Origin: a virus
Reading direction: 5' to 3' (one strand)
DNA length: 26,187 bases
IMG/VR virus record: IMGVR_UViG_3300029787_000279
Coordinates: 1 to 26,187 of that record
The notes below the pieces were generated by a model. The model saw nothing but the letters and a program-made list of their open reading frames with translations, was not told the DNA's origin and did no database searches. A program made the position numbers and the translations under genes. Positions 1 to 26,187 of the stretch are shown here, piece after piece; the first letter of the stretch is position 1; each line of letters begins with the position of its first letter.

Positions 1-717
1 GAGCGGTCCAATTGCTAAATTAATATCACGCCCTCCTACCTCTATTGTTAATCTTGTAATTGTTCCTGCAAAATCAAAACCCCCTGTGTATTCTTGATAT
101 CCACTTGTAACACCAGATTCTGACAGAATGTCTGTTCCTGAAAAAACACTTGTATTGCCGTTTTTTCCTGTAATGTGCATATAGATACGATCCTCAGCGT
201 CTCTTTTATCTACTTTTATAGAATAGTTTGTTCTACCCCCATTTTTTACATCAAGTGAAGATATATCTACAGTTTGAATAAAGGTGGTTCCCATTCCACT
301 TACACCTTGTGTCGAGGTTGAATTACCTGATCCAGTAATTTGTGCACATTTATCTGAGCCTAATTCATAACAAGAATTACCTGAAGGCATACTAGCAGGA
401 CCTTGACCACCCCAATCAATATCCATATCTCCCTCTTTACTAGAAGATACAAAATTATTGTTACCATCAAGAATATCTCCTGAGTCTTCATTTGTAGTTG
501 TTACTGTCGTTGTTGTAGTGGTGGTTTCTGTGGTTACAGTATGACCATCAGCTTCATATTCAATTGATTCTGTTTCTGTTATTACAATTGTTTCTTCTAC
601 TCCAGGTGTACAAACTCCTGTAGCAGTTACTGGACACTCAGCTCTAAGGGAAGAAGGTAACGATACCAGAGTGCATAACCATAGCAGCAATAATAAATTT
701 CGCCAGTTTTGCTCCAT
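1..717 (-). CDS. Secreted/virion-associated protein, N-terminal 239 aa (runs off window)
   Basis: An open frame runs from ATG at 717 to the window edge without a stop (239 codons), so the C-terminus is missing. AAGGAG lies at good spacing upstream. The N-terminus is a clear signal peptide: a short charged start, a Leu-rich core (residues 8-20), then SLRA before ECP. Next comes a Thr-rich stretch (about residues 50-75), then a Gly/Ser/Asp-rich part with Cys in GNSCYELGSDKC, which suggests an extracytoplasmic or beta-rich virion protein. It overlaps the end of the preceding gene by 74 nt in another frame. I do not recognise the family; position after the capsid genes suggests a structural or envelope-directed role. 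Confidence 0.75.
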   Translation of the reverse strand, partial: MEQNWRNLLLLLWLCTLVSLPSSLRAECPVTATGVCTPGVEETIVITETESIEYEADGHTVTTETTTTTTTVTTTNEDSGDILDGNNNFVSSSKEGDMDIDWGGQGPASMPSGNSCYELGSDKCAQITGSGNSTSTQGVSGMGTTFIQTVDISSLDVKNGGRTNYSIKVDKRDAEDRIYMHITGKNGNTSVFSGTDILSESGVTSGYQEYTGGFDFAGTITRLTIEVGGRDINLAIGPL

Positions 718-1201
718 CGCTCTCGACTCCTTCTTTAACTTTTATTTGATTAATCTCATCATTCCATTTTGCATAGACAACACTACCCTCTGGAATCATG
801 TCCATATTTTCTTTCCAGCCCGTTTCAGCATCTTGACCAATAGAACCCATGTATGGACACGGGGTGCCTGCCATAGTCATGCTGTCAAAAACACGTGGAT
901 CTTGACATAATATTGACACAGATGCCACTTTCATGCCTGAAGCATATAATGATCTTGCTAATTTTATTCTTTCACAGTTTTCATCAGTGACGGTAATCCC
1001 GCTACTAATTCCGAGGATCTGGGTCTGCACGGCGCCCGCTACTGCCGTCTTACAAACATCAGAATTGTTTACAACAACACTAGGTGAATTTGCAGTTGGT
1101 GGTGTGTTATTTGTAACAACGGTAGAACTTACAGTATTAGTTTCAGCAAAAACTTGTGTTGATATAAATAATAAAACAATAATTAATCTTAACATTTCCA
1201 T
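644..1201 (-). CDS. Signal-peptide protein with paired cysteines, unknown function
   Basis: This 185-aa protein has a signal peptide (LRLIIVLLFISTQVFA, cleavage probably after VFA). A Thr/Asn/Pro-rich linker follows, then a compact domain with Cys in SDVCK, ENCER, ILCQD and TPCPYMG. It is probably exported and disulphide-bonded. AGGAG precedes the start; the second Met (1195) has better spacing than the first (1201), so either may be used. I recall similar small cysteine-containing proteins in marine cyanophages and pelagiphages, without known function. It overlaps the preceding gene's end and shares 74 nt with the next gene, so the two exported proteins are translationally linked. Confidence 0.75.
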   Translation of the reverse strand: MEMLRLIIVLLFISTQVFAETNTVSSTVVTNNTPPTANSPSVVVNNSDVCKTAVAGAVQTQILGISSGITVTDENCERIKLARSLYASGMKVASVSILCQDPRVFDSMTMAGTPCPYMGSIGQDAETGWKENMDMIPEGSVVYAKWNDEINQIKVKEGVESDGAKLAKFIIAAMVMHSGIVTFFP

Positions 1202-1473
1202 CTTCTCCTAGCTTGTCTTAATCTAGAGTTTGGATCTTTAGCTGCTTTTGGAAATTTTTTCATTTGTCCTGCACTTCTAGCACAAAAAGACTTTCTTCGC
1301 TTTGCGTCTTTTGAGCCCTTTTTAACTTTACCTGTTACGGCTGTTTTTAATTTAGAACCAGGATTGTCTCTTCTATATTTTGCGACACCAGCCGCCGTCA
1401 TTCCCGCCCCTTTTTTAGTAGGGCGGAAATACTTTTTAGTTTTTGGCGGCTGTTTGTCTCTTTTTCTAGCCAT
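1189..1473 (-). CDS. Small Lys/Arg-rich conserved phage protein (DUF6321-like)
   Basis: This 94-aa, very basic protein contains the stretches GMTAAGVAKYRRDNPGSKLK, RRKSFCARSAGQMK and AKDPNSRLRQARRRWKC. I recognise this pattern from many marine phages and tentatively match it to the family called DUF6321. Its function is not known. The charge (over one third Lys plus Arg) points to nucleic acid or capsid-lumen binding. The start ATG overlaps the preceding stop (TAATG), so translation is probably coupled. The neighbours are virion genes. Confidence 0.8.
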   Translation of the reverse strand: MARKRDKQPPKTKKYFRPTKKGAGMTAAGVAKYRRDNPGSKLKTAVTGKVKKGSKDAKRRKSFCARSAGQMKKFPKAAKDPNSRLRQARRRWKC

Positions 1474-1889
1474 TAGCTTAACGATTCATACCTCTTTATG
1501 CATTCAAGCATAATAAATGTAGAGTCATTTGCTGTTTGGACAGGTATGGTAATTTTTATATCACCAGTCACACCAGTTGATCTTGGATTTGTAATACCTC
1601 CAAAGGAGCTAAAATCATAATCCGTATCACCATTTAAAAGTATAGCTGTATCATCTGTACTTGCATCAAAAGCAACCAAAGCTGAATCGTTTTGTGCAGT
1701 TGTTGAAATATTACAGTGAACTTTTTCAATGTCTAAATAAGTGCAAGCCTGACCAAGTTTGTTAGCAGTTAAACCAGATGCATCAATAGTGGTTACACCA
1801 CCATTACTGCCATCACTAATGTGGTTAAAACTAAATACAAATCTACGATCCGTATCAATTACAGTTCTAGTTACAGGTGCGTAAGCCAT
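1473..1889 (-). CDS. Putative virion structural protein
   Basis: This 138-aa, Thr/Asp/Ala-rich protein has predicted beta-strand character and no membrane segment. GGAG stands 7-8 nt before the ATG (AGGAGTAAACAATG). It begins MAYAPVTRTVIDTDRRFVF and carries two cysteines (ACTYLD, VHCNIS). It lies between other proteins of capsid or decoration composition and just after the capsid operon, so a structural role is inferred. I cannot assign a family. Confidence 0.65.
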   Translation of the reverse strand: MAYAPVTRTVIDTDRRFVFSFNHISDGSNGGVTTIDASGLTANKLGQACTYLDIEKVHCNISTTAQNDSALVAFDASTDDTAILLNGDTDYDFSSFGGITNPRSTGVTGDIKITIPVQTANDSTFIMLECIKRYESLS

Positions 1890-1898
1890 TGTTTACTC

Positions 1899-2621
1899 CT
1901 ATCTTTCAACTATAGCACTTACGTAATCTACTGTTAATGACTTAGCTGCTGCCGCTCCCGCTTGAATTGCAAGTGTTACAGTCAACTCTTCATTATCTGG
2001 TAAATTAGTATTAGCTACTTTTACTGGTGCTGCATTATTAATTGAATAATAAATTGCAGATCTATCAGGATCTATAAAAAATGAAGCAGTAACAAAAGTA
2101 TCATCTACCATAGTGTGTATTCCAGCGTCTTCTGTTTCAGTAGAATCTTTTTCTACTACAAAATCAAGATTTGTATCGCCGTCATCTTTACCGAAAAATA
2201 CTCCATCACTTACGCCATCAATCGCAGTTGAGTCTGTGATTGTTAAGCCTAAAAGCATGTCAGATTGTGTTGCATCACTTAATTTAAATCTTGCAGAGAA
2301 GTAAGCTTTTTTACTTGTGCTTAATTTAAACGCTTCGCCTTTAAGTTGTAACTCCTCTGAATCATTATCAGCATCGTTAGTTGTAATTAATAAAGCACCT
2401 CCAGCCGAGCTGGTAGCTTGTATAACTTCACCTGAGTCTCCGCCAGCGTCTGTTGATGTAATCGTCCAGTCCGTTGCAGTATATGTCATGAAGTCATTAA
2501 AATATCCGTAGAATGTTTGATCTGACGGATATGGTAAGAACATTGGTTGATTCTTTTTTGCTTCAGTAACATCAGTGTTACCAGCCCATAGAATCATGTT
2601 CTGAAAATGTGGGTTAGCCAT
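1899..2621 (-). CDS. Putative virion protein, beta-rich (240 aa)
   Basis: The 240-aa product starts MANPHFQNMILWAGNTDV and is rich in Thr, Ala and Asp with alternating hydrophobic residues. A central part (about residues 45-235, running through KKAYFSARFKLSD and ending LTVDYVSAIVER) looks like a concanavalin-like beta-sandwich, as in phage fibre or head-decoration proteins; this is inference from pattern only. AAGGAGG precedes the start. It is the first gene after the terminator that closes the capsid operon, so it may have its own promoter. Confidence 0.7.
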   Translation of the reverse strand: MANPHFQNMILWAGNTDVTEAKKNQPMFLPYPSDQTFYGYFNDFMTYTATDWTITSTDAGGDSGEVIQATSSAGGALLITTNDADNDSEELQLKGEAFKLSTSKKAYFSARFKLSDATQSDMLLGLTITDSTAIDGVSDGVFFGKDDGDTNLDFVVEKDSTETEDAGIHTMVDDTFVTASFFIDPDRSAIYYSINNAAPVKVANTNLPDNEELTVTLAIQAGAAAAKSLTVDYVSAIVER

Positions 2622-2717
2622 ATAGCCTCCTTGGTTGTATAGCCCTCGTCATGCAGTCTCTATACACGTCTGCCTAGCCAGTGTGCACGACTAAATTAAT
2701 CTAGGATACTTGTGATT

Positions 2718-2746
2718 AATATAAAATAAAAAAGGCGCTCTTACAA
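2718..2746 (-). promoter_or_regulatory. Possible promoter inside the capsid terminator
   Basis: On the minus strand TTGTAA (2746-2741) and TATATT (2723-2718) are 17 bp apart. The -35 element matches only 4 of 6 consensus bases and lies in the terminator loop/stem. It would supply RNA for the block from 2621 leftward. It is only a candidate, but the following leader of about 90 nt has no other obvious signal. Confidence 0.35.
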
Positions 2747-2757
2747 GCGCCCTTTTT
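2731..2757 (-). terminator. Rho-independent terminator after the major capsid gene
   Basis: GGCGCT (2734-2739) pairs perfectly with AGCGCC (2746-2751) around a 6-nt loop. A-rich and T-rich flanks make it bidirectional; on the minus strand TTTTTT follows directly. It sits 23 nt beyond the capsid stop codon, the expected end of the head operon transcript. Confidence 0.85.
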
Positions 2758-2779
2758 CCTAAGAAAGATTTAGTAAATT

Positions 2780-3682
2780 TTATGAACCTTGAGATCCATA
2801 AACACATCTTGGATCTGAGAAACCAAAGCTGTATCTTTCACGTGCTTTATATCTCATGTTTCCAGTGTCAAAGTCACCTTCCATACCAGTGGTAAGTGGT
2901 GCTCTTACAAAGTGTTTGAATCCATTAGTGCCATCAGTTTTGATGAAGTATGCATCAGTATCAGATAGATAGTGGTTAATTGTGTAACCATCTGGTAGCA
3001 TACCCATGTTTCTGAGTGCATTGATATCATTGTCAGATGTACCAACTCTAAGAGTAGAATTTAATATTCTATCAGCTACAAATTGAATGTTTACTGGGAT
3101 GATTAATTTTCTTCCCTGCATTGCAATTTTAAGTCCTCTTTCATCGATAAATGCTGCAATATCAATCATTGCTTGCTCTAATGAGGTTTCGTTCAAATCA
3201 GCGTCAGTTGAACTTCTGTTTGAAAAAGTTCCACCTAAAGCAGTTGGGTGAGCTGTGTTTACTAATGAAACACCATCACCGCCAGCAGTTGCAAATGCAT
3301 TATTTAAAATGTTCGCAGCTTTTACTTGCTTTGTGTACGCCATTGAGCGTGCCAATGATCTAGTATATCTAGCAGATAAAGTGTCGTAAAGATTGTCTTC
3401 GACTGCTTCCTCAGTTAAACTGAATGCTAAAGCAACAGTTTCGTGAGAATATCTAGCTGTAAATGATTCTTGTGCAGTATCAAACTGTACAGCTGAACCT
3501 TCTTGTTTTACAGCAGCTTCGCCAAATCCAACTAACATTACTTCTTCTTCAAAAGCTCTGTCACTAGTTTCTTGGTCAAATATTTCTGCATGCTCGTTCT
3601 CATAACGAGAATACTCCATTCCGAACAGGGCGTTAAGGCCAGGTTCTAGTTCTTTAGCCAGTTGGGCTCTATTAATTGCCAT
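2780..3682 (-). CDS. Major capsid protein
   Basis: This 300-aa protein is the expected size for an HK97-fold major capsid protein. An N-terminal alpha-helical part (LEPGLNALFG...) leads to a segment with repeated Glu and to SFTARYSHETVALAFSLTEE. Next are a long helix (TRSLARSMAYTKQVKAANIL), an AHPTALGG loop with an N-arm-like region, and a C-terminal RYSFGFSDPRCVYGS. This is the layout of marine podovirus/siphovirus capsid proteins I recall. GGAG precedes the ATG. It follows scaffold and decoration genes and is directly followed by a strong terminator, the usual position for a highly expressed capsid gene. Assignment rests on pattern and context. Confidence 0.85.
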   Translation of the reverse strand: MAINRAQLAKELEPGLNALFGMEYSRYENEHAEIFDQETSDRAFEEEVMLVGFGEAAVKQEGSAVQFDTAQESFTARYSHETVALAFSLTEEAVEDNLYDTLSARYTRSLARSMAYTKQVKAANILNNAFATAGGDGVSLVNTAHPTALGGTFSNRSSTDADLNETSLEQAMIDIAAFIDERGLKIAMQGRKLIIPVNIQFVADRILNSTLRVGTSDNDINALRNMGMLPDGYTINHYLSDTDAYFIKTDGTNGFKHFVRAPLTTGMEGDFDTGNMRYKARERYSFGFSDPRCVYGSQGS

Positions 3683-3691
3683 AACCTACTC

Positions 3692-4276
3692 CTATAGTCC
3701 TGCAGTTCCAGTACCACCGCTCATATCATGGTTATTAATTTTCACGACAAAAACAGAGTTATTCGCAGTTGCGTCATTACTCGGTACGTCATAAAAATCA
3801 ATCAACTTCACCTGAAGTGCAGCAGTAGTATTTTTAGAACTTGAATCAATTTCTACACCGGAAATACCCGTAGTGGTAGAACCAGCGCCAAAAACTAGAT
3901 CACAGTTTTGGTTTAAATCAGCAGCAACTAGAGTGCTCACAGCTGAGTCTTGCTGAGCAATATATAATTGATCAGGGTCGTCAGCTACAAATGCAATCGC
4001 ATCTGATGCAGCCGTTCCGTTAGGGAACGTGTTATTAAATCTAGGCTTGCTTGTGGATGGATCTGTATAGAAACATCCCATAAATACTCCTCTTATTGGG
4101 TCGCCAGCAGTTGCTACGACGATTGAACCGTCGGCAGCTGGTTTAACTGGATCACCAGTAAAAATTCCGCCTGCGCCACTTGTGATAGAGTATTTAGTAG
4201 TACCTGTTGTTCCGCCAGGGGCAGAACCAACTTTGGCTATCGGTCTAAGACCGAATGCCTGATCTATGTTAGCCAT
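3692..4276 (-). CDS. Head decoration-like protein
   Basis: This 194-aa protein is rich in Gly, Ala, Thr and Asp, starting MANIDQAFGLRPIAKVGSAP. The opening (MANxDxxFGLRPV-like) is shared by many small phage proteins encoded just upstream of the capsid gene in marine phages. It is a beta-rich protein with no membrane segment or catalytic motif, consistent with a capsid stabiliser. The Shine-Dalgarno sequence (GGAGAC) is part of an inverted repeat (see 4281-4303). The gene ends 9 nt before the capsid ATG. Confidence 0.7.
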   Translation of the reverse strand: MANIDQAFGLRPIAKVGSAPGGTTGTTKYSITSGAGGIFTGDPVKPAADGSIVVATAGDPIRGVFMGCFYTDPSTSKPRFNNTFPNGTAASDAIAFVADDPDQLYIAQQDSAVSTLVAADLNQNCDLVFGAGSTTTGISGVEIDSSSKNTTAALQVKLIDFYDVPSNDATANNSVFVVKINNHDMSGGTGTAGL

Positions 4277-4280
4277 AGTA

Positions 4281-4303
4281 GTCTCCTAAATTATTTTGGA
4301 GAC
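4281..4303 (-). promoter_or_regulatory. Hairpin that can hide the ribosome binding site
   Basis: On the minus strand GTCTCC (4303-4298) is perfectly complementary to GGAGAC (4286-4281), with three more A-T pairs possible inside. GGAG here is the ribosome binding site for the gene starting at 4276, so the fold would sequester it. It could set translation of the decoration protein relative to capsid. Confidence 0.45.
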
Positions 4304-4317
4304 AATGATCTTACCAA

Positions 4318-4782
4318 TTAAGACTTCTTGCCACCAAAAGTTACTCTGCTCTGCCTCTCTTGAGAGATTGGCATCGCTGGGTGCTCGTCTTTGTGTAGAT
4401 CTTGTTCAATAGCATTTGTCTTGTCATTTGTAAGATTACGGAAATATTCATCCCGATCCTCTTTTACTTCAACAGGACATCGCATTAAAATTAATCCGCC
4501 TGTTCCTATAGTACCTTTGTACTTGCCGTCAGCTACAGATGGTAAATCCATTCTGTCTGGATATTCACTTGCTTGCACAAGTTCATAACCGCTTCGTAAT
4601 CTTCCAATGACGTTTTTTTCGTCTTGTTGACCACGATATTCAGCTCGTACCCACCTGTGGTGATAACCCTCTGGTGGTTCTGGTGCGTCTAGGTTTGATG
4701 GAGGAACCCACCCTCTTTTTCGAGTCACCTTTTCACGGGTTTCTTGTTTGCGTGATAAGTTTTTTATGCCTTTTGTACTCAT
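4318..4782 (-). CDS. Conserved head-region protein of unknown function
   Basis: This 154-aa hydrophilic protein begins MSTKGIKNLSRKQETREK. It then has WVPPSNLDAPEPPEGYHHRW, RLRSGYELVQASEYP, and TGGLILMRCPVEVKEDRDEYF. I recall this arrangement (Pro-rich opening, HRWVRAE, GYE-V motifs) from unnamed proteins between scaffold and capsid in marine phages. Its role is not established; head completion or assembly is a guess. The start is sound: AAGGAGG lies 6 nt before the ATG, and the preceding gene ends at the base before it. Confidence 0.7.
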   Translation of the reverse strand: MSTKGIKNLSRKQETREKVTRKRGWVPPSNLDAPEPPEGYHHRWVRAEYRGQQDEKNVIGRLRSGYELVQASEYPDRMDLPSVADGKYKGTIGTGGLILMRCPVEVKEDRDEYFRNLTNDKTNAIEQDLHKDEHPAMPISQERQSRVTFGGKKS

Positions 4783-5745
4783 TTAAGCCTCCTTCACGTG
4801 TTTTGCGTACTCTTCAAGTGGCACACCAAGTTTTTTTGCAATAGCTACCTGTGACGGTGTGAGTTTCACAGTGCGGCGCCCTGACGGCGATGTTCTAACA
4901 GCAGAAGCCACTTTTTGTGACCTCGGTTTGTTGACCTCCCCTCCATCCGAAAACTTATGGGGAAACTCTTGTCGTATACGTTTATCTATCTGTTTATAAT
5001 ACTCATCGTCAGTTGGATCAATACCTTCTTGAACTAATTTATTATGAATATCATAAGCAGTATATGTCATGGCATTATCTGTGCCAAACCATTTGTTTTG
5101 ATCTGCCCAAGCTACTGCCTTTGGATCAAACTCTCTTTCAGGTTGTGCTTGTGCTTGACCACCTAGTTCAGCTTGCATTACTTGTTCAAAATCATCCTCT
5201 TTTTGAGTCTCCATTTGAGTTTTTCTCTGTAATGCCTTTGCTTTTGAAACTTTTAGTCTTTCATCTTCAATAGTTAATCTGCCTATTTCTTGTTGAGCAG
5301 CAACTTGTTTTTCAACATCTTGAGCCTGTATTGCAGCCTGTAAGGCTCTTGTTGCAAACTCTTTTTGACTAAGAATTGCTTTTTCTCTGTCTGCCAAGGT
5401 AGTATCAGTAAGATTAACATTCTGCACATTTGCAGCTTTAAATTTGTCATTAATTTTTTTTGCGTAGTCAATAGCAGCTTTCTCTCTCCGCTCTGCTTCA
5501 CGCATTTTTCTTGTAAGCTTATCAATACGTTTTTGTACATTTTGACTATAATCTTCAAGCTCACTTTCTTTTGTTTCTTCTGTAGGTGCTTCAGCTTGTT
5601 CTTGCACTTGCTCTACTTGCACTTCAGCTTCTTTAGTCTCTTTCTTCTCTTCTGTTTTTTCAGGGTTGACTGTAACCTCGACTGGATCGCCCGAAGTATC
5701 TATCGGTACCATCTTGTCTTGCTCTGATTGCACTTGTGGTTGCAT
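4783..5745 (-). CDS. Capsid scaffolding protein
   Basis: This protein is about 320 aa. Its first 70 residues are very acidic and Glu/Gln-rich (EEKKETKEAEVQ, EAPTEETKESELEDY). A long charged helix with coiled-coil periodicity follows (residues about 70-190, KRIDKLTRKMREAERREKAA onward). The basic C-terminal tail (TVKLTPSQVAIAKKLGVPLE) is helical, as expected for the capsid-binding end of a scaffold. I chose ATG 5745 because GGAGAAG stands 6-7 nt before it; an in-frame ATG at 5757 lacks any binding site. It lies upstream of capsid genes, as scaffolds do. Confidence 0.8.
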   Translation of the reverse strand: MQPQVQSEQDKMVPIDTSGDPVEVTVNPEKTEEKKETKEAEVQVEQVQEQAEAPTEETKESELEDYSQNVQKRIDKLTRKMREAERREKAAIDYAKKINDKFKAANVQNVNLTDTTLADREKAILSQKEFATRALQAAIQAQDVEKQVAAQQEIGRLTIEDERLKVSKAKALQRKTQMETQKEDDFEQVMQAELGGQAQAQPEREFDPKAVAWADQNKWFGTDNAMTYTAYDIHNKLVQEGIDPTDDEYYKQIDKRIRQEFPHKFSDGGEVNKPRSQKVASAVRTSPSGRRTVKLTPSQVAIAKKLGVPLEEYAKHVKEA

Positions 5746-5759
5746 AGACTTCTCCATGT

Positions 5760-6167
5760 TTATAAAATGTTAGCTGGCAATATATCTCGAGGATCATCTA
5801 TGACAGCCAGTATTTCATCGTCATTAATAATCCTTAACTCACCACCATCAATCCTAATTCTGGATCCTGCGTAACGAGTAATTAATACCCAATCGTCCAC
5901 TTTACACCAAGGGCCGCTGGGAAACTTATCTTTATCTTTATATGCTTCTGGTCCTATTTTAAGAACTTTACATATGTTTGTTGTTAGTTGAGATTCTTGA
6001 ACAGTGTCATCAGTTAATATAATTCCTGATTTTGTTTTAGATTCTAATTTAAGTGGAAATAATGTTAATCTATATCCTGTCGGATTAGGAACTTTTTCAA
6101 GTTCTTTTTTCTGTTTTTCTACAGCTTTACCGTCCCATACATGTTTCGGCACAATTAGTTTATTCAT
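5760..6167 (-). CDS. GroES-like phage co-chaperonin
   Basis: This 135-aa protein shows the GroES fold signature. PTGYRLTLFPL is the first strand. KTKSGIILTDDTVQESQL resembles the GroEL-binding mobile loop with its Ile-Ile-Leu tripeptide. CKVDDWVLITRYAG and ELRIINDDEILAVIDD are the later strands. By analogy with T4 gp31, it probably caps host GroEL so that the capsid protein can fold. It is longer than bacterial GroES (about 97 aa) at both ends. The start is ATG 6167, preceded by GGAG at 8 nt; an upstream TTG (6173) is less likely. It overlaps the preceding gene by 8 nt and leads straight into scaffold. Confidence 0.85.
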   Translation of the reverse strand: MNKLIVPKHVWDGKAVEKQKKELEKVPNPTGYRLTLFPLKLESKTKSGIILTDDTVQESQLTTNICKVLKIGPEAYKDKDKFPSGPWCKVDDWVLITRYAGSRIRIDGGELRIINDDEILAVIDDPRDILPANIL

Positions 6168-6357
6168 CGTCAAGCTCCGTTTTCTTAAGCAGGTCCGTGA
6201 GTTCCTGTTCCTCTTGTTTTAGTGCTGCGAGTTTGCCAGTCAGATACTTGTAATCTTCCCAACTTTTACACAGTCCTCCCAGTATAGACTGTTCTACTTG
6301 CTTTTGTCTATCTATTAATTCTTTTTTATAATAACTAAAGAAATTTTCTATGCGCAT
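6160..6357 (-). CDS. Small coiled-coil protein, unknown
   Basis: The 65-aa product is nearly all helix: MRIENFFSYYKKELIDRQKQ, one Cys in GGLCKSWEDYKYL, then a heptad-like KLAALKQEEQELTDLLKK. Similar short proteins with LTGK at this position occur in marine phages; none has a known role that I can name. It overlaps the lysozyme stop and the GroES-like start by a few bases, so it is tightly coupled to both. Confidence 0.7.
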   Translation of the reverse strand: MRIENFFSYYKKELIDRQKQVEQSILGGLCKSWEDYKYLTGKLAALKQEEQELTDLLKKTELDDE

Positions 6358-6785
6358 GATCTCATTTGGTTAGCCATTGCTTTTGCACGATTAGGTGTCT
6401 GTTTACTCCACTTTGAGTCTAGCATCTCGTAACTTGCACCCACATAATTGAGTTCTGCTAACGCTTTCCACATGTTCTTAAACTTAGATACACCTGTACG
6501 GCCAAGCTGAAATACCATCTCTATAATAATTTCTTGTGCTTTCTCATCAATATCCGTGCACCCGTGTTCTTCCATTAAACTTTGTGCGCTACGTATTGAT
6601 TCTTGTAAATCTTTTTGAAGTATTTCCATAAGAAAAGACTCTTCATACTCTTTATCGTCTTCCCAAAAATCTTCGACGCAAAGATGACCTACGCCAACCG
6701 TGCGCTTTCCAAGGGTATCAAGGTAAACTTTATTTCGGTACCCTTCGTGTTTCTTTACTGATTCTAATAATCTTTCTGAATTCAT
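6348..6785 (-). CDS. Endolysin, T4-type lysozyme (glycoside hydrolase family 24)
   Basis: This 145-aa muramidase should cleave the N-acetylmuramic acid to N-acetylglucosamine bond of peptidoglycan at lysis. The catalytic triad is visible with T4 lysozyme spacing: Glu14 in KHEGYRNK, Asp23 in VYLDTLG, and Thr29 in KRTVGVGHL (T4: E11, D20, T26). Later family features are MVFQLGRTGVSKFKNM and the end SKWSKQTPNRAKAMANQM. There is no signal peptide, so release across the membrane would need a holin; candidates are encoded at 9677-10195. The ATG overlaps the preceding stop (ATGA). Confidence 0.93.
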   Translation of the reverse strand: MNSERLLESVKKHEGYRNKVYLDTLGKRTVGVGHLCVEDFWEDDKEYEESFLMEILQKDLQESIRSAQSLMEEHGCTDIDEKAQEIIIEMVFQLGRTGVSKFKNMWKALAELNYVGASYEMLDSKWSKQTPNRAKAMANQMRSCA

Positions 6786-7372
6786 TTTTTTTCCTCCTTA
6801 AACCATGCTGGTAAACCTAAGAAAGGCCTTCCATCATATTTGTTAGTGTTATTAAATTCTCCATTCTTTTCATTGTAATGTAAAAAAACTTGAGCACAAT
6901 TGTTACCCATAAACGGCTCTCTCCAATGCTCAATCTCGTGACCTCTATATATTAACATGTCACCTGGATTAAGTAAAATCTCCTCACTGTCTAAAAATAT
7001 TGGCCACATTTCTCCTCCTAAATTCATAGTGCAAGATACCTCGCAAGAGGGTCTATCTATGTGTTTTTTTAGTTCATCACCTTTTTTATATATTCTAGCG
7101 TAAGAATAGGTTTCAATAAGACTAGCTTGAGTTTCTATCTCCATCAATGGTTTAATTTGCTGTAATAAAGTTTCCATAACTAAATCACTATAATGAGAAT
7201 AAGTGTTAGGAACTTGTGGGTCATCCCAACGTCCCCATTCCTCTGCAAATGGTGATATGTATTTAGACTCAAAAAAATATAGAACTACTTTTCTTTTATT
7301 TAAAAAATATAGATAAATGAAATCAGCTAATTCTCTTGATATCGCTTGTTTAATTAATTTATATGTTTTCAT
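6782..7372 (-). CDS. 2OG-Fe(II) oxygenase (first of three in the window), variant
   Basis: This 196-aa protein has the double-stranded beta-helix signature of prolyl-4-hydroxylase-like dioxygenases. It contains RIYKKGDELKKHIDRPSCEV with the iron-binding His104-x-Asp106, then LLNPGDMLIYRGHEIEHW with the distal His (145 or 149), then CAQVFLHYN. The usual 2-oxoglutarate-binding Arg about 10 residues after the distal His is not obvious; Gln161 is near that place, so it may bind its cosubstrate differently. The substrate is unknown. The start ATG overlaps the stop of the second oxygenase, and its own stop overlaps the lysozyme start. Confidence 0.8.
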   Translation of the reverse strand: MKTYKLIKQAISRELADFIYLYFLNKRKVVLYFFESKYISPFAEEWGRWDDPQVPNTYSHYSDLVMETLLQQIKPLMEIETQASLIETYSYARIYKKGDELKKHIDRPSCEVSCTMNLGGEMWPIFLDSEEILLNPGDMLIYRGHEIEHWREPFMGNNCAQVFLHYNEKNGEFNNTNKYDGRPFLGLPAWFKEEKK

Positions 7373-7971
7373 TTAAATGGCTCCCCTGAACTCCAAACTA
7401 CTAGAGAATAACGTACGCCAGAAGTTACTGGTTTTACTCTATGCAACAAAAACGATGGAAATACAACAATAGACCCCCTTGGTCTAATTTCTTTGCAGAC
7501 TCTAACATTAGACGTTTTTTCACCTTTACCATCTCTTAAGTCAAATTCTAGATCGCCTCCCTCGTACATAGAACCATCTACTAAGCTAATGGTCATAGAC
7601 AATTTTCTAACAAACCCTTTTGCATTTGGTTCATAAAATTGATCTTCATGCCAATCATAATGCTGTTTTTTTGAACCATCATATTTTGTAAATTGAAAAG
7701 CCTCACAATATTTTAAATTAAAATTCCATTCAGCTTCTTTATTGGCTAAATTTATATAAGGCTCAATTTCTTTAAATATCCAAGGATCATTCAACCAAAC
7801 AATATTAGATTTTCTAGTTTTATTTAAATCTTTTACATCAGCATCAGGATTAGAGTCTTGACCTATTGTTGCAATACTTTCTTTTTTTGTAAGTGCATAT
7901 TTTACAATTTCATCGCAAAATTTGTTTGACAGAGCTGAAGCATAAAAATGAAGATGGTTTTTTAAAATCAC
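7369..7971 (-). CDS. 2OG-Fe(II) oxygenase, PKHD/prolyl hydroxylase type
   Basis: This 200-aa protein carries a complete set of 2OG-Fe(II) dioxygenase residues. They are His108-Glu-Asp110 in HYDWHEDQF, distal His177 in FPSFLLHRVKP, and Arg187 in GVRYSLVVW. KLSMTISLVDGSMYEGGDLE and RPRGSIVVFPSF are classic for the PKHD-type group. It should couple 2-oxoglutarate decarboxylation to hydroxylation of an unknown substrate (protein, nucleic acid or surface polymer). The start is GTG at 7971 overlapping the previous stop (TAGTG); there is no in-frame ATG nearby, so reinitiation is likely. Confidence 0.9.
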   Translation of the reverse strand: MILKNHLHFYASALSNKFCDEIVKYALTKKESIATIGQDSNPDADVKDLNKTRKSNIVWLNDPWIFKEIEPYINLANKEAEWNFNLKYCEAFQFTKYDGSKKQHYDWHEDQFYEPNAKGFVRKLSMTISLVDGSMYEGGDLEFDLRDGKGEKTSNVRVCKEIRPRGSIVVFPSFLLHRVKPVTSGVRYSLVVWSSGEPFK

Positions 7972-8315
7972 TAACAGGTTTTATAATCTATAACTAATTT
8001 AAAAGTTCCTGTTTGACCATCATTACCTGTCACAGTTATTTTAATATCAGTTTCATCAAAAAAATTTGTTGTAACTTTTTTAAAATCAAAGTTCTCACCT
8101 TTGTCAACAGTGTAAGTTTGATTATAACCATCGCAGTTTGTTTTAATTTTTACATCGTAGCTGCCATCAGGTGTGTCATCTACAAGAGTTGCAGATCCTT
8201 TTACAGATACTCCTCCTGTGTATGCACTTTTCTCCCAAGTATCACCTATATCACCTTTTGCTGTATAATCACCGCTTTTACCTACGATGTGTTCTTCATG
8301 TATATGATCAGTCAT
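7971..8315 (-). CDS. Hypothetical small acidic protein
   Basis: This 114-aa protein starts MTDHIHEEHIVGKSGDYTA. It alternates Asp/Gly/Thr turns with beta strands (VKGSATLVDDTPDGSYDVKI, DIKITVTGNDGQTGTFKLVI) and ends DYKTC. The pattern suggests a small beta-sandwich, perhaps an Ig-like or decoration-type domain; I cannot name a family. The TAATG overlap ties it to the basic protein before it, and its TAGTG end ties it to the oxygenase after it. Confidence 0.65.
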   Translation of the reverse strand: MTDHIHEEHIVGKSGDYTAKGDIGDTWEKSAYTGGVSVKGSATLVDDTPDGSYDVKIKTNCDGYNQTYTVDKGENFDFKKVTTNFFDETDIKITVTGNDGQTGTFKLVIDYKTC

Positions 8316-8608
8316 TATTTTTTTCCTTTCGATCTTCTAATAGCTTCCTTGCCCTTTTTAGCAATTGCAGCTTGTTTATTTTTTCCTTGAACTTTAGCCC
8401 TTTGTTCTACAACAGTCAATATTTGTATTTTTCTAGCAAATGGTTTTTTTACTTTTTTTACTTTAGCTACAGTTTTTCTTGCATCTGTAGGTGTTGCATA
8501 TTTAATTTTAACAGTATCTTTCGGGTTTTCGTCTGTATATAAACGACGTCCACTACCTTTTGGTTTTTTTCCTGTTCCCTTTAGTGGATCTTTTCTTTTT
8601 TTCGACAC
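8315..8608 (-). CDS. Basic conserved phage protein (island member 6)
   Basis: The 97-aa product is about one third Lys/Arg. KGTGKKPKGSGRRLYTDENP is followed by a helical, basic C-terminus (KKPFARKIQILTVVEQRAK, RRSKGKK). The start is GTG at 8608, preceded by AAGGAG at about 9 nt. It overlaps the 54-aa gene before it in another frame. I recall KPKGSGRRLYTDENP-type proteins in marine phages; no function is established. Charge suggests binding to DNA or to the acidic inner capsid. Confidence 0.75.
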   Translation of the reverse strand: MSKKRKDPLKGTGKKPKGSGRRLYTDENPKDTVKIKYATPTDARKTVAKVKKVKKPFARKIQILTVVEQRAKVQGKNKQAAIAKKGKEAIRRSKGKK

Positions 8609-8717
8609 CTTTTATTACTCCTTTGTTTTTAGAAGCATAAAAAACATTTTCAGCCTCTTTACCGTAAGTTTTTTTCATAGACTTTAATATTTTTTTGCCT
8701 TTTTTATTTAAAGGCAT
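8553..8717 (-). CDS. Tiny basic phage protein, 54 aa (island member 5)
   Basis: ATG 8717 to TAG 8553 encodes MPLNKKGKKILKSMKKTYGK, then EAENVFYASKNKGVIKGVEK and a Lys/Arg tail. The motif VFYASKNKGxIKGVE is one I recognise from many short phage proteins, which supports the gene despite its size. The start overlaps the previous stop (TAATG). The end overlaps the next gene by 56 nt in a different frame, so the same DNA encodes two basic proteins. Confidence 0.75.
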   Translation of the reverse strand: MPLNKKGKKILKSMKKTYGKEAENVFYASKNKGVIKGVEKKKRSTKGNRKKTKR

Positions 8718-9043
8718 TAGAAAACACCTCGAAACCCAAACCCTCTTTGAGCTGCTCCTGCTCTTCTTTGATCAGAAATCATACCGCCCATGTTCTTTTT
8801 TACAATAGTTTTTACATTAGTTGGTTTGCCACCAACACCTTGTGCTTTACTTCTTTTTCTCGATACAGCCGATTTAATTTGACCTTTAGTCATTTTTGCA
8901 GCTTTTGCTGCTGGAACACATTTAGGATATTTTCTTTTTGCGTCTTTCTTTTGTTTTGATCTTCCACATTTTTTATAGCCACCGCCCTTTTTCTTAGAAC
9001 CAATGTCTACCCAATTCTGATCAAACCATTTTTTTAAACTCAT
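8717..9043 (-). CDS. Basic conserved phage protein (DUF5872-like; island member 4)
   Basis: The 108-aa product contains WFDQNWVDIGSKKKGG, KKCGRSKQKKDAKRKYPKCV, AAKAAKMTKGQIKSAVSRKR and GVGGKPTNVKT. This W-D-IG, CGR, KYPKC, AxKAxxMT, GGKPTNV series is a conserved signature in tailed phages and some large eukaryotic viruses. I tentatively equate it with DUF5872. Two cysteines (in KKCGR and YPKCV) could bind a metal. The Gly/Arg-rich tail (GAAQRGFGFRGVF) is extra. Function is unknown. TAATG overlaps occur at both ends. Confidence 0.8.
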   Translation of the reverse strand: MSLKKWFDQNWVDIGSKKKGGGYKKCGRSKQKKDAKRKYPKCVPAAKAAKMTKGQIKSAVSRKRSKAQGVGGKPTNVKTIVKKNMGGMISDQRRAGAAQRGFGFRGVF

Positions 9044-9345
9044 TATCCAAACTTAGTTTTTTTTCTCTTGTCATCTCTAACAGCGCCACAGCCTCTTGCT
9101 ACGCCACCGTTATTAAACTGAGAAACTTTTTTACGTTGTTGTGATAATTTATTAAAATCTACAATTTTACCACCGTCAGCTTTACCTGCAGGTTTTGGTC
9201 CTTTAAAGTCTTTTCTTTTGGTGCCTCTATCATCTTTAATTTTACCAGCACAAACTTTAGAAGCATAGGCGTTAGCATACGCGCTAGGATAAACTTTAAA
9301 TTTACGTTTAGCTGCTGCTTTACCTCTAGGACATAATTTTGTCAT
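9043..9345 (-). CDS. Basic conserved phage protein (island member 3)
   Basis: The 100-aa protein starts MTKLCPRGKAAAKRKFKVYP then SAYANAYASKVCAGKIK. This LCPRGKAAAKRKFxVYPSAYANxYASKVC signature commonly co-occurs with the KYPKC/GGKPTNV protein encoded next to it. The rest is Lys/Gly-rich with Cys in RGCGAV. Its function is unknown; three cysteines and high positive charge are the visible features. The stop overlaps the next ATG, and its start overlaps the end of the 43-aa gene. Confidence 0.8.
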   Translation of the reverse strand: MTKLCPRGKAAAKRKFKVYPSAYANAYASKVCAGKIKDDRGTKRKDFKGPKPAGKADGGKIVDFNKLSQQRKKVSQFNNGGVARGCGAVRDDKRKKTKFG

Positions 9346-9473
9346 TTCTTCCTCACTGTTTGTTTTGCTCTCGCAAAATTAGCTGCGGTTGGTGCACCCT
9401 TTGCACCTTTCTTACGCATTTTTCCGCCACGTTTTCTCTTAGCATGAATATTAGCATATAAACCTTTTCTCAT
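9342..9473 (-). CDS. Tiny basic phage protein, 43 aa (island member 2)
   Basis: ATG 9473 to TGA 9342 encodes 43 residues. The sequence is MRKGLYANIHAKRKRGGKMR, then KKGAKGAPTAANFARAKQ and a VRKK end. KGLYANIHAKRKR and KGAPT are recurrent in short proteins of marine phages, which makes this a real gene although it is very short. ATGA overlaps couple it on both sides. Nearly 40% of residues are Lys or Arg. Confidence 0.8.
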   Translation of the reverse strand: MRKGLYANIHAKRKRGGKMRKKGAKGAPTAANFARAKQTVRKK

Positions 9474-9676
9474 CTAGATCTTCCGTAACCTCTTTGTGCT
9501 AATCTACCTGCAACTCCACCTTTTTTCAATCCTTGTTTTTTCAAACCATTGATTGCTTCAGTGACACCACCGTTAGCTTTTTTAATTACGCCTCTTCCAA
9601 TTAAAATATCTTTCTTTGTAATTTTTCCGTCTTTGTTAAGATCTGGAAAAGATTTCTTTTTTTTATTTTTAGCCAT
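9470..9676 (-). CDS. Small EF-hand-loop protein (island member 1)
   Basis: This 68-aa basic protein carries one canonical calcium-binding loop: Asp12, Asn14, Asp16, Gly17, Lys18, Ile19, Thr20 and Asp23 in PDLNKDGKITKKD. A dockerin- or EF-hand-like calcium site is therefore likely. The rest is Lys/Gly-rich (ANGGVTEAINGLKKQGLKKG, then AQRGYGRSR). GGGGAAG precedes ATG 9676. It comes right after the holin candidate and starts the island of basic proteins. The function of this family in phages is not known to me. Confidence 0.8.
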   Translation of the reverse strand: MAKNKKKKSFPDLNKDGKITKKDILIGRGVIKKANGGVTEAINGLKKQGLKKGGVAGRLAQRGYGRSR

Positions 9677-10069
9677 TTACTTCCCCTTTTTAAACAATCC
9701 AATAGCACTAGATCCAGCCTTGATGCCAAAACTCGCAGAAATCGCAATGTATAATAAATTATGATAATACGCCGGAAGGTCTTGCAAAGCAAGGAACCCT
9801 TTGTGTACATGATCTTGTAAAGGCGTAAAGACTAAAACGGCTGGAAGAAGTAGAACAATTAATGCTACTTCGTCTTTCCACGATCCCTTCATTTGATCGA
9901 CAGCGCTTTGCTCCCAAGCAACTTTACCAGCTATCTGGTCTTCTTTAAGTTTCTGAGTAGCTTTTATTGTTGTAAGTTTTAATTCTTGTTTTGCTTTTTT
10001 AGTTTCTACAAAACCCTTAACAGCGTCTGTGGCCACACCAAGTAAGGGTTTTGCTAATAACTGCCACAT
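9677..10069 (-). CDS. Putative holin (GTA_holin_3TM-like)
   Basis: This 130-aa protein has an amphipathic N-terminal part, a charged helix (residues 23-58), then GSWKDEVALIVLLLPAVLVF with a membrane span at about 67-84. A second hydrophobic span lies near 104-125 (LLYIAISASFGIKAG), followed by a basic tail FKKGK. The SWKDE-before-membrane-span pattern and overall order recall holins grouped with the gene-transfer-agent holin family. It would form the membrane lesion that lets the lysozyme (6348-6785) out. A 39-aa membrane peptide is encoded directly before it. The assignment is by pattern only. Confidence 0.65.
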   Translation of the reverse strand: MWQLLAKPLLGVATDAVKGFVETKKAKQELKLTTIKATQKLKEDQIAGKVAWEQSAVDQMKGSWKDEVALIVLLLPAVLVFTPLQDHVHKGFLALQDLPAYYHNLLYIAISASFGIKAGSSAIGLFKKGK

Positions 10070-10075
10070 AAATTT

Positions 10076-10195
10076 CTAAATTGCTCCTATTATAATAATC
10101 ACGATTATCGCTACAATGGCAGCTTTAATCCAGTCTTTCATGCTCCAATCGGACCACTCTTTTAAGTGTGCCCATAGATCTTGTAAAAGTTTCAT
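10076..10195 (-). CDS. 39-aa single-span membrane peptide, possible lysis protein
   Basis: ATG 10195 to TAG 10076 encodes MKLLQDLWAHLKEWSDWSMK, a Trp-rich amphipathic part, then a hydrophobic span (residues 23-39, rich in Ile) ending GAI. AGGAGG stands 5 nt before the ATG, one of the best ribosome binding sites in the window, so it is surely translated. Position just before the holin candidate suggests a lysis role (holin partner or antiholin); that is inference. It ends 7 nt before the next ATG. Confidence 0.75.
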   Translation of the reverse strand: MKLLQDLWAHLKEWSDWSMKDWIKAAIVAIIVIIIIGAI

Positions 10196-10234
10196 AGAAA
10201 CCTCCTATTAAAGAACATATTTTTATACTTATTT

Positions 10235-10738
10235 TTAAGTGAAAACAACATTTACATTTACTCTTATATTACTATTTGTTTGTGTAACACTTCGATGTTT
10301 AAGATTTCCGTTAAAAATATACGCTTGATTTGCTATAGATGGCATTTTAGATCCGTCCTCAAATTCAGTATATCCGTTATTAGTATTTAAACAATACAGT
10401 AAAATTTTATGCTCCATAGGCATATCAGTGTGAAAACTGTGTTTATCTTGTCTACCTGTGTTAGTGTATAAATTAACTTTCATTCGGTGAATAAAATTGT
10501 AATTTAATCTACCTAAAATAGGACCACCAATGTCGTGATAAAATTTTGAAACGTAATTAGTTTCCTTATTTAACAATATATGACAAAAGAAAAAGAATCC
10601 ATCTCCTAAACGTGTAACACCTGGTTGATAGTTGTAAGATAAAGGTTCTGGATCTCCAGATAAAAATTCCTCACAAGTTTTTTTATGTAAAAGTGCGTGA
10701 AGTTCTGAGTGTAAAAAATTTGGTATTGTTTCAACCAA
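10235..10738 (-). CDS. 2OG-Fe(II) oxygenase with TTG start, in frame after an amber stop
   Basis: This 167-aa protein has the dioxygenase core: His103-x-Asp105 in SFHTDMPMEH, distal His148 in NGNLKHRSV, and Arg159 in IRVNVNVVF. KILLYCLNTNNGYTEFEDG lies between. It should hydroxylate an unknown substrate using 2-oxoglutarate and Fe(II). The start is problematic: no ATG precedes the conserved part. The only candidate is TTG 10738, directly after the TAG of the 61-aa gene and in the same frame, with no ribosome binding site. It is made either by reinitiation or by occasional amber readthrough as a C-terminal extension. Confidence 0.85.
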   Translation of the reverse strand: MVETIPNFLHSELHALLHKKTCEEFLSGDPEPLSYNYQPGVTRLGDGFFFFCHILLNKETNYVSKFYHDIGGPILGRLNYNFIHRMKVNLYTNTGRQDKHSFHTDMPMEHKILLYCLNTNNGYTEFEDGSKMPSIANQAYIFNGNLKHRSVTQTNSNIRVNVNVVFT

Positions 10739-10924
10739 CTATTTTACGCCAGTAAACTTTACTTTTTTAATTTGTTGCGTACTAGTCTGTCCTTGTGGTC
10801 CTGCCCCTTTATTTTTTCTTACAACGTACGGTGAGAAAGTTATTGCAGCATCTGATGCTACAACAGGGTTAGGAAAAGGATTTTTAGCTTTAACAGTAGT
10901 CATTTTAGCGTTTTTAAACTTCAT
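10739..10924 (-). CDS. Small basic hypothetical protein, 61 aa
   Basis: The product begins MKFKNAKMTTVKAKNPFPNP and ends KKVKFTGVK. It is basic and probably unstructured, with no recognised motif. GAGGAT overlaps the preceding stop and precedes ATG 10924 at good distance. Its amber stop (10741-10739) is followed immediately and in frame by the oxygenase coding sequence. Virion-region location (between portal and holin) is the only functional hint. Confidence 0.65.
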   Translation of the reverse strand: MKFKNAKMTTVKAKNPFPNPVVASDAAITFSPYVVRKNKGAGPQGQTSTQQIKKVKFTGVK

Positions 10925-10931
10925 TTTATCC

Positions 10932-11159
10932 TCAGTGTATGGTTGGTTTGATTATTTCAATCAAATCAATTGTGTTTTGTTCTAGAAGGTCATCTGCTTG
11001 CTTTGTACTTAAGTTTTTATAGTACAAAAATCTCGATGCAGCCATCATAGCACCTGCTAAAAGTATACTATCTTCTTCACTTTTGGAAGTATTTTCTACA
11101 TATTCAAGAATTTGTGTGTAGAAAGAATGTAATTTATGTTCTGCGTCTGTTATTGTCAT
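10932..11159 (-). CDS. Small helical hypothetical protein, 75 aa
   Basis: It starts MTITDAEHKLHSFYTQILEY. A helical stretch (SILLAGAMMAASRFLYYKNL) and an acidic C-terminal helix (ADDLLEQNTIDLIEIIKP) follow. There is no membrane span or signal peptide, and I do not recognise the family. The start lies within the last 26 nt of the portal gene, so it is coupled to portal translation. Confidence 0.65.
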   Translation of the reverse strand: MTITDAEHKLHSFYTQILEYVENTSKSEEDSILLAGAMMAASRFLYYKNLSTKQADDLLEQNTIDLIEIIKPTIH

Positions 11160-13521
11160 TTTTTTGCTTACTTAAATTAACATTTGCTCTTAATTGTGCA
11201 ATATCTTCTTGAGAATCTATTCTATCTTGCGCTATTTTAGCGTCTTGAGCAAGTTTCATAGAGTTCATCTCTTGATCTGCTTGATCATTCATCGCTTTTC
11301 TGTTTATTTCTGCCTCTCTTAAGCCTAATTCTTGTTCTTTTAACATAACAAGTGGATCTTGACCTTGTTGAGATACAAATTCTGCCTCTTCTTGAGCCAT
11401 TTCAGTGACTTTTGCAGCAATTCTTTCAGCAATTTGTTGTTCTAATGCCTCTTGCATCTCTGCTTGAAGCTCTGGCGGTATTTGACCACCGTATTGTTGT
11501 GTAACTTCTTCAATTTGTCTAGCCATATCATCTTCTGCTTCTTCTCTTGACTCAATACTTACATGTTCCATGATATGAGCTTGTAAAATTAACATAACTT
11601 GAGGGTTATTTTTCACTAAAACAGAAGCAAAAAACGCTCTGTGAGCTGCAATATGAGCTCCATGATTCTGTCCTCTAAAAGCTGTTAGTGATCCACCACC
11701 TAAAGCACCAGCGTTTTCCATTCCTGGATCAGTTGGTTGTGGTCCAGAAGGCACTGGTAACAAAACATCAATATCTTTAACGCCAAGTGCTTGATACATT
11801 CTGCGATATGCCTCATACATGTTATGAGACGCAGGATCAGCTTGTGCTAATTGAAGTTGCGTTTGAGCTAGTGTAACTCTCTGCGATATAGAAAAGATGT
11901 TTGGATCGGATATTGGTATAATATCTATCTCAGGACTAAAGTCTTCGGCCTTCATCATTTGCATTCCCTCACCACTCAAAGCGTAAGGATAAGCTTGTGG
12001 TAAATCATCTGCAAAAATCTTAGCTAATAACTTAAATTCTATACGTTGAGCATAGTGTAATCTTTTGTGAATAGCGCTCATGATTCTAGAACCACGTTCT
12101 AGTAAAGCCATTGTAGTTCCAACAGGTGCACCAGCTTGTGCCGCGTCACCAATTTTTTGATCAGCTATTGCTGCAAACCTAGATCCAGCTTCAATACAAA
12201 AACCAAGCAACTGAAATAATGTACCACTTGGCTCTTTGTACGGTAAAGGTACAAGACCCTCTCGTAAACTACCGCCAGGTGCATCGACATCTCTAAACTC
12301 ACCTGGTTGTAATGGTGAATCATCATCACGTATTCGAAGACCTCTAGCTTTAAATCCAGCCGGTAAGTTTGATAAAGTTCCTGCATCTAACAATTGTCTA
12401 AGTGCACTCGTTGCCGTTCTTGATAAACCGCCTAACATGTGAATTAATCCAAAACCATAGAAACCAAAACCTGGTAAAAATTTATAATGAACAAAGTATT
12501 GTGTTTTCTTCATTCGTGGATCGTCTTGTTTGTAGTTTCTATAAATAGATAAAACTTTATTTGAGCCCTCGTCTATTGTCACAATGTACGGAACTTTAAT
12601 ACCATCATCAGCGTCAATACCTTTGATGTTTAATTCAACATGCATTTCTAATAATTGATACTCTTCACTTCTTTGAACTTTTGTTACACCAGCAAGTTTA
12701 TTTTCTTTTTCTTGTAAAGCAGTTTCATCTTCATAAACTGCTAGGTCTACATCTCTATAAAAACCGGAAACTTGTAATTTTCTAATATCATTTTCTGTTC
12801 TCCTAATTACGTGTGTAATTCTTTCAGCGGTTTCTAAGTCTGTTGTATGATAAGGCACATACAAATCATCACTAGGTATAAACTTTGACACAGCTCTTCC
12901 AAGACCTGCATCATAATAAATTTTTTTAAATGCTGATCCTGATAGTGGTAAGTAAAATAATAAACTATCCATGTCTGGATCATATTCTTCCATAACGTGC
13001 ATGATCTGATAATTCATAAATTCTTTTACTCGTTGAGCTTGTTCTTCTTTTGATCTATCAATTTTACCAACTATCTGTGTGCTAACAGGTCCACTGGCTG
13101 GTAATAATTCTCTGTAAGCTTGTGCTTGAAATTGTGTTATGGCTTCAGCCAACATTGGGTGTGTTACAGCGCTCGCACCTTGAAATGGTTGAGATTGCTC
13201 TTCGTATTTAAAACCAAGTAAGTCCAGACCTTTTTTGTAAGAATCTTCCCAGTCTTTTCTTGAAGATTTATCGTCCTCGTGCGCTTGTCTTAAGTCACTA
13301 GATATATCACTTAAAGTATCTTCATCTAATACTTCAGCAACATTCATGTCAAAACCAGTTTGTATGTTTTGTTCTATATCTCCGACAATAGCACCACCAT
13401 CCTGTTGCATTTCTACTTTAGGTGTAAGACCGTCTGCAAATTCATTGCCTTGTATCTCAACAAGTTGCTCAATAGCTTGTTCTTGTTGTTGTTCAAATCC
13501 TATGGGTTTTTCTACTGCCAT
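11134..13521 (-). CDS. Portal protein
   Basis: The 795-aa product has portal features. An N-terminal tail precedes DDKSSRKDWEDSYKKGLDLL. FKYEEQSQPFQGASAVTHPM and LAEAITQFQAQAYRELLP mark the start of the clip/wing core, and LLFYLPLSGSAFKKIYYDAG and PGFGFYGFGLIHMLGGLSRT follow. The C-terminal quarter is a long Gln/Glu-rich coiled coil (about residues 660-795). Length and motifs match podovirus-type (P22-like) portals, the dodecameric ring through which DNA enters and leaves. TAATG overlap links it to the 1079-aa gene; large terminase is two genes upstream. Confidence 0.88.
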   Translation of the reverse strand: MAVEKPIGFEQQQEQAIEQLVEIQGNEFADGLTPKVEMQQDGGAIVGDIEQNIQTGFDMNVAEVLDEDTLSDISSDLRQAHEDDKSSRKDWEDSYKKGLDLLGFKYEEQSQPFQGASAVTHPMLAEAITQFQAQAYRELLPASGPVSTQIVGKIDRSKEEQAQRVKEFMNYQIMHVMEEYDPDMDSLLFYLPLSGSAFKKIYYDAGLGRAVSKFIPSDDLYVPYHTTDLETAERITHVIRRTENDIRKLQVSGFYRDVDLAVYEDETALQEKENKLAGVTKVQRSEEYQLLEMHVELNIKGIDADDGIKVPYIVTIDEGSNKVLSIYRNYKQDDPRMKKTQYFVHYKFLPGFGFYGFGLIHMLGGLSRTATSALRQLLDAGTLSNLPAGFKARGLRIRDDDSPLQPGEFRDVDAPGGSLREGLVPLPYKEPSGTLFQLLGFCIEAGSRFAAIADQKIGDAAQAGAPVGTTMALLERGSRIMSAIHKRLHYAQRIEFKLLAKIFADDLPQAYPYALSGEGMQMMKAEDFSPEIDIIPISDPNIFSISQRVTLAQTQLQLAQADPASHNMYEAYRRMYQALGVKDIDVLLPVPSGPQPTDPGMENAGALGGGSLTAFRGQNHGAHIAAHRAFFASVLVKNNPQVMLILQAHIMEHVSIESREEAEDDMARQIEEVTQQYGGQIPPELQAEMQEALEQQIAERIAAKVTEMAQEEAEFVSQQGQDPLVMLKEQELGLREAEINRKAMNDQADQEMNSMKLAQDAKIAQDRIDSQEDIAQLRANVNLSKQKNDNNRRRT

Positions 13522-16500
13522 TATGCTGCCTCAAAAATATCAATAATACTCTCAGGAGTATACACAAGTCCACCCCTTTTTCTATGAGTTTTATGTGGTA
13601 ATAACATTTCAGGTGTAATCTTGATAGCAAAAACTTCTCCAGCACCATCAACCTCAATAATTTTAAACTCTGAGTTGTTATCTTTTGCAGCTCTTTTAAG
13701 TATTTTTTCTACAGTAGAGGTGTAGTGTTTGCCTTTAGAGTCTACACTCTCAGGCCCTCCATAAAACTCCTCAGTTCCAATACCTTTCATACTTGAATTT
13801 CTTTCGTTAAATGGGGTGTTTGTACCACCTGTTTGACTGTATCTATTTTTAACAAATTTAGCTGGCGTTACTGCGTACCACTGAGCAGCGCCTTCTGCTT
13901 TGTCCACAAATAATCTTTTAGCAGCTAATGCGATGTCACGTTTTATTAAAGCTGATCCCCATTCCATTCTATTTTTAAATGGTACGTTTGGAAATAATTG
14001 TTTTAAAGCTGCATCCGATAAACCGATATCTAATCTTTCTAACATCTCTCTTTCTTTTTTTGCTGCCTTTTGCGCCGCTGCTATTAATTGTGGTTCAGGG
14101 CTAGGACCTTGTTTTGCCAAGTCCTCAAATATTTTTTTATTTACTCTAAACTCATCAATAAATGTCTGCATCTCTTCAGCCGTTGTGAACATTGGTCTAA
14201 AAATAGTTTCATTTCTTGTGTAGTATTTTAATACTTGCGGCTCTACCTGTCTTGCCTTTCCCTGATAGGATAGTCTTTGTCTTGCAAGTTCTTGCATTCT
14301 TGCATCCATAGGTAGATCCATCAAATCACCGATCTGTTCTTTCAAATCAGATTCAAGTTTCTTTGCTTGTTGTAGTATGTCTGATTGTATCTCATCAGCA
14401 AATGTCACGACAACTTTTGATCCTGATTGGATTTTATCAAGGTTTTGAATTTTAACTAAATCATCTTGCATTTTACTTTTAAACTGTCTTATTTGTTTAA
14501 GAAGTGGTTCATCTATTCTTTCTAAATCTGAAGTACGTGAATTAATTATTTGTGATATCTCATCTGCTGTTAAATCATCAATACGGTCAATGTCTACTAA
14601 ACCCTCTCTTTCTAATTTTCTGAGTGCTGAAGTTTCTAATCCTACTAATTGATTGTTAAGTTTTGTTTGATTCTTTCTTAACGTACTTAACATCTTTTTA
14701 TCTGCTGCCGTAAATAAACCTTCAGCTCCTGGTATTGTTCCATTACGGTCCGTGAGCCGCGACCAACCGATCACGTACCTCTCTGTAAAATCATGTACAC
14801 TGCCTGGTAGTTGATCTGGATCTCCTGGTATTGCACTAGGATTTAAATATAAAACTTGTTCACGGTAAGTGCCATCAATTGCACCTGGCTCTTGATAACC
14901 AGGATATTTAGCACTTTTATCACCACCAAAACCATAGGTTGTTGTTTCAATCTTACGTTGTGGTGCTTGACGAACGATTGATAACATCGCTTGTTTTGAA
15001 AGTGGCAAGCCTGATTTTTTTGCTTGCTCAATGTAACTAGATAAAATGTTATCTTCTATCTCTGGTTTCGATATACCTTTTTGTTGCATAAATGAATAAA
15101 ATTGATCAGAGCTGTTAAAAACTGGTGGTGTGTTAGGGTCCATGAGCCGTGCTTCAAGGTTAGAATAAAATACAGACTCTTGACCTTCAGGTGAATCGAT
15201 AATTGTTTTCTTTGATTTAGGTTTAGTAAGGGCTGTGCCAACATCATCGGCAACAACATCAACACTATCATCTAATGATTCACTAGAAAGATTTACTTCT
15301 TCAACGGTACCGACTTTTTTCTCAAGGGCTTCTAATTGTTTTTTCTCTGCATTGGAGAGTTTTTGTGTAAGCATTTTAGCTTTGTCAATATTCTGAATCG
15401 CCCACAACGGAACACGGCCAAACAAATTTGCCATCTGAACTTCTTCCATGGGAGAGTCTTCAAATACATTTGCTTGTTCTAAAAGTGTGTCGGTGATTTC
15501 ACCACCAATACTCATGCCTGCTAGTTTAGGATTAGGGTCAGTTACAAAAGGTGCTTGCCCTACGTTTAGTCTTTCGTTTACGTATTGTTCGTTAAGTGCT
15601 TTGTCTTTTGCTTCCTCTTGAATTCCCTCTGTAGTGTTAGAGTACAAATCAATTATCTCATCATCCTTAGATCTATCTTCACCAGTTTCTATAAAATCTA
15701 ATGTGTTACTTAAGGCAGGAAGTTCCTTTAATTTAGAACCTAGTTGATCCATAATCATACCAATCTTAGATTGTCTTGTGGATCCACCAGTATCTTCATC
15801 ATAGTATCTTCTGAGTGCAAAAAGCGGAGCTTTGTCAAAATCTTCTTTAAATTTTTTCTCGTCTAATATTCTTCTCTCTTTTGCAATAATTCTTTTCATT
15901 TGATCAGTCTCAAAGAAAGCCTGCATAATATCATTATTAATTATTTGTGGAGCAGTGCCGTCTTCGTACACAAGTTCAAAAGTGGTTCCACCATAACCAT
16001 CATCAATTCTGTTAATCTGAGATGGATTAAATATTTCTTTAATAATTTGATCTTGTTGTCCAGTGATTGTACCATCACCTAACTCACCTGCAACAAAAGC
16101 CTCTTTCAAAACAGGCGCAGACATGCCATATATTAAACCTGCCTTGGTAATTTTTCCAAAATTATTAAAAAGTTTGCCTCTTGTTGAAGCGTTAGGAACT
16201 AAATTTTTAATAAATCCTTTAAATCCTCCGATAAGTTTTTGTCCTTTTGTTGCCTTCTTTTTCTGTTTTGCTGCTTGTTTTTTTGCATCGTCGACACCAA
16301 TCGTTATACCTGTGTGTAGCTGACCAACTGAGTAAGGAAACATTCTAGTTAAAGAGGCATACGTTTTAGGACTGCTTTTTTGTATTTTGTTCAAAGCTGC
16401 GATGTATGCTGTTTCACCAGCAGCAAAGGCTCCTAAATATTCTGCAGTTTTGTAGTAAAGTGGTGCGTAGTTATATTCATTGTCAGCCGCTGCCCTAATA

Positions 16501-16760
16501 AAATTACTTATCAGTAATGGACTAGGTGCTCCTGGTGCATCGTTTATCGCTGCAACAGCGTTAAATAATTCAACAGGCACAGAGGGTAATGCTAAAAAAG
16601 TATCTAAACTTAATGCCGTTGTGCCCACACCAAGTTTTTGTAGATCTTGTGCAAGTTTTTCTGTTTCTTCAAGCTGTCCTTTGTTTTTTATGGGCTGACC
16701 TTCTTCATCAAGAAAAATGTTTGGATTTAATATATCGTCTAACTCTGTATCTCTAGCCAT
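13521..16760 (-). CDS. Large polyvalent-type internal virion protein (1079 aa)
   Basis: The N-terminal part (residues about 40-220) is Ala/Gly-rich and helical. Residues 160-185 are very basic (KKQAAKQKKKATKGQK). From about 528 a known module begins: VFYSNLEARLMD, a region that typically reads GV...EI...L, then YREQVLYLNPSA (632), SVHDFTERYVIGWSRLTDR (654-672), FADEIQSD (787-794), PFKNRMEWGSALIKRDIALA (927-946) and a C-terminal beta part. This H-R-DR...EIQSD...PFK pattern recurs in giant polyvalent or MuF-linked proteins that phages are thought to inject with DNA. Its enzymatic role is not established. Location between terminase and portal fits a packaged protein. Confidence 0.7.
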   Translation of the reverse strand: MARDTELDDILNPNIFLDEEGQPIKNKGQLEETEKLAQDLQKLGVGTTALSLDTFLALPSVPVELFNAVAAINDAPGAPSPLLISNFIRAAADNEYNYAPLYYKTAEYLGAFAAGETAYIAALNKIQKSSPKTYASLTRMFPYSVGQLHTGITIGVDDAKKQAAKQKKKATKGQKLIGGFKGFIKNLVPNASTRGKLFNNFGKITKAGLIYGMSAPVLKEAFVAGELGDGTITGQQDQIIKEIFNPSQINRIDDGYGGTTFELVYEDGTAPQIINNDIMQAFFETDQMKRIIAKERRILDEKKFKEDFDKAPLFALRRYYDEDTGGSTRQSKIGMIMDQLGSKLKELPALSNTLDFIETGEDRSKDDEIIDLYSNTTEGIQEEAKDKALNEQYVNERLNVGQAPFVTDPNPKLAGMSIGGEITDTLLEQANVFEDSPMEEVQMANLFGRVPLWAIQNIDKAKMLTQKLSNAEKKQLEALEKKVGTVEEVNLSSESLDDSVDVVADDVGTALTKPKSKKTIIDSPEGQESVFYSNLEARLMDPNTPPVFNSSDQFYSFMQQKGISKPEIEDNILSSYIEQAKKSGLPLSKQAMLSIVRQAPQRKIETTTYGFGGDKSAKYPGYQEPGAIDGTYREQVLYLNPSAIPGDPDQLPGSVHDFTERYVIGWSRLTDRNGTIPGAEGLFTAADKKMLSTLRKNQTKLNNQLVGLETSALRKLEREGLVDIDRIDDLTADEISQIINSRTSDLERIDEPLLKQIRQFKSKMQDDLVKIQNLDKIQSGSKVVVTFADEIQSDILQQAKKLESDLKEQIGDLMDLPMDARMQELARQRLSYQGKARQVEPQVLKYYTRNETIFRPMFTTAEEMQTFIDEFRVNKKIFEDLAKQGPSPEPQLIAAAQKAAKKEREMLERLDIGLSDAALKQLFPNVPFKNRMEWGSALIKRDIALAAKRLFVDKAEGAAQWYAVTPAKFVKNRYSQTGGTNTPFNERNSSMKGIGTEEFYGGPESVDSKGKHYTSTVEKILKRAAKDNNSEFKIIEVDGAGEVFAIKITPEMLLPHKTHRKRGGLVYTPESIIDIFEAA

Positions 16761-18468
16761 TATTATAATCTAACACATCTTCTATAGATGCGAAACCTCC
16801 ATCTTTGAACATCTGACCTTGAGCAGTTACGATTTGTGCAATATTTTCTGGATTTAGACTTTCATATTCTAGCTCGGCAGAATCAAAATATCCTCCGTTA
16901 TCAAGATCAAATTTTAAATCTTTTATTTCTCTCTCAAGTCTTTTTTCGACTTCTTCATTATAAACTAATTTTTTACCTCCCTTGGCATCTAAAATAGTTT
17001 GCAAATTATTAATTTGTTTTTGTAAAGCTTCAGCTTGTAAATTCTTTTTTTTAGTGCCGTTAAAAACATTAAATATTTTAAATGATAAATCAATATCATC
17101 AACAACTCTTTTTTTATGAGAAAAGTGTAGATCGTCAATATCTAAACCATATTTTGTATTATAATAAGATATTTCATCTTGTTTTTTTACTTTTCTTAAC
17201 ATTAATGGAACAACTTTATTTAAAAAATCAGGATTTTCTACTTGGTTTTGAAACGATTCAAATACTTCGTCTATGCTTCTACCTTGTCGAATACCAAAAG
17301 TTAACATTCTATTAAACGTTTGAGTTAAAATATCATCTACTCCTTTATAAAAAGTTTTAGGACTTTTTCTAAATTCTGACATTAAGGGTTTAAAAGACAA
17401 AGGGGTAACAATTTGATTTATCTGTTTTCTTAAATCACCATAGTATTTTAGTTGTTTAGTGCTTAATATTTGCGTAAGGTCATCTGTTTTAATATTTAAT
17501 TTAGACATAGCTTGATCTTTCATAAATTGAATTATTTTTGGATCTACAATTTTTTCTGCTTTAGGTATACCACCTTTTAAAAAGTATTCATCTAAACCTA
17601 TTTCTTTAATTATTCCTTCGCGATTAAGTTGATTCATAATTTTTCTTACAGCTGCAGAATTTATTCCCAACCCAGTTGCTATATCTCTTTTGGTTCCTTT
17701 GCCTTTTATTTTAATGTACTCTGCTATTAAAGGATCAGTCTGTAAAATTTTATTTATATCAATTTCACCTAGAGAATTAGGTCCTAATTTAAGTTCTCTA
17801 CCTGTTGCCTCAGATATTAATTGTTTATAAACTCGTAGTAGTTTTTCAGAACGATCTACTATAGAATCAAATTCAAAATCTTTTACTTGTGCTAGATCTC
17901 TATTTAAATCTGCTGCACTTTTTTTCATTAAATTTTGTTTTCTAATTTCTTTTTGAAGAGCATTAAAAGGTTTATCTCCAGACAAAGTTGATAATGATTT
18001 TAACAAAAAAGGATTTTCAGTATTATATAAAGCTGCAAATTTTTTTATGGTTTCATCGCTAAAAGGAGTTATAGGAATAGGTTGCATGCTACCAAAGCCA
18101 GACGCTATGTTTGGAACAGAAACTTGTAATCTTGGTTTTTTGTCTGCAAATTCATTTTTCATAGTTTTTGCAAAGTTATTTATATTTTCTTCACCTAAAT
18201 AATAATTAAATAATGTTGATCTTTGCTTTCGTTGATCTGGATCTCTAAATATATTTTTAAAAGCTGTAACTTTATCATCACTTTTTGGTAACGCTAAAAG
18301 TCTTAATGCTTCAGATATATCCTCATTAGACGCTGCTTGAAGCTTTACTTTTTTATTTGACTTACCTAAAAAATTTAAAAATTTTTGTGGGTCCATACCT
18401 GTTGTATCAAAAATAAGTTGCATGGCTAAATCAACTCTTCTGTTTCCTGTTTTAGGTAATTCAGTCAT
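16753..18468 (-). CDS. 571-aa protein with winged-helix segment, unknown (probably virion-associated)
   Basis: The protein is Lys-rich and mostly helical. Residues about 245-295 read as a winged helix-turn-helix: a first helix DPLIAEYIKIKGKGTKRDIA, recognition helix GINSAAVRKIMNQLNREG, then IIKEIGLDEYFLKGG as the wing. The rest has no recognised catalytic motif; the C-terminus (FKDGGFASIEDVLDYNNG) is a tail I have seen on other marine-phage proteins of this kind. It overlaps the terminase stop at 18468 and the 1079-aa gene by 8 nt. It may be an ejected DNA-binding protein; a plain regulator of this size would be unusual. Confidence 0.65.
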   Translation of the reverse strand: MTELPKTGNRRVDLAMQLIFDTTGMDPQKFLNFLGKSNKKVKLQAASNEDISEALRLLALPKSDDKVTAFKNIFRDPDQRKQRSTLFNYYLGEENINNFAKTMKNEFADKKPRLQVSVPNIASGFGSMQPIPITPFSDETIKKFAALYNTENPFLLKSLSTLSGDKPFNALQKEIRKQNLMKKSAADLNRDLAQVKDFEFDSIVDRSEKLLRVYKQLISEATGRELKLGPNSLGEIDINKILQTDPLIAEYIKIKGKGTKRDIATGLGINSAAVRKIMNQLNREGIIKEIGLDEYFLKGGIPKAEKIVDPKIIQFMKDQAMSKLNIKTDDLTQILSTKQLKYYGDLRKQINQIVTPLSFKPLMSEFRKSPKTFYKGVDDILTQTFNRMLTFGIRQGRSIDEVFESFQNQVENPDFLNKVVPLMLRKVKKQDEISYYNTKYGLDIDDLHFSHKKRVVDDIDLSFKIFNVFNGTKKKNLQAEALQKQINNLQTILDAKGGKKLVYNEEVEKRLEREIKDLKFDLDNGGYFDSAELEYESLNPENIAQIVTAQGQMFKDGGFASIEDVLDYNNG

Positions 18469-19910
18469 TAATAATAATATCTCCTAGGTTCTAAGTATCT
18501 TGGTTCATCTATGTAATCGGATTCCAGCTGGATAAAGTTACCCTGTCTGAATCGCAACAGCGCTTGTGTTGTAGAGTCGACTAAATCGTCGTTGTCACCA
18601 TAAGGGAAAGCTGCACATTCTTCAACCACTTCTTCAGCAAAGCGATCCTCTGTGCACCATACTTGTCCTGCTTCGAAAAGAGGAGCCACGGAGTTTACAC
18701 GAACGTGTTTATCATTGCCCTTACTGGGCGTATAAGTAACTACAGGAATTCCTATTTGACGTAGCTCCTGTGTTAAGGGCATACCAGAAGCTTTCGCTTC
18801 TATCAAGATTGTTTCTGGTTCCCAGTATGTATATTCGTCTAGAGCTATATTTTTTAATTCAGGAAAATCCCAACGTCCCTTTTTCATTGATAATAATATA
18901 ATGTTCCATGGGCCGTCTTCTCTGGGTTTAAATACACCCCAAGTTGTTATAGCACTAAAGTCAGCAGTTTGTTTTTTACTAAACGCTGTGTCATAGCTTT
19001 GTATAATGTGAGAGAGATCTGGTATTTTTTCATTTTGCCATATTTGCCACCATTCACGTTTTATAATACTTCCCTCTTCTGAAGTAGGTTGTTGTTGCCA
19101 CTGTGCCTGCCATTTTTGTTCAGATAAAGATGCTTTGACACCATCTAATTCATCTCTTTTCCAGAATTGTGGCCATAGTGGTTTGTTATTCATAATGGCA
19201 GGAAACTCAACAACTTCCCATTTATCCGTCTTTGGATCAGATTGTGCCTTAATTAATCTTCCAGTAAGGTCTTTTGTCGACCAACGAGTCATAACAACGA
19301 CGATGGCACCGCCTGGTTGCAAACGCTGTCTAGGTCCAGACGTATACCATTCATACGCTTTATCAAAAGTGTTTTCGTTTAATGCATCTTGCTCGGAGTG
19401 TGGATCATCAATAATTAATAAATCGGCACCACGTCCTGTAATTGCACCACCAACACCAGCAGCAAAATACTCACCACCTTTGTTTGTATTAAATCTGCCA
19501 GATGCTTTGGAATCCTCTGCAAGTTTAGCATTAGGAAACACATCTTGAAATTCTTGTTGATCAAATAAATTACGAACCTTTCTGCCAAAGTTATAAGAAA
19601 GCTCTGCTGTGTGAGTTGCTTCAATTATTTTTATCTTAGGATTCCTACCCATCATCCACGCAGGAAAAAGGTTAGATGCAAACTCAGATTTTGTATGACG
19701 TGGAGGCATATTTACGATTAATCTTTTTATCTTTCCACGTGAAATATCTTCAAACTTTTTTGCAATAATTTTATGATGTGGGCCAGAAATAAAGTCAGGC
19801 CAAACTTTTTTTACAAATGTAAGGAAGTTGGAACGGGACTCCTCGGCGACTTTTATTTGTAATTTCCTTAGTTCTAATTTTAATAATTCCGTTGGGATTT
19901 GTTTATTCAT
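18468..19910 (-). CDS. terL: Terminase large subunit (TerL)
   Basis: This 480-aa packaging motor has both domains. ATPase motifs are Walker A MPPRHTKS (68-75), Walker B LLIIDDP (164-170) and coupling motif TRW (208-210). The nuclease domain shows Asp307 in SYDTAF, Glu371 in IEAKASG and Asp441/442/445 in DDLVDS, the RNase H-like metal site. It pumps DNA into proheads through the portal and cuts concatemers. The length is normal. No Shine-Dalgarno sequence precedes ATG 19910, while TATAAC ends 7 nt upstream, so the mRNA may be leaderless. Confidence 0.95.
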   Translation of the reverse strand: MNKQIPTELLKLELRKLQIKVAEESRSNFLTFVKKVWPDFISGPHHKIIAKKFEDISRGKIKRLIVNMPPRHTKSEFASNLFPAWMMGRNPKIKIIEATHTAELSYNFGRKVRNLFDQQEFQDVFPNAKLAEDSKASGRFNTNKGGEYFAAGVGGAITGRGADLLIIDDPHSEQDALNENTFDKAYEWYTSGPRQRLQPGGAIVVVMTRWSTKDLTGRLIKAQSDPKTDKWEVVEFPAIMNNKPLWPQFWKRDELDGVKASLSEQKWQAQWQQQPTSEEGSIIKREWWQIWQNEKIPDLSHIIQSYDTAFSKKQTADFSAITTWGVFKPREDGPWNIILLSMKKGRWDFPELKNIALDEYTYWEPETILIEAKASGMPLTQELRQIGIPVVTYTPSKGNDKHVRVNSVAPLFEAGQVWCTEDRFAEEVVEECAAFPYGDNDDLVDSTTQALLRFRQGNFIQLESDYIDEPRYLEPRRYYY

Positions 19911-19916
19911 GTGAAA

Positions 19917-19944
19917 GTTATAACATAATCTCTGTTTGTGTAAA
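19917..19944 (-). promoter_or_regulatory. Candidate promoter for terL and the late operon
   Basis: TTTACA (19944-19939) and TATAAC (19922-19917) are separated by 16 bp on the minus strand. A start site 7 nt past the -10 box would fall at the terL ATG. Matches are 5 of 6 (-35) and 5 of 6 (-10). Confidence 0.5.
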
Positions 19945-19964
19945 ACTTTGCACTATAGACTAAC

Positions 19965-19979
19965 CGCACAGCTTGTGCG
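19965..19979. repeat. Inverted repeat upstream of terL
   Basis: CGCACA and TGTGCG flank a 3-bp centre, 20 bp behind the -35 element of the candidate terL promoter. It could bind a dimeric regulator or form a short hairpin. A G-rich tract lies next to it (19983-20000). Confidence 0.45.
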
Positions 19980-20090
19980 TTTTAGGGGGGTGTGGGGTGT
20001 CCGCAAATCAAGATACAGTATTAGATAAGTTTGTAAGTACCTAGATGTTGTTTTGTTGTAGATGACACGCTGCCTGGAGGAGATGGTAGT

Positions 20091-20104
20091 GGCTGCCGGC
20101 AGCC
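20091..20104. repeat. Perfect 14-bp GC palindrome
   Basis: GGCTGCCGGCAGCC is self-complementary over its whole length. It lies in the 254-bp non-coding stretch between the terminator and terL, in otherwise AT-rich DNA. Possible roles are protein binding site or packaging-related site; nothing in the sequence decides. Confidence 0.5.
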
Positions 20105-20116
20105 TGAAGGTGAGCA

Positions 20117-20147
20117 TAAAAAAAGGGCGGATTAACCGCCCTTTTGC
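20117..20147 (-). terminator. Strong bidirectional rho-independent terminator
   Basis: AAAAGGGCGG (20121-20130) pairs perfectly with CCGCCCTTTT (20136-20145) around ATTAA. On the minus strand a T7 tract follows the stem. It stands 20 nt after the stop of the 87-aa gene and separates the accessory region from the late operon. Confidence 0.92.
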
Positions 20148-20164
20148 CAGTCCGATCGGATTAT

Positions 20165-20428
20165 TTACCTGCGTGGCAGGTGTTCTGCTAGTCTTTGCAT
20201 TACCCTGTTACCCCAATCACGAACATATTGTGGGCAATTAGGATCAAGGATAATAGTTTCAACTTCGCTTTCAAGGACTTTATAAAGTGCTTTCCAATTA
20301 ATGTTATCAACATGGGTTGCTCTAACATCATTAGGGTTTGGGTTAGCAACAGCATTGTTAGATCTTAAACCAAAGGTCTGTTCTACTACTGCTAATCGTT
20401 GTGATAAGTCGTTATCATTATCTGGCAT
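20165..20428 (-). CDS. Small hypothetical protein, 87 aa
   Basis: It starts MPDNDNDLSQRLAVVEQTFG and ends QYVRDWGNRVMQRLAEHLPR. The N-terminal half is Asn/Asp-rich, the C-terminal half helical with Cys in DPNCPQYV. No family is recognised. AAAGGAG precedes ATG 20428, promoter A lies 25 bp upstream, and the terminator follows, so it is a single-gene transcription unit. Confidence 0.65.
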   Translation of the reverse strand: MPDNDNDLSQRLAVVEQTFGLRSNNAVANPNPNDVRATHVDNINWKALYKVLESEVETIILDPNCPQYVRDWGNRVMQRLAEHLPRR

Positions 20429-20452
20429 TATGATTTCTCCTTTCTAATTAAA

Positions 20453-20481
20453 TTAATACTCCCATTCTATTTTATAATCAA
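20453..20481 (-). promoter_or_regulatory. Promoter A (sigma70-like)
   Basis: TTGATT (20481-20476) and TATTAA (20458-20453) have a 17-bp spacer containing AATAGAATGGGAG. It drives the 87-aa gene. The spacer core is shared with promoter B and, in part, C and D. Confidence 0.75.
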
Positions 20482-20512
20482 GAACTTTCGAAAACTTTTT
20501 TACACGACCCAC

Positions 20513-20587
20513 GCAACTCCGCACGGGGTGTTGCTACCCTTTATACTATACTATAGGCACGACCCCCATCGCCACGATGGGCGATGG
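20513..20587. repeat. Hairpin-rich intergenic module 1
   Basis: The 188-bp stretch 20429-20616 has no gene. Behind promoter A it has an imperfect hairpin (GCAAC 20513-20517 with GTTGC 20530-20534), then TACTATACTATAG (20543-20555). An 8-bp perfect stem follows, CCATCGCC (20566-20573) with GGCGATGG (20580-20587), running into GATGGAG (20583-20589). The order (promoter, hairpin, ACTATA, ATGGAG) recurs in modules 2 and 3. Confidence 0.55.
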
Positions 20588-20616
20588 AGATAAACAGCGT
20601 AGGCAATTTATCGGTA

Positions 20617-21030
20617 CTATGCTGTTATTCTGAAATCAGCAACTTCTTCAATCGTTGCCTTTTTGTTTCTGCGAACTGTTGCCTCTTCATTAGGCATTGC
20701 TTGTATTTGTTTATATTGCGTTGGCACTTTGCATTTGTGGTAAGCCAACTCGCCTAACGCTTCTTTAACAAGCTTAGTATCAACCTTTACAGATAGCTTT
20801 TGTGATACATGAAGAGAGTAATCCTTACCATGTAACAGGTTAGCGTTCTCGCCAATACCCATATCAATGATTAAGTTACGATTAACTTTTATGAAGTCGT
20901 CTAATACTTTCTTCATTGTTAAGGCACGACCATAGGCATCTATGATAGCTTGTTTATTTCTTTTACTTACACTAGCTGAACTCTGATGAGCTTTTTCTAG
21001 CACTTCTAATATATTAACTGCTTTCGACAT
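20617..21030 (-). CDS. Hypothetical protein, 137 aa, early/accessory region
   Basis: The start is ATG 21030 (MSKAVNILEVLEKAHQSSAS), with AAAGGA at good spacing; the open frame extends further upstream but into promoter B. The N-terminal half is helical. The second half (GKDYSLHVSQKLSVKVDTKL, HKCKVPTQYKQIQAMP) has alternating strands and helices. I recall similar proteins in marine phages near nucleases and polymerases, without known function. It is the only gene of the unit driven by promoter B. Confidence 0.7.
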   Translation of the reverse strand: MSKAVNILEVLEKAHQSSASVSKRNKQAIIDAYGRALTMKKVLDDFIKVNRNLIIDMGIGENANLLHGKDYSLHVSQKLSVKVDTKLVKEALGELAYHKCKVPTQYKQIQAMPNEEATVRRNKKATIEEVADFRITA

Positions 21031-21064
21031 TATTTTATCCTTTCGTCTTTCTGTTAATACTCCC

Positions 21065-21093
21065 TTTATATCCCATTCTATTTTACTTGTCAA
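21065..21093 (-). promoter_or_regulatory. Promoter B (consensus sigma70)
   Basis: TTGACA (21093-21088) and TATAAA (21070-21065) have a 17-bp spacer holding AAAATAGAATGGGA. A second GGGAGTATTAA follows the -10 box, matching that of promoter A. This is the best consensus promoter in the window. Confidence 0.88.
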
Positions 21094-21104
21094 ATCTTTT
21101 TTTT

Positions 21105-21197
21105 CACAGGAACTTCCGTAGAACTCTGTTCGGGGACTCCTGTGTAACTATACTAATATACCCCAGCACCTGCATCGGCAATGCAATGGAGATGGAG
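21105..21197. repeat. Long hairpin and ATGGAG repeats, intergenic module 2
   Basis: CACAGGA (21105-21111) pairs with TCCTGTG (21138-21144). Inside, CCG and GAAC pair with GTTC and CGG around TCT, giving a 40-nt rod-like fold with one internal loop. ACTATACTAATATA and the repeat AATGGAGATGGAG (21185-21197) follow. No T-tract follows on the transcribed strand, so this is not an ordinary terminator. Confidence 0.6.
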
Positions 21198-21198
21198 A

Positions 21199-21348
21199 CT
21201 AGAAGTACACCAGTGTCCAATCAATCTTCTGCCAGAGTCCGGAGATCCACAGAACTACACCTGTCGTCAGCAGCACGGTGTGCTGCGGGAACAATGCAAC
21301 CAATATGCACCAGGCAAAGAATGCAGCGCCAATGTAATGGAGAATCAT
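21199..21348 (-). CDS. 49-aa membrane protein
   Basis: ATG 21348 overlaps the preceding stop (ATGA) and the frame ends with TAG at 21199. The protein starts MILHYIGAAFFAWCILVALF, with a first span at residues 4-20. A second hydrophobic stretch follows (24-38, TGVVLWISGLW) and the end is KIDWTLVYF. Two spans in a hairpin are likely. The function is unknown; superinfection exclusion or a second holin are guesses. ATGGAG repeats begin right at its stop codon. Confidence 0.65.
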   Translation of the reverse strand: MILHYIGAAFFAWCILVALFPQHTVLLTTGVVLWISGLWQKIDWTLVYF

Positions 21349-21656
21349 GCTATTCCAATCATCTCTTGCATCTCATCCCACTCAGGTCCCTGCTGCACCT
21401 CCAGCTTAGCACCGTCGAACCAGTCCATATACCAATACTCTAGGCGATGTAGTTCTTTGTGTTCGTTAACGTACCCGCGGAGCTCGTCGCTCGGGCCGCC
21501 CCAAGAGAACTGCCAACGCCAGTATCCCTCTGGCTGATCATCCCAGGTATGCGGTTCAACGTAATCAAAGCCCAGGGGCTCAAACTCATTATTTCCAATA
21601 TCTTTTTTACGGCTCTGCCACTGTTCTTCTACTAAATCTTTACATCTCTCAGTCAT
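21345..21656 (-). CDS. Acidic aromatic-rich hypothetical protein, 103 aa
   Basis: The start is ATG 21656 because AAGGA stands at the right distance; ATG 21662 would overlap it. The protein (MTERCKDLVEEQWQSRKKDI) is rich in Trp, Glu and Asp. It contains YWRWQFSWGGPSDELRGYV and LHRLEYWYMDWFDGAKLEV. A WGGPSDE...YWYMDWFDGA pattern occurs in small proteins of phages and plasmids, which I recall without a function. The strong negative charge would also suit a DNA-mimic or anti-defence role; that is speculation. It is the first gene behind promoter C, coupled to the 49-aa membrane protein. Confidence 0.7.
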   Translation of the reverse strand: MTERCKDLVEEQWQSRKKDIGNNEFEPLGFDYVEPHTWDDQPEGYWRWQFSWGGPSDELRGYVNEHKELHRLEYWYMDWFDGAKLEVQQGPEWDEMQEMIGIA

Positions 21657-21726
21657 GTGCATTCCTTTCTAGTGGGGCTGGCGTCCACGGAACTTCCAAA
21701 CGGATTCGGTACCGGCCCCTGATACT

Positions 21727-21755
21727 TATATAGTCCCATCTTATTAGATAGTCAA
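21727..21755 (-). promoter_or_regulatory. Promoter C (sigma70-like)
   Basis: TTGACT (21755-21750) and TATATA (21732-21727) have a 17-bp spacer ATCTAATAAGATGGGAC, related to those of A, B and D. The leader to the ATG is about 65 nt and contains GGGGC and GCCCC arms that can pair, so it may be structured. Confidence 0.82.
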
Positions 21756-21814
21756 GGGCAAAAGAAACTTTTGTTCCACGGAAACCAGACTGGTGTCACC
21801 TTCCCCTATCCTTA

Positions 21815-21960
21815 CTACTATAGTAGAGCTCACATCAGCTACCACAATGGAAATGGAGAACGCTACGGCTGTACCGGCAGCTGCACCAGCAGCTCCTGGA
21901 TCTTAAACTATTACTGTTTTCTTTGCTTCCACAATGGAGAATGGAGAATGGAGAAGGTAG
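21815..21960. repeat. Palindrome and AATGGAG repeats, intergenic module 3
   Basis: CTACTATAGTAG (21815-21826) is a perfect palindrome. AATGGA-AATGGAG (21846-21858) follows. Then come three perfect tandem 7-mers AATGGAG (21933-21953) with a degenerate fourth (AAGGTAG). Each AATGGA block is preceded by CCACA. A further cluster lies at 22026-22052. The last blocks are inside the nuclease reading frame. Confidence 0.65.
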
Positions 21961-22337
21961 TCAGTCACCTGAGTCCACGCTGCCTGGGATGCGGGGAGTG
22001 GGACTACCAAACGTGGCTCACTGGCGATGGAGAACGGCAATGGAGAATGGAGAAGAAATGACGGAAAGATGTAGAGTAACCTCTGTCTGAGGGTCTGGAG
22101 CATAATAAACGCTCTGCCACCATGCAAGGTATGGCGAAAATGCCACGAGTGTTGGAAGGGACTTAATCTAATATGGTTACTCTGAGTTACTTTAAGTTCG
22201 ACCCAAACATCAATGCCATCTGAGATCCCGTGCAAGTCAGGTATGCCTGAACCAGCCCATGATTCTATCCTTGTCCAATGGATATCTTTCTCCGTATTCT
22301 TCTTTACAAGCTTCCAAAGTTTAGACTCAGGTTTCAT
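21903..22337 (-). CDS. VRR-NUC/Holliday-junction-resolvase-type nuclease
   Basis: This 144-aa protein has the PD-(D/E)xK pattern of small VRR-NUC enzymes: Glu4 in KPESKLW, Asp34 in GSGIPDLHG, Glu47-Leu-Lys49 in WVELKVT, and Gln62 in LSPFQHSW, then GGRAFIML. It probably cuts branched DNA during replication, recombination or packaging. ATG 22337 lies 1 nt after the CCA end of tRNA-Lys, so tRNA processing would leave an almost leaderless message; a frame extension upstream to 22373 would be inside the tRNA. The C-terminal 45-50 residues are encoded by the AATGGAG repeats and are probably not part of the fold. Confidence 0.85.
   Translation of the reverse strand: MKPESKLWKLVKKNTEKDIHWTRIESWAGSGIPDLHGISDGIDVWVELKVTQSNHIRLSPFQHSWHFRHTLHGGRAFIMLQTLRQRLLYIFPSFLLHSPLPFSIASEPRLVVPLPASQAAWTQVTDYLLHSPFSIVEAKKTVIV
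22026..22052. repeat. Second AATGGAG repeat cluster
   Basis: GATGGAG (22026-22032), then AACGGC, then two tandem AATGGAG copies (22039-22052) followed by AAGAAATG. It lies in the nuclease coding region on the opposite strand, where it encodes LHSPLPFSI-like residues. Confidence 0.7.
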
Positions 22338-22338
22338 T

Positions 22339-22414
22339 TGGTGATCCCAGTAGGACTCGAACCTACGACCCATTCATTAAAAGTGAATTGCTCTACCATC
22401 TGAGCTATGGGATC
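22339..22414 (-). tRNA. tRNA-Lys (anticodon UUU)
   Basis: The 76-nt cloverleaf is complete. Acceptor GATCCCA pairs with TGGGATC. The D arm is GCTC-AGATGGTA-GAGC, the anticodon arm ATTCA-CTTTTAA-TGAAT with UUU at 34-36, the variable loop GGGTC, and the T arm GTAGG-TTCGAGT-CCTAC. A discriminator follows and CCA is encoded. It reads AAA/AAG codons, which are abundant in this AT-rich phage with many Lys-rich proteins. It overlaps the preceding stop codon by 2 nt and ends 1 nt before the nuclease ATG. Confidence 0.97.
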
Positions 22415-22589
22415 AAGAAGTAAGCCACATATACAAGAAACCAATGATACCCCAAAATAAAGCTTTTTGTCCAAAGTAAAACAATATCACACTAGGCAAC
22501 TCCCACCAGGAGGCTGCCAACTTATCAAGATTTGGCTCAACATCTGGAACTTGTATACTTTGATAAAATGTAAACTTATGATCTTTCAT
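22413..22589 (-). CDS. 58-aa membrane-anchored protein
   Basis: ATG 22589 overlaps the previous stop (ATGA). The protein starts MKDHKFTFYQSIQVPDVEPN. A C-terminal hydrophobic helix (residues 31-56, LPSVILFYFGQKALFWGIIG) ends MWLTS. It would be a C-tail-anchored membrane protein. The function is unknown. Its TGA stop shares two bases with the 5' end of the tRNA. An earlier in-frame ATG (22628) lies inside the preceding gene and lacks a binding site. Confidence 0.65.
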   Translation of the reverse strand: MKDHKFTFYQSIQVPDVEPNLDKLAASWWELPSVILFYFGQKALFWGIIGFLYMWLTS

Positions 22590-22711
22590 GGACACTTTTT
22601 CATAAGCTCTTGCAACTTCCAATACCATAAAATTCTAAACTCAAAGTGTTCTGCTGTGATCATGGCGTGTCGTAACCAACCCACACGATTCCAAAACAAC
22701 TGCTCTGTCAT
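22586..22711 (-). CDS. 41-aa aromatic-rich hypothetical protein
   Basis: ATG 22711 overlaps the previous stop (ATGA), with GGAG about 11 nt upstream. The frame ends TGA at 22586, overlapping the next ATG. The sequence is MTEQLFWNRVGWLRHAMITA, then EHFEFRILWYWKLQELMKKC and a final P. It is Trp/Phe-rich and helical, possibly peripheral to the membrane. I recall similar FWxRVxWLRHxMITAExFE peptides from marine phages. No function is known to me. Confidence 0.65.
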   Translation of the reverse strand: MTEQLFWNRVGWLRHAMITAEHFEFRILWYWKLQELMKKCP

Positions 22712-22926
22712 TTTCTATCATTCTCCTTAACATTAATTACTAACTCAACAGTTTTATCAGACCAACCACCAGTAACAGTTTCAAACCACTGATCTAATAA
22801 CGGAACTAATTTTTTCAGTTCAATACCATCAATACCGTCAAGACTATCCAATATACAATTCTTTTTATCTTTACCATTAGTCCACTTTGTACCAATGTTA
22901 TTCACTACATATTTATCTACATGCAT
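22708..22926 (-). CDS. 72-aa hypothetical protein
   Basis: The start is ATG 22926, with AAAGGAG at 7-8 nt. The open frame upstream runs through the leader and promoter D and is not likely to be translated. The protein (MHVDKYVVNNIGTKWTNGKD) has one Cys (KKNCILDSL) and a WFETVTGGWSDKTVELVINV segment. No family is recognised. It is the first gene of the unit that continues through two small proteins, tRNA-Lys and the nuclease. Confidence 0.65.
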   Translation of the reverse strand: MHVDKYVVNNIGTKWTNGKDKKNCILDSLDGIDGIELKKLVPLLDQWFETVTGGWSDKTVELVINVKENDRK

Positions 22927-22976
22927 AACTTTCTCCTTTTTCTGCTTACACTTTCTCGGCTCTCTAGAGGCGGTGG

Positions 22977-22990
22977 TGGTAAGCTTACCA
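22977..22990. promoter_or_regulatory. 14-bp palindrome just after promoter D (operator candidate)
   Basis: TGGTAAGCTTACCA is perfectly self-complementary and lies 8 bp beyond the -10 box of promoter D, over the expected transcription start. GGTAA/TTACC half-sites also occur in the repeat cluster at 23622-23710. Confidence 0.55.
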
Positions 22991-22997
22991 AGTTCGT

Positions 22998-23026
22998 TAT
23001 ATACTCCCAACTATTTAGATAGTCAA
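22998..23026 (-). promoter_or_regulatory. Promoter D (sigma70-like)
   Basis: TTGACT (23026-23021) and TATATA (23003-22998) have a 17-bp spacer ATCTAAATAGTTGGGAG. It overlaps the last codons of the terminase small subunit gene and drives the unit starting at 22926. Confidence 0.85.
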
Positions 23027-23559
23027 GACTTATTTTCTAATTCTTTTATTTCTTCAAACGAAGTTTCTATGCTGTGATCTTCCTTCAACTTTTGTATGGC
23101 TTTTTCTACTTCTTCTCTTTCCATAGAATCAATGGTGCCAGTTCTAATTTCTTTCCTGTCAACATACAAACCAACTATCGACCCACGACGATACTCTGCA
23201 GCAACGCTAGCTGCGTAAGATTTATCAGCTGCAGCCATATCTCTAATTCTTCGTAATGCAGATAAAGATCTCTGTTCATTACACTTATTTGCCTCATCCA
23301 TTGCATCTCTTTCTTTTTGCAAAGCTTCTGTCACAAGAGGATATCTATTGCCCAACATCTCTGCGGCTCTGACTTTTGCTGAACCAGGTGCATACCCAGC
23401 TTCAATCGCACACTGACGTCCTGTCTTAGTTCCTTCACCATGAATGTACAAAATAACAAATCTTCTCTGTAATGGAGTAATTCCTTTGTTGTAAACAAAG
23501 TCAGACGATGCCAATGGCATCTTATCTGGTTCTATCACTGCTATAGATGTTTCTTGCAT
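23023..23559 (-). CDS. terS: Terminase small subunit (Terminase_2-like)
   Basis: The 178-aa protein contains ITPLQRRFVILYIHGEG, GRQCAIEAGYAPGSAKVRAA and EMLGNRYPLVTEALQKE. This is the order of helices in the DNA-binding domain of the Terminase_2 family (LTPxQxxFVxxY...AAxxAGY...). A charged coiled-coil C-terminus (EREEVEKAIQKLKEDH) suits ring oligomerisation and TerL contact. It recognises the packaging site and recruits TerL. It stands 3.1 kb upstream of terL instead of next to it. No Shine-Dalgarno sequence precedes the ATG; TATAAA ends 4 nt upstream. Confidence 0.85.
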   Translation of the reverse strand: MQETSIAVIEPDKMPLASSDFVYNKGITPLQRRFVILYIHGEGTKTGRQCAIEAGYAPGSAKVRAAEMLGNRYPLVTEALQKERDAMDEANKCNEQRSLSALRRIRDMAAADKSYAASVAAEYRRGSIVGLYVDRKEIRTGTIDSMEREEVEKAIQKLKEDHSIETSFEEIKELENKS

Positions 23560-23753
23560 AGTATTTATAATTTAGTCATTATGCTGAAAAAAGCGCGTTT
23601 TTCTAGTAAAAAATAAATAAAAGGTTACTTTTGGTTACTTCTATAAAAATGTAAAAGTAACCTAAAAAGGTAAGTATTCTGCTATAAGTTACATGGTTAC
23701 CTAGGTTACCTGTATTCTGGATAAAAAATAATTTTAATTTATTAAGCTAAAAA
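23560..23753. repeat. GGTTAC iteron-like cluster in AT-rich intergenic region
   Basis: This gene-free stretch carries GGTTAC at 23623, 23633, 23695 and 23704, an inverted copy (AGTAACCT 23656-23663, exactly complementary to AGGTTACT 23622-23629), and GTTAC at 23688. Pairs are spaced 9-10 bp, one helical turn. AT-rich tracts flank the cluster (23605-23622, 23720-23745), and GCGC flanked by A5 and T5 lies at 23585-23602. It could be a replication origin, a packaging site for TerS, or an operator for terS. Confidence 0.6.
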
Positions 23754-23767
23754 CATCTATAGAGATG
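23749..23767 (-). terminator. Weak terminator after the CxxC gene
   Basis: On the minus strand CATCT and AGATG form a 5-bp stem around CTAT, followed by TTTTT. It starts 6 nt after the stop codon at 23773. The short stem makes efficiency doubtful. Confidence 0.5.
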
Positions 23768-23772
23768 ACCAA

Positions 23773-23973
23773 TTAACCAAAAAACTTTGGATCGTCTCTA
23801 ACTAATCTTAATGCTTTATCAAGTGATTCACGTCCATCTGTCATTATTTTTTCCCATTCTTCAGGGGTATACGTTCGGTCGTGTTTGGGGTCGAAAAACT
23901 TAAAATGGTAATTTTTGCAATTACCGCACTTATAAATTTTTCTTACTGGGCTGTTTGGAAGTTCTATGTACAT
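23773..23973 (-). CDS. Small putative zinc-binding protein
   Basis: With start ATG 23973 (AAGGA upstream) the protein is 66 aa: MYIELPNSPVRKIYKCGNCK with Cys16-x-x-Cys19, then His23 and His31 nearby, then TYTPEEWEKIM and a helical acidic/basic C-terminus ending DDPKFFG. The CxxC with two histidines suggests one zinc site. An upstream ATG (24009) would add 12 residues but has no good binding site. It overlaps the end of the preceding gene by 44 nt. The function is unknown. Confidence 0.65.
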   Translation of the reverse strand: MYIELPNSPVRKIYKCGNCKNYHFKFFDPKHDRTYTPEEWEKIMTDGRESLDKALRLVRDDPKFFG

Positions 23974-24142
23974 AGCGTTTAATCCTTTGTAAGGGAAAAA
24001 GCACCACATTCTCGGGTAATTGCTTCTTAAAATATATTGAATCCATGACTTTCATACACTCAATTTTCTCATATTGATTGGTCCGTGATGCAAGCATCGC
24101 GTCTAGTAAGTCTCTTTGTTTTAAGATCTCTTGATGATCCAT
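23930..24142 (-). CDS. 70-aa helical hypothetical protein
   Basis: AGAGGAGTAAC gives a strong ribosome binding site for ATG 24142. The protein starts MDHQEILKQRDLLDAMLASR and continues NQYEKIECMKVMDSIYFKKQ, two helices; the C-terminus is basic (QRIKRYVHRTSKQPSKKNL). No family is recognised. It follows a 143-bp leader-like stretch that contains hairpins. Confidence 0.65.
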   Translation of the reverse strand: MDHQEILKQRDLLDAMLASRTNQYEKIECMKVMDSIYFKKQLPENVVLFPLQRIKRYVHRTSKQPSKKNL

Positions 24143-24163
24143 GTTACTCCTCTCTCCTTAATT

Positions 24164-24228
24164 TGCCCCCACCTGCCGTAGTTGCAGTGCAGGGGCACTC
24201 TTGGAAGGAAATATGAAAAAATCATATT
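24164..24228. repeat. Two inverted repeats before the 70-aa gene
   Basis: AATATGA and TCATATT form a perfect 7-bp repeat around AAAAA (24210-24228). A GC-rich repeat follows closer to the gene (24164-24195, GCCCC with GGGGC, CCTGC with GCAGG). No good promoter is visible in 24143-24285, so these may be RNA hairpins within the operon. Confidence 0.5.
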
Positions 24229-24285
24229 AACTCCAAAATAGAGAAAGAAAGTGGGTTACGCAACTAAAAAGGTATGTAATCGTCC

Positions 24286-24525
24286 TTAATTATTACTATC
24301 GGTTGGGATTGGATAAATTTTGTAGTTTTCAAAACCTTCTGGCTCAAGCGCTGGGCCGTGGTAAATGCAAGGATTTCCGTCTCCATCATCCCACGATTGC
24401 GGATAATATTCTCCAGCCTTCGTTTCGCCAGACGAGTCACAAACTTTACATTGTTCAATTGTTTCTTCTGCTTCAAATTTAAGTCGTAAAAATCCATTGC
24501 CTTTACAATTATGGCAAATAACCAT
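24286..24525 (-). CDS. DnaJ-type zinc-ribbon-like small protein
   Basis: This 79-aa protein carries two CxxC motifs: Cys4/Cys7 in ICHNCKGNGF (CxxCxGxG, as in DnaJ repeats) and Cys26/Cys29 in QCKVCDSSGE. Together they should bind one zinc. A C-terminal acidic, aromatic part follows (GEYYPQSWDDGDGNPCIYHG). Possible roles are protein-protein contact or nucleic acid binding; nothing more specific is visible. An overlapping frame (24264-24536) has no such motifs and is rejected. It overlaps the previous 51-aa gene by 17 nt. Confidence 0.75.
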   Translation of the reverse strand: MVICHNCKGNGFLRLKFEAEETIEQCKVCDSSGETKAGEYYPQSWDDGDGNPCIYHGPALEPEGFENYKIYPIPTDSNN

Positions 24526-24664
24526 AGCGCCCCCAAAGTATCTTACGAAGTCGTTCCCACCTCATGCGGTTAGCAACTTCTTGTATGTTCCGTGGGTCAC
24601 GTTTAGCATACTTTGATACTTTAAGATACGCATCTACTAATTTTTTTCTACAATCACTTTTCAT
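24509..24664 (-). CDS. 51-aa basic hypothetical protein
   Basis: ATG 24664 to TAA 24509 encodes MKSDCRKKLVDAYLKVSKYA, then KRDPRNIQEVANRMRWERLR and KILWGRYGYLP. It is basic and helical. Its start overlaps the end of the preceding 40-aa gene, and it overlaps the next gene. Support is the coupling chain and sensible composition; no family is recognised. Confidence 0.55.
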   Translation of the reverse strand: MKSDCRKKLVDAYLKVSKYAKRDPRNIQEVANRMRWERLRKILWGRYGYLP

Positions 24665-24776
24665 CTATTTTTCGTTTCTTTGCTTCTTGTTTTACTAAAT
24701 GTGTTATTTCCATACCTGCTGACCTGTCATCCAATGCAGCAAGTTTCTTTAATAAATTATAGGTGTCAATTGCCAC
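24654..24776 (-). CDS. 40-aa hypothetical protein (GTG start)
   Basis: GTG 24776 to TGA 24654 encodes VAIDTYNLLKKLAALDDRSA then GMEITHLVKQEAKKRKIDEK (first residue Met in vivo). It starts inside the end of the preceding gene and ends inside the start of the next. It is amphipathic and helical. Evidence is limited to the frame filling an otherwise gene-free gap, so this is tentative. Confidence 0.45.
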   Translation of the reverse strand: MAIDTYNLLKKLAALDDRSAGMEITHLVKQEAKKRKIDEK

Positions 24777-25098
24777 TGCCACCGACTTGAACTTCTTGAT
24801 ATCCATCTTCATCCTCTGGTTTATCATTGTACTTATGATCTAAAAACTCAACATCACCAAGGTCAATTGATGGTTGACTTTGTGAGTGGGCCGTGGGCGG
24901 TGTAAAACGTCTGCCACAATTTTTAGCAAGTTTCATCCATGTTTCGGCATATTCTTTATAATGTTCTGCCATAGGTTCATCACCCATTGATTTAGAATCA
25001 CTAGCACGCATAATATTAATCTTGGCTCTAGCTAATCTATTACCAAGTTTAAAGCCTTCTTTAAATACAGCTTCGTAGTCTTCTTTTAATATCGTCAT
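24766..25098 (-). CDS. 110-aa hypothetical protein
   Basis: The start is ATG 25098 with AGAAGGAG upstream; the frame extends further only into a structured leader. The protein starts MTILKEDYEAVFKEGFKLGN. A helical region (SMGDEPMAEHYKEYAETWMK) and a disordered acidic C-terminus (FLDHKYNDKPEDEDGYQEVQ, ending VGGSGN) follow. The acidic tail resembles that of single-stranded-DNA-binding phage proteins, but no OB-fold core is visible, so I make no functional claim. It is the first gene after promoter E. Confidence 0.65.
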   Translation of the reverse strand: MTILKEDYEAVFKEGFKLGNRLARAKINIMRASDSKSMGDEPMAEHYKEYAETWMKLAKNCGRRFTPPTAHSQSQPSIDLGDVEFLDHKYNDKPEDEDGYQEVQVGGSGN

Positions 25099-25122
25099 TA
25101 CTTTCTCCTTCTTAAGTGAGTA

Positions 25123-25300
25123 GGGGGAATCTTTGACTACCCCCAACCTTTTCCCGACAAATCAACCTATAAGAGTTAACTAGTACTTCAGTACCACCCT
25201 TGGTTACCTCAGACACTCGTCCGTACTTCACCTCAAGTGTGCCTTACTACCTTGTTACAGTTGTTCAGCCATACTCTGAGAACCTTGCAATGTTCTCATT
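25123..25300 (-). ncRNA. Structured 5' leader of about 200 nt (candidate regulatory RNA)
   Basis: Between promoter E and ATG 25098 there is no gene but several hairpins. They are GAGAAC/GTTCTC (25278-25297), ACACT/AGTGT (25213-25240), GTAC-TTCA-GTAC (25183-25194) and GGGGG/CCCCC (25123-25144), the last just before the ribosome binding site. An AGGGTGGTAC string (minus strand, 25200-25191) resembles a T-box core, but the rest of that structure is absent. It matches no riboswitch class I can name. Confidence 0.45.
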
Positions 25301-25308
25301 TAATTGTT

Positions 25309-25337
25309 TATATAATGTAATTTAATGGGAGTGTCAA
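25309..25337 (-). promoter_or_regulatory. Promoter E (sigma70-like, inverted spacer motif)
   Basis: TTGACA (25337-25332) and TATATA (25314-25309) are 17 bp apart. The spacer starts CTCCCATT, which is AATGGGAG read on the other strand, the same octamer that lies next to the -10 box in promoter A. It overlaps the end of the 68-aa gene. Confidence 0.85.
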
Positions 25338-25540
25338 GTATTAGTTTCTTTATCTTCAATACATTGGACCTTAAATGTAAAATACTTGTTCATATCATAC
25401 TTCATAAATTTTCTGCCCATATCTTGACATACTTCAATATCGTAAAATTTTTCTTGGTATACCATTTGGTTTCCTGTGAATACCCATGTTGATCCATTAA
25501 AGCCCCACATACTTACTACTAACAAAAATATTTTAGTCAT
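25334..25540 (-). CDS. 68-aa putative exported protein
   Basis: The N-terminus MTKIFLLVVSMWGFNGSTWV is a basic start plus hydrophobic core, consistent with a signal peptide or membrane anchor. The rest has two cysteines (EVCQDMGRKF, VQCIEDKE) that could form a disulphide. No family is recognised. ATG 25540 lies 8 nt inside the preceding gene's end. Confidence 0.65.
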   Translation of the reverse strand: MTKIFLLVVSMWGFNGSTWVFTGNQMVYQEKFYDIEVCQDMGRKFMKYDMNKYFTFKVQCIEDKETNT

Positions 25541-25856
25541 AATTTATTTTTTTATTTTCTTTCCTGCTTTGATTAACAGTATTGCTTAATGTTTTAGAAA
25601 ATTCAGTTGCCTCTTCCTCATTTTTAAAACCTGTAAGAAAATCACCTTTTTTTAAAGAAAAATTTAACGGATCATCAATTTTGGTAAGTTTTCCATCAAT
25701 CATTCTTATTGTAGGTACTAAATAAATGTTACCATCTTTTTCAAAAGATGCAGTCCTAATTGTTTCGTTAGCCTCTGTTGTTGGTGTAGATTTATCTATT
25801 GCCCTTTTAAACCAAGGCATTTCTAAATATTTTTCTTTATCAGCCACCAGCGTCAC
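25533..25856 (-). CDS. Conserved phage protein of unknown function, 107 aa
   Basis: Start GTG 25856 (a second GTG at 25847 is possible) lies within the last codons of DNA polymerase. The protein reads MTLVADKEKYLEMPWFKRAI, then ESIRTASFEKD-like NETIRTASFEKDGNIYLVPT and IRMIDGKLTK, then KKGDFLTGFKNEEEATEFSK. I recall IRTASFEKxGNIYLVPTIRM from other marine phages, always unnamed. Composition suggests a soluble cytoplasmic protein acting with replication genes. Confidence 0.7.
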   Translation of the reverse strand: MTLVADKEKYLEMPWFKRAIDKSTPTTEANETIRTASFEKDGNIYLVPTIRMIDGKLTKIDDPLNFSLKKGDFLTGFKNEEEATEFSKTLSNTVNQSRKENKKINYD

Positions 25857-26187
25857 CCCAGTTACTACCGCATTCTACATCTACCTTGCTTGGCACTTGT
25901 AATTTAATTGCATGTTCCATGATCTCTTTAATTTTAGACTTATCTTTTTCATTCGCAACAGAAAAGTCTAGTTCATCATGAACCTGTATGTGCGCCATGT
26001 AGCCTTGCTTGTATAACTCGAGCATTGCTTTCTTTGTTTGATCAGCAGCTGATCCTTGTATTAATCTGTTTAAAGCCTTGTAAGTCCAGGCTCTTTTAAT
26101 CATATGTTCGCCGTATTCTTGTTGTGCTTCTTTAAGTGGTAATGATTTTTTACCCCATTCATTAATTGGTTCCCATTCTTCAAACCG
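25840..26187 (-). CDS. polA: DNA polymerase I (family A), C-terminal 115 aa (runs off window)
   Basis: The frame is open to the right edge. It contains RAWTYKALNRLIQGSAADQT, the family-A palm helix (consensus R-x-x-N-x-x-IQG-x-AAD), and HIQVHDELDF, motif C with the catalytic His-Asp-Glu. It ends VDVECGSNWGDAGG, close to the usual polymerase end. The polymerase and exonuclease N-terminal parts lie outside. It is the phage replicase. An in-frame ATG at 26103 is internal, not the start. Confidence 0.93.
   Translation of the reverse strand, partial: RFEEWEPINEWGKKSLPLKEAQQEYGEHMIKRAWTYKALNRLIQGSAADQTKKAMLELYKQGYMAHIQVHDELDFSVANEKDKSKIKEIMEHAIKLQVPSKVDVECGSNWGDAGG

Follow-up and report, generated by a model that had tools for sequence, protein, structure and literature searches.

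Five sigma70-type promoters (A–E) share a short element, (A)TGGGA, which probably acts as the operator of a small phage-encoded ribbon-helix-helix (RHH) protein. Taken as a whole, the model of an autoregulated RHH repressor acting at A–E is reasonably probable. The window analysed here (26,187 nucleotides, IMG/VR record IMGVR_UViG_3300029787_000279) covers part of the genome of an HTVC023P-type pelagiphage, a SAR11-type phage of the ocean that has not been cultivated. Units A–E are situated in the stretch that separates polA from the gene of the large terminase (Table 1).

All five promoters were located on the minus strand with the pattern TTGA(C/T)N, 17 bp, TAT(A/T)(T/A)A, as claimed in a preliminary description of this DNA. 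The spacer is 17 bp long in 5/5 cases, and A–E can be classified as sigma70-type promoters by their intergenic −35 and −10 boxes, spaced within 16–18 bp and kept in relatives. A generic sigma70 scan of the window gave no excess of promoter-like sites (25, versus 34.7 expected). The evidence for A–E therefore comes from the shared element and its conservation in relatives, and not from the hexamers alone.

Table 1. Promoters, putative operator cores, genes and RNA features of units A–E, in window coordinates.
Feature	Position	Strand	Detail
Promoter A	20481-20453	-	TTGATT-ATAAAATAGAATGGGAG-TATTAA; 5' of 87-aa gene
Putative operator core of A, TGGGA	20460-20464	-	immediately 5' of -10
87-aa gene, unit A	20165-20428	-	
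Hairpin resembling an intrinsic terminator	20121-20145	-	separates unit A from terminase operon
Promoter B	21093-21065	-	TTGACA-AGTAAAATAGAATGGGA-TATAAA; 5' of 137-aa gene
Putative operator cores of B	21061-21075	-	TGGGA 21071-21075; second core AGGGA 10 bp off, adjoining -10
137-aa gene, unit B	20617-21030	-	
Promoter C	21755-21727	-	TTGACT-ATCTAATAAGATGGGAC-TATATA; 5' of 105-aa gene
Putative operator core of C	21734-21738	-	from sequence
105-aa gene, unit C	21345-21662	-	
Promoter D	23026-22998	-	TTGACT-ATCTAAATAGTTGGGAG-TATATA; 5' of 71-aa gene
Putative operator core of D	23005-23009	-	from sequence
71-aa gene, unit D	22708-22923	-	
Promoter E	25337-25309	-	TTGACA-CTCCCATTAAATTACAT-TATATA; predicted to drive RHH operon
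Putative operator core of E, inverted, TCCCA	25326-25330	-	adjoins -35
Putative manA RNA (RF01745)	25113-25297	-	5' leader of predicted promoter E transcript; model match
110-aa gene	24766-25098	-	first behind promoter E
50-aa RHH protein	24654-24806	-	candidate TGGGA binder

The spacers had been described as sharing an octamer. A common element is indeed present in all five, but the window contains just two exact copies of the octamer AATGGGAG, one in A and one, inverted, in E. TGGGA/TCCCA is the sole 5-mer common to the five spacers. Five random non-coding 17-mers from the same region shared a 5-mer with at least three G/C in 2 of 200,000 draws, and shuffled spacers did so in 1 of 200,000. 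The core of the putative operator is TGGGA, with A preferred before it, rather than the octamer. Most of the A–E sites have no clear second half-site.

Relatives that keep the −35 and −10 boxes and lack the element would speak against a regulator site in the spacer. TGGGA is kept in 57 of 59 distinct orthologous A–D promoters (A 10/11, B 22/22, C 19/19, D 6/7), and is found in 0/8 promoters of the late terminase gene (terL). Among distinct promoter-like sites, 51 of the 79 intergenic ones carry TGGGA, versus 10 of 60 inside genes. The element is placed forward just 5' of the −10 box or in mid-spacer (L040, where it has moved 5 bp), and inverted beside the −35 box or in mid-spacer (L050-L064). 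In 023Pt_psg01 and HTVC023P it is located 3' of the −10 box, in either orientation. Two positional groups have only the ATGGGA core in common. That the element shifts, flips and crosses the −10 box while the core promoter stays fits an operator rather than a sigma contact. Conservation, mobility and absence from the terminase promoter together support the earlier proposal that the spacer sequence may be bound by a regulator, of phage or host, coordinating the accessory units.

A constrained pattern combining promoter and TGGGA matched at least 120 viral contigs, and 113 of the 115 checked carry genes of the HTVC023P-type phage group; control patterns gave 20 and 6 matches. In phage DSL-LC04 (~50% GC), no promoters of the A–E kind with TGGGA were found. 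The RHH gene and several promoters of HTVC027P carry TAGGA/TCCTA instead of TGGGA, a variant backed by few promoters.

The 50-residue RHH protein is the best candidate binder of TGGGA. Neither Pfam nor PDB had a match for the window protein when it was searched singly. At the family level, RHH_5 (Pfam) matches 7 of 27 members (best 6.6e-6), further RHH models also match members, and an Arc-like repressor PHROG matches nine of the 27. The Arc profile gives a weak match to one of 27 (E 0.22). The structure, predicted as a monomer from an alignment of contig-derived rows only (reference-phage rows were left out), contains helices at residues 13–25 and 30–45 (pLDDT 81). Arc and other RHH domains head the list of its fold matches, with ~25% identity to the best-matching Arc chains. 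The short N-terminal strand, the two helices and the family-level match place it in the RHH superfamily (Arc/MetJ/CopG). Members were gathered by a pattern requiring a K-aromatic-K-S strand; tblastn also recovered the HTVC023P and HTVC027P members, but not that of 023Pt_psg01. The window has one clear member, as does each of six HTVC023P-type relatives profiled. The same profile search found no clear member in DSL-LC04, where the gene after polA gave a weak match (0.24). Two other sets of proteins were considered as regulators and rejected, as Pfam identified no DNA-binding domain in them: the GP88/DUF7227 proteins and a 205-aa DSL-LC04 protein annotated as HTH.

An RHH gene is found within 1.3 kb downstream of 48 of the 50 E-type sites with sufficient 3' sequence, and the operator lies 5' of it in most subfamilies. 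In L017 and L027 there are operator pairs 22 bp apart upstream of the gene, and in the KFKSVSV subfamily the operator directly precedes the start codon. In the KWKSVLV and KYKSVAI subfamilies, the sequence just 5' of the gene showed no clear operator linked to a promoter. At promoter E and its equivalents, the element overlaps the promoter of the candidate repressor itself, which is the layout of autoregulation. In the RNA-seq data of HTVC027P, gp33/gp34 form a separate temporal cluster, peaking at 6–9 h (PMC12753301). One TGGGA promoter and two TATAGGAT promoters, carrying operator-like elements, are located 5' of these genes.

In the proposed mechanism, A–E would serve small transcription units of early or middle timing as host sigma70-type promoters, each promoter overlapped by an operator with the core (A)TGGGA. 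The RHH protein (~50 residues), produced from the promoter E operon, would bind these sites as a dimer or as a short cooperative array. Because TGGGA is short, a single site would give little specificity. Bound RHH protein would block the host RNA polymerase and thereby shut off A–E, its own promoter included. Under such common shut-off, the A–E units would all follow a single transient time course, unlike the late terL promoter, which is operator-free.

It is possible, albeit with a rather small probability, that the operator is bound by another phage protein, or that the effect is activation. In favour of this reading, the majority of phage genes lack an assigned function, and gp30 of HTVC027P rises again late. 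No other regulator was named for the 54 ORFs of a 60-kb relative (Pfam; first 25 PHROG families), and the position of the RHH gene behind the operator in most subfamilies also argues against another binder. Activation might be expected from an element just 5' of the −10 box, its place in many lineages, where some activators act. Its position is variable, however, overlapping the −35 box, spacer, −10 box or start in both orientations, which suits occlusion. Repression is the more likely effect.

We give little credence to a SAR11 host regulator that binds TGGGA and whose site was adopted by the phage. In its favour, HTVC027P, the group member that has been studied, lacks an RNA polymerase gene (PMC12753301) and relies on host transcription. 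In bacterial genomes (257 Gb), though, the promoter-plus-TGGGA pattern stays at chance level, with 22 scattered matches versus ~30 expected for 17 fixed bases, none of them SAR11-titled.

TGGGA might also be part of the recognition by the host sigma factor, either as an extended −10 type or as a GGGA discriminator behind a real −10 box, TAGAAT. GGGA after a −10 box is an optimal discriminator. TAGAAT-GGGA in A and B has this appearance, and TGGGA adjoins the −10 box in many lineages. TAGAAT is not kept in C, D or relatives, whereas TTGAC-17-TATA is, and in other lineages the element is inverted or past the −10 box. On both grounds, the non-conservation of TAGAAT and the flipping of the element, the alternative −10 box was rejected. 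The late terL promoters also lack TGGGA, and a role in sigma recognition is very improbable. That the promoters are merely recombination-spread copies of one ancestral module, with a functionless shared spacer, is hardly credible: A and B do share an identical 15-bp stretch, and the leaders behind promoter C have been exchanged between genomes, but TGGGA persists where the spacer bases around it diverge, it moves and flips, it is retained in lineages with DNA polymerases only ~55% identical, and the frequent loss from orthologous promoters that common descent predicts is not seen.

In comparison with known systems, the RHH protein resembles Arc of Salmonella phage P22, a small phage-encoded RHH protein of ~50 residues that is closest in predicted fold. 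In the proposed model, the operators overlap promoters as those of Arc do. The two differ in their strand residues: K5, K7 and S8 are invariant in the RHH family here, an invariance partly built in by the collection pattern. Arc comes from the immunity region of a temperate phage, whereas here about five promoters carry the site, and the studied member of this phage group is described as an obligately lytic phage. A further difference is that the core of the operator here is an asymmetric pentamer.

At promoters, its own among them, the dimer of Omega (ParB), an RHH repressor of plasmid pSM19035, recognises WATCACW, a short repeat without palindromic symmetry that can be directly or inversely oriented (PMC9499535). 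Omega requires at least two repeats for high affinity and also has a partition role, whereas single sites predominate here and pairs, spaced 10 or 22 bp, are occasional. SvtR, an RHH regulator of the archaeal virus SIRV1, represses its own promoter, as proposed for the RHH protein here, and also binds at a few further sites of the virus (PMC5569661). It works with archaeal transcription machinery, its main site is ~80 nucleotides from the core promoter, and its consensus is a longer inverted repeat.

In archaeal rudiviruses, a shared promoter-plus-operator marks many small single-gene early units, which are thought to be shut off by the virus DNA-binding protein Aca8 (PMC11065993). Aca8 and the bacterial Aca repressors are similar to the present case in this arrangement. 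Aca8 is a winged helix-turn-helix protein, in contrast to the RHH candidate, and any anti-defence function of the units here would be hypothetical. Cluster A mycobacteriophage stoperators are likewise short asymmetric sites that recur along the genome, bound by one phage repressor (PMC9283540). This is a temperate-phage immunity repressor, not an RHH protein, which also stops elongation, and its sites are genome-wide.

The HTVC023P-type group accounts for ~7.6% of ocean viromic reads, and in the HTVC027P RNA-seq study two additional temporal gene clusters went unexplained and none of the early genes was given a function (PMC12753301). With an operator defined and a repressor proposed, the mechanism becomes testable on short DNA fragments and a protein of 50 residues. 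The same pair also provides a sequence tag for finding early genes of the accessory kind in this phage group, most of which is uncultivated.

The structure model of the unit B 137-aa protein (mean pLDDT 54) was too poor for use. The manA RNA match is full-length, at 44 bits (E=5e-9), under the Rfam gathering score of 55.2, and a further match was obtained in the G001 leader (39 bits, 8.8e-9). The putative RNA starts at 25297, just 3' of the −10 box of promoter E, which lends indirect support to the predicted transcript start.

The five predicted minus-strand sigma70-type promoters A–E are present in the window sequence, each with a 17-bp spacer, in agreement with the preliminary description. 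The octamer proposed there as a common spacer motif is found as written in A and E only, but TGGGA (or its complement TCCCA) is present in all five and is the sole 5-mer that their spacers have in common. A 5-mer with at least three G/C was common to five random 17-mers from non-coding DNA of the same region in 2 of 200,000 draws, and to shuffled A–E spacers in 1 of 200,000.

Conservation was assessed in terminase-bearing relatives retrieved independently of the motif, picking the best promoter 5' of each orthologous gene blind to spacer content. Loss of the element from relatives that keep the -35 and -10 boxes was not what was found: TGGGA is retained in distinct strong promoters orthologous to A (10/11), B (22/22), C (19/19) and D (6/7). 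It is absent from the eight promoters preceding terL, the large terminase gene, and almost missing from those of the remaining genes in the same relatives. A broader scan of promoter-like sites found TGGGA at 51 of the 79 distinct ones lying between genes, compared with 10 of the 60 within genes. G001, a relative whose 60-kb sequence is close to complete, carries the element at five promoters, ordered E, D, C, B, A, all within the polA-terL interval.

The element is also characteristic of this phage group. The pattern TTGAC-N11-ATGGGA-N-TATATA matched at least 120 stretches in viral contigs, compared with 20 and 6 for two control patterns of equal length and base composition. Among the matches listed, 113 of the 115 loci checked code for proteins that resemble window proteins, with polA identities as low as about 52–58%. 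Bacterial and archaeal genomes (257 Gb) gave 22 scattered matches, none titled as SAR11, which is about the chance expectation of roughly 30 (17 fixed bases, equal base frequencies). The window is a 26,187-bp viral fragment catalogued in IMG/VR. Its terminase shares 61–66% identity with those of the Pelagibacter phages HTVC027P and HTVC023P and of phage 023Pt_psg01, and the order polA, terminases, capsid is that of HTVC027P in reverse; the window is therefore taken as an HTVC023P-type pelagiphage, presumably with a SAR11/Pelagibacter-type host. Its small terminase gene is codirectional with the large one, whereas the two are opposed in HTVC027P and 023Pt_psg01.

Most commonly, the element abuts the -10 box. 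It is displaced inside the spacer in locus L040, inverted and adjoining the -35 box in E and loci L017 and L027, inverted in mid-spacer in loci L050–L064, and 3' of the -10 box, in either orientation, in 023Pt_psg01 and HTVC023P. The -10-abutting sites and all others share the core ATGGGA and little else. This common core at variable position and orientation disfavours a sigma contact and argues for an operator, which the element very probably is.

Promoter E precedes a 110-aa gene and a gene for a 50-aa ribbon-helix-helix (RHH) protein, MDIKKFKSVAVAIDTYNLLKKLAALDDRSAGMEITHLVKQEAKKRKIDEK, which ranks among the best conserved small proteins of close relatives. In Pfam, members of its family hit RHH_5 (best 6.6e-6); in PHROG they hit Arc-like repressors, and PDB profile matches include the RHH proteins AvtR, pArc and MatP. 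Arc and other RHH domains occur all through the top of the Foldseek list for the AlphaFold2 model (pLDDT 81), with no E-value below 0.1 for this very short chain. The protein is filed as a member of the RHH superfamily, not as Arc proper. Divergent members are present in HTVC023P (gp13), HTVC027P (gp21) and 023Pt_psg01. By profile search, the window has a single clear member, as does each of six further HTVC023P-type genomes or large fragments; DSL-LC04 has no clear one.

In most RHH subfamilies, the RHH gene, or the operon that contains it, has one or more operators on its 5' side: about 520 bp upstream for promoter E and its orthologues, as a pair at 22-bp spacing in L017 and L027, at -570, -548 and -504 in locus L024 and relatives, and, in 023Pt_psg01 and the KFKSVSV subfamily, immediately 5' of the start codon. 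No such upstream layout was seen in the KWKSVLV and KYKSVAI subfamilies. For 50 E-type sites the sequence extends far enough downstream for a following gene to be seen; 48 of these are followed by an RHH gene, codirectional and no more than 1.3 kb away. Layout, co-occurrence and fold make the RHH protein a reasonably likely binder of the element.

Because site placement and orientation are free, repression is preferred to activation and seems quite probable. In the simplest reading, it would act by occlusion: host sigma70 polymerase would fire A–E early, RHH protein would build up from E and then shut all five promoters, and the terL promoter, without a site, would remain open. Such a system would work like those of Arc, omega and SvtR. 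The element also resembles regulatory sequences that archaeal viruses share among their early genes and that are presumably under Aca8 control.

In HTVC027P, the enriched promoter 5-mer is TAGGA, not TGGGA (4 of 10 non-coding promoters), and TAGGA also precedes the RHH gene; these small numbers are suggestive of co-divergence of operator and protein. An inverted repeat at one promoter, ATAGGATAGTCCTAT, is possibly a two-fold symmetric operator version. RNA-seq of this phage on HTCC1062 placed gp33 and gp34 alone in an extra temporal cluster peaking at 6–9 h, and gp30 alone in another (PMC12753301). A TTGACAATGGGATAG promoter is present in the region upstream of gp34/gp33, and each of these genes is also directly preceded by a TTGACA promoter bearing TAGTATAGGAT. 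The TGGGA near gp30 sits within its first codons and may be a coincidence.

Positions of the features discussed (window unless a locus is named)
Feature	Positions	Strand	Remark
Promoters A–E	20453-25337	minus	
Repeats of AATGGAGAATGGAGAA type	21845-22054	plus	short; in and around nuclease-like gene
Promoter C-to-gene gap	21660-21726	minus	cassettes in L004, L006, L008, L023, L030, L036, L039, L040, L044, L046
Nuclease-like gene	21903-22373	minus	PHROG helicase/endonuclease match
tRNA-Lys (TTT)	22339-22414	minus	3' of promoter D unit
Small terminase gene	23023-23559	minus	
RHH gene	24654-24806	minus	
manA RNA (RF01745)	25113-25297	minus	full-length, sub-threshold match
Small terminase gene, HTVC027P (L086)	15254-15781		
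Small terminase gene, 023Pt_psg01 (L090)	14383-14916		
Inverted repeat, HTVC027P (L086)	19224-19262		

The manA RNA, a candidate riboswitch, is known from cyanophages and marine sequences. The manA-like sequence lies in the promoter E leader, preceding the operon of the proposed repressor, and its G001 homologue matches RF01745 too. In relatives, the gap separating promoter C from its gene is occupied by differing stem-loop cassettes of about 40–90 nt, single or in tandem (e.g., TGTGGCTACCGAATCCGTTT...AACGGCCACA or AGGCGAGGGTTTCGCTCTGG...CGCCT); the cassettes are swapped among genomes while the promoter stays. Rfam gave no match for this region in the window. The tRNA-Lys gene lies amid the accessory units, and the longest ORF of the nuclease-like gene begins within it; the true start is probably near 22337.
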